A stretch of DNA of 64,000 bases. It comes from Aphelenchoides besseyi (taxonomy: Eukaryota > Nematoda > Chromadorea > Rhabditida > Aphelenchoididae). The DNA lies in NCBI GenBank assembly GCA_024699855.1, contig JAMPIQ010000001.1, forward strand, positions 14,570,001 to 14,634,000, in the 5' to 3' direction. Positions 1 to 64,000 of the stretch are shown here, one piece after another. Below the pieces are notes generated by a model, which saw only the letters and a program-made list of their open reading frames with translations, did no database searches and was not told the origin of the DNA. The first letter of the stretch is position 1. Each line of letters opens with the position of its first letter. A program made the translations under genes and the position numbers.

Positions 1-879
1 CACTTCACGAAGTTCGTTTTATACACACTGTTGCTTCTTTAGTCGAAAATTCAGATCGGCTACGTGCACAGAGATGTGAAGCCGGCGAACTTGGCCATCG
101 GATTGAAGGGACCCGATATTCGCATGGTTCACATGTTAGACTTCGGCTTAGCTCGAGAGTTCGTTATTCGCACTGAGAACAAAATTGAGATACGTCGTCC
201 AAGAGATGCAGCACTTTTCCGAGGCACTTACAAATACTGTTCATACAATTCACATAACCGCTCTGAACAAGGTCGACCGGATGATTTGTGGTTTGTTGTG
301 ATGTTTCTCGATCATTATTTTTTTGTAGGTCTATGGTTTATGTCCTTTCTGAGTTTCGTTCGCCTTTACCGTGGAGCCAACAAAGGTATTAAGCTTGAAG
401 TCCAGAATCTCTATTTTCGATTTCAGTGACAAAAAAGAGATTGCGAGAATGAAAGGCGAGATACCTGACGAAAAACTCTTTCAACGTGGTCTATCGGAAC
501 TACTTACCATCACTACTCATATTCGCACTCTCGATTACTATAAACGTCCCGACTATAAACTCATTTTCGATGTTTTTTGCGTAAGTTAGCGGCATTACGA
601 GCGATTTCTATCTTGTGTTTTCAGCAAACTATGAACAAATACAAAATCAAGTACTCGGATCCATTCGACTGGGAGCTTCACGGCATTGGAACGTCGCCGG
701 GAAAAAGCAAGCTTCGTCGTCGTTTGTCGCGTATTCTCAGCATCACAGAAGATCAGTCGGTTGATCTCAAAACGATGGAGAATGTGGCCGCTGAGCCGCA
801 CACCGCCGAAGAACCACAGAATCAAGATCAAATGCCATTTACCGCTGAATATTTTGCCAAAAATGAACTTGGATTTTGA
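1..879 (+). CDS. TTBK-like protein kinase, 3' part (partial)
   Basis: Cytosolic Ser/Thr kinase of the casein kinase 1/tau-tubulin kinase group, a group strongly expanded in nematodes. Exons 1-11, 55-290, 329-385, 427-580 and 625-879 join in one frame across introns of 38-44 nt with GT..AG ends. The first exon supplies the end of helix E (LHE), followed by the catalytic loop HRDVKPAN with catalytic Asp and the metal-binding LDFGLAR. The RPDDLWS motif only appears when the 291-328 intron is removed, which supports the splice model. The 3' tail (exon 5) is acidic and has no further domain. The ATP-binding lobe lies left of the window, so the protein is incomplete only because of the edge. An AATAAA sits about 20 nt after the stop. 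Exact substrate is unknown. Confidence 0.9.
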
Positions 880-1108
880 TTGCCCAATGATTCGGGAATA
901 AAAACGATGCTCCGAATTCAACGTCGTAGAATCAAACAAAGGAGTCAACACGTGTTTGAAACCTGAAAGTTGGAAACATCACGTTTTCACATTAGCGTTT
1001 AACTACCATGTTCTGCTATTTCCGAGATTGTGAAACTCATAAAAGGCGGTCCGATGAAAGTCTCCAATTTGAACGATATTCGAAGTACTGCCGATCATTT
1101 TTAATATG

Positions 1109-1565
1109 CAGGGTGTCCCAGCGAGTTTGGAACGTTTGAAAGGCTTACAACTTCTTTCATAGCCAATCGATTTCGATGCGCTTTTTGTACTCAATCGCAA
1201 ATTTAATGCCATTTTGTTTGCCACCAAGAGACTTTTGAATTTTATATTAAAAAATGCTGTAATTTTGATTTAAGCGAAATGAACTTTTTTCACGGTTTGG
1301 TCAAGAGACAATGTGAAATTTTCATGAAAATCTCTATACTTCGACCCTCATTGTCGACCACCTTTTCAAGTCGACGTTCATAATCGTCAACAGCACGGTA
1401 GTCGGAGTTTCGAGTTGACCGTAAATGATTGCGAAAACGCTTTTCCTTGAGCCGAGCACTCCATTTGGCAGAAGGAAAAGTGGGCACAGAAAGCGCATCA
1501 AAATTGATTGGCTTTGAAAGAAGTTGTAAGCCTTTCAAACGTTCCAAACTCGCTGGGACATCCTG
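1109..1565. mobile_element. Mariner-derived MITE or degraded mariner copy
   Basis: The ends form an inverted repeat of about 76 bp: 1109-1185 reads inward CAGGGTGTCCCAGCGAG and 1491-1565 is its near-perfect reverse complement. The right end is followed by TA; the left flank is TG, a likely mutated TA duplication. The interior on the minus strand keeps a stretch resembling the C-terminal tail of mariner transposases (YERRLEKVVDNEGRSIE, about 1330-1400), matching the tail of the mariner copy at 19.7-22.1 kb in pattern. Everything upstream of that tail is gone, so it is a non-autonomous internal-deletion derivative. The terminal CAGGGTGTCC is shared with the larger mariner in this window. Confidence 0.8.
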
Positions 1566-1777
1566 TACAAGACGTTAATATGTTCAGTAGAAATCACTAC
1601 ACAAATTTACTTCGAATTAAAAGAATCAACAGCACGGCAAAATAGCACGACAGAAGCTCGAAATGCACGACAAAACAATCGATGGTATAAGACAAAAAAT
1701 GACAAAAATACTAAAGAAGAGTTGATTACGTTTCCCCGAAACAGCAAACATACACGATCACAACAAAAACCCACGGT

Positions 1778-2448
1778 TTAGGACCTTTTTTCTTTCTGTA
1801 AAATCTCATAAACCATAATACTTAGCATGAAAACCCACTTCGGATCAGCGTTATCCATCAAAGTCATTTCCTCGTAAAACCAAATGACGGTGGGATCAAA
1901 TTTGACTTCAATTCCCGCATCGTAATCGAGAAATTTAATGTCCACGACCACTGGCTCTTCCTTCGCAGCAGGACACGAATCCGAAGCATTCGCGTCGGCC
2001 ATTTCAACCGAGTCGTTTGCGGAAATGAAAGTCAACGGCGAATCGTAAACGGCTCCTGAAAGAAGGTCAGCTGAATGTACAGAAATCTCCCCAACCAAAC
2101 TCCACGTCCTTGAATCCTTCTGGCGTGGCAATCAAAGCGAATTTGCAACCTTTGATCTCAATACTCATCCTAAACACAACATCTCGGTACTTTTCTTTCA
2201 AACTTACTTCTGCTCCTTCGTTACATTCGCAAACACTTGGATTTTCGCTTCGGTTGAATTCGAGATAATGCGCCCCAAATTCGGACAATCACCCTTGAGA
2301 ACCCTAAACAAACAGTTGAACTCAATAAGATAGAAACTTGCAATTGAGAATGTGGATCGTGATCACAATACGATTTCGTTTGTTTTGCCGGAACACTGGA
2401 AATCAAAAGCGCACTACTGAGGAGCAACAAGAAGACGAAATTCGACAT
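1778..2448 (-). CDS. Putative secreted or membrane glycoprotein, unknown family
   Basis: Four exons, 2448-2338, 2293-2208, 2169-2096 and 2055-1778, join without frame breaks to 182 residues. The N-terminus (MSNFVFLLLLSSALLI) is a clear signal peptide. Several N-glycosylation sequons follow (NST, NVT, NDS, NAS), consistent with a lumenal or extracellular protein. A mildly hydrophobic stretch near the C-terminus (WVFMLSIMVY) precedes a basic tail, so a membrane anchor is possible but weak. The first intron needs an AAG acceptor at 2294; the nearer TAG at 2304 would put a stop in frame. No family was recognised. The upstream 250 bp hold no other gene. Confidence 0.6.
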
Positions 2449-2728
2449 CGCAGAGCGAAAAAGAAGACGATTGACTGACTGAGAAGCAAAAAGTCTTCAT
2501 TACTGAATTGATAACTTCGAAGAGTTTATTTTACTGAATATGCAAATTTAATGCAATGCAGAATGGGCACTTTTTTGACTTTACGATCAGTTCTTGACTT
2601 TAATCGTTCATACGTTCTCGCAGTTGCAGAAATTTAAGATTCAAAAGTAATTTCATGTCTTACCAGTGCTCTAATTGTCCTAAACCACTTCAACAAACCG
2701 ATTCGTTTGATGCGTAATTTCTTGCCCA

Positions 2729-3046
2729 CTACACTCCAATCATTCTTCTTGTTTTGCTCTTGGAATCAAATTTGTATGTTCTCAGTATTGGGAACTCGTA
2801 AAAATTCCGTCTGGCGCAGTCAGAACTAAGAGGATTTGTCTTGGCCCTGTGAGTGCTCAAGAACCGCTGGCAGGTGATCCGAAGATCTCCTCTGCGACAC
2901 CAGCAGTCCCTTAACACTCGCAGATATACGGCGGTTTCGGTGCACACCGAGTAGGGATCGACACCACCGAAGTGGCGACGACCAAAGAAAACGACACTCG
3001 ATCGTCTTACCTGCGCAGCAACAAACGAAAACCCCGATAGGATCAC
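2729..3046 (-). CDS. Possible coding exon, unknown
   Basis: An open frame of about 100 codons on the minus strand is rich in Arg and Cys (for example DCWCRRGDLRITCQRF). It starts just after a CAG that could be an acceptor, and a second open frame (2826-3191) overlaps it, so this may be the last exon of a spliced gene whose earlier exons I could not join. No family is recognised and the base composition does not separate it clearly from noncoding DNA. It may equally be a chance open frame. Confidence 0.25.
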   Translation of the reverse strand: MILSGFSFVAAQVRRSSVVFFGRRHFGGVDPYSVCTETAVYLRVLRDCWCRRGDLRITCQRFLSTHRAKTNPLSSDCARRNFYEFPILRTYKFDSKSKTRRMIGV

Positions 3047-3191
3047 CGCCTTTATCCCACAAAATCTCTTCGTCCGACCCTCTACTCATGTTTCGCGCTA
3101 TTTCCACCGTTAGCTCGGAGGCATTTTTGTCTCTACTGCCATCATCACTGCGCATTAAATCATTTCGACTCAACAAATTATACAAGATCAA

Positions 3192-3502
3192 AATAAAATC
3201 AGAACTTTTAATTTATTCGTACAAACCTGTAGAAATTCACATGTAAGAGAGATTGTTCCGTACTTTCACTTCTAACTATTCGGTCATCTTAACATTCATC
3301 TGTTCGACTCTAATTCGATTCTAAATGAAATCACTTCGAGTTCCAATAATCCCAACCATTCATATCTAAATGAAATATTCCTTCACAAAAACTCACAACT
3401 TGAATCTACACTAACAAGGAGTTCTTGTCATCGGTCCCCGCTGTAATTTGATGTCCATGGTATCAATCGACGCGTCTCGATGAGCTGAACATTACTGTAT
3501 AA
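3192..3502. other. Intergenic, no gene seen
   Basis: AT-rich sequence with stops in all frames. I see no coding frame, RNA gene or repeat here. Confidence 0.6.
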
Positions 3503-4190
3503 GTCATTTTTGTTCAATCACAGAATTGGCCGAGTTCTTGGCCAAAAACCAGACACACTAATATTATCAAAATCGTAGTAACGATTATGCTTATTATATT
3601 AGTGAAGTCCGTTTATTTTTATCTCACTTCATTATGGAGATATTGGCCGTTTTATCTGGCCAACACCCATTCTGGGTTATGGCCCGCTAATCTTCCCTCG
3701 GAAGTGTGAGCTGCAATAGTCGAGTGAGCAAGTGATGGGCTTGCGAACTCTTTTGGAGGTTGCAGGTTCTATTCTCTCTGTTGTCGAATGCATGTTGCTG
3801 TCTTGTATCCACAAAGCAAAAAGAAAAAGAGTGAATAGTAGGTGACTACGAAGGATCCAATCGATTTTTTTTTCGCTGTTGGAGTCGTTTTGGTGGAATG
3901 CAGCACTTGAAAGTGACGATCGAAGGAATCGAACTCGCAACCTCCAAAAGAGTTCGCAAGCCCATCACTTACTCACTCGACTGTTGCAGCTCACACTTCC
4001 AGTAAAAGATTAGCGGACCATAACCTGGAATGAATTTCGGCCAAATAAAACGGCCAATATCTCCATAATGAAGTGAGATAAGAATAAACGGACTTCACTA
4101 CGATAATCAGCATAATCGTTACTACGATTTTGACTATATTAGTGTTTTTGGCCAAAAACTCGGCCAATTCTGCGATTGAGCAAAAATGAG
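3503..4190. repeat. Large palindromic repeat with tRNA-like arms
   Basis: Left arm about 3503-3787 and right arm about 3913-4190 are inverted copies of each other with small substitutions and indels; about 125 bp of unrelated AT-rich DNA separate them. The outer ends read inward GAATTGGCCGAG and the arms include the palindromic patches TTGGCCAA and AACGGCCAATATCTCC. Near the inner end of each arm lies a tRNA-like segment: an A-box-like AGTCGAGTGAG and, on the right arm (minus strand), GAGTTCGATTCC, one base from the Pol III B box consensus. No coding frame and no clear target-site duplication were found. It may be a foldback or MITE-like element that absorbed a tRNA or tRNA-derived SINE. Confidence 0.8.
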
Positions 4191-5215
4191 CATGATATTC
4201 AAAATCAGCGCAAAATTGCGCGTAGACAGATATATAATTCAGCCAAAACTGGTGGGGATCACTCAGGATCTCTGCTTGTAAGTCAACAAAATTGAAGCAA
4301 TAAGTGACTCTCCAATCTGTTCGGTTTCAGATGTAATTACAATCCATAAACAAGAACTCAGAAAGGAAATTGAGTTTAATTTGTCAAGTGCCATTTGTTT
4401 GATTGCAATTTTATTGAACATAAAGCCATTTAGCATTTATCGAAGCCGTTTTAATTCAATTACGTTAATTGCCGTCACCATGATGCGACAGAATACATTC
4501 TTGTCCCAGAGATTAATCGAGTTCAGCGAATCCGAACTTTATGTTTATGTTTTATTCACGCTCGGCGACAGATGAACAAGAGTGAAGAGTAGGGTTAACC
4601 ACTCGACGTCGCGGTGAGGTTGGCGGAGGCGGCATGCGGTCGTCGGCGAAACTTCAGCGGTCGGGTGTATGACCGTTCGGCTCAGCTCCATCGTCTTGTG
4701 TCTCTTGCGGCTTCAATCATCCGAACTTTAAAACATCGCTAATTCAATTAATCGACCTCACAATCAACGTTGAATTCCAAAATGAATGGAAGAAAACTGA
4801 CTGACGACTTTTAAACAAATTTCCAAACGAAACAAACTCCAATTTCCAACCGATCCACTCAATCTCATTTCCAGTCATCCAAAAATGACCATCCGACTCA
4901 TTTTTTCACCACAAAATTTGTATTCGATGACAGACAGACAGATGGACAAGCGGAATAGATGTGGTGGATTCATTGGGATACTAATCGAAGCAATGTAATT
5001 CTTAGCAAATTTCTTCTATCGCCTTATAAACCCTAAGAATTCTCTTTGATCAAGCAGCTAACCTACAATTAACTTTTCAGTGTTCTCAGTACAATTCGAG
5101 ATTTGAATAAGCAAAGTAACAGAGTAATTAGTGTGAGTTTGCAGTCTTCCTGAGAATTTTTTATTTAAAGTTCTTGCAAGCAGTAAAGATTTTATTCGCG
5201 AACAAGTTCACTCGA
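4191..5215. other. Intergenic, one short GC-rich patch
   Basis: Mostly AT-rich noncoding sequence. Positions about 4590-4725 are markedly GC-rich with GGCGG and CGGTCG runs and could be an unrecognised exon or structured RNA. An open frame at 4381-4575 looks accidental. An AATAAA for the downstream minus-strand gene lies near 5196. Confidence 0.5.
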
Positions 5216-5876
5216 CTATTTCTTGTCATCTGAAATCAAGGTCGACATCGGAAGTTGAACTGATCGCTTGCCGTTCTTCTTCGAAGTCTTGGCACTTTGG
5301 TCGTCTTTCGGCTTCTCCTCTGCTTGCAAGTTCTTTTCGCTCTGAAATCATTCTGTTACGTTCCGTCCGTCAGTTCACAGACTTCTTTCTCTTTTGCCGT
5401 CTTCAGTTTGCTATCATCCTGAAATTCCAACGTCAACTAGAAGGTCAGAGCCAAAGACTGACCTTCTCCACGTTCTCTTGCGTGTGCTCCTTTACTTGAC
5501 CCGGCTTCACAGGCCCTTTGATCTCAACGGTCTAATCAGCATCATTCTAAACAGCTTTCTATCGGCGACCAACAGACCTACCTTCAGTTTGACGATCGTT
5601 TTGTCTTCCAACGGCTTGGAAACAATCGATGGTTGTATTTCGGTCGTCGGTTTGGTTGGAGCGGTCTTGGTCACTGTAGGCTTTTGGACAGTCGGAGCGG
5701 GTTGATTCTTAACGCCGGGTGCAGCAGCAGTCTGTGCAACAACATTTGATTTCTTCTGAAGTCGATTCCAATGATCTCCTCATGTTTCCAAACCCCACTT
5801 TTTCGCAAGAAACAATCAACCACACGGGTATCAACACCAGATACACGATCGTCGTCAACAGAGAACCGATCAACAT
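5216..5876 (-). CDS. Small single-pass membrane protein with Lys/Pro/Thr tail
   Basis: Five exons (5876-5799, 5755-5582, 5531-5463, 5418-5383, 5341-5216) each keep frame and give 160 residues. The N-terminus is one hydrophobic segment (MLIGSLLTTIVYLVLIPVWL) ending in CEKKK, a typical stop-transfer, so a type III or signal-anchor topology with a cytosolic tail is likely. The tail is rich in Lys, Pro and Thr, then Lys/Glu, and ends DDKK. A pyrimidine-rich TTGTTCAG six bases before the ATG could be a trans-splice acceptor, which favours this start. AATAAA follows the stop by about 15-20 nt. No family is recognised and low complexity limits inference. Confidence 0.7.
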
Positions 5877-6064
5877 CTCCGACTGAACAACCAATAGATC
5901 GGAGTCTCTGAATAGGAATGACCATCCGATTTACTTGTCACAGCACAAGCCTACAATCACTGATTTCACTCCGAGCATCCACATGTTCGCGAAACTCTCG
6001 ACTAATGTGGCTATAAAACTGAAAGGTCCATTTTTGTGGTCAGAGTTCCGAGACAAAAAAGCAA

Positions 6065-6150
6065 TCCGCTAAGCCTGGTTCGAACAGGCGACCTATGGAT
6101 TCCGACCCCTCATTTACAGTCCATCGCTCTTCCAACTGAGCTATTAGCGG
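6065..6150 (-). tRNA. tRNA-Tyr (GTA) with 13-nt intron
   Basis: Reading the minus strand, the acceptor stem CCGCTAA pairs exactly with TTAGCGG plus discriminator A. The D arm, an ATGGA/TCCAT anticodon stem and a perfect T arm (GCCTG TTCGAAC CAGGC) are all present. The loop begins CTGTAAA, giving anticodon GTA, and is 13 nt too long, so an intron sits just 3' of the anticodon as is usual for eukaryotic tRNA-Tyr. Length without intron is 73 nt. It is predicted to be functional. Confidence 0.95.
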
Positions 6151-6263
6151 CTTGACGGAGAGCAGCGAAAAAGCCCACTTGTTCTCCCGCTCCACGCAAA
6201 GAGCACACGCACATTCCATCGAGTAGACGGCCGCTCCACCGCTCGTCCGACAACCGTGTGTTC

Positions 6264-6372
6264 GTCTACACCTCGTCGAATGCACGCCGTCTGATCTGGC
6301 AAGTTAAGCAACGACGGGCTTGGTTAATACGTGGATCAGAGATGCCTTCGGAATTCCAAGTGATGGATGCTT
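6264..6372 (+). rRNA. 5S rRNA-like sequence, shortened, possibly pseudogene
   Basis: The core matches nematode 5S rRNA: GTCGAATGCACGCCG, TCTGATCTGGCAAGTTAAGC (the A-box/loop A-B region), GGATCAGAGATG and a final GATGGATGC. Compared with the C. elegans 5S as I recall it, about six bases near the 5' end and four after CGCC are missing, and the 5' and 3' ends do not pair well. It is therefore either a divergent copy or a decayed one. It lies head to head with tRNA-Tyr. I found no spliced-leader RNA beside it. Confidence 0.6.
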
Positions 6373-6580
6373 ATTTGCAGTCACTAGAAATTTTTATTAA
6401 AGAGAAATACGAACATACATTCAATGAACACTTTAACTGAATAGTTCTTTATTAGACAACTCAAATCATGGTCGTGATTAGCTTATTCCAATACATTCGG
6501 AGACTTTATCTTGTAGAATCTCATAATCATTTTTTTGAGCAAATTCTCAAGTGAAGTTTATTGGAAGTCAGTCAAAGTGT

Positions 6581-7489
6581 TCATTGATGGTCAATAGAGA
6601 AAGTTTGTTGCAAACGGACGTAGTCATCGGCAATCAACTCCAACAACTTCACGTACGAGCTCAACGATCCGTTTGCTCCCAACTTGCCGATGAACTCCCG
6701 ACCATCAGCCGACTCAGCAGCCGCAAGACGAAGAGCTGAAAAAGAAAATTAAAGAGTTCTTGTCTGGAGAGCTTACCGGAGATGACGGTCAGTTGATCCG
6801 ACTCTTCAGCGTTGGCCGAATGTTCACTCTTGTCAACCTGAAAGTGAAAGTTCATGGAGACGACAGAACTGAAACAAACCGCGTGGTTAGCCAGCAAAGA
6901 AGCCACCGTCTCCAATTGCTCGGCAACCACAGAAAGTTGTTTCAACAAATGACCAAGATCTACAGCCCGAAAAAGTGATGACCGCAGATTCGAACTCACC
7001 ACTCGTCGATTTCCCGTCAATCGAAATCCACGAAGTTTGGGCGGAAACGTCCATCGAAGAAGGAACAGTGAGCGTGCTATCCGAGTTTCCGTTCGAAAAC
7101 AAGGCGCTTGGATGCAAAGAAACGGTCTTGTTCGGTTGAGAAACAGTCGAATCGGATGAGAACAAGCCGTTGAGACCACTCATTTTGCTGCTGTCGTTCG
7201 ATCCACTGGAAAAGAAGGTGCGCAAGTGGAGATCAGAAGTTGGGGTACTCTCTTGAGTTTTCTTGTCGGCAGTTTCTAAGATCATGTCATCAGTTGTGAT
7301 TGGTATCGAATACAAACCCTTCTCGACTTTGCGTTCCAGTTCATTGGCAAACCATTTGACCGTCTTGGGAATCGGAGTTGCTGCGTGTGGTGTAAACGTA
7401 AATTCGGAGATTCGGATCTAAAATACAAGAATAGGAAGATACACGCGTAAGCCAATTAAACTCACGTTCTTGGCCGAAGAGAAATCCAT
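6581..7489 (-). CDS. Hypothetical 245-residue protein, Ser-rich middle
   Basis: Five exons (7489-7466, 7417-7000, 6959-6880, 6837-6777, 6735-6581) join in frame with GT..AG introns of 40-50 nt. The N-terminal 60 residues look globular (FTFTPHAATPIPKTVKWFA). Residues about 65-145 are rich in Ser, Thr, Asn and Gly. The C-terminal third is predicted helical (for example LLKQLSVVAEQLETVASLLA), compatible with a coiled coil or helical bundle. No signal peptide or membrane segment is present, so an intracellular protein is likely. I do not recognise the family. Confidence 0.75.
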
Positions 7490-8019
7490 TGCTGGGCGGT
7501 GAGTTGAGAGCGAAAAGAAGAGCAGACGTTCGAGACAACGAGAGAAAACGAAAGTGATTTGACAGACCGAATTTCCAGTGAACTTGATTCGCAAATCACT
7601 AATTGCAATCCAAAGATGCAAATTCAGTCCTCGTCGTTTTTAGTCTGGAAGTCCGATCAAAAGGGCTTCTGTGCGGTCAAGGCTGTGATTCAACGATCGC
7701 GATCGTGTAGAGTAGAATGCAAGGAACTTTAGACATGTTTCTTGTTCACGAGCTTCAATTGCTCAAGACAAGATCTGAGGCATTTTTCGAATAAATGCGT
7801 AAAAATGTTGTGGTTGTTTATTAGAAATTCTCAATATTTATTGTCGACATGATTTGCAAGTTAAAATTATTGCACATCCGCAATTCGTTGAAATTCTTTG
7901 TGATTAAGGTTCTGGTTATTTGTTTCCAATTTCCAGTTGAAGGCTTTTATAAATGAACCTTGCTATAACTGATTATATAAACTTTTTTTCTTGGTTGTTC
8001 ATTGAATCCTAGTTCTGAA
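7490..8019. other. Intergenic with TATA box for the next gene
   Basis: AT-rich, no gene. TATATAA at 7974-7980 lies about 40 nt before the start codon of the downstream small secreted gene. Confidence 0.55.
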
Positions 8020-8237
8020 ATGCAAGTATTCTTTCTTCTAATTACGATTGTTGTTATTGCTCAAGGGGCATTGCAGGAGTCTCGGTATTCTAACGATAAT
8101 CCAGCATTTGTCAGTTAGTTTTTCTTCTATTTTTTGTTACGAGAACTCAATTTTCAGCTTGTGGTTCAAATGACAATTGTGCATCTTTTGTGTTGTCTTG
8201 CACATCAGTTGCTGAGCAGAATTTAAAGTTTTGTTGA
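8020..8237 (+). CDS. Small secreted cysteine-containing peptide
   Basis: Two exons, 8020-8113 and 8158-8237, give 57 residues. The N-terminus (MQVFFLLITIVVIAQGALQ) is a strong signal peptide. The predicted mature part is about 38 residues with four cysteines (TCGSNDNC, SCTS, final KFC), which could form two disulfides. The intron of 44 nt has GT..TTTTCAG ends and phase 1. A TATA box lies upstream. The family is unknown; it may be a nematode-specific secreted peptide. The short length lowers certainty, but signal peptide plus clean intron plus TATA box argue that it is real. Confidence 0.6.
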
Positions 8238-8731
8238 GCTTATTGGCATTGTACGATCTTTGACCGTAGTGAAAACTAAAGCGTTTATTGACAAAGGTGT
8301 TGAAGGAGACAACGATGAGCCGACTCGGCTCCGCGTTCGCTGGAGAGCGATGCGGATGCAATGTTGTCGGAGTGAGGATTTGGCCGCGGCAAACGTGTTT
8401 TATACGCGACATTCGATCGTTAATCGACTGTCGCGGACAGGTTTGCAGTGCGATGTACTTGGTCGTCGTGCGCGTTCTTTTTGGGAATTGAATTGCGCAG
8501 GTGCTCGTTTTCTTTCAAAGCATCGAATGTCAAAACGCATAGCACAGATCTAATGGTTATTAAATGTATCAAAACAGCGACTTTGGAATCTTCCCATTCC
8601 GAAATCATTACGTTTTAGCCAACCAAAACAACATTCAGAACAATGTGCTAACTTTCAATCACATTTGCTAACGGGCGTTGATCAAAACCAATTCCATTTC
8701 ATAAACTCCGATAAAATTCCAACTTTAAATC
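8238..8731. other. Intergenic before the large TIR element
   Basis: A GC-richer stretch at about 8290-8490 gives overlapping open frames on both strands but none has a recognisable domain or splice pattern. The rest is AT-rich. Confidence 0.45.
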
Positions 8732-8734
8732 TAA

Positions 8735-8896
8735 CAAGGGAAGGCTCATTAGCCACCACGCGATATTCACGCATACTGTATGCCAAAAAACGCGCCTTTT
8801 CAAGAGGAATCTGATGGTGTTATCAGTTTTTGCTATGGGCTACCCTGCGTGGACTTATGGGCCTTTGAAGTTCCACGCAAATTGCGTGCTTTTTGG
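8735..8896 (+). repeat. Left terminal inverted repeat of the 5-kb element
   Basis: Starts CAAGGGAAGGCTCATTAGCC, includes GATATTCACGCATACTGTATG, and ends near TTTTTGG. Its reverse complement is at 13565-13727 with very few differences. Confidence 0.9.
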
Positions 8897-9400
8897 ACGC
8901 TTTTTTGGACGTTTTTTTTGGCGATGCGCGGACGCAAGCGCGTTTTGCGAGTAGATTCGACTTTTTTGAATCGCCTTCGAGTTATGAGCGACAAGTGCGC
9001 TTGAGTCTGTTTCCTTGAGCAATCTAGTGGTTGGTCCAAGAGTGGGTACGTCGATGAACGATCGGAAAGATGCTAAAAGCCAGCTGGCTACTGTTTCAAT
9101 TACCAATCGATCGAAAGATGTCAAGAGATACCGAGATGTACCCGTTTAGCATTCATCAGATGTGCTCATTGCGAGCAGTATTATTGTTTTCATTGCATCT
9201 TTACTTCCGACCAAGCGCACCTACATCTTTAATTGTTGTCACAGTAAAATTTTCAGGTTCACTTCAATACCCCAACTGATTTAATCAAAGTACTACTTAA
9301 AATTGATTAGAATTACAAAAAGTTGCAAAACGAATCAAAAAATTGCAATCGACCGGCTTTGATCCGATCTAATTAACCTTTTTTGCCTTTGATCTCTTGT

Positions 9401-9490
9401 GATTTGACCGCTCTGTGAATCGAACCCGCTGGACGCTGTTGGATTTGCACCGGAAGGTACAAAGCCAACGGCTTAACCACTAGACTAATC
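9401..9490 (-). other. tRNA-like sequence inside the 5-kb element
   Basis: On the minus strand the sequence opens GATTAGTCTAGTGGTTAAGC, very close to a D arm/A box, has a GTTGG...CCAAC stem in the anticodon position with an enlarged loop, and then GGGTTCGATTCA, close to the B box. The first and last four bases (GATT/AATC) can pair. The T stem is poor and the anticodon cannot be set, so this is a degenerate tRNA or tRNA-derived promoter rather than a working tRNA gene. Confidence 0.5.
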
Positions 9491-10149
9491 AGTAAAACGA
9501 TTTGGATCGTGATTTGTAAATCTTATATCAACTCGTATTGGAGAGCGACCAGAATGGCGATCTAGAAATAAACAGAATGTTGAGCGCGTTGTGCGAATTG
9601 CGCAACAACAAAAGCACTGGCAAGCAGTGGAATTTAGCCGACAATTTGAAAAAAATGGTCGACCAGTGGTTTTGCCGACAATCAAAAGAAACTGCGGCTG
9701 CGGAACAAAAAACATTCAAGTGTCTTCTCTGATGGAAAGATCACTTGTTGTTGTTGCGTTGCAACGAAAAGATGTTCACTGACGATTCTTGTAGAAAAAC
9801 TGCCGCGGCCTTAAAATGCCCCACTCTTTTCACTTTTCCTCCGACCACAGTCAAATCGTAGGGCAGATGGAAAAATTTGCGTCTACAAACATGTTGACCC
9901 GAACAACAAACTGTTCCGTAAACAGCCAAGTTGTTTCGATCAACAAAGTGGTTCGCAGAGAAGAGTCGAACGTCTTCGCGTGTGTGTTAATCGGACTTTG
10001 CCGTCGATGTTTTTCGAAGTCCATCGCGTACGTCGTTTTGTACTCTGCGCGTACGTTCGTTTTTTGCATTCGTGCCTTGAATTGATCTTGAAATTGTCGG
10101 GCGTTTCGTGTTTGTTTGGTAATTGATTTTATTGATCTTTGTAGTTGAA

Positions 10150-13142
10150 ATGAATTACGTCAACAACTCGCACGTTGATTACCTCTTCATGATCTTGATC
10201 CTATTATTGATTTCCATTGCGATCCAACTTAATAAACAAATCAATCGAAGAACGCGAAGAACGACCAACCAATCGACAACATTTACAACGGAAAACTCAA
10301 CAAAGAGGAAATCCTTTCCTTAAATTATGGAAACGAAATCCGTCCGTTAGTATTTGTTGAGGAAATCAAACGCTTCAGACATGCCACACCGGGACCCGCT
10401 CTTATCGGTGTGTTGGGAAATCAATTCTTCAGTCGTCACATCGACAATAACAACGGCGACAACCTGAGCGCTGACGAGGACAATGAACTGCGTAGACGGT
10501 TCGTTTTTATAATTGATGATCGTCAATCTCCAAAGTTCGCATTTATTTCCGTCGAAGAAGAAGGTGAAGGACAATTCAAAGCAACGTTATACGATCCCAA
10601 TCTCAACGTTCAGTATATGACGGCTTCTCAAATTGACGACGATCGACTAGACAAAACACGCGAATTTTACTTGAGGGTTTTCTCAGGATGCCACATTACA
10701 ACAGCCTACGAAAACATCTACCATCCGACGCCTCAAGAATGTGATTATGGAATTGCTTTGTGTTTTGTAGTTGAGAGATCATTTGAGCCATATGCCGTCT
10801 CAATTAATGATGAAGAACGCAATATACTAAAAAATCAGCAACACGTCAACTCGCTTCGTTATCAACTAGCAGCACATCACTTTTACGACAATCCCGAAGA
10901 TATTCCCGTTTTTGTCGTTGCCGATACAGTGGGTGCTCCGGATACGGACATTAATGAAAAAATTCGTGCCGAAACAGCCGCCGAAGCTCTACAGGTCACT
11001 AACGCAATCGACGACATGCAAATGGAAATAGATCCCACTCAACCAATAGAACCAATCATTGCCGAAGAATTTTCGATGGCTGCTGATAACCAAGAAGTTT
11101 CACAAATTTTGTTAGAATTACTTGCAATATGTGAAAATCCAGTCACCGAACCCAATGAAGAACCAGTATTCTCTGTGGACGAGCAATTCATTAGATCGAT
11201 TTCACATCCAACCGATGAATCAAGAGCCTTGGATTCGCTAATGGATTTCATACTCATCGGCAATATCGAGTGGTGGTTCAATCGAAGTATCGCTCATTCA
11301 ATACCTGATGAATTCAAAAGATGCGGTATGACTCAACAAATGATCGAAGATTGGAACTCAGCGTCATCAAAAATGTCTTACCTGGACATTAGGGCCATGC
11401 CAAACATACCTGAAGAAGGCCACTACAAAGTGCCCGAAGAAGTACGCAAATCATACACGCAACATTCCCTTCATTATTGGACCTACACATCCTTGCTGGT
11501 TCAAAAGCTGATGGACGTTCAACTTCATCGTGTGTTACCCGGCATCGAAGAATTTCAACAACAGATCAAAACAACTTTTCCGAACACCGACAATGTTTGT
11601 AATTCAGTATTCAGCAACTTCATCCGCTGTTTAACAAGACGTCGACCGAAAAGTAGTAACACTGCAACTGCCAAGAAAATAGCCGCTGAAACAAAGAAAC
11701 AACAAGAGAAACACTCCAAGGTTACATTGACAGCGCCAAATCAAAAGCCGGAAACGCTTGTTCTCGTAGATGCTCTTGACGCCCTGTTTACACTCGTCGA
11801 TTTCTTCAACGCAGTGAAAGACGAAGACGTCGATTTCAAATGGGCTATAGCCAACGCACAAAATGCGGGTCGTTCAATTACTTGGCAACAAAGTAGCTCA
11901 CAAGCATCACTTCATGCTATTCAAATCGCCCTGGGAATTGGCTCCGGACGTTTCAAGCATCTTGTCCGTCGAGATCTTACACATATAAAAAGTGGATTAT
12001 CTGCAGATATTCGAGCTGGCTCGGACGTCCAACACCTGTTCGGTAAAAACAAAGCGGTTGTTAATTACAACACGGTCAAAAGATGCATAAAGCCCGGATC
12101 CTTCGACAGTTTCCTGATTGGTTTCTTCAAATACACGAACGAAGAAGGAAAAGAGGAAGTATACAACATCCTCCGACCGTTTATAATAACCGGAGACACA
12201 GCCTCGGAAGTAAGTGACAACAAATTCAAGTTCATGAACTCAAAAGGCAAAGAAATGAACAAAATCGCGGCTGTGCTAATATATGAAGGAAGAGGAAGAG
12301 CAATTTTGGACTACAGACAAATTGCTCTTCAAATTGAAGACACTGAAGGGCCAATAATCGCGTTGAGCGGATCTTCGAAGACTTCCAAACTTCGTAATTT
12401 GGCAAAGACAATTTCCATCAAATACGACGCAAAGATTGTAATGTGTACCGACGGCGATGTCACCGGTCTTCAAACAATCCGAGCGTTGGCCGATCATTAT
12501 TTCAAGGAATTCACACCTAATGATGATGCAGATGTCCCATTTGAACCTGTCGATCCAGATGCCCTACCAGATGATGAAACCTCAAAAGATGTTCCAGGCA
12601 CTTCCAACGACGATTTTGATCCGAAGAAGTTTTCCGTTGCATTTCTGTGGCCATCACTTGTGCTACATAATTGGATAGATGTGTTCTTCCCGCCGTTGCG
12701 ACAAGAATACTGTCAACGGTGGAATAGGGAGGTTCTAACAAAACCAGAGAATACATTGTCCAACCTGATGAATAATATGGAATTAACCAGGTACAACCAA
12801 TGGCAACCAGGAAAAGACCCACTGGATATAAAACAATCGGATGGAAGAACACCAGTTTATTCTGACTGGCAACGACGTTATTTTGCTGGTTATCTTGCTG
12901 CAATCGACAAGATAACAAAAATTCTACGAAGAAGGGACCAACTCAACGAAGAACAACGAAAGTTCTACAAGCGGCTCCAGTTCGAATACTGTGTGGCGCT
13001 CACCGAGTGCACATTTATGCACAGTTACGATCTACCAATAACGCGCCGCACATCGCTTGTAATCGATGCAATACACGGAAAAGACTACTGGAATTATCCA
13101 TTACCTGATGTCCCCCAATGCAAAACTTATTTACAACCGTAA
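10150..13142 (+). CDS. Large Toprim-like protein of the TIR element
   Basis: The main open frame runs from about 10233 to 13142 with no in-frame ATG near its 5' end. A likely model is exon 10150-10173, intron 10174-10250 (AAG acceptor), exon 10251-13142: 971 residues, in frame, starting six bases after TTTGTAG, a plausible trans-splice acceptor. Seen: a hydrophobic-acidic motif IYEGRG (Glu near residue 687), then MCTDGDVTGLQTIRAL with Asp 742, Asp 744 and Gly 747. A Glu followed about 55 residues later by DxDxxG is the Toprim metal-binding pattern of type II topoisomerases, gyrase B and Spo11/TopoVI-A. After an acidic linker comes FLWPSLV, similar to the WPSL following Toprim in eukaryotic topoisomerase II. 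The N-terminal part has QECDYGIALCF, faintly like Ulp1-type proteases but without a convincing His. No ATPase motifs and no assignable active tyrosine. Function in transposition is inference. Confidence 0.7.
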
Positions 13143-13564
13143 CTTCGTGTAACATACAGTTATTTAATGAAATTTGTCACGATTTAAACCGTCTAAACCG
13201 CGGTCTCTTTATCTTCTATCGCTGTGAGCAAATAATGAATGAATCAATGAATGAGTATTTAATGATCAATAAAAGAAATCTCGCAATCGATAGACTAGCA
13301 CACCAAAGTCCGCTGTTCGAAGGCGCTCTTTTGATCAAAAAAGAGCGCGTCCACTTGCCAAAAAAAAGTGACAAAAAAGCGTCCGGACGTCGACCAAAAA
13401 CGAGCAAATGGCATTTCTGCGCGCTTTCTTTCCAATCAAGGCAATTTCAAGGTGATTTCAGGAAAGTAGCAATTTCACGCAAAGGGCAAAAAAAGAAAAA
13501 CAACGTGAAATTTTTTTTGGTCGTTATTTTCCCTACATTTTCCCTTGGAATCGAGGACGAGAGA

Positions 13565-13727
13565 CCAAAAAGGCACGCAATTTGTGTGGAACTTCAAAGG
13601 TCCATAAGTCCACGCAGGGTAGCCCATAGCAAAAACTGATAACACCATCAGATTCCTCTTGAAAAGGCGCGTTTTTTGGCATACAGTATGCGTGAATATC
13701 GCGTGGTGGCTAATGAGCCTTCCCTTG
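13565..13727 (-). repeat. Right terminal inverted repeat of the 5-kb element
   Basis: Reverse complement of the left repeat; ends CCTTCCCTTG followed by TAA. The inner boundary is where the two copies diverge, at a run of A. Confidence 0.9.
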
Positions 13728-13802
13728 TAAGCTTCATTCCGTAACTTATTGCAAAATCAAACTTTAAAATTGAAACTCTTGTTTTCGACACATTCGACAA
13801 AA

Positions 13803-14102
13803 ATGATCGACGCAAATGTGGTGATTGGACTTTTGATCGAGAAGTTCGAAACTCCATCTGATGTATCGACTCGCAATGCTAACTGTATGGAACGTCGACT
13901 TGCATGTTTGATCGAGACAATTGAAGACCAATCACACAGTAAGTTAAACGACGAATCAAGGTTTTAAGATATGCAGTTATCTGTCCGACGATATGGAAAC
14001 GGTCCCAATCAGAAACAATTTCACTTTCACTTCAAAGACAACGAAATACGATTTTACGGCAATCATCGCCAATCAATTATCCACAAAGTAAATATGCAGT
14101 AG
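13803..14102 (+). CDS. Small hypothetical protein (89 residues)
   Basis: Exons 13803-13938 and 13969-14102 join in frame over a 30-nt intron with GTAAG donor and AAG acceptor. The first half is acidic-hydrophobic (MIDANVVIGLLIEKFETP) and the second half basic and aromatic (QKQFHFHFKDNEIRFYGNH). No signal peptide. It begins 76 bp right of the 5-kb element. The unusual acceptor and short size make it tentative; an unspliced reading would end at 13967. No family recognised. Confidence 0.4.
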
Positions 14103-15749
14103 AATGTAATCGGAAAGTGCTTTTATTTAGTCAGTTGCACATTGATCTTAAACGAGTTTACGGTGTAACACATCTAATGGATCGCGGACATAAAAGCCGG
14201 CTGAGAGGCGCCGGCGTACATCCTTTTTTCCCACATCGCCCGTTCATTTAATAAAGTTTGGTCCACGACTGATTGACTACGCGATCTTTATTTGCACGGT
14301 CATCCGGAAAAAAATATCGACTTTTTAACGACCGCAAACGGGGCATTTTTACCGATGAGCTTTGTGAGTTCGTAATCTGGAAGAATTTTTGGTCAGAGGT
14401 TTTTTTCGCGAACTCATAGTCGTGGGAAGTATTTTATTTGGGTGTGGTTTAGTTATAGAGGTGAGAGGTTGATTTGTCCCATCAGAATCAAGGGTTAGTT
14501 TTTTGCTACTATTTGATAAATAAATGCTGGTTTTTTCAGAGAAGACGGAAATTTCTGGTGTAAATCGCTTTTTGCTTTGAGCGCATTCGGAATCGGTCTC
14601 TTAGTCGGAGTTTGTTACAGCAATCGGAAAGCAAATAGTAACTCTTAAATCGGATTCCTTGCTAGAATCGCAAACTTGACTACGTCCTGAGGTAAGCAAT
14701 ATTCAAGTTTTTTATATTTACTTTTTTATCCAAATAAATATCACAAGTTTCCGCTTCTTCTCTAAGAACTCAATTGATTTTAACTAATTTTGCCTAATTT
14801 CAGTTCACAAGACGGTCGTTTAGCTCCCGTCTTTTGCCGTTAGTGGCGTTGGGTTTGTAGCGTGGGTTGGAGGGGAGTTTTGGAGTTAACAAAGTTGGCT
14901 ACATGGCGTTTGGGGCCTTCAGCCCAAAAAGTGCAAGACCAACGACTGCTTCTCCAATAAAAACACTCAAAAATTCAGATGTTGTCACTCTCCAAATAAC
15001 TCAAAAGACTCTACCACGTTTTATTGTGGTGTGCTTCAGTTATGGAGGTGAAACAAAAATTCATACTTACGCTGTGATGCGGTACGGACACTACATTCTA
15101 TAAAATAGTCTCAAGAGATTATAGCTCTTGTGAAACACAATGGAGGAACGATTTTTATAGACAAAAGTTTGGGGAATCAATTTTTTGGAGAGGTTGAAAA
15201 AAATAGTCCATAGGGCTTTTTTAGAACGAATACGGTACTTTGCTTTAATGTTAACTTGACGCACAAACATTGATATGTAATGTCAGCAGTCAAAGCTTTT
15301 AGATGACAAAAAACTCAACTGACATTTACAATACCGAAACGCTCAAATGTTTACAAAAGTAAAATAAAATGATGTGGACGATAAAATGTTTTGGAATTCT
15401 GAAAAATGTAAATATTTCACAAACAACATTGAAATAAAGTTGTAGACATGAAACGGAATCAATTTTTGTTTTGATTTCAATGAGCTTGCACGAAATTTTT
15501 ATTTTCCGCGTCAGTTACATTTGCTCTTTGTAACTTTGTTTTTCTCGGCTATGTTAAAAAAACATGGCCAAAATACCGCCGAGCGGCATTGGAGCGAATT
15601 TGATTCACAATCGTGTGATTCAGCCCGTTTCTTTGCGATCGACTTTTGTATTTCATTACTAATCAACAACCAAATTTCTTGCATTCCCGAATTCAAGTGA
15701 CATGATCCATAAGTTTTTGAATACGTTATGCGTGCAAATTTTTGCTATA
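14103..15749. other. Repeat-like region with a possible tiny membrane-protein gene
   Basis: About 14319-14431 is a diverged copy of 17490-17612, both containing the start ATGAGCTTT followed at once by a donor (GTGAGT or GTAAGT). After it, 14540-14648 reads as a hydrophobic exon (FALSAFGIGLLVGVCYS) ending in TAA, so a small membrane-protein gene of the same origin may lie at 14355-14648, but I could not join its exons cleanly. A 35-bp block near 14430-14465 recurs at about 15011-15050. No gene is supported in 15111-15749. Confidence 0.4.
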
Positions 15750-17160
15750 CAGTGGCGCTCACTGAAATAGTGACGATCGCTTTTAATGGCCTTTTTTCAA
15801 TAAGAAGTGGCCATACCCTTATTCTTAATGACTTCCAGGCATCGACGCTTCATTGACTCAACCAATACACAACATCGTGAAGTCGGAATTGCTTCCCATG
15901 CTTCCTGGATGATGTGAAACAGTTGTTTCTTGGATTTCGGCTTAAGCCGCTTGATTTCTTTGTCCACGTCAATCCAGAGCATTTCGATGGGATTCAAATC
16001 CGGGCTCTGAGCTGGCCACTTCATGACAGTGTATCCGTGATCAGCTAGAAACTCCTTCGCCTTCTTTGATATGTGTTTTGGATCATTGTCCGCCTAAAAA
16101 AATAAGGTGCGACCTTAAAATGAATGATTTACCTGGAAAATCCAATCTTCCAACTGGTTTTCTTTGATGAACGGACGCGGCACACCATCAAGAATCTGAT
16201 CTGTGTAAACGTGCTGATCCATAATTTCTTAAATACGGTAAATAGGCCCTGTACCATTCGCAGACACGCAACTCCAGACCATGACTGACTTTGGATCATG
16301 CTTGACAGTTGCTTTGGTGTACTTTGCGCTAAATTCTTTACCAGGACGGCGTCGAACATACGCTTTTCCACCAGATCCAGTTGAATTGAACTTCCATTTG
16401 TCTGTCCACAAAACCTAAAACAAGTGTGCGAATTGAATCCAAAAATCGCTTACCTTGTTCCATTGTTCTTGGGTCCAATTCAAGTGCTCTTTAGCGAATT
16501 CAAGGCGCGCTTTTCGGTTCTTCTGACTGATAAAAGTTTTCTTGCGTACTACGCGTCCCATCAAACCAAATTCGTTGAGCCGGCATTTCACTGTACTGAT
16601 GGAAATTGGCTTCGAAAGACGACCTTGAAGTTCGTCGTGAATATCAACGGCTGTTTTGTGACGATTTCCTTCAGGCAAAAGGTGGATTCTGCGATCATCA
16701 CGTGCAGTAGTCTTGCATTGACGTGTTCGGACCTTGTTCTGAACGGAACCAGTGCTTTGGACATGTTTGGCGGCTTGAAAACAGGCATTCTTAGACAGAC
16801 CCACTTTTTCGGCAATCTTTTGATACGAATAGCCATCTTGGTGCAAATCAACGATGCGCTGGCGTTAAGCAGGAGTAACATGAGTAGAACAATCCATTAT
16901 TAACAACACAAGATAAAAAATTGAAGAAAACCGCCATTAAAAGCGATCGTCCCTATTTAATTAAAAACGGGTGTTTTCATTTTTTAATGTGAATTCTGAT
17001 AATAATTAAAGTTTAAATTGACAGATATGGTATTGTTGGATAGCTGAAAAGTAGGTCTACAACTTTGGTCTATAAGATACCATAATTTTCCACAAATTTG
17101 CTTTCAAAAATGCAAGTTATTGCAAAAATTCGATCGTCCCTATTTCAGTGAGCGCCACTG
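15750..17160 (-). mobile_element. Tc1-like DNA transposon, inactive copy
   Basis: Ends are inverted repeats beginning CAGTGGCGCTCACTGAAATA (15750 and 17160), flanked on both sides by TA. A second internal copy of the CGATCGCTTTTAATGGC block near 16935 suggests a longer inverted/direct repeat arrangement. The minus strand carries a DD34E-type transposase. Two in-frame stops make this copy non-autonomous, though the near-perfect ends mean it could still be moved by enzyme supplied from elsewhere. Confidence 0.9.
15797..16897 (-). pseudogene. Tc1-like transposase with in-frame stops
   Basis: Starts ATG at 16897 (MDCSTHVTPA) and ends at 15797. Seen in order: a helix-turn-helix region (GYSYQKIAEKVGLSKNACF), first catalytic Asp in WTDKWKFN, second Asp in ADNDPKH, and Glu in SPDLNPIEMLW, the DDE triad of Tc1. 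Two introns (about 16397-16453 and 16095-16133) have GT..AG ends. TAA codons interrupt codon 11 and the stretch after GPIYRI near 16230. These could be C-to-T changes. Without them the coding frame is otherwise whole, so inactivation is recent. Confidence 0.85.
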
Positions 17161-17162
17161 TA

Positions 17163-17532
17163 GATTCAGTTGTGACAGTGAGATGCAAAGCACGTGCACA
17201 TCACGAACGACCGTTCCGTCGGCCAAAAGTTCAAGTCACTTAGCGCGAGAAGGGGGCGAAGTCCCAAAAGATCAAAGCTAAATGCTTTTGCGACCAAATA
17301 AAAAGGCCCGATCGGAAGCGATCGGGATTGCAATCCGTCCACTGGTGACGAACTTATTAGTTTTCTGCGCGCGTGTGCCGATCCGTCGGTACGACTTCAA
17401 GAAAAGACCATGGCCTCGGAAGGAATGATGCCCGAGCGAAGAACGACACGACGAACCTTTACTTGACATGAAGAGTTTACGGAAAGACAAATGTTGACTT
17501 TTTAACGACCACGAAAGGTGCATTTTTTCGAA
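17163..17532. other. Intergenic/promoter of the next gene
   Basis: No gene. The last 40 bp (GACTTTTTAACGACC onwards) are shared with 14319-14358, marking a duplicated promoter. Confidence 0.5.
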
Positions 17533-20500
17533 ATGAGCTTTGTAAGTTTAAAAATTTATTTTGGAACCTGGAGTAAATTATTGAGCCTGTGTAGTTTTTC
17601 TCGAGCTCATAGTGACGATCATAGGACCGACCAACGTTACGTTGAACTATGTGAAGACGCCTGACCACATTGGTATATTAAAACTGACCAACACCGTTGT
17701 TGTTGTTTGTAAGTTCAAATGTTTACAGCTAATGTTTTTTTAGGCTATCACATCGAACAAAACATGCGTTGCATTGTTCTGCGAACAAATTCCATTGACG
17801 GAAAAAGACTTTCCAATTGGATACCCGGCCGAATTGGTTTTATCTACGAGCTTGTTCAATTAAAGTAAGCATTCCTTGTTAGAAGACCTCGTTAAACAAA
17901 ATGCTCCTGGAGTGGATCGGCGTAAGTTAAATTAAGATCATTGCTCCCACTTGAAATTAAAAGGCCTTGAAAAGGTGATGTTAGGTCTCAAACGACTGAA
18001 TTACAAGCAACTCGGATTCGTTGTTTATCTCTACAATTGCCTAACTCGAACAAGAAGTGAATTTACGCCGGATAGTGGGTTACACTGTTTTACGGACATC
18101 GATTGGGTAGAGATGTTCTATCATTCGGCATGGCAACTCAAAACCCGAAAGGAGGCAGAAAACGGAGAATTCGGCTACGGCTACGAAACTGTTTCAAAGT
18201 CAACGTTGAGACACTCTAATAACTACATTGACGCTGCCGGGTAAACAAGTACCAACCCTTTTCCAATAACCAATTTCTTAGAAACAAACGACAATTACTA
18301 ACACAGAAAATGCTTGTATACGTCGTTTACGGATACTCGTTCGCAAAAGGCAACACGGCTTCGCATCTATGTGGACGTCCGTTGTGTCTTTCACCCAACC
18401 ACATTTATCCCGAAGGCATCTCAGTAAATATCAGCAGAGAAGCGTGTTTTAGAAATGCAGTTACGCCCGAAGGGGAGGATCCCAATTCATCCCCGCCGAT
18501 TCATCCCCGCCCGATTCATCCCCGGTCCAATTCATCCCCCATAACTCTTCATCCCTTCTAAAAATCCCCCTCGATTTCTAACACAAACATTCTAGAGTGA
18601 AGGTAAAAAGAAGAAGGTCAATATGTAAAATTTATAGAATGCGCGAAAAGAGTGAAAGTTCTAAGGAAAAATCAATTTACTTCCACAGTCTCTCTAGCTC
18701 GAGTTTTGACGTTATTCAACACGATTCGACGTCCAACTTCTCCTGGTGAACTGTCATGTCCCGAATGTGTTGGATACTCGTGAGCAACTTCACCATCCGG
18801 AACTTGAATCAAACCGGCGTTTGTACGAACTCGAGCACGACATCCAGTTTTTTGAAACAACGAACATCGCCATGAAATGTATCCATCTTTCAACTCTCGA
18901 TGTTTCCAAAACGTGTGACCATTGACGACGAGAATCTTCTGTTCACGATTTGACCGTAGCATAATAAGAAAATACGATTTGGATGACAATTGAAATAGTA
19001 GTAAGAAACACTGACGAAACAACAAGATCTGAGAAAAAAATGTTTGTGTGCTCGTAGTTTCTTTAAATGATTTCAAATTTGCGATCAAAAATTTTAGGGA
19101 TGAAACGTTATGGGGGATGAATTGGACCGGGGATGAATCGGGCGGGGATGAATCGGCGGGGATGAATTGGGACGCACTCCGCCCGAAGAATGCCCCCATA
19201 TTCCACGGTGTCTAAAGAGTAAGAGAAGTTTCAACGATCGAATATACCTGACTTTTTAGATGTGACAAAACAAGAAAAACAAGGACCCGAGAAGAAGGAG
19301 ATTAGAGTCATGTAAGCCCGCAACTTACAAAAACATATGTGTACTGTTTTATAGAAAAAGCGATCCGGAATTCTTCTTCACAGAAAAAGATGGAAGTAGT
19401 CGTGCACGAGTTGAAGGTCATGAATATTACCGTGAGGATAGCACCGGGAACACCTGGAATTGTATTAACCGACGTTATCACCGGTGTTCTGCTTGTTTTA
19501 TTCTCGACCGAAACCTTGATCGAATCAGAATGAAATATGAAATACATACACCAGAATGTACTGCAAACCAGCCTGAAGCGACGAGAGAAATGTAAGTTGA
19601 AAAAACATCGTCCATAACGCTAAATAAGTGTTATGAGTGGTAAGTCAATCCCGATGCTTATACAGGGTGTCCAGCTAAAATTGAAAATTTGAAGAGCTCA
19701 TATCTTTTTTGTTAGTTGACCAAATTCGATGCGGTTTTTGTGTTTGATTGGAAATCTATGGGAATTTTGTCTTTTCTCAAAAGATTTCCAGAATTTAGCT
19801 TGGAACACCGTGAAAATTCTCGATTTCTGGAACGCGTGCTTTTTCCGCTCGCTTTCTCTTTCGTTTGCATTGCAAAGGAAGTCTGGTTGTTTCCAATGAG
19901 TTGGTCCGCTCAAGAAAAGACGTACTGTGTTTTGGTGTTTGCAAAGACTGGCAGTGGAACTATCGTTCAACGACAATTCAGAAGACATTATGGGTTGAGT
20001 TGGCGTGCCTCTGTTCCATCGATTGCAAATTTTGCACGATGGACTGAAGATCTTTTGGATTGTGGCAGTTGTGAAACAAAAAAAAGAAATTGATCACGGT
20101 TTGTCTCCAGTTCTTTGACTCAAACTTGTTCAGATTTGCTACAAATCAAGAAAAAATTGAAGCAGTTTTGGAAACGATACGCAACGATCCAAATTTATCT
20201 GTGCGTGCAATTGCAAATTTGGACGATGTGCCGTCCAAGTCTTCGGTCCACCGCATTTTGAAGGTGTGAATCTTTTTGTTCTTTTGATCTTTTCTTTCTT
20301 TAGTCTCAAAAGTTTCACCCCTACAAGTTGCAATTAATCCAAGAAATTGCCGGTGAAGCACCACAAGCACGAATCGAACACGCAATTTCAATTCTTGATC
20401 AAATTGAAGCGCAACCCGAATTTCTTTCAAATCTCATCTTTTCGGATGAGGCGCACTTTCACATATCCACGGTCACGTTAACCACCATAACTTCCGTTAT

Positions 20501-22469
20501 TGGTGTGATGAGAATCCAAGCTGGTAGGATTATCGTGACTGCCGATGATTTTCACAAAAAATTCTGCACAGGTTTCGAGAAGAACCGCTTCATTCACCGA
20601 GACTGACTGTTTGGACGGGAATTAGCAAGCGTGGAGTGGTTGGACCTTTTTTTACCAGACAAAACGTAACCGGGCTCTCATATCTCAATCTTCTTCGTGA
20701 TCAAATGATGCCAGTTCTTCTCACATGGCTTCACTACCACGAGCTTGTTTTCATGCAAGACGGAGCACCTCCGCACTTTGCTGTGGCTGTCCGTCAATGG
20801 TTGGACGACGTTTTTCCGTTGCGATGGATGGGTCGGGAGGATCCCAATTCATCCCCGCCGATTCATTCCCCCCCAATTCATCCCCGCCGATTCATCCCCG
20901 CCCGATTCATCCCCGGTCCAATTCATCCCCCATAACGTTTCATCCCTAAAATTTTTGATCGCAAATTTGAAATCATTTAAAGAAACTACGAGCACACAAA
21001 CATTTTTTTCTCAGATCTTGTTGTTTCGTCAGTGTTTCTTACTACTATTTCAATTGTCATCCAAATCGTATTTTCTTATTATGCTACGGTCAAATCGTGA
21101 ACAGAAGATTCTCGTCGTCAATGGTCACACGTTTTGGAAACATCGAGAGTTGAAAGATGGATACATTTCATGGCGATGTTCGTTGTTTCAAAAAACTGGA
21201 TGTCGTGCTCGAGTTCGTACAAACGCCGGTTTGATTCAAGTTCCGGATGGTGAAGTTGCTCACGAGTATCCAACACATTCGGGACATGACAGTTCACCAG
21301 GAGAAGTTGGACGTCGAATCGTGTTGAATAACGTCAAAACTCGAGCTAGAGAGACTGTGGAAGTAAATTGATTTTTCCTTAGAACTTTCACTCTTTTCGC
21401 GCATTCTATAAATTTTACATATTGACCTTCTTCTTTTTACCTTCACTCTAGAATGTTTGTGTTAGAAATCGAGGGGGATTTTTAGAAGGGATGAAGAGTT
21501 ATGGGGGATGAATTGGACCGGGGATGAATTAGGACGCACTCGGATGGGTCGAGGTTCACAATCGTCGCCACCTCCGCTTCGATGGCCTCCATATTCCCCA
21601 GATCTCACACCATGTGACTTGTTTCTTTGGGGATAGGTGAAGTCCCAAGTTTATCGGACACAGTCGTCAAATTTGGACGAGCTGCAACGACGAATTGAGG
21701 AAGTGTTTGTTAACATCAGCCAAGAGACGATCAATAATGCCGTTGATAATTATCAAGACCGCCTGGAAAAGGTGATAGAAGTCAACGGCAAAAGGGTTGA
21801 GATCTCAGCATAAAGACTTGAAAAATTTTCGTGGACCAACCCCCTCCCCTTTGCAATGCAAATGAAAGAGAGAGAAAACGAGCGGAAAAAGCACGCGTTC
21901 CAGAAATCGAGAATTTTCACGGTGTTCCAAGCTAAATTCTGGAAATCTTTTGAGAAAAGACAAAATTCCCATAGATTTCCAATCAAACACAAAACCGCAT
22001 CGAATTTGGTCAACTAACAAAAAAAATATGAGCTCTTCAAATTTTCAATTTTAGCTGGGACACCCTGTAAAATAATTCTAATCTACAACGAAACCATACT
22101 TATGGCAGTAGGCAGCTGAACAACCGAACTTCGTTCACACACTTCCAACCGACCGGTCAATTTCTTTCATTCCAAATTTAGGCCACTCATGACGTAATCA
22201 GACAAAACTTTAGTAACAAACCAATATTTTAGTTGGTCGCGTGACGATTACAAAGGCCTCAACCACTTGATTTCCAAACTTTTTCGATACACTGGACATC
22301 AACGAGGTGACCAATTACAAAGACGTTGCGCCGAAATCTCTAGTAACCATGTCCGACGGATTGCTTGTTGGAAACGACTACTTGGTAAATGGTATTTTAT
22401 TGAAAGTTACATTTTTGTAATAATTTTGTGGCTACTTCAGTGCAAAATAACGTGGACGACTTCTTGTAA
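17533..22469 (+). CDS. zf-His_Me (HNH-like) plus FLYWCH gene, interrupted by transposons
   Basis: Exons 17533-17541, 17606-17708, 17744-17836, 17883-17921, 17964-18240, 18282-18472 and 19189-19218 (with a 707-bp insertion between the last two), 19260-19311, 19355-19591, then 22233-22384 and 22441-22469. Removing the insertion and one 9-bp duplicate restores the frame exactly. The motif SHLCGRPLCLSPNHIYPEG followed by REAC and ECPHIPRC is the zinc-binding loop of the zf-His_Me_endon (HNH-type) family known in nematodes. Exon 19355-19591 encodes a FLYWCH-like finger (GHEYYRED, TWNCINRR, C and H ligands). A mariner element sits in the next intron, and the join to the last exons is uncertain. With the exon insertion the gene is probably broken in this haplotype. 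Confidence 0.6.
18473..19179 (-). mobile_element. Mutator-like element copy 1 (FLYWCH cassette)
   Basis: 707 bp flanked by a perfect 9-bp duplication CGCCCGAAG (18464-18472 and 19180-19188), the length typical of Mutator-like elements. Ends are inverted repeats of about 70 bp built from repeated ATTCATCCCCG units; only the outermost eight bases differ (GGGAGGAT left, GAGTGCGT right when read inward). It carries one intact FLYWCH open frame on the minus strand and no transposase, so it is non-autonomous. It lies in an exon of the zf-His_Me/FLYWCH gene. Confidence 0.9.
18672..18962 (-). CDS. FLYWCH zinc-finger protein of the Mutator-like element
   Basis: 96 residues from ATG 18962. The pattern VVNGHTFWKHRELK, YISWRCS, GCRARV and HEYPTH fits FLYWCH: F/Y, W, two Cys and two His ligands. 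FLYWCH fingers are DNA-binding and are often found at the N-terminus of Mutator-type transposases in animals, so this is likely the DNA-binding part retained after loss of the catalytic part. A copy with the same length and near-identical sequence is at 21081-21371. Confidence 0.7.
   Translation of the reverse strand: MLRSNREQKILVVNGHTFWKHRELKDGYISWRCSLFQKTGCRARVRTNAGLIQVPDGEVAHEYPTHSGHDSSPGEVGRRIVLNNVKTRARETVEVN
20834..21540 (+). mobile_element. Mutator-like element copy 2, interior inverted
   Basis: About 707 bp flanked by the 9-bp duplication GGATGGGTC inside the mariner transposase. Outer ends are in the same order as copy 1 (GGGAGGAT on the left, GGACGCACTC on the right), but the interior, including the FLYWCH frame, runs in the opposite direction. 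The left repeat has one extra ATTCATTCCCC unit and the right repeat has lost two units. Confidence 0.9.
21081..21371 (+). CDS. FLYWCH protein of Mutator-like copy 2
   Basis: 96-residue frame with the same FLYWCH motifs as 18672-18962 and no visible disabling change. Identity between two copies in different host sites suggests recent spread, or continuing selection on the finger. Longer in-frame extension upstream into the CATCCCC repeats is an artefact of open repeat sequence. Confidence 0.65.
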   Translation: MLRSNREQKILVVNGHTFWKHRELKDGYISWRCSLFQKTGCRARVRTNAGLIQVPDGEVAHEYPTHSGHDSSPGEVGRRIVLNNVKTRARETVEVN

Positions 22470-22834
22470 TTCTGTTACTCTGTCGCCGAATCGATACCTC
22501 CATCCGGCGCTCTTCGATGGGCTAATGTCCCAAACTCTCTACTGAACGCGATCGTCAAGTTCCAAAAAACCAGTTAATGGTGTGATTTGCAAAAGGATTT
22601 TTATTCCGAGTCTTATCCGTTCAATAAATTCAACAATTGGGTTTTATTGATTCGTACGTTTAATAGCAAACGTTAGCTCAAAAATTGCAAAGTAAATTCA
22701 ACCGAAAGGAACATGCCTTGATTAGTAACAGTTGCTTTCAAATTTTAAAACTAGAGTTAACCGCGAAAACATATACAACGACCAGACCAATTGCAAGTAA
22801 ATCCATAACAATCGTCTTTATTTTGACATGATAT
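22470..22834. other. Intergenic
   Basis: AATAAA near 22623 could end the upstream gene. The rest shows no gene. The left end of the following Tc1-like copy could not be located here. Confidence 0.5.
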
Positions 22835-23741
22835 TTGGTTGCAAAAATTTTTGCCTGCGTCAAAAAATTAACCAAAAAACGACTTCGCAAGTTGACCGGA
22901 TCATTAAAAAAGTCAACCGCTGATCTGAGCAAGACCGCCGGTAATATTGCCAAAATATCCACAGAATTGAATGTTTATCTCCATCGATGGACTGTTTCAC
23001 GCAGATTATACGATGTTGGATTGTGTGGATGCGTTGTCGCGAAGAAACCACTCAGCAGCAAGAAGAACAAGAAGGCAAGATACGAATTCGCTTGTGCGCA
23101 TAAAGATTAGTCTTTTGCTCAATGGTCTAAAGTGCTTTTTTCTGATCAATCAAAGTTCTGTTTGTTTGGTAATGACGAAAAAAGATATGTTCGTCGACCT
23201 TAAGGAAAACGACACGATGTTGGGTACCTCAAGCCAACTGTTAAACACGGCGGAGGTAACGTTATAGTTTGGGGTGTGTTTTCGTTCAATGAAGTGTCTG
23301 CTCCGCATCAAATTATTGGTCATATGGATGCAATTCAGTACAAGAATATCTTGGAAACTTTTGCGCTTCCGTACACCAGACACAGAATACCAAAAGATCG
23401 GATTTTTCAGCACGGTAATAACCCGAAGCATACTTCGCGGATTTTTGTCTGACAAAAGAGTTCGAGTTTTGGATTGGCCATCTCAGTCTTCAGACCTCAA
23501 TCGGATCAAACATATGTGGGAAGAACTCAGTCGTTCAATTGGCAAGAAATCCCACAAAAATCAAGCCGATTTAATGTCTCATTTGCAAGAAGGGGACAAG
23601 ATTTCGCCTTATACCATTAACCGACTTATTGAGTCAATGCCTCGTCGTTATAAAGCGGTAATAAGAGCTATAGGATATCCTACAATATCGGATTATTTTT
23701 CTCGGAAAACACTCTTCTGTAAAATAAATATGACCATCTAA
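22835..23741 (+). pseudogene. Dead Tc1-like transposase
   Basis: Across two frames the plus strand gives Tc1 landmarks: KKPLSSKKNKKARYEFA, WSKVLFSDQSKFCLFG (first Asp), HGGGNVIVWGVFS, then QHGNNPKHTS where the second Asp of QDNDPKH is lost, and SDLNRIKHMWEELSRS where the Glu of NPIEHMW is replaced by Lys. Stop codons follow CAHKD and RRP. A terminal repeat reading inward CAGCAGCGCACGAAAAAATC ends at 23946 beside TA; the matching left end was not found. It is an old, inactive copy of a different Tc1 lineage from the one at 15.75 kb. Confidence 0.8.
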
Positions 23742-23946
23742 TTTAACTGTCTCGTATTTTTGTCATCGGAAATTTTTTCAAATGAGCACAACAAGAGTAA
23801 TAGTGGTCGGATAAACACAAAACTTACAGGTTATAGTCAACTTTTTGTCTTCTTTCTAACGGCATTAACGAAATTTTTAAAAAAATAAGCGCAGCAAGTC
23901 GAAATCGCAAAATATATCGGTGTCCCGATTTTTTCGTGCGCTGCTG

Positions 23947-24389
23947 TAGTTACGAAAGTGTTGATCAATGCCATGAAATTCTAAGACGATAATTTGAAAA
24001 AATTTCAATTAGCTGCAGGATAATACGGCGGAAAGGAACACCGACTGGTATGCTTTGAATTAGTTGATAGTCACGGACTTCCAGTTTCAAATTTACAACG
24101 CAAATTGCAAGTATTTTCTAACTCGACCGTCTTTTGATCGACCCGACGGTCGCAATCACAATTCGCGACAACAATAGCACAAAGCAGCAGTCATTCCTTC
24201 AAGGCATATTCGGTTACGAACATCTATTTGAAATTAAAAATAAAAGTACCTCGGGGACCCAATTAATGTGATCAGATTACCTAAGGCGTGTCAACTAGCA
24301 GATCGGAAGCTGCATATAAACTATAGCTATCAGTGTCGATAGCAGGTTGTTTTGAAGCCTAGTCAAATCCAACTTTTTTAAACGTCCAA
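23947..24389. other. Intergenic
   Basis: AT-rich, with a duplicated-looking GACCGTC...GACGGTC stretch near 24120-24150 but no gene. Confidence 0.5.
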
Positions 24390-25978
24390 ATGATTCAAAC
24401 GCGGAGCCGCAACAAGCAAAAGTAAGTTTTTATTTTAATTTTTATTAAATTTCTTTTAGATGCGTAAAAACAAACACGAATAATTTTGCCGGCAACGACT
24501 CAACGGAATACAACGAGCTTTAATGTCTCATTGTGGAAGTGAAGCCTTATTTTGAATTCAAGATGCATGAAGCACACATACTGGAGCAAGCGGAAAAACT
24601 GATCAACAACCACCATGTCGTTTGACAAATAAATATGATGCTGCGAAGTTCGTTGAGTCCCCGTCGTCCCAACTTGTCGGTTTCAAATTCACGGAACAAA
24701 TCATCGGGTTTTGACGGTAGGAGAAGCAATCAACAGCATTCACTTATGCAATATTTTCAGAATTTTTTGTAACGGAGTCCAAATCGAATGTTTGTCTGGA
24801 ATTCAGTTCTTCGCCACCCGGAAAAGAAACCTCGACGCCACGCTCTTGCTGAACTCACAAATTCTGCGCCAACTGGAAATGTACACATATCCGACTTCAT
24901 CGACGGCGACGACCCCGATGCCAGTGACGACGATGAACCTGTCTGGCATGCAGAAGAGTTAGTGACGGTGAGTAAAATTTCAATCACTCCGTTTAACTCG
25001 TTTATTTTCAGGCGGATGAGACTTTGCTTCACGATTGGACGGTCCGCGCATTTGGTGGCTATGTGTACGGTATTGTCAACTTCCCACTGCTCACACGCAC
25101 GTGGGCGATGAAGAACAAAACCGATCGACAGCGAGAAATTTTACGCAATGTGTGCAACATCGGCACGTGTGTAGCACGTCCACTCGAACAACGGTCTCAT
25201 CAATATGAATTTTCAAGCTCAATTTTTTCACACGATGGCTTCAAGATGATCCGCATCAAAGAGTTTAAATACAACAAATTCCAGTGTCATGCTTCCGTGG
25301 CAAGGAATGTGTCTGGTGGGAATTCGCTCTTCTCCAGCAAAAAACAAAACTGTTCGACGGCACAAATTTGGCAACTCAGGCAGGACACACAACCAACTCG
25401 CGCTATCACAACGTTCCGACTACCTACACTATCGATACGGCCAATTCTCGAGGAACATTTTTGCGTCGGTGATAATTCCCGAGAATCTTTCCTGATTTTT
25501 CACTGTTGCGCAAACATCTGAAGTCTACTCATTCTTAGGACAACGAAAAACTGCGTCGATGGTATCCGGAATCAAACACACCAAGATAATTCTATTTCGC
25601 ATTAATTTTTCTTTTGAGAATACCACGACTCAGATGCCGACGAAATAGATGACTCGGAGGTCAAAAATGACACCAAAATTTCGAATCAACCTGCCGCATC
25701 GAAAAAGATCAACAAACAACACAAAAAAGTTGCAAATGTGCCAACAAAAACCTACGTTCACAAGCGTATTTTAGGACAATGTACAAAACCTACCGAACTC
25801 TTCATTTCGATGAAATTCGAAGACTTCAAATGCTGAATCGTTGAAACCGAAAACTTCTATTTCACAGCAAAAAGAAATCGAATTGAATTTGCCGGCTGCT
25901 CATTTGGTCGAAACTGCAGTTTGGCAAAAAAGCGGAAGGAACGATTTTATGTAAATCTTTTGTATTATTATCAAGGGA
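24390..25978 (+). pseudogene. Decayed multi-exon gene of unknown family
   Basis: Several coding-like exons follow each other: 24390-24421 (MIQTRSRNKQK), a stop-broken stretch to 24715, 24788-24968 (acidic, GDDPDASDDDEPVW), 25013-25285 (HDWTVRAFGGYVYG, rich in Arg), a +2 shift at 25285-25290, then 25290-25470 (CFRGKECVWWEFALL), and 25620-25835 (DSDADEIDDSEV, Lys-rich). Introns with GTGAG..TTTTCAG separate some of them. One frameshift and several stops suggest a pseudogene, though unusual splicing could hide them. I do not recognise the family. Confidence 0.4.
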
Positions 25979-26242
25979 GAGGAGTTTGATTTGAATGCCG
26001 TCTAAAGAAAAAGACGTTCAATGGGTTTCAATCTTGTTATTTTGATTACTTCTTGTTCAGAACTGAAATCCATTGAAGCGAACGAGTAATTCGGCAGTCA
26101 ACTTCTATTACTCTTAAGATTCAATTTTAAAAGCAAGCGTCTAATATACGACCTTATGGACTATATTTCAGTAGCAGATTTCTTTACAACAATATTTCTA
26201 CACAACTAATAACATTGACAAATTAATCGAAATCACGATGAT

Positions 26243-27131
26243 TCAATTGGCTGTCTTCTGCTCCGTTTGAGATTGATCGATGATCGTGTGATTGGGTCGG
26301 GTATTTGGACGACGACGGAAAATAGAAGTCAATGCAGCAGTTCGTTTCTACAAAATCAGAAAGAATATGTATCTCTTAACTTACTGGAATCGCTACAGAA
26401 TCTTTTTGGGCCTCTTCACGTGCTCGTTGAGTGACTTGTTCACGTGCATGCGCGGCACGATTCAACTTCTTTCGGATACTTTCAGCCATTGCATTGCGTT
26501 CTTGTTGTAAACGACCGCGTAGAGCCAGCGTTTCCGCATCATCTATTTGAGGGATCTGGTTTCGAGCTGCCGCGTAACCAACAACTCTGTAAATGAACAT
26601 TGTCAGTGGAGTGAACAGGAATTCCTACCGCTTCGCTTTCTCTGCTTCTTTGACCTTACGTCCAACTTCACGTTCATGCAACTTTCGGTCATTTTGAATG
26701 CGCGTCTGAAACCTTTAGATTGGCTTTCGAATCGTGACAAACCTCAGCCTCATGTTCCATTTCAATCAATTCTGCTTCTTCCCTGATCAACTGGACCAAC
26801 TTGACACGTTGCTCGGACAATTTGCCGCGAGTTTTGTTCAAGTATACGGTTCGTTGTTCCAACTTTTCGTCCAAAGCAGCGCGACTCCAATCCAAGTAGA
26901 ACGTATAGCCGAGTGACGCCGAACAGCCAGCGATCAATGCGAGAGCACAAGAAAAGATGAACAACAGACCGTTTCCTGAAAACTGTTCATGTGAATTCAA
27001 TCAATCGATTGAAAGCTGCCTGTCGTAAGCGGCTCTTCTGTTTGCGTCTCTTGAGCCGAAATCACAATCTCCATCAACTGCCTGACAACCAAAATCCATT
27101 TGACATACATCGAAGAGATACAAGCGACCAT
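26243..27131 (-). CDS. Single-pass membrane protein with coiled-coil tail
   Basis: Five exons (27131-27020, 26975-26743, 26705-26629, 26586-26385, 26347-26243) total 243 codons in one frame. One transmembrane helix (LLFIFSCALALIAGCSASLG) is at residues about 41-60. It is followed by long Glu/Lys/Arg/Ala helices (LDEKLEQRTVYLNKTRGKL, HAREQVTQRAREEAQK) typical of coiled coil. The first intron requires a GC donor at 27019; if that is wrong the true start is elsewhere. The short N-terminus lacks a signal peptide. Family unknown; it may be an organelle or ER tether. Confidence 0.65.
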
Positions 27132-27230
27132 CTTCAACAAACGAATTCTTCCATTGAATGAACAGACAGAAAGACCAAAGAATTAAAAGAAAATTTGCAT
27201 AAACAAATTATTCATTTTTTCTCGAAGCAC

Positions 27231-27826
27231 ATGTCTACAATGATGTTTTACTTTATGGTTCTGTTTGCTGCATTTTCTTGGGTGTCCAACTCGGCTTCGG
27301 TTGAAGATGTTTCAACGATTTCGGTACCGTATGAAATCAATGGAAACACTATCTTCTGTGTCTCCGATCCGAATCTTGTTGCTGATGCCCAAATTCGTTT
27401 GTACAGAAAGGACTTGAAGCCGGGCAGGAATCTGATTAAGTGAGGCGAATAATGTCGATTAATTGAAAGTTTTTGAGTTTTAGAACAAAGAAGCCAAATA
27501 AAAATAGTCGCTATCGTTTCAATGGAGTGCTAAAGATTACTTCCACTGAGAACTTTGATGTCAAGAACAAGTCATTGTTTTGGCTCTCTATCGAACACAC
27601 TTGTGGTGGTCGTCCGTATCTTTTGGTCATCGACATGAAGTCGTTCAACAAATCCATATCGTTTCCGTACATCATTTTGGATTCAATTGAACCCACAAAC
27701 AAGCAATATTACGTTTTTTTCTCGCAAAAGCCAGAAATCAACTTTAAGAATGTGATTCGTGGTTTTGATCAGGACGAAGCACTGCTTCCGAATGTGGTTC
27801 GAGAATCAATGACCAATGAGCAGTGA
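27231..27826 (+). CDS. Divergent transthyretin-like secreted protein
   Basis: Exons 27231-27439 and 27484-27826 give 183 residues. The N-terminus (MSTMMFYFMVLFAAFSWVS) is a signal peptide. The mature part has the order seen in nematode transthyretin-like (TTL) proteins: a first strand with Cys (NTIFCVSDP), a variable segment with QIRLYRKD, then YRFNGVLKI, an HTCGG motif, and FPYIIL. TTL proteins are abundant secreted nematode proteins of mostly unknown role; one family member bridges apoptotic cells. Similarity is pattern-level only, so the assignment is moderate. The extended C-terminal tail of about 45 residues is unusual. Confidence 0.6.
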
Positions 27827-28097
27827 CTTAGCTTTTTTTGTACTATAGAGTTATAAATTAATTTCCGTTTAACTGGTGGGCAGATGACTCGCACGGCAAA
27901 CTTACTAGGAAGTGCTTGGTGGATAAGTTTGAGGTTCGAATCAATTTGTTTGACTTTCAGTCATGAATCTGCTTTTGAATATCCGATTACCGCAACAGAT
28001 GGCATGCGCGAAATTTGTGCCAACGAAGATGAATGTTTGCAATGAACTCGCTTACTAGCTGACGGTTGTGAATTTAATCCATTACTCGTGTTTCTAG

Positions 28098-28391
28098 CTA
28101 CAAACCGTAATTCGGACGAACTGTTGCCATTTTTATGTTTATCAATGCTTTTGCGGCAACTTCTATGTAGTGAATCTGATTGAATGTATTCGTGTGTTTT
28201 TGTTTGCTCAACAAACGGAAGTCGATTGTTTGGCTCATGAATGCGGGAGATCGACGGCATCGTCTTTTGGTGGGTCTTCGACTGCGTATTGGACTCATTT
28301 CCAGGTCAATAACGAAAGTAGTTGCTTCGTCCGACAAGCTTTGAAGGGTGGAGAAACGTGGATAATCGGACTCGAACTGATTGTCAAATAA
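28098..28391 (+). CDS. Possible terminal exon, unknown, perhaps decayed
   Basis: Following TTTCTAG there are 97 open codons ending in TAA, with Cys-rich start (NCCHFYVYQCFCGN) and a later segment DCLAHECGRSTASSFGG. No upstream exon could be joined convincingly; the 27960-28050 stretch (reading ESAFEYPITATDGM) may be a relic of one. It may be a fragment of a secreted-protein gene. Confidence 0.3.
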   Translation, partial: LQTVIRTNCCHFYVYQCFCGNFYVVNLIECIRVFLFAQQTEVDCLAHECGRSTASSFGGSSTAYWTHFQVNNESSCFVRQALKGGETWIIGLELIVK

Positions 28392-29963
28392 AAAACGTCA
28401 CCCAAAGTCTCATCTCTTCTAAACAAAGTTGAATTACAACAAGAGCATGTATTCGAATTCAAGTCTACTCAGAAGTCGGCTCTGTAAATTGGATTGACGC
28501 ACGAAACGGAAGGAAGACGTCCATCCGCTAAAGAACACGAACTTTGAAAAGACGAAGACAATGCGAATTAGAGAACTTTCTTGAGTCCTACGGTCTTATC
28601 ACATGCAAGAGATACGGTAATCAATTGACAACCAAATTGAAAGTGGCTACTCAATGTACGTCATGACGATACGAACTGCCGAAAGAATTCGAAACCTTTT
28701 AAGCTCCGATTAAATGATTTCAACGGAATGAGCACGAAATTCGAGATGAACAAACATTGAGATTACTGCGGTATTCCAAGCGAACAAATGCATCAATGTC
28801 AACATCCAGTGCAAATATCATCGCTACAATAGCTCAGCAGTCATCAATGTTGTAATCCACGAACTTCGAATACCAATCTTAAACTCACCGACTTCAACCT
28901 CGAAATAAAAACGATTGCCTCGATCTCAACGCTCGCAAGAATCGTCAACTTCTCATTCACAACCAATCAGCGCACAGTTTTTGTTCTCGACTGTTGAAAA
29001 GTGGGCGGAGTCGAAAATGCGCGAAACCTCGTGGACAATGCTGAAGGACGCCCTCCATTTTTTGGCTTCATTGACCCGATAGTCAGAAACCGGTAGCGGA
29101 CGTCCGACTTCCGACCGTCGTACTGATTCTGTCTTCTCGTTTTCTTCACCAAAAATATGCCGCAGATCGTACGTGCGCCTTTCCGTTGTGCGCATTTCGA
29201 CAGTCTCTTTTCGTGCGCATTTTTGTGGGCCAATAGCTCGTCGCCGTTTTTCTTCTGTTAGACCGCAAACGTCCGCCGGCATGGGTTTTCCTTCCGACTA
29301 CGTCCTCTCTTCTTTCGGTGAAACACTGCGTGTATTACCCCCCTGGTCGGCAACGGCGCGCCGATCGAACGTGATTTTCCTGTCGCCGGATTTTCCTTTT
29401 CCGTGTTTTTCCTTCGCGCCAATCCACAAACGTGAAGAGAGAAACGTGTGCGTGTGCTTGACGTTCATGAAGCGCTTCAAGAGATCGACCGGAACACACC
29501 GGAGGTCGAACGTGATCTCCGGCTTCCGCACCGGAGGTCTTCAATGTGTAGAAGTTTGTAAGCAGTCGGAAACTCCATTTTGCACTTCCACATTTCACAC
29601 CAACCGATTGAATCACGTAAAGGTCATTAACTCAAAACAATGTTGTAACCGGACGTATTCAAACATCTCAATGACGACACTTAAAGCGAAGCCGAGAGTT
29701 TGGGTTCGAAGCAATTAACTGACTACTGTAACTAAGTCGCGTAATTCAACTGTTACTTTCCGGTTTAAACTGCACGTAAACTAATTGCGTATTGGAATTT
29801 ACGTCATCGAAAATTGCGCATTAAAATAAGAAGCTTAAATTTACTGTAACAATCAACCTTTACAACAATTTTTTGGCGTTGATTATCGTGTCAAAAATCG
29901 AAATCAGAAACTGACTTTTGTGTTTAGATTTCTCCCGAAAGATTTCTTTCAATTGACGTTTAA
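28392..29963. promoter_or_regulatory. Upstream region of the ETS gene with GC-rich block
   Basis: 28392-28960 is AT-rich with no gene. 28966-29560 is GC-richer with many CG steps and open frames on both strands at once, a pattern I read as promoter and 5' untranslated sequence, not protein coding. The 181-codon frame at 29173-29718 has no domain. Confidence 0.45.
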
Positions 29964-32900
29964 ATGGAAGAAATCTTGAAAGCAGCGATCGCCACTGCTT
30001 CTTCGACCTCCTCGAATGTTCCAATTAGCTCGGCAATTGCAACAACAGTCTCGACCAACTCGAACGGTTCGTTTGAAGACCATCAGCTTTTGTTTCAAAA
30101 ACACATGCCATTGGGTCCAATGGCCGGTAATGGACAGCCGAGTGTAATCGACGGATCTCAGTGTAACAACGGAACAACTAATGGAACTGCAACTGCGTAT
30201 CCGCCAATGGGTCTGGATATCGGAATGCTGTCAAGTTTTCAGGTTTGTCAGTTTTGAATTAGCCAATATGTTTCCAATTAATCTCTTGTTCTGTTAATCT
30301 GCAGCGTAACTTGAACTTCCGCTTATATTTGCAACTTTTTTCGTATTATCTCAAGGGTGTGTCTTTTGCAAGTTTTTCAGGCTACGACTGGTTCTTCAAT
30401 CTAAAACAATAATCGAGTATTACATCTAATCGACGTACCTAGAAGTTTAAAATTCACATCCTCATCATCCACAAGTGACAAAAACGGTCTCAACTAATCC
30501 ACTCGGGTTGATATTGAATAGCCAATGAGTACGAGAAGCTGTCTGTTCTTTTGTTTTCGCATCTTTGCACTAAATTTTTCTTGTGGCAATAGCCAGATTC
30601 GTTTGAGTCGTTGACTTTATTATTTTCCTTGTTTACTTACTGGTCATCGGGCAAAAGTGTAATATCGTCGGATTGGGTTTCGTCGTCGTTATGGTAAACC
30701 TCAAAATTGCGAGCAAAACTTTTACTTCTGAGGTGTTAGACGACTTTTGGTTGGAAGATCGACACAAGTTTCGTGTTCTTTTTATCGTAAACATCAATTT
30801 TAATCGTTGAATTCTTTCTGTAGAGTACAAACCACACAAATCTTGACATTCTCTTTTTTCCATCGTGAATACTCACAAGACACATCTTACGGCCAATAAC
30901 GAATGTCAGTCTTGTTCTCATTCCCGAAAACGGATTACCTACTTCTCGTGGCTAATCTACTTGTGCCTTTATCGTTGGCACATTTCGATCTTAAGAACAG
31001 ACAGATTTTTAATTTCTGCCGTCAAATTAGCGAACGATTTGTAGAATGGAATGCCAAATGGAATGGGATTCACACCACGTTATCCGTTCTACGAGCATAA
31101 TCCACTCCAAAAGCCATTGAATATGCCGCAACAACTTCCGTCTCAACAGCAACCCGTGAGTTCGCAACGTCAATCTCAGAATTCGAACGGTCAACAGCAA
31201 CCCAACGGTGGTGAGTTTTACGATTGGCTCCAACATCACTTTTTTACCCTGTAGCGGATGCTGAAAAGTTGCACGTATTCGCACTGTAATTGAATTTTGA
31301 TGTTTCTATCGCAATTTCTTTTTGAATAGATCGGAAATTGGGCGGTTTTCCGTCGAAATGATGTCGACGACTTTTCGTTTTGTAGCCTTAAAGGATTTTC
31401 ACGTTTTAGCAGTCAATCTGAGTATTCACAACTCGACTAACCAGACCACCTCACCACTTCAAGCTTCCGATTCCAATGGAACGGTCGGAAACGGACAACA
31501 AAGTCAGAATCTTCCACCGCACAGCAACACCAACAATCTTGTTAGCAACATAAAAGAAGAGGTAAACATGTTCGGTTGTTAAGTTTATCTTCTTCTTCAG
31601 CCAATTTTCAATCCAATGAACGCATTTCCATGTGCGCCCTTACGCTCAAGCGGCTCCATTACTCAAGGTCTGTTAAGGTTCACAAACCGAATGGTTTCTT
31701 CGAAGTACTGTAAGCCATGAAATCAGAGAACTGGCCGACTGGTTCGAGCAATTACCCGCGATTTTTGGCGGTCGCTTCAGGGTCGAGAATTTATGGCCGA
31801 GCGGCAGGAAATGCGGCGAGAAGAAGCGGTCTTTTTGTCCGCGAAAATGAGCCGCAATACGATCGTTGAAGACAGTTAGACGATTGTGTCCGCTTGTTTG
31901 AACGAAAATGAACTCGACTATTAAACTCGAGAAATCTCCACAGCACGCACTTGACTGTACTGAATTCGTGAACTCAAAACACGAAAGGAACACTCGCAGT
32001 CGCTTTTCTGTGTGGAAACGATTGCAAGCAATTTGGCCGCTTTCTTTGTCGGTGTCAATTGATCGACCCAATTTGGCAACGAACGAAAAGAAGCGCAATT
32101 GTCTCTCTCTTGTTCGATTTCTCGAGATACTTGCAACTCCTTAAACTGCCACTTCTTCTCCGCTCGTCATGCTCGACCATTAGTCCCGTGCACTCATCTG
32201 CCGTTTTGAACTCCATTTTCATCTTACCGCTCAGACAATTACCGTTGAATTGCGCAATCGAACGGCTCTGCTTTTTGTTCTCACCGTTTTCGCGCATTTG
32301 CGGCTCATCCCGGTAGACAAACATACGATTCGAAGTGCATAGACAGTTTAGTTTGAGTCGGGAATTGAATCAGTCGTTCGGAGGCTCATGAGTTGGCTTG
32401 TCATTCTCGTGAATAATTACTCCCGACCAAGTTGTCACGAAGCAAAATCGACCGATTGCGTTTCTGTTGACCGTAAATCGCGGTCCGCTTTTGTCTTCGA
32501 AGTTAATGCCGTCGGCGAAATGCGGGTAATTGGCGAGAGTTGATTCTCGATTCTGAGTTAACGACTCAGAAACAACTCGCGGTTTGTTTTTAAAAACGAA
32601 CGTCACCGCCAATGCCGAAACAGAATGCCAAATGATTCAACAGCCCAAATCAAAGGCCAATTGCAGCCATCTAGTCAACACTAAGGGTCTTCTGTGTAAT
32701 CTCAGACGTCAACGTAATGAACAAAATTTGATTCTTCGAAGATCTTTTCAACAAATTCAGAAGGAACCGAGCGATTAAGGTGTTGGATCTCGGTCTCAAT
32801 GGTCGAAAGACTTCGGGCAACTTATTTGTTTGCGGATTAAGAAGCTTGGAAATCAAATTTATTGCGTAATTGTAAGTTTCTGTTGATGAGCACGGGCATT

Positions 32901-35287
32901 TGCTGTTGGTCAATCAAGACGAGTTTCTTGAGTTAATTTCGTTTGCAGTCCTCGGCAATTTTGAGTCCACAAATCAAGTTTCTTTTGTTGTCGGCGTGAA
33001 CGAAATTAATTGGCTCTCTGGTTCGGACATTCCACGAATCTTTTGGCCGCTCACAAGAACAATTGCAACCAAATTAGCTTGCTATTCTTGGGATTAACGC
33101 TTCAGTGATTTCAAAAGTTTGTATTCAACGACATTAAACTTTGACATCAATCAAAACCTCCTTATTTATCATGAATTCTCAAATGAATGTTGATCAGAAG
33201 CAACAAATCGCAGGATTTCAAAACTTTCGATTCGAAGTCAAACACGACTATGCAGTCGACTACACTTTCTGGTTTACCGTATGGTCTTTTTTGGCCTAGA
33301 AATCACATCCTTCAAGACTTTTGTGGAGAGTAAAGTCTTCAAAATTCGCGCTTGTCTGCCGAATTGGTTAATTTGCATTTTAAATTGAAATGCCGGCGGT
33401 ACTCTAAGTTAACGCTGTTTATTCAACTTGCCGCTCGGAAGTCGAGTGGAAGTGATTTCGAAGTTAAGAGCAAATCAAGTTTGTTCATTCTTCTGCTGCC
33501 ACTTTCCCCTTCGTCTCACTGTTGAAATCAAAATGGGGGACTGGTAAATGAAAGAACAATCTTGTGCACAGTACTCGTATGTTGGTTCGAGCACTGGAGT
33601 TGTCTTAGCCGTCGAACGGTGCCAAAATCGCGGTCTATTTACTCTGTCGGAAGAATCGAAACCGGGAATTGAGCGGAAATCACACGCACTCAATTTCTTA
33701 CTGTGCGGTTTTTTGCGTTCTGAACGGTTTTTTGAAGTTCCCGCGTCGCCGTTCATCTTTGCGCCATTCATTTCGATTTGGCCGCCTCGTCATGAAAAAC
33801 AATCGAACAGATACCCGTCGTGCGAACGCGCAATTTCGATCACAAACATCATCTTAATGGACTTCCGCGGTACCTTTGCGAATTGAAATGCGGCAAACAG
33901 CGATCGTTCGATTTCAAACCACTACCTTCAAACAACGAAACTTGTTATCCAACCTGCAAAGAACACAAACGCTACGGTAGTACATGGGATTCAAACTTCT
34001 TCTTGAACTCACCTGAATCCAATTAGCCGTTCAGCTCATTCATTTGAGCGCTAAATGCAGCTGTTCAGTTGCTCGGGCGTAAAACAACATGCTCTCCAAC
34101 CTAACTGCCAATTTCGTTTTTACCTTGCGAGGTAATTAACAAAAGCACTCGGATTACGGTAGATTTTGAACCAAGATGTTGACTGAATATACTCGATTCT
34201 ACGGTAACTGTTGGAATTAATGTCTGTATGATCGCTGCTGAAGAACAGCTTCTTTCTTACGGTCATTTGTCATGCGTCCTCTCAAATTCCGCTCACTGAC
34301 TTCCGCTTAGTTTCTTGACCTTGAAAATGCGCGTGGATTTACCGTTTGTTCGACGATCGATGAGCAACAACAGACGGTGAGCAAGTGCTGACAATACGAG
34401 ATGCGTATAATTGAACGAACCAATTCGTTCTCTCGGAATCCCACGAGAACACTACCAAATGGACCAGATGTTGTGGTTATGAATTTAAACGACAACGAAT
34501 TCCAAACGGCAACTGAACAAAAAAGACTTACAGTAAACCGAAGAACAGAATTCAAGAAACGAACAAACAAGTGACTATGTGTTTAGATCCCTATGCAATA
34601 CTTGCACCAATGAGTCAACGATTAGCAAGTGCCGGTTCGGGACAAATCCAACTGTGGCAATTTCTTCTCGAGTTGTTGGCTGATAGTCGCAATGCCGACG
34701 CAATTACATGGGTAAACATTACAGTAACATTTGTTTCGGTAAATTGAATGTTCAGGAAGGAACACAAGGCGAATTCAAACTCGTCGATCCTGATGATGTT
34801 GCTCGTCGTTGGGGTGAGAGAAAATCGAAACCGAATATGAATTACGACAAAATGTCTCGAGCCCTACGTTACTACTACGATAAGAACATAATGTGCAAAG
34901 TTCATGGTAAACGTTACGCTTACAAATTCGATTTCCAAGGTCAGTTATTGACTAAACAACAGAGTTTTTAATTGGTGAATCAGGAATTGCTCAAGCTCTT
35001 CAGCCGCAAACTGCACACAATACATCGGCCGACATCTTCTCACATTCTGCACGTTTTCAGAATTCCGATTTCATGCATCCGACTTGGCCAAATTACCGTT
35101 TCATCAATCCTGCTAGTTTCCAGGTTAGTCTCTAAGATTGAAAGCTTTTTTTTAAGCCAACGATTTTCAGCCAAGTGCTAACTTCTTCAACTCGACCATG
35201 GCTTACGGTCAGTTCTCAACCGGCAATGTTCCGAATCCGCGAAATTTCTCGCTCTACAATTCACCTACTTATTCGAAATGCATTTGA
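29964..35287 (+). CDS. ETS-domain transcription factor, FLI/ERG type
   Basis: Eight exons: 29964-30242, 31045-31210, 31410-31561, 31601-31667, 34587-34711, 34756-34939, 34984-35123, 35171-35287, all in frame. The N-terminal half is low-complexity Ser, Asn, Gln, Pro rich and shows no PNT/SAM domain. Exons 5-6 encode a complete ETS winged-helix domain: [62 protein letters not shown]; the Arg-x-x-Arg of the recognition helix is intact. The sequence around it, including the following GIAQALQP, is characteristic of FLI1/ERG/FEV. It binds GGAA sites and regulates transcription. Introns of 802 bp and 2.9 kb are much longer than elsewhere, suggesting embedded control elements. AATAAA at about 35526. 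Confidence 0.93.
31668..34586. other. Long ETS intron with GC-rich blocks
   Basis: No spliced gene is supported. GC-richer blocks with short open frames on both strands occur at about 31720-32330, 32380-32620, 33500-33880 and 34250-34570, alternating with AT-rich DNA. They could be enhancers or an alternative promoter just upstream of the ETS-domain exons. Confidence 0.4.
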
Positions 35288-35598
35288 TAGTCATGATCTA
35301 TTGCTAATTTAACCTACTTTAAGAGTTTTATTCTCTATGCCATTTCACGTGTTAAACCAAAAGTTTTTTACACTTCAATTTGTTTTTTAGTCACAATCTT
35401 TTAACTAGTCAGTTTGCTTTTGGGTCGATTAACAACAGTCATTGTGCTACTCTCTTTACAATATCCTTTTCAGTCCCATTAGAACGTGTTGTGTTCAATT
35501 ACTCTGATCTCCGATTATATTTTGCCAATAAACATCCTTTGAGAAGTCAACTGCAACTGTTTATTTTTCATTCGAATGCACAAAGAACGAAAGAGTGA

Positions 35599-36469
35599 TC
35601 ACATGGAAGTAACATATTGAGACATGACAGTCGACTTCTTTCCACGTGATTGAGCAGTGCGTGTAGACGGCGACTTCTAAACGCCGAGTTCCCATTTCAT
35701 CTCTTTCACTCACCTTGTCGCTGATTGCCGTTTGAGACGATTTGGCTCCTGCGGGTGGAGGACTTGCGAAGTAGACGGTCGAACCATCACGTTGAACTTT
35801 GGTGTGTTGTTCGTCCGCCTTCTCGTCGACGGACTCCAACTCGGCTTGCAACGGCGATGGTGGAGCTGAGCGCAGCAATCCCGCTGCTGCAGCTCTAAAA
35901 CGGAGATCAGAGCTTGTTGTCGTGAATTCACTCACGCAGACAACACACGTTGCAACGCCAACCAAACCAACGGCTTCGACTGTTGGACGCGCATACGATT
36001 CTCTTCGTATTTTTCGCCCAAGTCTTTGATCGTGTTCTTCGTTTGACGCAGATTCTCGCTGATAAACTGACGTTCCGCTTGGTTGTTGTTCATCGACCAC
36101 TCGCCGTCCTTCAAACGATTGGCCAAATCCGACGAGATGGCCGTTTGACAGTTGACTTCAGCGACTTTCATTTGCGCCAACTCCACTCCCAACATCACAC
36201 GACCAAAACCAACGATCTCTCGGACGAGCAACTTCAAGCGATAGTAACGATCGTAGAGTTGATCTGAAGCAGCAATGTCGACGGAAACGAGACGAGAACT
36301 CACGAATCGTGTAAGTGAACAGAAACATAACAAACGAGACATAGTCGAGAGCAGACTGCCAAGCCGATGAGATCGTTTGTTGAACTTGTCGAATCATCAC
36401 AAACGGAAATCGAAGAGCCGGTTCAAGAGGACGCAGATCCAAAGTAGCCGTTCCGCTCACAGTGAGCAT
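35599..36469 (-). CDS. Hypothetical 250-residue helical membrane-associated protein
   Basis: Four exons (36469-36304, 36263-35936, 35894-35714, 35676-35599) join in frame. Near residues 40-55 is a hydrophobic helix (ALDYVSFVMFLFTYTI) that may sit in a membrane. Residues about 60-160 are strongly helical and charged (RLKLLVREIVGFGRVMLGV, ENLRQTKNTIKDLGEKYEE). The C-terminal third is Ala/Ser/Pro rich with basic end. The gene is convergent with the ETS gene. Family not recognised. Confidence 0.7.
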
Positions 36470-36559
36470 CGCCAGACGGAATGAGCTAAAAACAGTTAGA
36501 CAAAAGCATTACAATATGCAAAGTTTATTTTAAAATTATCCGATATGTGCACAAATTTG

Positions 36560-37650
36560 TTACAAAAACAAATCATCAAGGAAGGCATCGATTTCGTCTT
36601 GAGTTTGAACTTCTTCCGTGGGCATATCCGCTTGTTTGGTCCAAATATCACGGGCTTCTTTCTCCGCTTTTTCGGCGTCCTAAAATACCATTCAAATGTA
36701 TTCATAAACACGATCACCCACTTCTTTTTCCTTTGTCTTCTCATCGACTTCCGAAGTCGTGGAAGCTTGATGCGATGTTGAGGCTACGGGCTCGCTAGCC
36801 GTTGACTTCTGATTGGCTGGACTTGGACTTCTTGAGGATGCTGAGCTGCTGGAACTCGAATCAGAATCATGATGTTTGCGATGTTTTCGCTTCTTTTTTC
36901 GTTTTTCTCGTTTGTGTTTCTTCGATACTTTCTTCTCTTTTTTGATCTTCTTCTTTTGTGAATAGAAGTTCAATTTCATCGAACACTCTTTGCATAAGCG
37001 CAGTTTGACCAGAGCGTTCTTGTGTTCTCCGTGTTCAACATACGAAAAATTAACCTAAAAATGAAGATCGTAAGTGATCAAACAACAGAACTAACCTCCC
37101 AAGTAGTGAGTTTCTTTCTCACATTACAATGTTTGCTTCCACATTCGAATTGTCCTTTTCCTTTTTTCACTTCTTCTTCGGTTCGCCAGCGCATTCCAAT
37201 TCGATTTTTCTGGAAGTGAGTGAGATCGGCGATGCAGTATTCTTTGAACAGTTTATCGTAGTATCTTTTGGCCAATTGCATGTCCCATGATTTCGCCGAG
37301 TCGCTGAGATCGTCGGTTCCCCATAGAAATCGATGGTTTTCCTAAAACCTGAATAAACGAAGTCAACTGAGTAAAAGGTACCTGGATAATATCGAAGATT
37401 CCTTTGTGCTTCGATGTGTCGCGTTCTAACGTTTTCGTCGAGCCCGGATAGTAGAGTTGATAGTTGTTGATCAGCTGTTTGTGTCGTTCATAAGCGTCTA
37501 GAGAAATGAAGTGTTTTTTGAATCTAAATTGAATGTGATCTCTGAGTCGATTTAAACTCACTTCTTGATTTCGGATTTCTGTTCCGATTTACGCGACCGT
37601 TTGATTTCTGGAGCGAATGGATTCGGTTCATCGTACACACGTTTGATCAT
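36560..37650 (-). CDS. FRA10AC1: FRA10AC1 homologue (spliceosome-associated)
   Basis: Five exons (37650-37562, 37523-37382, 37341-37096, 37054-36722, 36679-36560) give 309 residues, close to the human length of about 315. Conserved landmarks in order: DAYERHKQLINNYQLYY, ENHRFLW, LAKRYYDKLFKEYCIADL, RWRTEEEV, GKGQFECGSKHC (a Cys pair), YVEHGEHKNALVKLRLC, a Lys/Arg/Ser-rich linker, and an acidic C-terminus ending DLFL as in the human protein. FRA10AC1 is a nuclear protein found with the catalytic spliceosome. The Lys-rich stretch (KKHKREKRKKKRKHRK) should act as nuclear signal. It faces C1D across 157 bp. Confidence 0.93.
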
Positions 37651-37807
37651 TGCAGTCACAATGTTCACGAAAGAAAATATTGAAAACGCTAAAGAAATTT
37701 GTTGTTCAAAGTTTTCCGATGTGCAGCAACGAGACGGCAATTCGACAACCTCGAAGCTTCAAAATTTCTGTTCAATTGCGACAAAACTTCGGGGTTTGAT
37801 GTGAAAG

Positions 37808-38445
37808 ATGTCGACAGAAATCCCACAACCTGTTCTACAAGTGCTCAGTAAATTGTCCAAAGATCTGAACGACATCGAAAAGTCTCTTGTTGAGCTGCAG
37901 AAAGTGACTCCCGAACAACGAGAATCTGTAAGTTTTGTTCAATTCGTTTGCTTTACATTGTTTTTAGCTTCCACTTCTGCAACGAGCCAAATTGGATGTC
38001 CTGTCCGCTCAAATCATCCTAAAACTTTACTGCACGTACTCGGCAACTTTCGGTCAGGATGCCGAAGAAGATGAAGAGAACATTGGAGTTTACACGGTTA
38101 GTTTTATTTCTTTGTTATCAACTAATCTCGACGATTTTAGCGACGCATTGAAGAAGCCACGAAACGCATACAAGAAGAAGAAGATCGACCGTTGAGACCC
38201 AAAATTCAGAAACGAGCTGCTCGTTCGTTTGTTCGAAATTCACTTTTCGATCCATCGAAAGAACAAGAAAATGGCAACAGCAGAGTAAGTTAGAATCTCA
38301 TCATAAACTTTACTTTCTTCAGCTTATCACTCTTGAACAAGTCAAGATGATCGAGGAAGATGAACAGGACGACGAAGATGATCCGATGGAAGAAACCCTT
38401 GAAGACGATAATTCGGAATGTGATGATCAGATGGAAAACTTTTAA
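37808..38445 (+). CDS. C1D: C1D/Lrp1 homologue, nuclear exosome cofactor
   Basis: Exons 37808-37927, 37968-38096, 38141-38284 and 38323-38445 give 171 residues. The N-terminal helical Sas10/C1D domain (LSKLSKDLNDIEKSL to LKLYCTYSATFG) is followed by the family's C-terminal motif RAARSFVRNSLFDP, matching the ASRFVKNALWEP of C1D. An acidic tail (DEQDDEDDPMEE) follows. C1D binds Rrp6 and guides the nuclear exosome in rRNA, snRNA and snoRNA 3'-end maturation. It shares a head-to-head promoter with FRA10AC1; FARS2 starts 151 bp after its stop. Confidence 0.85.
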
Positions 38446-38596
38446 ATTTTCTAAACTTCTTGTTACTGCTTCTTTGTTGACCGTTAAATTTTATTAAATG
38501 ACTTCGATCTCAACATTCAGTTTCCGTTTTCGATAGTTGGTTTTGCCCATTTTAACTCTTTTGTCTACGTCACTTGAAACGATTTCCCAAAGATCG

Positions 38597-40121
38597 ATGC
38601 TACGCCCATTTTGTTTTCGTCTGAGTTCCCGATTATACCGCTCTCAACGCTATAGGTTTGCATCGACGGCTGAAGAGTGCGTACCGTCAGTCGCCACTCA
38701 TCCGGTACCAAATGAAATTCACGTTGATGGCCAAACATATGCAACGGACAACTGGTACAATTTAACTCCACGGATTCTTTCACTAGTCGAGGTAACATAC
38801 TTTCGGCTATTTTTGACGTTTCTTTAGCGTCGATTGTTGAATGAGCCGTCGAATCCGTTGAGTTTGTTGAAACGGCGAATTGTCGATCATTTTCACACTC
38901 ATCATCGTCGTGGTGGCGGGCATAGATCGCCTTTGTTTGCGGTTTGCGATAAAGAAAATCGTGTGGTTTCGTGCTTTGACAATTTCGATTCATTACTCAC
39001 TGAAAAGGACCACATTAGTCGACGTCAATCGGATACTTATTACGTCAGTTCCAATCACGTGCTTCGTGGACACACGTCTGCCCATCAACACTCACTTATT
39101 CGTCAGGGATTGGATGCATTTTTGGTTGTTGGCGACGTCTATCGACGCGATGAAATCGATCGAACTCACTATCCGGCTTTCCATCAGATGGAAGGTAAGA
39201 TGCTTGATGTTTTTTTGAACTGAAGTTTAGGAGTCCGTCTCTTTACTCACGATGAATTATTTGGAAGCCAGTTAAGTCCATCGACTGTTTTGTTCGATAA
39301 ATTGGGCGTGAAGACCGAGGAAAAACAGTCGGTTCATACGCGAGACACCGCGTTGGCGCTTCAGATCGGATTGAAATCAACGTTAGAGTCGTTGTTTCGA
39401 ACGCTCTTCGGTTCAGAAGTTCAAATGCGTTGGGTTGATGTAAGTGATAAATTACAATCATTTACGTGTGCTCATTTGAGGCCTATTTTCCGTTTACTCA
39501 TCCGTCATTTGAATTGGAAGTATTTCACGACGGCAAATGGATGGAAATGCTGGGTTGTGGAGTGATAGAACAACGATTGTTGGATTCGGCTGGTGCAGAA
39601 TCGAAAGTCGGTTGGGCCTTCGGAATGGGATTGGAACGGCTGGCTATGGTGTTGTAAGTGGTTGTTTCTCTGCGTTCAATCAAAACTTCAGATACGGAAT
39701 CCCCGACATTCGCTTATTTTGGTCAAAAGATTCTGGTTTTCTGAACCAATTCAGAGATCTACAACCGGGAGATGATTTCAAGTGAGTTTCTTATTTGAGT
39801 TTTCATTCTGCTTTCAGATATACACCCATCAGCACTCATCCCCAACTGTACATGGACATTTCATTTTGGCTAGCTGAAAATTCAAATCCAACGAATATGC
39901 AAGCGAATGTTATGGACGTAATCCGATCGATTGGTGGCGATTTGATTGAACAAGTGGAGAAGACAGATCAGTTCGTGCATCCGAAAAAGAAGCGCACCAG
40001 TCAAACGTTTCGAATCACCTACAGAAGTCATGAACGTCCTCTAACTAAAAATGAAGTTAATGAACTTCACAAAGCAATTGAAAATGAACTCAAAGCAACC
40101 TATGGAGCGGAAATTCGATAA
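38597..40121 (+). CDS. FARS2: Phenylalanyl-tRNA synthetase, mitochondrial
   Basis: Six exons (38597-38791, 38828-39194, 39231-39439, 39481-39653, 39692-39781, 39818-40121) give 445 residues, as in human FARS2 (about 451). It charges mitochondrial tRNA-Phe with phenylalanine and works as a monomer. The N-terminus ([19 protein letters not shown]) is a basic, Ser-rich matrix targeting sequence. Class II landmarks: [14 protein letters not shown] with [17 protein letters not shown] (motif 2), then [14 protein letters not shown] (motif 3). The C-terminal anticodon-binding domain starts near [17 protein letters not shown] and includes TFRITYRS. All expected catalytic parts are present. Confidence 0.96.
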
Positions 40122-41105
40122 GACAATAGTGACCAATAGGTAGTTGTTACAGAATAGTTGTCATAAATAAAATCTTTGAAGATGTTCATCGTTTGTATCG
40201 TGTGGTTAAAGTACCACAGACTATTTTCTGAGTTGGTTTACAGACATAAACTCGTTGTTTAGATGTTCATTTACAGCTTCGTGAGATAACACAAAGGTGA
40301 GCTTTGACGAAATGCTTTTGGATTAAGCGAATGTGACAGCTGTTGTTTTGTTTGGCCGTTCGATCTCTCGACTGCTGTCAATTCATCAGTTCGATCGTAC
40401 TTGCCCAATACTCTTCGTCGACAAAGTTCGTGGATTTCGACTGTCAATCTCTTCGCCTCCCTGCGCATCCTATAAAAGTCAGTGGGTTAGCAGAAAGGAT
40501 GCCGCAGTTGGTGAGAGAAGGAAACGTGCGAGTTTGCATTCCAACGGTCAAATCGTTCGATTTACGTGCGAATTGTGGAGTTTCGTTCAACTCCAATTCT
40601 TTTCCGTCCGCTTCGTGTCGGTCCAATGATTTGGCCGCTGACCGCTAACGCGTCTTGCGAGCAGTTGGGTCGCCGAAAGGAGGACACCAAGCGGCAGAGT
40701 TCGCTTCGCATATTCGACGCTTTTGCAGGAAACTTCTTTTTTGTTGAATATCCAGACGCTAAAAACAAAAACTGGCGTAGATTTTCTGTAGAAAATGCTC
40801 GAAATCGTCGCTGAAGGGGTGGAGCGGCGAGAAGATCGCGCAACCCAGAGGTTACCCCCGTTTTTCTTTTTGTCTCTGAAAACAACGAATATCGCCGTTT
40901 ACTTCTTTTCTATTGCATTTCGTCGTTTGTCGCGCGTCGATGGAATTCAAAGACCTTTCGCGAAGATTCGACGAATCTCTTCATCGAACTCAAAGCTATA
41001 AAGGCGATTGGCCGCTCGTTGTATCTTTGCATTTGATTTACGAACTATTTTAGGAGCTTCATGATTGAGTTCCTATAGTCTGGGTTAAGCAATAGCTATA
41101 CTACC
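40122..41105. promoter_or_regulatory. Intergenic, GC-rich promoter block before PLOD
   Basis: Poly(A) signal AATAAA for FARS2 at about 40167. A TATAAAA lies near 40471, and 40330-40890 is GC-richer with open frames on both strands but no domain, consistent with promoter sequence. A short TATAAAG also occurs near 40998. Confidence 0.4.
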
Positions 41106-43582
41106 ATGCTCAAGCTTTTGCTTTTCCTGCTTTTGACTCAAGTGACATCATGGCAGAAGTCATGGACTGCGGATGAACTGCACGTCGTGACCGTTGCAAC
41201 CGAAGAAACTGATGGATTTCGGCGGCTTAAGCGTTCAGCCGATGAATTCGGTCATCGACTTCACGTCTTTGGAATGGGAGTCGAATGGAACGGCGGTGAT
41301 ATGCAGACGGAGGTAAAGACGTTGACAGAATCTGTAGAATATCTTTGAATTTAAGGGTGGCGGTCAGAAGATTCGTTTGTTACGCGAAGGATTGGACAAG
41401 TTGTCTGAGACGGGAACTGTCACTGATAAATCGCTGATAATGTTCGTTGATGCCTACGATGTGATCTTGAACGCCGATGCAAAAGAGATCATTCGTCGTT
41501 ATCGTCATGATTTTGTTGATTTGCAAAAAACTCAAATTCTCTTTGGTGCTGAACCGTTTTGTTGGCCAGACGTCAATTTGGTGAACTCATATCCGCCAGT
41601 TACCTTTGGAGAACGATATCTCAATTCGGGACTTTTCATTGGTCCTTTTAGTCGAATCCGAGCGTTGTTACGGGAACATGCTAAGGGAGTGAAGGATAGC
41701 GATGATGATCAACTTTTCTACACACGTTTGTATTTGGACGAGAAAATCCGAAACGATTTCGGTTTGACTTTGGATTCGCTATCACGAATTTTCCAAAACT
41801 TGAACGGATTACAAGAAAAAGTTCACGTCGAAGCCGATGATATCGATGGAAGTGCAAAGGTTTGTTTCTTATCTTTAACACATTTATGAGTATGCTTTTA
41901 GGTGTTCAACTCGCTCTACAACACTCATCCGGTTGTAATCCACGGGAATGGTCCAAGCAAACTCCAATTGAACTCCTTCGGCAACTACATCGCTAATCAA
42001 TTCAACATGATAACTGGCTGTCAACATTGCGACCCACTTGTGAAAATGTCGGACGAGCTACCGCAAATTTCTGTTGCAATTTTCAATGCCAAACCCACAC
42101 CTTATTTCGAAGAGTTTCTACAAACGTTCTTGAGCCTTGATTACCCGAAAGACCGAATCCACTTGTACGTTTACAACAATCAACCGTACAATCGTGAAGA
42201 AGTCGAGAAATTTGCTGATGAGCACACAACAAAATATCACAGTGTTGAAGTGATGAACGTTGTAAAAGAAGTAGATGAGCGACGTGGTCGCACGGATGCT
42301 ATTGATCATGCACTGAAACTCGGCACTGAGTACTATTTGTCGATTGATGCAGATGCTCATCTGAATTCCACTCAAACGATCCGTCAACTTATTCGTCGAA
42401 TTCGCACTTACGATTTGGGTATTTTGTCTCCAATGGTCAATCAACCCGGTCGTTTGTTTTCCAACTTTTGGGGTGCAGTTTCGCCCAAAACCGGATTCTA
42501 CGAACGAAGTGCCGATTACATTCCGATAGCCGAACGTCAACGTCGCGGTTATTGGAATATGCCATTCGTGAATTCTGTTTACATGATTCGAAAAGAGAAA
42601 TTGGCCGCATTGCGTGAAGCATTTTGGTTTGACAAGGACATTGACGCAGACATGAGTTTCGCTAAATATTGTCGTCATTTTGTAAGTCTCTTTTTGAAAC
42701 TCGACGAGAACTGTTGTTTTTAGGGTCATTTCATGTACGTCGATAATCAAGAACAATATGGATTTCTGGTTGAATCGGACTTCTTTGGTGAGCTCACTCC
42801 GCAAACTATACACCGAGAGCTTTACGACTATCCAAACAACAAAGCGGTTAGTTAACACTTGATTAACAAGTTGATTTCTGTTTTATAGTTATGGGAATCT
42901 CGTTATATTCATCCGAAATATCGTCATTACTTGGAGCCTGACACCGCCGTTCCAATGGTTTGTCCGGACGTCTACGATTTCCCATTCATTTCTGAGCGAT
43001 TTGCTTCCGAAATGATTCAAGTGATGGAGAACTACGGCAAATGGTCGAATGGTAAGAACGAGGATGAACGTTTGGCTGGCGGTTACGAGAACGTTCCGAC
43101 TCGAGATATTCATATGAACCAAATCGGAATGCACGGTCAGTTCTTGCAAATCATCGACGACTATGTAGCACCTATGCAAGAGAAATTATTTTACGGTTAC
43201 TATCAAAGAGTATGTTTATTCATTTCATTACACACAAAATTGAACGTTTAGCCCATTAAATCGGACATGATGTTTGTTGTTCGCTACAAACCTGAAGAAC
43301 AAGCGTCTCTTCGACCGCATTTGGACGCTTCGACTTACTCCATCGATGTTGCATTGAATAAACGTGGAGTCGACTATGAAGGCGGTGGAGTGCGATATGT
43401 TCGTTACAATTGTACTGTTCCGGCTGATGAAGTTGGTGAGTGGAATTTAAGTCTGTTCAATTTCATTGAGCTTGTTCTCAGGTTGGTCGATGCTGTTTCC
43501 CGGCCGTTTAACTCATTTGCACGAAGGATTGCCAACTACCAAAGGAACACGCTACATTTTGGTGTCGTTCATCAATCCTTAG
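41106..43582 (+). CDS. PLOD: Procollagen-lysine 5-dioxygenase (lysyl hydroxylase)
   Basis: Seven exons (41106-41312, 41356-41859, 41902-42681, 42724-42846, 42889-43209, 43252-43435, 43482-43582) give 739 residues, near the C. elegans LET-268 length. A signal peptide ([16 protein letters not shown]) targets it to the ER. The N-terminal GT-like part has the FVDAYDVI metal motif, a second glycosyltransferase-like part has LSIDADAHL, and the C-terminal Fe(II)/2-oxoglutarate domain shows [10 protein letters not shown] (His and Asp iron ligands), HLHEGLP (second His) and the TRYILVSF Arg that binds 2-oxoglutarate. It hydroxylates, and likely glycosylates, collagen lysines, needed for type IV collagen secretion and basement membranes. 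The first intron uses an AAG acceptor (41355). Confidence 0.96.
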
Positions 43583-44033
43583 GATAATTAGGTTCTTTAA
43601 CTTGCCATGAAATTTTGTTCTCAAACCACTTGCCTTTGCTCCAATCTCCAATTTTTTGAAATTTGCTTTAAAACAAACGTTATAACGATTTTGTTGTTCT
43701 TATACGGTTATTAATAAAGATACCACAAAAGAACTTCATTTTAATTGCTAACTATTCATGTAATAAATATATTAGACTAAACATCAACGATCGGAATATC
43801 AGCTGAGATCTTGAAGTTATAATCAAACGTTGCCTGAACGCCTCAACTTTTCTAGAGTGTCCGCTCTTCTTTGTTGGATTTGCAGTCAGTTGATTTTGGT
43901 AGTTCGAATAGTTTGCAAGTGTTTGGCGTTTTGTTGTCGTGATTTTGGTGTCCGAGTGTTTTAAGTTCACGACTCTTTTCTTGCTATCGATTCCTTTTAG
44001 ATCTGCGCGAGTTGTACACAGTTAAGAAAAGAG
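43583..44033. other. Intergenic
   Basis: AATAAAG about 43712 ends the PLOD transcript. No other gene. Confidence 0.55.
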
Positions 44034-44865
44034 ATGAGTATCAGTACGCCGTTGAAGAGTTTCGATGATTCGGATAGCGAAGATTTGAGTCGAATGATCT
44101 GCTTGGATATGACCGAAGAAGATCGTTTCATGGATCTGGGAAACAAATTGCTTCCAACGTCTTCGCAGTGTTCAGTCGAGGATTCAAAACGTTCTGATCG
44201 TGCTTCTCAATTCAACAGCTCAGTTCGGAACGAGTGTTCAAATGGAAATCAAAGCTCGTCGATGAAGAAGTTTGCTCGATTCACATTGAACTCTCAGAAT
44301 GAAACTTCACAATCAATGCGAACTGCGTGGAAGTCGACGACATCAAGCAATACAGACGAGTTGGAAAGCCGACCGGAAATCAAACCGCTTACTCATTCAC
44401 CAAGCTCTTCGTCTTCAGGTCGCGAACTTCTCAGTGAGGTCTTGGAACGTCAGTTAATTGCTTTAAATGGACGACAATTTCAATTTCAGAGGATCGAATT
44501 AGAGAACACGTCCAATGTCAAGAACGTTATCTAATCCAACGGGTTCTGACTGTAAGTCCTCCAACACACAAACTGTCGAGTATTTTCAGTCTCGTACTTC
44601 CGTGGCCTTACTCTCCGACTCAATCGCCGTCTATCGTCTTAGGAAGAGTGTTGCCGATCCAAACAACGCCGTTGGTGTGATTGTCGATGTTTCGCTAAAA
44701 GTCAACAAACAAAATGAATTGAACGATCGTTCAGTCACTTATCAGCCTGGAGATCGAGTTTTGCTTCCGGATCATCGAGGAATCCTGTACAGCGACAATG
44801 CAATTCCAGGAGTGATATTCGAGTTGTACCGTAAGGGAGAAATCATTGGCTTTTCCTGTCGATGA
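44034..44865 (+). CDS. Hypothetical Ser-rich protein with conserved-looking C-terminus
   Basis: Exons 44034-44448, 44490-44551 and 44590-44865 join in frame to 250 residues. The N-terminal half is Ser/Asn/Asp rich with likely phosphorylation sites (SFDDSDSEDLSRM). A short predicted helix spans LLSEVLEQDRIREHVQC. The C-terminal 90 residues look folded, with beta-like strands (AVGVIVDVSLKV, YQPGDRVLLPDHRGILYS, PGVIFELYRKGE). Without splicing the frame stops at 44534. The next gene starts 98 bp after the stop, close enough for a nematode operon. Family not recognised. Confidence 0.7.
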
Positions 44866-44962
44866 GATTCCATCAAGTTTTCTTGTTGTCAGCCATTTTA
44901 CTCTACAGATATTTTGACACTGAATAAAATACTTTCAAGTCAACAATTCTTCTCAAAAATAC

Positions 44963-47284
44963 ATGTTGGAGACTCATAGCCTGAAATCCAACGTCTTAAA
45001 CGTGATCTGCTGCTTATGCTTTTCTCAACTCGACATCGATGTCGAAATTCGTAAGTATGATGTTGTAAAGAGCCAATAAACGTGTTTATTGTGTTTAACA
45101 GAATGTAGCGATTCGCACATGTCAGCGTTCACTATCCGACCAAAGAACAAGGTATATGACGAGACAACTTCAAATGTTATGCGCTCTCACTCTATGTTTT
45201 CAAACGATTGCGGTGCTCAGAAAACAACGAAGTTGCTTTTGCTGCCCGAGCACAAAGAGCTTCCTTTCTGCTCAGTCATCACCTTCCATCTGCCCGTCGA
45301 TTCCCAACAGCCTACTTTAGATTTCACTTATTCTTCTAACAACATATTTTCGTTTTGTTCACTTCTGATGTCAAAGGCAATAGATGAATTGAAAGCTCAG
45401 GGAGACGATCAGTTCGAGCGCGGCTACTATGCAGAGGCCATCAACAGCTACAACTTAGCAATTTTCATAGCGAAATCCAAAGACAAGTCGAAAGAGGAAC
45501 GAGCAGCCATTTCGGTTCTGTATACCTATGCTTCTCAAGCGTACATCAAGATCAAACAGTTGAGTTCGATGCTTTGGATCACAAACTTTGTTGTCTTTCA
45601 GATCCGAAGAAGCTGTGAATTCGGCGACTAATGCACGGTTGTGGGATCCGAACGCTCAGACAGAGCTCTACTATCGTGCTATAGCCAAATACTGTTTGAG
45701 AAAAATTGATGAAGCAAAAGTCGATTTGGACAGCTTTCTGAAATTGGATCCTACAAACAACGAAGTCTTGAATATGTGCAAACGTTTTGGTTTCCTCGAT
45801 TTGATTGAAAAACATGACAAATCCAAAAAAAATGGTCAAGGTTGGCGTCGGGCATTCATAATGGCCTACCTTCGTCCACATGTACAAAAGATATGCACAA
45901 AGTTTATGGCCGGTAACGGCTTTGCAAATGAAGCAGAGCTGATAATTCCACTTCTTCGAATGGCGGTACGTTTTCAACATTCTTTCCAATTGTCTTCTTT
46001 TTCAGTTCTTGTCCTCTGGTTTCGCTTCGACTTTACAATCGCTTATGTCCGGAAGTATGGTCATCGGAGATAATTCATTCCGTTCATCCAATCCATGCGC
46101 TAAACTGAATTTACCGTTTGCTTTCCAACGTCTAGCGCATTCGGACGTTGTTTTTTCCGTACTCACGTTATGGTTCCAAAAACATTCATTAATGACGTTG
46201 TTTCGCGTCATTGAACTCACTGATATTGATTACATAATATCAAATGCTAAAGAAGATAATAATCTCTCTGTTGTTCTTCACAAAGGTATTGATCAACGAG
46301 TTTCGTGTTTAATGAATAGATTTGTAGAAAAACACTTTTCTCACGCTAAAACTTACGATCCACTTCTTCTTACAGAATTCACAAAAGATATCCTCTTGCG
46401 TGGTGAATTGGCAAAGTCGATTACACGATTGAAAACTGTTGGCCCATTGATTGACCCGTTAAAAATGTCTTTTCCGTCCTTGAAAGTCTCTGCCTTCGAT
46501 TTGAATCAATGTTTCCTGACCAGTAAGCCGATGCATAAACACGTTTCAGATGGCATTTCAGATTGGGCACGAAATCCGCCGTCATTGCCAATCGAATGTT
46601 TGTGCTTGGAAAATGCGTCAAGATTTGACATCATCTCGACGTTTCAGTAAGTTATTAGCTAGACTTTTGTTACTTGTATATTTTTCAGCAACGTGTGCCC
46701 AACGTTGAAACAAGCGACAATATATTGTTTACTTGTTCCCGATCCGAATATCGAAGACAGAGTGATCGTAGACCCGCAATTTCGATGGAAAGCCGAACAG
46801 TTGAAAGCTTTCGCCCCCAATTTGAAAGAAGTAATTGGCACTGCTCAATTCAACGTTCATTATTCTGTAAATGATCTTGTTAACATAGCAATCAAATCAT
46901 ATATTGCAGGAAGTGGATACATACTTCCGATTGAAAATAATAGACAAGATCAGACAGCTTCTTTTGGCCGTAGAGAAACTTCGTTGTCCGTGGGCTAAGA
47001 CAGAAGTTCTCACTAACATTGCCTTCGTTACTGAAGAAAACCGTCTTCGTATTTCACGCGCCAAACATTTGCGTTTTTTGGATATGTTCGTTGAAGATAC
47101 TCGTTTGCACAATGAACTGAAACTTGAAAGCATCAAGCTGATGGTAGGACCAGTGCCGTATAATGGGTTGTTATGCGACGCGACTAATCAGTCACATTTC
47201 GCAATGATTGTAATCAAAGTCGCCGATGTTTTGTTCAAATTTACGTTCACGGCAGAATCGAGTTGTTCTGTTCATTTTGTCTAA
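44963..47284 (+). CDS. TPR-domain protein of about 700 residues
   Basis: Exons 44963-45050, 45102-45558, 45602-45965, 46006-46646, 46689-46866 and 46910-47284 join in frame (701 codons). A tetratricopeptide region is clear from about 45400: KAQGDDQFERGYYAEAINSY, then AAISVLYTYASQAYIKIK, EEAVNSATNARLWDP and ELYYRAIAKYCLRKIDEAK, similar to the N-terminal TPRs of co-chaperones. The remaining 450 residues are not recognised. An in-frame ATG at 45368 directly before the TPRs is an alternative start, and an AATAAA inside the first intron makes the upstream exon less certain. TPRs usually bind the C-terminus of Hsp70/Hsp90; that role is inference. Confidence 0.7.
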
Positions 47285-47550
47285 CTTTTTATTGTTTGGC
47301 TAAATAAAATTTGGTGACGGCATTTAATCAGCTGAGAATAACAAACTATCCAGAGTCCTACGCACAAAGAGCTGTCGTGCACTTCAGTTGTTTGACTTCG
47401 AAATGGTCATTCACTCAGAGACCGAAATCGTTGTCAGAAACTAGTTCACTGAGTTTGCATAAGTCTATTGAAGCTTTTCCTGTTGACTTGAGATCAGACA
47501 CTTTCATCGTTGTGATTACAGTTGGGGTTCAGGTTTAATCACGACATAAA

Positions 47551-49123
47551 ATGGCTCCACCAACTCCACGGCGTCGTCCGGGAGTAAGTTTATGTTGCAG
47601 ACAGCTAATCAAAGAGTTTTAGATGGGAACGAACTTGCGAAAACGTTTAACTCGACGTATTGCTCGCAAGGGCAATCCAGCGAAAACTGAGAACATGACT
47701 CTAGACGAGACAACGGAGGAAAGTCCAACTGTTGAAGTGGAGGTGTGTTTGTGACTGCAAAAGACAAATCAAAACTTTAGAGCGAAAATGAACGTCGTCG
47801 ACCAATTCTCGAATCACAGTTGGCATCGATTATGAACGCATTTGTCGATCACGTTGCTTCGCTTGGCTTCGAGGGCCTACGCTGTGAACACGCGCAGTTG
47901 AAGGCCTTCTTACCGGATAATCGTTCAACTTTCGCATTCGAAGCAAATCGCATGCGCAATCGGTCAGCTTGAGAATAAAAACAAACTCGGATAGATCCCT
48001 TTCAGTTACACTGATCAACTTTGTTACGATGCCACACGTGTAAAATTGACCTATAATGTGCCTCCGGATGTGGATTACATTCACGCAAACGTTGTTGATA
48101 TTCCGGGAGTTGGAAACCGGTTTATCTGTACTCAAGTGAGTTGATGAAGTTGATCCAATCAACGGAAATTTAAGGGTCCATTGCCCGATACTGTAAACGA
48201 TTTCTGGCGTATGGTGTTTCAGGAGAAAACCGTTTGCATCGTGAAGCTCTGCCACTTTGAAGAAGATGGCAAATCGAAGTGCGCACAGTATTTTCCACAA
48301 ATCGAAGGTGAAACCAAAGAATACGGCTACTTTGTTGTTCGACATGTGAAGGTATGTCGATGGAGAGAAGTTGCGAATTGAAAAGTTCAGACGGATCGAA
48401 ATTTCGATCGAGCATTCGATTGTACCACATTAGAGTTGGCCGAAAAAACGAATCCATCATCCTTGAAAATTCAATTGTTCGCTTGGAAACAATGGCCAGA
48501 CAAAGGTGTTCCACGTTCAGGTTTCGGTGTTCTTCGTTTGATTCGCAACATACGCGAGTTTCGCAACGGTAACGTTGTGGTTAGTTTTTAGTATACGAAC
48601 AACATCAACGTTTTTTGTAGATTCATTGTAGTGCTGGAGTTGGAAGAACAGGTAACGAGGGAATTCAAAGCCGTTTTATGATGTTCGTTTAGGAACGGTT
48701 GTTGCTTTGGCGATTTGTGTTGTTCGACTGTTAAATCGAAAACAAATCAATGTAAGTTCTTGTAACAACAATAGTTGTATTGTTTTTTAGGTTTACGAGA
48801 TTGTCAAAGATCTTCGTTGTCGTCGTCACAATTCAGTTCAAACCGAAGCTCAGTATCTTTTTATTCATCGTACATTGTGCGAGTACATGAAATCGAAGGG
48901 TCTTCAACGTTCAGCAATTCCACAGTTTCTCACCGAATACGCGATTCATATGAAGAACTTGGCCAATCCAATACCTTTGCCAATTCAACAAGCCCCGATT
49001 CAGCAGCCACCTGTTCAACAACCTCAACGTCCGGCTCCTTTGCTTCAACAACAACAAGTCCAATCCACTCCTCAGTTGGCTGCTCAACCCGCACTGATTA
49101 TGCAACAGCAACCACAAACTTGA
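47551..49123 (+). CDS. Non-receptor protein tyrosine phosphatase
   Basis: Nine exons (47551-47583, 47623-47742, 47781-47962, 48006-48135, 48175-48351, 48391-48579, 48621-48651, 48693-48751, 48791-49123) give 417 residues in one frame. The PTP fold shows DYIHANVV, the WPDKGVP loop with the general-acid Asp, and the active-site HCSAGVGRTG with catalytic Cys and Arg. The small 31-nt exon encodes most of this loop. QTEAQYLFIH near the C-terminal side supplies the Q-loop. The last 60 residues are Gln/Pro rich. No signal peptide or membrane segment, so cytosolic. Nematodes have large families of such short phosphatases, many expressed in sperm; that role is not shown here. AATAAA near 49155. One intron uses an AAG acceptor (48174). 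Confidence 0.92.
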
Positions 49124-50862
49124 CTTCTTTTCCTTATATGAAATCATCCGTCGAATAAACGAAAAGTCCGGTTAATAACATCGTTGTTTTCAATCTTTGT
49201 AGAATTTCATGTCAGAACATATAACTGAAAATCTTTTAGTTTTGAAGTGTTTGTAATTGAGAAAGCGATTAAAAGCTTGTTTGACTCTACAGACCACTAA
49301 AGTCAAGGCCAATAGCGGCAAACAGTTGCAAAGTCAAAAGGAACCTAATTAAGCTTTACGTTATTCAATTAAAGACCGCAACGGCATACCAAAGATTTCG
49401 ATTCTAACAAACGAGTTTCAAAACCTACGGAGGCCTTCAGTTCATGCGTAAATTCAATCGGATCATTGACGTTGAAATGGTTTCGGAAGTAAACATGAAC
49501 GGCTATTAGTTTGCAGCTAATTAGTTTAGGTATCTTCAGAGCGAATAAACCACTTGTCAACAATCGTTTATTGTTATCGTCAGTCGATTGTTGTGGTTTT
49601 GACGTGGACTGCGAATCGGTAACGGGCGGCTGCAAAACGAATTCTCATGATGGTCGCCCTTTGCATTCCTATTCATCACATGCATTTTCCTTCGTCGACA
49701 TTTTTATGTTTGTGTCGCTCTCTTCCTCTCCCTCACTGACCATCAAACAGCCAGTCGCAGTCCACTCTTTTCAGTCGCAGCCAGTGCGCGAACGTTGGTG
49801 TAGAGTGGCGATTTTAGGGCGTTGAGAGACTGCTCTCGCACTTTTTGTTCTGCGCTCCACAACACACAACGTCGTCTTTCGTTCTCGTCCCAACTTGTCG
49901 TCCGTTTATAAACGCGCTGCCAGCCGCAGTTGCTCTGCAAGCAAACCAATCTCGTTGGGCACGCACAAAAACCTTCAAGCGTGCAGTCAGCTTTCGCCGT
50001 TTTTTTTTGCCTTTGTGCGGACAGCCATCTTCTTCGTCGCATTTTTCTACCCGGCTGCTTTGTCACGGTTTTTGGCTGGACTTCGGCTGTGGCGTCTATG
50101 CTCTTGCTTTCCGTTTTCAGTCGCGCCTCAATTTTCGGAATTCTTTTTCGCGACCGTTTTCCGCAGTTTCGTTTTTGCGGTTCGTATTCCAACGCAAAAC
50201 GGCTCCCGTTTCCCAATGAGTTCGACTCTCCTTTGACGGCGCTTCGTTCAGCCATCAGTTAACTGATTTCGCCGCTTTCGACTACCGCAATTCGTGTTGT
50301 AAACGTCGCAACGGCATGCTTTTTAAGTGTCCTCCTCGCCAGTTTTCGTCCGTCGCTCTTCTTTCCCTCCACACGTCCACTTCACGCAGCTGCTTTTATA
50401 GACGTCCCTCCATTTTTCGTCGTCATCGAAAACCACAACGTGCCGTCGTGTTTTTGAGCGCAACAAAAAACTGCGCGCCGTGCGTTTCACACACAAACAA
50501 ATGAGAGAAAAATCTCGAGTCGTCCACTTTTTATGCGCGACAAAGTTTTTGATGTGCGCGAGAAAAAGATGCGCAAACGAACGCCATTTTGGTCATTTCG
50601 CGCTCCGCTCTTCCCTGTGGCAAAGAAGCCCTTCAATGCAAATGACCAGCCGAAGTTTCACAACGAAACCTCAGCAGCTTCTTTCACGCGCTGAAAGCTG
50701 CTAATCCGAGCTGTCCAACGGGCATTGCATCGGAGTTACGAAACAGTCGTTTAGTTCTACTTTATTGCGCAACTTTGCGTGGGATAATCGGGGAATCTGT
50801 TTTATAAGATCAACAAATACAACTTCCTCAATAACTCTCGAGTGTTTGCAGGTTGTTCGACG
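49124..50862. promoter_or_regulatory. Long intergenic region with GC-rich promoter-like block
   Basis: 49124-49640 is AT-rich. 49640-50700 is rich in CG steps and T runs and is open in several frames on both strands (up to 170 codons), but none has a domain or splice signals, so I treat it as promoter and 5' leader of the BED-like gene. Confidence 0.4.
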
Positions 50863-51956
50863 ATGAGTTCGACTGCCAACTTGCCGTCTCTTTTGTTCTC
50901 GAGCCAAACGCTGAATCGTCGTTCGAAATTGGCTCGTGATCAATATCGACCAGAGAAAGTACGTTCTTTGAGTCAAAGTTTGAAATCCTTTCGTAGGTTG
51001 AGCAGAATCTACAAACCGGTTTATGGACGTTGGCGCCAAACATCAAACGTTACGGTTTTGTGGAGATTTTGGAAAAAGGCGAAAAGATCGGATTGGTCAA
51101 ATGTGCTTATTGTTCTGTCACGTGCAGCCGAAACAGTTTCAAAAAAGTCAAGTAAGTTCGATCATTCATTGCGTCATTTGATTTTTAAATTTAGAAGTCA
51201 CTTCTATGAAGAGCATAATCAAGACGGTGGTGGAACTTTGCTACCGGTTCGAAAAAAACTAAATGCTTCCAACGGTTTGAATTCCACTGACGACTACACA
51301 CTTCTAAATGATGACGACGATCAACTCGACGATTCTCCGTTATTGCACGATAACAGCGGACATAACAAACTGACGGGAACCGATTTGGAACAACTGAGCA
51401 TCGAACAGATTCTCTCTCGACTCACTAGTGGATTACCTTTGCCGGAGCACGAAACGGACGAAATGGACAAAGAAGTGGATTTTGATTCATTCCCATCTTC
51501 GCACAATTCTCCAGTGGTTGTTTATCAGACAACACCCGCCATTCAACGAGTCCAATCACCGTCGCAATCCGCTCAACCACGCGGCGATTTTCCATCGTCA
51601 ACTCAGAAGTCCAGAGTTTCGTCTGCCGCCGTCAATGACTCACCATCTTCCGGAACACCGTGTTCAACGACAGCAAACTCGGTTTCTGGGAATCGAAAAC
51701 CGTTGAGTCCACGATCCAATTCGCCGGCATTGACACAGACAAGCGGCTCGAGAAATGAGGACGACAGTCTTGGCGTATTGGTGAATTCAACATACCGGTA
51801 AGATCCGACCTTCGATAATTGCGTTAACCGTTTGATTTCAGAACGATTTCCTCACAAAACCGCCGACTAGCCATCGAGTTCAAGTGCAGTCTGATGAAGC
51901 TTATGGCCGAATTTGAAATGCGGATGTTGGATACCGAACAGAACAATCGATCTTGA
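50863..51956 (+). CDS. BED-finger-like, Ser-rich nuclear protein
   Basis: Exons 50863-50958, 50997-51151, 51195-51797 and 51842-51956 join in frame to 322 residues. After splicing, residues about 33-95 contain LWTLAPNIKRYGFVEI, then CAYC and, about 20 residues on, HFYEEH: a Cx2C...Hx4H arrangement after aromatic residues, like a BED-type zinc finger. The rest is acidic then Ser/Pro/Asn rich (SPSQSAQP, NRKPLSPRSNSP) with a short helix at the end (LMKLMAEFEMRMLD). A DNA-binding or chromatin role is inferred. Unspliced reading destroys the finger, which supports the introns. Confidence 0.65.
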
Positions 51957-52322
51957 GTTATTTGCTCCGCGAAATTGAAAGTGCATTTCTCTTCCTACTT
52001 TGATCTTTAAGTTATTTTCGCCAAACATCAAAACTCCAGTTCTTTTGATTACCTCCAAATTCTCCCATGCAATTGATTGATAGAGTGATTCTGAACTTTT
52101 ATCTTGCTAAGTCTCAAAATCAAATAAATAGATCAAATTTTTGTTAAGGTACCCACTGCTTAGTGTCAAGTCAATCAGAACATTAGATGGTTGACCATTT
52201 GCCCAAAACTACATCTTCTGTTGAAAAAGGGGAAATCGTTGAATCAGCTACAAAAAATGACAAACAAATGGAATTTGACGATCTTCGGAAAAACACGGGA
52301 GTTGAAATCTTGTCGCCGTCCA
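51957..52322. other. Intergenic between convergent genes
   Basis: Holds poly(A) signals for both neighbours, including AATAAATAGATC near 52122. No other gene. Confidence 0.6.
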
Positions 52323-52795
52323 TTAGTATTTGTATTTGGTGCTGTAGTCGCGAGGCGAAACCACCAAACCGCGACCTTTGCGTGCTCCACGATAAACGGT
52401 TTCGATGATGTCGATCAGTTCCTGTGGCTCTTCGATTGGCCAATTGATTTTGTTGTTGTTTCCGGTCCCCAAATCGACCATGATGTGTTTGTTGCGAAAG
52501 AAAAACATGACGGTAACCGGATCGTACAACTCGTACATCGTATTGAAGTCCGGGGTTTCCGTCGTGTCAACCACGTAAATCACAGCAAAGTTTTTGACCA
52601 GATTTTGAATTTTGTACAAAGTCTAAAAGTCGGAAATAAGCGAAGAAGATGTGCAACGCAATTTACCTCGTCCATTCGCATACAACTCGGATCCCAATCG
52701 TGACCAAAGCGAATGACAACAACACGATCTTCTTCCGATAAAATCGCTTGGTCCACTTGCCAACCGTTGAGTAAATGAGGCAACAAGTACGACAT
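52323..52795 (-). CDS. TXNL4A: U5 snRNP thioredoxin-like protein DIM1
   Basis: Two exons (52795-52667 and 52622-52323) give exactly 142 residues, the invariant length of DIM1/TXNL4A. Conserved stretches: MSYLLPHLLNGWQVDQAIL, VVVIRFGHDWDPSCMRMDE, NFAVIYVVDTTETPDFNTM, VMFFFRNKHIMVDLGTGNNN and RGLVVSPRDYS. It has a thioredoxin fold without the redox CxxC and is a structural part of the U4/U6.U5 tri-snRNP, essential for pre-mRNA splicing. No anomalies. Confidence 0.98.
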
Positions 52796-53167
52796 TGGAA
52801 TAAGATCGTTCTAAAACCTGAAACGAATCAAATCAACGACTTTATCAAACGTTAAACTCACGATAAAAGGATGGTTGTCCGAAATGAGTATTGAATCGAT
52901 TATGTTCAGCGAAAATTCGAGATGCTAAAGTTAACGTGCCAACTGTTGCGGTTCAACTGAAGTCAAGTGTCATTTGCGTAGACATAGTAGTCAATGGAGA
53001 GTTGTTATAAGACACTATTAGTTATACAATGTTAAGAGCTTGGCAATTGCAGAGTCAAATTCAATACTAAATAGCTTCTGTTGGAACAGTGGTCAACTCC
53101 ATTCGGTTTCAAAGTTTATTTCGCACGGATAGAAAAACAGAAGAAGTTCAGTGACCACGAACATCGC
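52796..53167. other. Intergenic
   Basis: No gene. It contains the DIM1 upstream region; a possible 5' leader intron with GT..AG lies at 52804-52860 on the minus strand. Confidence 0.5.
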
Positions 53168-54354
53168 TTATTCCTCTTTTTTGTCATCGTCCTTTTCGGC
53201 CTCCTTCTTGCTGCCGTCCTTCTTTTCGTCCTGCAAATGCGGGAGACTACAATTTCAAATGTCAGAACTTACCTTCTTTTCTTCATCTTTGGCCTAAAAA
53301 CATACTCATAAATGAAATATAAACTGTTCATCGACACACCTCCTTCTCTTCCTTTTTCTCATCACCGACCTTGGCTGCGATCTTCACATCGACTTTGACG
53401 TCCGCCTTATCCTTGGCCTTTAATTCATTTGATGACGTGACGTCCAGATCGTTGCAAATCATAACCTTCGCATAACTTAGATTGTTCAGAACTTATGCGG
53501 ATCACATAACCATTCGCTTTGATCAAGTTGTCTTGCTATGAGAACCGCAATGTTTTGAACGCAAATCAAGTTTAGCGAAAGTCGAGTTGCAACGATCTAG
53601 ATTTGAACCCAATTGGTAGATTGCACTCTTACCTTTTTGTCTTCGGCGACCTTCTTTTCCTCTTTCTTCGATTCCTTTTTGTCCTCATCCTTTTCGTCAG
53701 CTAAAACTCGGACTATCAAATAAAACGATGAAGTCAAAACAAACCATCTTTCTTGTCAGCAGCGGCTTCGGGCATGTCAACTTGTTTTTTGAAATCAACC
53801 GGCAACTTCTTTTGTCCCTGCGGTTGGCCTTTATATGCACTCCATTGTTCACGAGCGTTCTTATCGTCCGTAGCCTTGATCGTGTAGATCGCGAAGTAAT
53901 GCTTTCCACTTTCCGGAACCGATTTTCCACCACAGAAAAAGAGCTAAAAAATGGACTTGTTCAAGCTAAAACTTCAAGTTCGAACTCACCGAAACGACCA
54001 CCTCATCCTTCGATTTCAAAAGACCTGTAGACTGAGTGATTAAACAACGACCGTGATCATCGAGTGTTCACTGTCATCTCGTAAGACGACAACAAACGAA
54101 GCTCCCGGCCGACAACCAATTCAAGCAAAATCTCACCTGTCACTGGGCGAATTCTGAACAGCTCGTTTGATGTACATTTTAACTTCCAGCAAAGCTTGTC
54201 AGCGGACGTATTGTTGAGCTTGAGCAGAACCTTCACCTCTTCTTCTCCAAGTTTCTCGCTAAAAACGAAGTCAATGACGCGAAATCAAACACAGAACTTA
54301 CCTCGAAAACACAATGCGTTCGGATGGATCGAGCTTCAGCGGAAAATCGCCCAT
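53168..54354 (-). CDS. MSP-domain protein with highly charged tail
   Basis: Eight exons (54354-54302, 54258-54137, 54024-53990, 53943-53745, 53700-53633, 53417-53340, 53293-53273, 53230-53168) total 213 codons in frame. Residues 1-120 form an MSP domain: LKLDPSERIVFS, LLKLNNTSADKLCWKLKC, FRIRPVTGLLKSKDEVVVS, and HYFAIYTIKATD. This immunoglobulin-like fold occurs in major sperm protein and VAP proteins. Residues about 150-212 are almost only Lys, Glu, Asp and Ala. No membrane anchor, so it differs from VAPs. Short MSP-domain proteins with charged tails are typical of nematode sperm (for example MFP-type cytoskeletal regulators), which I only infer. The 215-nt intron before exon 6 uses an AAG acceptor. 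Confidence 0.85.
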
Positions 54355-55839
54355 GATGCACAAGAGTTGAAGCACACGAAAGCGATGGGAGCAAGAGTTG
54401 ACGGAGTAGCGAAAAACTCGCGGAAATGGATTCCGTCGTTTGGAATCGGCTTTTATACTTGAATTATCCAAATTTGCATATTGGATTAGGAATCGGTAAT
54501 TCGACTGTTTAAACTTGTCAAAAGAAGGTATTAAACGATTTCTACTCATCGACCACTTAGGCAGCGATTATCGGCAAGAGAAACTTGAGTATCTTGCAAA
54601 GAATCAAACGTAGGTCCGAACAACATTTTTTAAGACGGTCATTAGCATGTTGTTATGTTTAGAGTGTCGATTGAGCGAAAACTTGTCGACGCATTTGAAT
54701 CGGATGTCTTTCGGATGCCGAGGAATTCAATGAAAGAACGGTACCCAAATGTTTTGATTGTCATTGAGGAATGAGTTGATATCGAATTAAAAGATCCAAC
54801 TCGAAGGTTTGTTGTTGTTAAGAGACTTCGATTAAATCGCTTTCAATTTGCCGTTTCCTTCGATTCGAACGCAATTTCGCTCTTCACCTCACCAACCAAC
54901 CACCTTCGCAATTCACACGCAATTTGAGCGAACGGTTTTCCATTGGGCCGAGTTTTCTTTTGCTTATCCGCTCTCCGACGTTCGTTTGCGCCTTCTTTTC
55001 TTGCAACGAACTCATCTGCTACCGCGTTCGCTGCGAAAGTGTGCGGCCATTTTGCGTCTGTCGAAGATGGCGAAACCAAATCGCCATTTTCGTTGTTTGT
55101 TATTTCAATTCGTGTTCCAAAAAAGGCGGAGATTGTCGATTTGCGTAACTCGTGTAGGCTTCCCGTTGCTCGTAGTCATTTAACCGAACGACATAAGAAG
55201 CGTGGAAACTGTTTCCTGTGACCTTAAGTTTGTTTGGTCTCACGCACCGGTCGATAATCTTTGTCGCGGCCAACGAAAACGATGAGCACAAAACTTGTTG
55301 TTATTTGTGCGATTTCAGCACCCGATCGTTCACTCCAACGGGCACATCGAAGCGAACCAAATGCAAAACTGAAACTACAAAAATGCAAATCCTTTCGTTT
55401 TTCGGCTTGGACGAGAGCTCAACGTCCTCCTTGTCAAGTTCATCATCATTCACGTCGTTGAATTCGACTGTTGCACGGGATGATGACCTCACCGATCGTC
55501 TCGTCACAGACCCCGATTCTGATGAGATGATTATAAAACGGTACGTTTGATTGTTGCGGCTACCAGTTGTCAGTTTGACTCCAACCGCCGAGTTCGTGCT
55601 TCTGATCTTTCAATTATTTGCTCTCAACAACAAGAACATCAGTCGTTGGACTGATGAACCAAAAGTGTTCTCCGTGTAGTTTTGCAGAACTGAGTCTTAT
55701 CACTCGGAAATTCCAAAAAAACAGTTGCAATTTTTATTCGTTGAATTTATACGTTTATTATGGGTTCCCTGGGAGTTGATATGCTTTTAAACTGTTTTCA
55801 TCATCAACTTCTTGTTTCAGCGACTATACTCAACGAAAA
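54355..55839. promoter_or_regulatory. Intergenic upstream of P-glycoprotein
   Basis: No gene supported. 54840-55510 is GC-richer with open frames on both strands. TTGTTTCAG at 55812-55820 lies 19 bases before the ATG and could be a trans-splice acceptor. Confidence 0.4.
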
Positions 55840-58800
55840 ATGGGCAGAAAAAAGAGTGGAAAGAAGAGCGAAATGCTCGAGGATATCAAACCGGCATCGA
55901 TGAAGGACATGGTCAGTTAGTGTATTGGGGACTACCGACGTGACTGTTGGTTTCAGATGCGTTACGCGACGAAATTCGATTGGTTTCTTTTGATTGCCGG
56001 ATTCATTTTGTCTGCGATTTCGGGCTCCTTGTCGCCATTTGGTTCGCTTATCTTCAGAGGCATCACGAACACGCTGATGAAAGGACAAGCCGATTATACG
56101 GAAGATCGTTTAGACATCGATTGGTTCACTTCGGAAATGATCTTCTACATCCAGATGTACTTCTATTTGGGCATTGTCGTCTTCATTGTGAGTTATTTTG
56201 CGGTAAGTTTGTCCAGACATTGAGATCCGAATAAGATGCTCTACAGACCGCGTGCTTCTTCACGTTATCCGAACGACAAATTCATCGAATTCGTAAGAGT
56301 TTCTTGCGAACAATTCTCAATCAGGATCAACCGTGGTTCGACAAAAACGAAGTCGGCAAACTAACGCAAAAAATGTCATCGTATGTTCAATAATTGCGAT
56401 TCGAAATATGCCAATTTTTAGTGGAATGGATCGAATTCAAGAAGGAACTTCAGACAAAATTGCGATTATCATTCAGGCGATTGCTTGTCAAATTGCCGGC
56501 ATCGTTGTTGGCTTTTCGTTGTCGTGGCAAATGAGTTTGATTATGGTGTTTATTATTCCGTTTGTTATTTTGACGATCTGGGGTTCTGCACGAGTATGTT
56601 TTCTACTTCAATTCTTCGATCGTTTCGTCATTTCAGTCTGTCAAACGGGTACTCAAGAAGCAAATGACCTCGTATGGCAACGCCGGAGCAGTGGCTGAAG
56701 AAGTCTTGAACGGAATTCGTACCACTATTGCCTTCAATGCGCAACAATTCGAAGCGAATCGTTACGCAAAATATTTGAATCTGGGATGTAAAAGTGGAAT
56801 CCGCAAAGCGCTCTTCACCGCCTTCTTTTCTGGTCTCTATTTGTTCATACTGTTCTTTTCGATGGGTGTTGCATTTTGGTGATTTCCCACCGATTTCAAT
56901 TAAAATTCGTATTTAGGTTCGGCTGCAACTTGGTGATGGACGGAACGATGTCACCAGGAACGGTTTTCGCTGTATTCTGGTCGGTTCTGATTGGTAAGAA
57001 TGAAGTTGAAGCACTCAATTGACTAGCGAGTTGCAGGAGCTCTTCGATTGGGTCAGGCGGTGCCGCAGATGTCGATCAGTTTGTATTCGTTTTGTGATTG
57101 TGATCAATGATTGCTTTTCAGTTATGGGCGCTCGTTTAGCAGCTGGAGACATCTTCAAAATCATTGATCGAGTTAGTTTCTTCCTTTGAATTCTTGATTG
57201 GTTGGTGATTTAAGAAGCCTGAGCTTGACGCTTCAAGCGAAACGGGAATCAAACCATCAACAGTCAACGGACAGATCGAGTTCTCGAACTTGCATTTTGC
57301 ATATCCAAGTCGAGCAGAAATTAAGATTTTGAACGGTGTTTCATTGACCGTAGAAGCAGGACAGAACGTTGCGTTAGTGAGTAATTGATTCAAACTACAA
57401 ATATACTACTGCTTGCTATTTAGGTCGGTCACAGCGGATGGTACTGAGGATAACTTCGTTTGATTAATAAACTGTTTTTTTTTATAGTGGTAAATCAACG
57501 TTAATTGGTTTGCTTCAACGTTTTTACGAACAAGAACAAGGATCGGTAAGCAGTCCAACATTGAATTTTTGATTGTGAAGCTGCAGATCACATTGGACGG
57601 CAACCCATTAGAAGATTTGAACATTCAATGGCTCAGGTCACATATTGGAGTTGTCAGTCAAGAACCTGTAAGTAAATGTTAATAGGTAATTTGAAGCCAT
57701 ACGTTACAGGTTGTTTTTGCGGCGTCCATTGAAGAGAACTTGCAAATGGGTCGAATTGATGTAACACCAGAAGAAATGGTTGAAGCCTGTAAATTGGCTA
57801 ACGCACACGAATTCATTCAAACATTACCTAATGGCTACGAAACAAGAATTGGCGAAGGAGGTGTTCGATTATCAGGCGGCCAAAAGCAACGATTGGCAAT
57901 TGCTCGAGCTTTGGGTACGGTTTGAACTTTGTTTATGTAACCAACTAATGTCGGAGACTGTTTTTATTTGTTCTCATTTATATTTACGCTCTTGAACGTT
58001 TTCAGTTCGAAATCCACGAATTCTTCTGCTAGACGAAGCCACTAGTGCATTGGACACGGAAAGCGAAAGAGCCGTGCAAGAAGCGTTGGATAACGCTTCA
58101 GCTAATAGAACGACCATAACTATTGCCCACAGACTTTCGACGATTCGTAATGCTGACCGAATCTTCGTATTCGATCACGGACTGATCGTTGAAAGCGGCA
58201 CTCATGAGGAACTGATGGAACAACAAACCGGCGTCTACAGACAGTTGGTTTTGGCACAGGAAATCGATCGAACTGGACAAGACGATGTAATTATCGGCGA
58301 TGATGACGAAGAAGATCTTATCAATTCTCCGAAATCACCGAACGGAATGAAGCGACATTGGGGATCGAATGGCAACAAGATTACTGATAGCTTGGTGGAA
58401 TCGGATACGATCAGCGACACAAAAGCAGAACGCATCTCACGAGCAAGTCGTCGAATTCGAGAATCAATGGCATCGACACATTCATTCTCTGTGACTCCCG
58501 TTTCTCCGGATGTTGGAGAGTGAGTTCGACTTGAAAAGCGTTGAGTTCACTGACTTGCGGTTTAGCAAATTGGAGGAAATGGAAGAAGAGAACGCAGAAC
58601 AAGCATCGCTTTTGGATATTTGGAGATTTTCTCGTTCCGAACATTGTCTCATCTTGACTGGTCTGCTCTTCACGCTTGCTCGTGGCTTCTCCGTACGTTT
58701 ATGTTTGAATGTTTTGTGTAATTGCACATTGTAGACTCCAATCTTCTCTGTTGTTTATGGTCGATTGTTCAAGGCACTAAGTGAAGCATTTTCTTCGAAT

Positions 58801-60738
58801 CTTTCAAAAGAAGAGTTTCAACGATCGAATTTGGAGAATGCAATCACGTTTGCATCACTCGGCCTGTTTGCCGGTATTACCACTTTCTTCTCGGGTTTTC
58901 TATTTGGTACAAGTGGAGAGAAGATGACGCAACGATTGCGAACTGAAGCCTTTGGCAACTTGTTGCGACAAGATGGAGCCTTCTACGATGATCTTCGTCA
59001 CTCTACTGGAAAATTAACTGCACGATTGGCTCAAGATGCTCCCAATGTACAGGCTGTAAGTCTGTGTTCTTAGTTCTTTTGTTTTAACCTTTAATAAGGC
59101 CGTGGATCAACGATTAGCTGAAGTGCTTCAAGGACTTGTTGCATTGGTTAGTTTCACTAGTCAGAAAACTTGATTGGTCGATTTAGTGTGCTGGAATTTC
59201 GATTGCTTTTTACTTCGATTGGTCGATGGCGCCGTGCGGTGTGGCTACCGCCGTGCTTATCGTGATTGTTCAATTGTTATTAACTGGTTATTTAAAACGA
59301 CGAGCAGTTGTAGACATTCAAATTGCTGAAGAGTCTTCTCGGATTGCCAGTGAATCTATCAGTTACGTCAAAACCGTCCAGTCACTCACCTTGCAATCAC
59401 ATCTCTACGATCGTTTCTGTTCGGCTTCGATTTTAAGTCATCGACGAGCAATCACTCGTGGATTATTAGCCGTAAGTTCTATAGCTTGACTTGTATAGTA
59501 TTCTAATGTTTGTAGTCACTAAATTACGCCATCATGTCGACCTTTGTGAACTTTAATTTTGGCTGCGCGTACTTGTTTGGATTACTTTTGGTTCGAAATG
59601 GCTGGGCCACTCCGTTTGCTGTGTTCCAAGTAATTGAGGCTTTGAACATGGCATCGATCTCCATTATGACTGCTGCTACGTATTTCCCCGAATATCTTCG
59701 AGCTCGTGTTTCGGCCGGTTTGATGTTCAAAATGATGAACGAAGAACCGTCTATTGATTCAATGGCAAAAGGTGGAAAGCAACCGGTATGTTGAAATTTT
59801 TAAAAGATCGTTTGAACTTTCATTTTAAGAAAATAGTTGGAAATGTCACGTTGAACAACGTTTATTTTGCCTACCCGACAACCCTAAAGCGTATGATCAT
59901 GAACGATTTTAGTGTCGAGGCAAAAAGTGGGGAAACCTTGGCGCTGGTAAGTAACATGCATATTAAAGAATTAGAAGCAAATTGAATTTCAGGTTGGACC
60001 GTCGGGTTGCGGAAAAAGCACCACGATCCAATTGGTTGAACGCTTCTACGATGTTTTGGCTGGAAGCGTTGTGAGTAATTTGTGTTTAAACGAACAGATT
60101 ACAAAGTTAATTTAGAACATTGACGGCGTGGATATTCGTGAAATCAACTTGCATCATCTGCGAAATCACATTGCATTGGTACAACAGGAGCCAACATTGT
60201 TCGATCTGTCGATTGCTGAAAACATCGCCTATGGACTCGAAAATGTGACCGATGCGCAGATTGTTGAAGCAGCTAAACTTGCGAACATACACGATTTTGT
60301 GGATTCTCTGCCTAAGAAGTACAATACTTCTTGTGGAAGTCGCGGTACACAGCTTTCCGGAGGCCAAAAACAACGAAGTTCGTTGACTAATTCAGTCATA
60401 TGATTCATTTATTTTGTAGTTGCAATAGCAAGAGCACTTATAAGAGATCCACGCGTACTTTTGCTCGACGAAGCGACTTCAGCACTTGACACAGAGAGCG
60501 AAAAGGTTGGAAGTTGAAAGACTGCTTATTTTGAATCACCGGATTTCAGATTGTCCAAGAAGCGTTGGACAAGGCTCGCTTAGGTCGTACGTGTATTACG
60601 ATTGCCCACAGGTTGTCGACAATTCAACATGCCAACAAGATCGCTGTTGTACGTGCGGGTAGAGTAATTGAACAAGGAACACATCAACAATTGTTGACTG
60701 GTCGAGGTCTTTACTACAAACTTGTGCAGAAACAGTAA
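55840..60738 (+). CDS. P-glycoprotein, full ABC transporter (ABCB type)
   Basis: A full-length transporter of about 1,200 residues over more than 20 exons, all with short introns. It begins [13 protein letters not shown], followed by first membrane domain (helices such as [19 protein letters not shown]), then nucleotide-binding domain 1: VGHSGCGKST (Walker A), [15 protein letters not shown] (signature), [13 protein letters not shown] (Walker B) and IAHRLST (H loop). A charged linker ([13 protein letters not shown]) joins the second half: six more helices, [31 protein letters not shown] and IAHRLST, ending VQKQ. Both ATP sites look intact. It pumps hydrophobic compounds out of cells, usually at the apical gut membrane; in nematodes such proteins affect drug tolerance. 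An intron (57441-57487) splits the first Walker A inside its Cys codon. No symbol is assigned because the paralogue cannot be decided. Confidence 0.96.
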
Positions 60739-61989
60739 CTTTGGGTTACAATATACGAGTCAATCGACTTCGATTCATGTAGCATAATCATTTAATTTGC
60801 AATATCTTTTGTGCTCTTTCTCGAATTTTTGAGATTATTACCTTTTCTTATCATATCAAAGGGTTCAACTTGTTTTCCTGTACCTTCAGTTACAACTACT
60901 GTTTAATAGCTCCTGTATAATTTGCCAGTTGTTAATAATATTTCACCAATAAAGTCTCGGATTAACAGTTTATCATGAACTGAAGTCGAATTTCGCAATA
61001 CCCGTAACGAACAGTCAATTGACATCAGATGTAATGTTCGCTGACTTTTACCGTAGTTACACAAATTGAAAAGATTTTGTGGAAACAACGATTCCGAAGT
61101 TTCCCCCTCCGTGAGTTGCGCTCAACAACAGTTGAATATGGGAAAGCGACGAGCATAAAAAAGACGCACTTCGGACGACGAAAAGGCGCACGAGAGAAAA
61201 TAGCGCAGACGCGCGATAGACGCTAGAAAACGAGCGTCTTGTCATGGAGCGAACGCAATGCAGAAACGTCGACGTCAATCAATCCGCTTTCGCTGTGCAC
61301 CATTGGGTCTGTTTTTCGCAGTCGACCAGCCGCTTGCGTGTCCGTCCGAGTCGGTTTTGTGCTCGGCGCTCGTTTTCGAATCGTGTTTTCGTCGTTTGTC
61401 CTGTCGGCCGCAGTTTTTTTGGGGCTTTTCGAGACGGCGAATTTTGCCGCATGGAAACTTTTTTGTGTAAAATCGACGGTTGTCGCGGTTTTTTCGAATC
61501 TCATCGAAAGCGTTCAAATTAACGCGGGAAAATGTTCTTTGGAAATGGCGCTTGAAATTCGCGTTTGATGTTCGAGTTAATCAAAATGTTTTCGGATGAT
61601 TTTTCTTCGTTTTTTTTGTTGGAATACGGTCGAGATCCAACAGTCAAGTGGACTAGACTGTGATGTCGATATCTCGATTTACAGCACCGATTTGATATCA
61701 GTAGTGATCTTTAGATCAAAAAGTGAACGGATGTTGAAGGCGGGATCCGCGATCGTCTATCAGATATACGGTAACCCCAAGGAGTTCGGTTGTACCTGAA
61801 GCCGGGAGCTGTTAAACTTGTTTTCCATTCCAACTTTCGATTGTTGCGTGAATCGTGTTTACTGTTCCTTCTAATTAACTTCATGAGCTTTTAGTCTCAG
61901 CCTGTTTCTGGCTGATCAAACTGCCGCGTAAGAAGCCACAGAAAATCAGTGAGGGTGGCGAGCGATTAACAGCGCCGGCGCCCTCCGAG
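60739..61989. promoter_or_regulatory. Upstream region of the SWI/SNF gene
   Basis: 60739-61080 is AT-rich with the P-glycoprotein 3' end. 61090-61560 is GC-rich with open frames on both strands and no domain. 61600-61990 may hold 5' exons: the frame of the SWI/SNF gene stays open leftward to an acceptor-like CTTTTAG at about 61893. Confidence 0.4.
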
Positions 61990-64000
61990 ATGAATTCCTC
62001 TGGTGATGTCGTTTCAGGAGGCTCATCGATTGCTAATCATGAGCTTTTTATCACACGCATTGAAAACACAATGGCCGGAATCGAAGAGAACCGGATGACC
62101 ACAGATCCACGCTATCAACTTCTAGAGAATTTGAAACAAAAACTGCAAGGTTTTTTGATCGTCTAGTTGTTTTCAATTGAACTTTTCTTTAGGTGAACCG
62201 ATTACTTTGCGAAAAGAACCGGAGAATGGAACCGAACGAGTGATTCCTGAAAAGAACAGAACGTTGAGTGAGAATCAGATGAACAAATTCGTCGCTCAAA
62301 TTTCTGTTTACAAGAAACTCGCATCCAATGAGCCGGTTCCACCGAACGTCATGGCACTTGCCACTCATTCGAATCTACCACCCGCTTTCGAGTACACGAA
62401 AGAATTGGAAGATGGCGAGAAGTTGCCGTACGATTTGATGAAGGTCCTGGCTATTCATTTGCAACGCACCAGCAATCGTCAATCCACTCTGCCAACACCG
62501 ATTGGCATCGATCCGCAGGCGATTGCGAAGGAACGAGAAAATCGGTTAGTTTCTTCAATCAAGTTTCGTTGATCGTAGTTTTTAGAATTCACAATCGAAT
62601 TCTCCATCGTATGAATGTGCTCGAAAATCTTCCGGCGAACATCAGTCAACATCTTCGAATGAAAGCGGAAATCGAACTTCGTGCCCTTCGACTTTTGAAT
62701 ATGCAGAGTTTTATTCGCAACGAAGTTCTGGGTTATTTGAAACGCGATACAACTCTCGAAACATCTCTCAATCCTTACGCGTACAGAAGAACTAAACGGC
62801 ATAATCTGCGTGAAGCGAGAGTAATGGAACGTTTGGAGAAACAACAACAGCAAGAACAAAAGAAACGTTTGAGACAAAAACACGTCGAATTGCTTCAAGC
62901 CATTTCGCAAGCAAGCAGGGACTTTAAGGTAAAAGTAGAATTACATCGAATTTTATATTCTCGACTTTAGGAGTTCCATCGTAATTGTCAAGCTAAAACT
63001 GCACGTATTCGCAAAGCAACCATAGCTTATCATCAGAATTCGGAACGTGAACGAAAGAAAGAAGAACAACGCAAAGAAAGAGAGCGTATGACCAAACTTA
63101 TCGAAGAGGACGAAGCCGGTTATCGTCAGTTGCTGGATGAGAAAAAAGATCAACGTTTGGTGTTCTTGTTGCAACAAACAGACGAGTTTGTTGAGTCTCT
63201 TACCGGGTTGGTTCGACAGCATCAAGTGAGTTCGACAGTTCTTCTCGTTTCCACTCATGATTTTATAGCAAGTCGAAAAGAAACGTAAACGTGACGAGCG
63301 AAAAGAAGCACGAAAAGCTTTGGAGCAGGAAAATGCTGCCACCGATACGGTTCGTGTTATGGTGCGCAATTTGGCAACTTGTGAGATTCTCACTGGTGAT
63401 CAGGCACCAAGAGCCGAAGAATTAGAACAATGGTTGGAGATGCATCCCGGCTACGAGGTTTTGTCGCGTGATGCCGGTTCGGACATCGATGAGGAAGACG
63501 ACGATGGCGGAAAACAAGTGATAAAAGACGACAAAGACGATGAGTTTGAAGGTATTTGTTAGACGATTTTGAATGATTTCATTTTCGATTTAGATTTGGA
63601 TGAAGAGCAACGTAACAAGCGAATCATCGAAAAGGCGCGTAACGAGGAAGACGAGTATTCAAATAATAAACGACAAATGGAATCTTATTATGCGACTGCC
63701 CATCGAATTCACGAGAAGATCGTCAATCAACACTCGTCATTGGGCGGTGGAAACGACAGTCTGAAACTTAAACCCTACCAACTCAAAGGTCTGGAATGGA
63801 TGGTCTCTTTGTACAACAATAATCTCAATGGAATTTTGGCTGATGAAATGGGTTTGGGAAAAACGATTCAGACCGTTGCGTTAGTCACTTATCTTATGGA
63901 AGTCAAAAAAGTCAATGGACCTTATCTGATTATTGTGCCTTTATCGTTAGTTGTTTTTTTCATATTCAATTTTATACTCCATTTTACAGAACAATTTCAA
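61990..64000 (+). CDS. SWI/SNF catalytic ATPase (Brahma/BRG1 type), 5' part
   Basis: Exons 61990-62149, 62193-62544, 62586-62928, 62971-63225, 63269-63551, 63594-63945 and 63990 onward keep one frame and run off the window. Domain order is that of BRM/BRG1: a QLQ-like motif ([19 protein letters not shown]), an HSA-like segment rich in Arg/Glu/Gln ([18 protein letters not shown], then [13 protein letters not shown]), a BRK-like motif ([19 protein letters not shown]), an acidic patch, and the SNF2 ATPase start [18 protein letters not shown] with Walker [12 protein letters not shown]. It is the engine of the BAF/PBAF chromatin-remodelling complex. The open frame continues upstream of the ATG (LPRKKPQKISEGGE), so the true start may be in an earlier exon. 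The rest of the ATPase and any bromodomain lie beyond the edge. Confidence 0.95.

Follow-up and report, generated by a model that had tools for sequence, protein, structure and literature searches.

The 64,000-nucleotide stretch of DNA analysed here (the window) comes from the nematode Aphelenchoides besseyi (assembly GCA_024699855.1, contig JAMPIQ010000001.1, positions 14,570,001-14,634,000) and, in its own numbering, carries an inverted-repeat element at 8735-13727 (Table 1). The two arms of the terminal inverted repeat (TIR; 8735-8897 and 13565-13727) are identical at 158 of 163 positions without gaps. TAA stands at both edges of the element, and the interior holds one long gene with a stop-to-stop frame (10236-13142) of 968 codons, whose product has a glutamate followed 55 residues later by a DxDxxG motif. 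The inverted repeats, the TAA edges, the long gene and the motif had been pointed out in an earlier sequence-only reading and are borne out here.

Table 1. Features of the element and its insert (window numbering)
Feature	Position	Strand	Remark
Left TAA of the 3-bp target duplication	8732-8734		site C-TAA-G
Left TIR of the Tc5-like element	8735-8896	+	arm pairing runs to 8897; begins CAAGGGAAGG
Left part of the Tc5-like element	8735-9562		contiguous with 13337-13727 in gene-less copy L004
Remnant of Tc5 transposase C-terminal domain (PF04236, Transp_Tc5_C)	9032-9208	+	one in-frame stop
GATC at left edge of insert	9559-9562		possible 4-bp duplication
3.77-kb insert with the Toprim-like gene	9563-13336	+	includes right-hand GATC; missing from gene-less Tc5-like copies
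Short first-exon-like frame	10150-10256	+	hydrophobic membrane-spanning-like stretch; by eye
Toprim-like ORF, 963 codons	10251-13142	+	
Candidate Toprim core	12285-12458	+	Glu 679 to Asp 736, then Gly 739
3' untranslated part with AATAAA	13143-13332	+	same 3' end at other places in the genome
GATC at right edge of insert	13333-13336		
Right part of the Tc5-like element	13337-13727		includes right inverted repeat
Right TIR	13565-13727		within right part of the Tc5-like element
Right TAA of the target duplication	13728-13730		

Judged by its sequence, the TIR element is a relic of a Tc5-like DNA transposon. Its ends are CAAGG and its insertion site is CTAA/TAAG, that is, a TNA duplication at CTNAG; this combination is the signature of Tc4/Tc5 elements. 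The element had been described as having no recognisable transposase, but the Pfam model Transp_Tc5_C matches 9032-9208 across one stop codon with 52.6 bits (E 2.7e-12), and the portion after the stop scores 35.8 bits on its own (cut-off 27.4). The same domain is found within many sibling TIR elements, one of which (L012) reaches 62.6 bits. Nor is the element single copy, as the left TIR has at least 40 scored matches (51 candidates) in its own genome. Matching three-base TAA or TTA duplications occur on both sides, at CTNAG-like sites, in 11 of 16 elements paired by hand and are missing from the other five; this count leaves out L059-L063, L065 and one duplicate row, includes a hand-placed right end for L052, and lists L052 and L058, a single insertion, separately among the 11. 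With Tc5/Tc4 of nematodes, which are pogo-related members of the Tc1/mariner group, the window element shares long TIRs starting with CAAGG, the CTNAG target, the TNA duplication and the Tc5 C-terminal domain remnant; it differs in that only a stub of its transposase is left and its interior is taken up by an unrelated gene. Elsewhere in the genome, an open frame of 474 codons (L083) matches HTH_Tnp_Tc5 and Tc5_C above the cut-offs and DDE_1 below, and is a Tc5-type transposase of a subfamily other than that of the window element. Since it has only 35% identity to the window remnant over 65 residues and no TIRs were seen around it, the mobilising enzyme of the CAAGGG subfamily cannot be pinned to this locus; an uninterrupted Tc5 transposase between CAAGGG TIRs of the window type was not found. 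The TAA/TTA duplications, together with the presence of DDE_Tnp_4 genes in the genome (at least 14 matches), would also suit a PIF/Harbinger-type element with a TWA duplication and a captured gene. However, no DDE_Tnp_4 match among the 14 listed comes within 10 kb of a TIR match among the 40 listed, and it is Tc5_C that is found within the elements, at sites and with ends of the Tc4/Tc5 kind, which makes this assignment extremely unlikely.

What had been taken for a single element is in fact two things, a TIR element of the 1.27-kb type and an insert of 3.77 kb. The 1.27-kb gene-less copy L004 aligns as a single continuous piece to window positions 8734-9568 and 13337-13739. Two further loci, L052 with the gene and L058 without it, have flanks that are 92.9-97.0% alike and the same Tc5 ends, and therefore represent one insertion in two versions, whereas L051 carries the gene at a different position of the same Tc5-like element. 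Thirteen of the 16 hand-paired TIR elements, 0.5 to 2.0 kb long, are without a copy of the window gene. Conversely, a TIR is present within the approximately 1.5-kb flanks of only three of 30 fetched gene loci (L021-L023) and absent from the other 27, with the proviso that for most loci these flanks extend only 1.5 kb and a more distant TIR could escape. The Toprim-like gene is nested in a Tc5-like element, and both gene-less counterparts and separate dispersal of the gene exist.

These observations bear directly on the proposal that the whole is one transposon whose own Toprim protein cuts and joins its ends. It could draw on the state of the gene: exactly three copies are unbroken over at least 960 residues, namely the three within TIRs, which is unexpected for a purely accidental passenger. 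The frame is also under some constraint, with dN/dS between gene copies of 0.18-0.70 for the pairs computed and pN/pS of 0.37 in residues 670-760 versus 0.59 in residues 1-669. However, among the copies examined gene-less TIR elements and TIR-less genes prevail, the gene is found at two distinct places within one and the same TIR element, and the remains of another transposase lie inside it. The L058/L052 pair and L051 contradict a single unit, so that a self-moving Toprim transposon appears highly improbable. The Toprim protein seems to ride on the TIR element as a passenger and not to drive it.

The passenger itself is repetitive. Its family comprises 50 matches at 33 places on three large contigs, with recurrent 5' and 3' ends; the unit is 3.8 to 5.8 kb long (the longest copy being C3:9383199-9389030), and no TIRs of its own were seen. 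The encoded protein ranges from 963 to 1331 residues across copies, and about 367 residues of N-terminal frame in L051 are missing from the window copy. The short first-exon-like frame is common to other copies; in the window its reading frame differs from that of the main ORF. A two-exon layout with a GT-AG intron is seen by eye in L052, L038, L072 and L073, and the 3' end falls shortly past AATAAA. Because the intron is kept and no poly(A) tail was seen, we do not favour retrocopying as the origin of the common 3' end. A Helitron-like 5' TC end at one boundary was likewise discarded: the boundary is not terminal, as shared sequence extends upstream to CGTGAGCCAACTC in L073/L075. An Ulp1-like protease suspected by eye in mid-protein has no Pfam match. 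As a separate observation, one 246-bp module is found on opposite sides of the gene in two copies, 3' in L024 and 5' in L033. Alignments of the family (A1, 31 rows; A3, 40 rows) were picked from one locus list, skipping overlapping loci (L022, L023, L031, L039, L041, L042, L043 and L046) and removing one misaligned row (L050:1501-1845, 31% identity).

Such a family might be an ordinary host multigene family, spread by Tc5 capture and segmental duplication and not itself mobile. The two-exon layout, the GT-AG intron and the 3' end after AATAAA agree with this, as does the finding that four copies lie in or beside Tc5-like sequence (one of them, L035, adjoining internal Tc5-like sequence). Against it stand the scatter over 33 places with recurrent ends and the short, internally deleted copies L074 and L075, which keep both end regions. 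On balance, we consider a host family a serious possibility, though somewhat short of an even chance.

As for the protein, a Toprim domain is plausible but not proven. The glutamate (Glu 679, codon 12285) and the two aspartates (Asp 734/736, codons 12450 and 12456) follow hydrophobic strands as in Toprim proteins, and E, D, D and G are conserved in all ten alignment rows having all four columns. The Glu...DxDxxG pattern is present in 3/3 known Toprim proteins, 0/27 Escherichia coli decoys and 59/5000 shuffles. Each of the 12 alignment members that span the core is matched, albeit weakly, by one or more Toprim models (10 match PF01751 and 11 match PF13155). The residues flanking the motif resemble those of DnaG, T7 gp4 and ParE, with 56, 11 and 132 of 5000 shuffles, respectively, scoring equally or better, and by the shuffle test this resemblance exceeds that of the DnaG-ParE or gp4-ParE pairs. 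On the other hand, no family member attains the cut-off of a Pfam Toprim model; for PF01751 the window protein scores 14.4 bits and the best member 18.0, compared with the curated 23.1. Alignments with hhalign to DnaG and T7 gp4 are not significant, and the decoy T7 gp2.5 scored higher. Unrelated families give similar or better E-values (Pus10_N_euk 0.0026, guanine deaminase 0.0068, LIF-R_Ig-like 0.0085), as does an uncharacterised phrog (0.0024). The gene family is also not among the five matches listed in the genome profile search with PF01751 (four examined, L070 the fifth), which counts against Toprim, and no PDB relative was found by sequence. Weighing both sides, we regard mere coincidence as rather unlikely, though by no means negligible. 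A Toprim fold is a prediction from sequence, as any enzyme activity would be.

If the domain is real, its likeness would be nearer to the DnaG/T7-primase type than to topoisomerase II. With DnaG and T7 gp4 the protein shares a hydrophobic strand ending in Glu-Gly, an interval of 44-55 residues and a second strand with DxDxxG, but its spacing is 55 compared with 44 and 50, it has no profile match above cut-off, and Pfam reports no primase or helicase domain. Topoisomerase II and ParE also have EG and DxDxxG; however, the spacing in ParE is 72, and the window ORF stops about 230 residues past the motif. Topoisomerase IIA would be expected to have a winged-helix domain with the catalytic tyrosine following Toprim; the weak Toprim matches are the only topoisomerase-related domains that Pfam reports in the protein. 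In yeast Spo11 the distance from Glu to DxD is near 55, so that by spacing Spo11/TopoVI-A comes close, but no Spo11-type domain is reported by Pfam in the window protein. The earlier suggestion of a captured host topoisomerase fragment is therefore only half sustained: gene capture is close to what is observed, whereas a topoisomerase source is not favoured because spacing and flank score are nearer to DnaG/T7 primase; the TOP2-like exons of the host are separate genes. Beyond this genome, no homologues were retrieved at E 10 with query words from the first 500 residues, nor at E 1 with either the C-terminal alignment or the 1331-residue form as query (about 8000 candidates scored in each case), and none in viral contigs. 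Within collections of uncertain animal coverage, this absence is weak evidence.

Taken together, the locus very probably consists of two nested things: a non-autonomous Tc5-like transposon outside and, as its passenger, a copy of a dispersed Toprim-like gene unit inside. The outer element would belong to the nematode-type branch of the Tc1/mariner-pogo group and would have moved by cut-and-paste into CTNAG sites, duplicating the three bases TNA, presumably with a Tc5-type DDE transposase acting in trans. The gene unit would have entered a Tc5-like element already in existence. Between the window and L052, the inserts are 97.7-100% identical, whereas the Tc5 parts are 88-91% identical, except that the 29 bp of Tc5 sequence adjoining the insert are 100% identical. 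Since the inserts resemble each other more closely than the backbones do, we dropped the notion that the composite moved as one unit; the gene probably reached different Tc5 copies either through separate insertions into a preferred site or through gap repair directed by a template. Pack-type (Pack-MULE-like) transposons are TIR elements carrying genes of outside origin, and the window element likewise carries a gene foreign to it; unlike in the Pack-type case, the gene here is itself repetitive and sits at two different positions in Tc5-like copies. More speculatively, and in our estimate improbably, the inner unit may itself be an undescribed kind of eukaryotic mobile element, whose sole recognised product, a DnaG-like Toprim protein (with a membrane-spanning first exon in some copies), helps to copy the unit to new sites, including the preferred site in Tc5-like elements.

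If only the nesting is true, the locus amounts to a foreign, repetitive gene riding in a Tc5-like element, and cautions that an inverted-repeat frame with one ORF is not necessarily one functional element. We know of no described eukaryotic transposon class with Toprim chemistry as its mobility or replication enzyme, and none appeared by title in a literature search. The mode of spread of the gene family could still be new and, if the family moves itself, an animal genome would contain an enzyme for mobility or replication based on Toprim chemistry.

The element in the window does have the inverted repeats, TAA flanks and open frame described for it. The sequence-only reading had proposed that the element may move or copy itself with a Toprim enzyme, or else that a host topoisomerase fragment was captured; an inverted-repeat element powered by a Toprim enzyme is not supported, the outer part being a Tc5-like relic. 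Searching the genome with the Pfam family Transp_Tc5_C, we obtained 52 matches, and domains of this type being so frequent points to a eukaryote, probably a nematode. One of them lies within the window element and is interrupted by one stop (52.6 bits, E 2.7e-12; 35.8 bits for the post-stop part alone, cut-off 27.4), and further ones sit within sibling elements of the same terminal inverted repeat (TIR) family, as in L012 (62.6 bits against the same cut-off). Elsewhere in the genome, locus L083 has an open 474-codon frame in which Tc5_C and HTH_Tnp_Tc5 exceed their cut-offs and DDE_1 falls below its own (18.7 versus 22). The left TIR has at least 40 scored matches in the genome, mostly in the context CTNA/CAAGGG...CCCTTG/TNAG; L011, L054 and L018 are among those that depart from it. 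A CTNAG target with TNA duplication is the Tc4/Tc5 rule. Among 16 elements paired by hand (row L053a being left out as a repeat of L002), the same 3 bp, TAA or TTA, occur at both edges in 11 and no identical 3 bp in five (L051, L054, L055, L002 and L005); counting L052 and L058 once, since they represent one insertion, gives 10 of 15. At L053, two oppositely oriented Tc5-like copies have TTA in common at their outer ends and unmatched inner ends, and the pair looks as if it were one larger element.

Coordinates of the features in the window and at other loci of the genome
Feature	Location	Strand	Remark
tRNA match	window 6065-6150	-	beside the 5S rRNA match
5S rRNA match	window 6258-6371	+	
Tc5-like element	window 8735-13727		TIRs 8735-8897 and 13565-13727
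Transp_Tc5_C match	window 9032-9208		
tRNA-like stretch	window about 9390-9500	-	in Tc5-like part; A- and B-box-like words seen by eye; no Rfam match at gathering threshold
Gene unit (insert)	window 9563-13336		3.77 kb
Toprim-like ORF	window 10251-13142		963 codons
Candidate Toprim core	window 12285-12458		
Short frame (MIDANVVIGLLIEKF...)	window 13803-13967		adjoins element's right side; like start of frame within L071 Tc5-like element, by eye
Tc1/mariner-like element	window about 15755-17165		ends CAGTGGCGCTCACTGAAATAGTGACGATCG inverted, by eye
658-nt inverted duplication	window 18514-19171 and 20872-21529		100%
ORF with FLYWCH zinc finger	window 20709-21371		PF04500, E 2.7e-10; overlaps right arm of duplication
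Paired Tc5-like copies, L053	C1:2590470-2594343		
5.8-kb gene-unit copy	C3:9383199-9389030		
Gene unit with Tc5-like element, L071	C3:950300-955100		
Join of gene and Tc5-like sequence	L035 1008-1153		
246-bp module	L024 1058-1303; L033 959-1204		
Topoisomerase II Toprim exon, L068/L069	C3:1918925 and C3:2309747		

The gene is separable from this element. L004, a gene-less 1.27-kb member elsewhere, gives a single unbroken alignment to window 8734-9568 plus 13337-13739, and where the window reads GGC-GATC-(insert)-GATC-AAAAAAGAGCG, L004 reads GGC-AATC-AAAAAAAGAGCG. The gene-less join is also found in L007, L009, L012, L018, L051 and L054, and in a variant form in L003; L011 still has the insert's initial bases and seems to derive from a deletion. 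The clearest case of one insertion with and without the gene is the pair L052 and L058, which show 92.9 to 97.0% identity in their aligned flanks and contain the same Tc5-like element, the gene being present in L052 only; part of the adjacent Tc5 sequence is missing from L058 as well, which makes it an imperfect empty site. Between the window and L052, the inserts are 97.7, 98.5 and 100% identical across three pieces, whereas identity is 88 to 91% in the Tc5 parts, save for 29 bp adjoining the insert at 100%, and the outer flanks do not match. Since the inserts are more alike than the Tc5 parts, the insert appears to have reached both backbones after their divergence; the route may have been insertion at the same site or copying in gap repair. 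L051 carries the same gene at another position within the same Tc5-like element. In L035, a gene copy in reversed orientation adjoins sequence from inside the Tc5-like element, at the same site as in the window, and a short stretch of 11 nt at that site in L002, L005 and L006 resembles the L035 join, which is only suggestive of the site having received the gene unit in reverse orientation too. The site shared by the window and L035 seems to be either a preferred one or the mark of an old ancestral insertion. No clear target duplication of the gene unit was found except the GATC pair in the window. At L071, a Tc5-like element with 384-bp TIRs lies inside an intron-like part of another gene-unit copy.

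A genome search with the Toprim-like protein, in which 47 of 81 candidates were scored, gave at least 50 matches, corresponding to at least 33 places when matches less than 10 kb apart are merged. Among 30 gene loci fetched, some of them overlapping and most with flanks of roughly 1.5 kb, the TIR is seen only in the window, L052 and L051 (L021-L023), and among L024-L050 other Tc5-like element sequence occurs in L035 only. The same three are the only stop-free matches over at least 960 residues among those scored; the longest frame, in L051, has 1331 codons, and from the copy in the window about 367 N-terminal residues are missing. By eye, the main frame of some copies follows a short exon whose product includes a hydrophobic (membrane-spanning-like) stretch; in the window and L052 this exon is out of frame. 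The gene unit has a recurrent 5' region (48 matches) and a recurrent 3' end of two types (23 and 13 matches); in short copies, L074 and L075 among them, most of the gene is gone and the two end regions remain. Two unlinked copies start to agree at CGTGAGCCAACTC, which gives the 5.8-kb copy on C3; its frames of at least 55 residues were compared with the Toprim-like protein only, and those with a match all match it. Neither one other frame of this copy nor the membrane exon had a Pfam match over the cut-off. L024 and L033 share a 246-bp module, which is 3' of the gene in the former and 5' in the latter; permuted or tandem copies may be the reason.

Pairs of gene copies for which dN/dS was computed gave values of 0.18 to 0.70, and pN/pS was 0.37 in residues 670-760, which include the candidate core, versus 0.59 in residues 1-669. 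By 60-residue windows, pN/pS ranged from 0.10 to 2.46, the last full one (901-960) being below the core; given this spread and the low value of 901-960, constraint is therefore not special to the core. Both ratios fit a gene that has been under constraint in some lineage, and they are silent on whether the window copy works.

The 47.4-Mb genome has three large contigs (18.1, 17.8 and 10.0 Mb), the window lying within C1, and three large contigs would fit, for instance, the karyotype of 2n = 6 mentioned for Aphelenchoides besseyi in PMC11555361. The host topoisomerase II Toprim exon gave two equal scores at two places of contig C3, owing to duplication or an assembly effect. L067, on contig C20, appears by eye to code for a gyrB/parE-like protein of bacterial type, and this contig would belong to a contaminant or an associated bacterium.

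Relatives of the gene family were not detected in the collections searched. The finding consists of two parts, an ordinary Tc5-like relic and a dispersed gene family carrying a probable Toprim domain.
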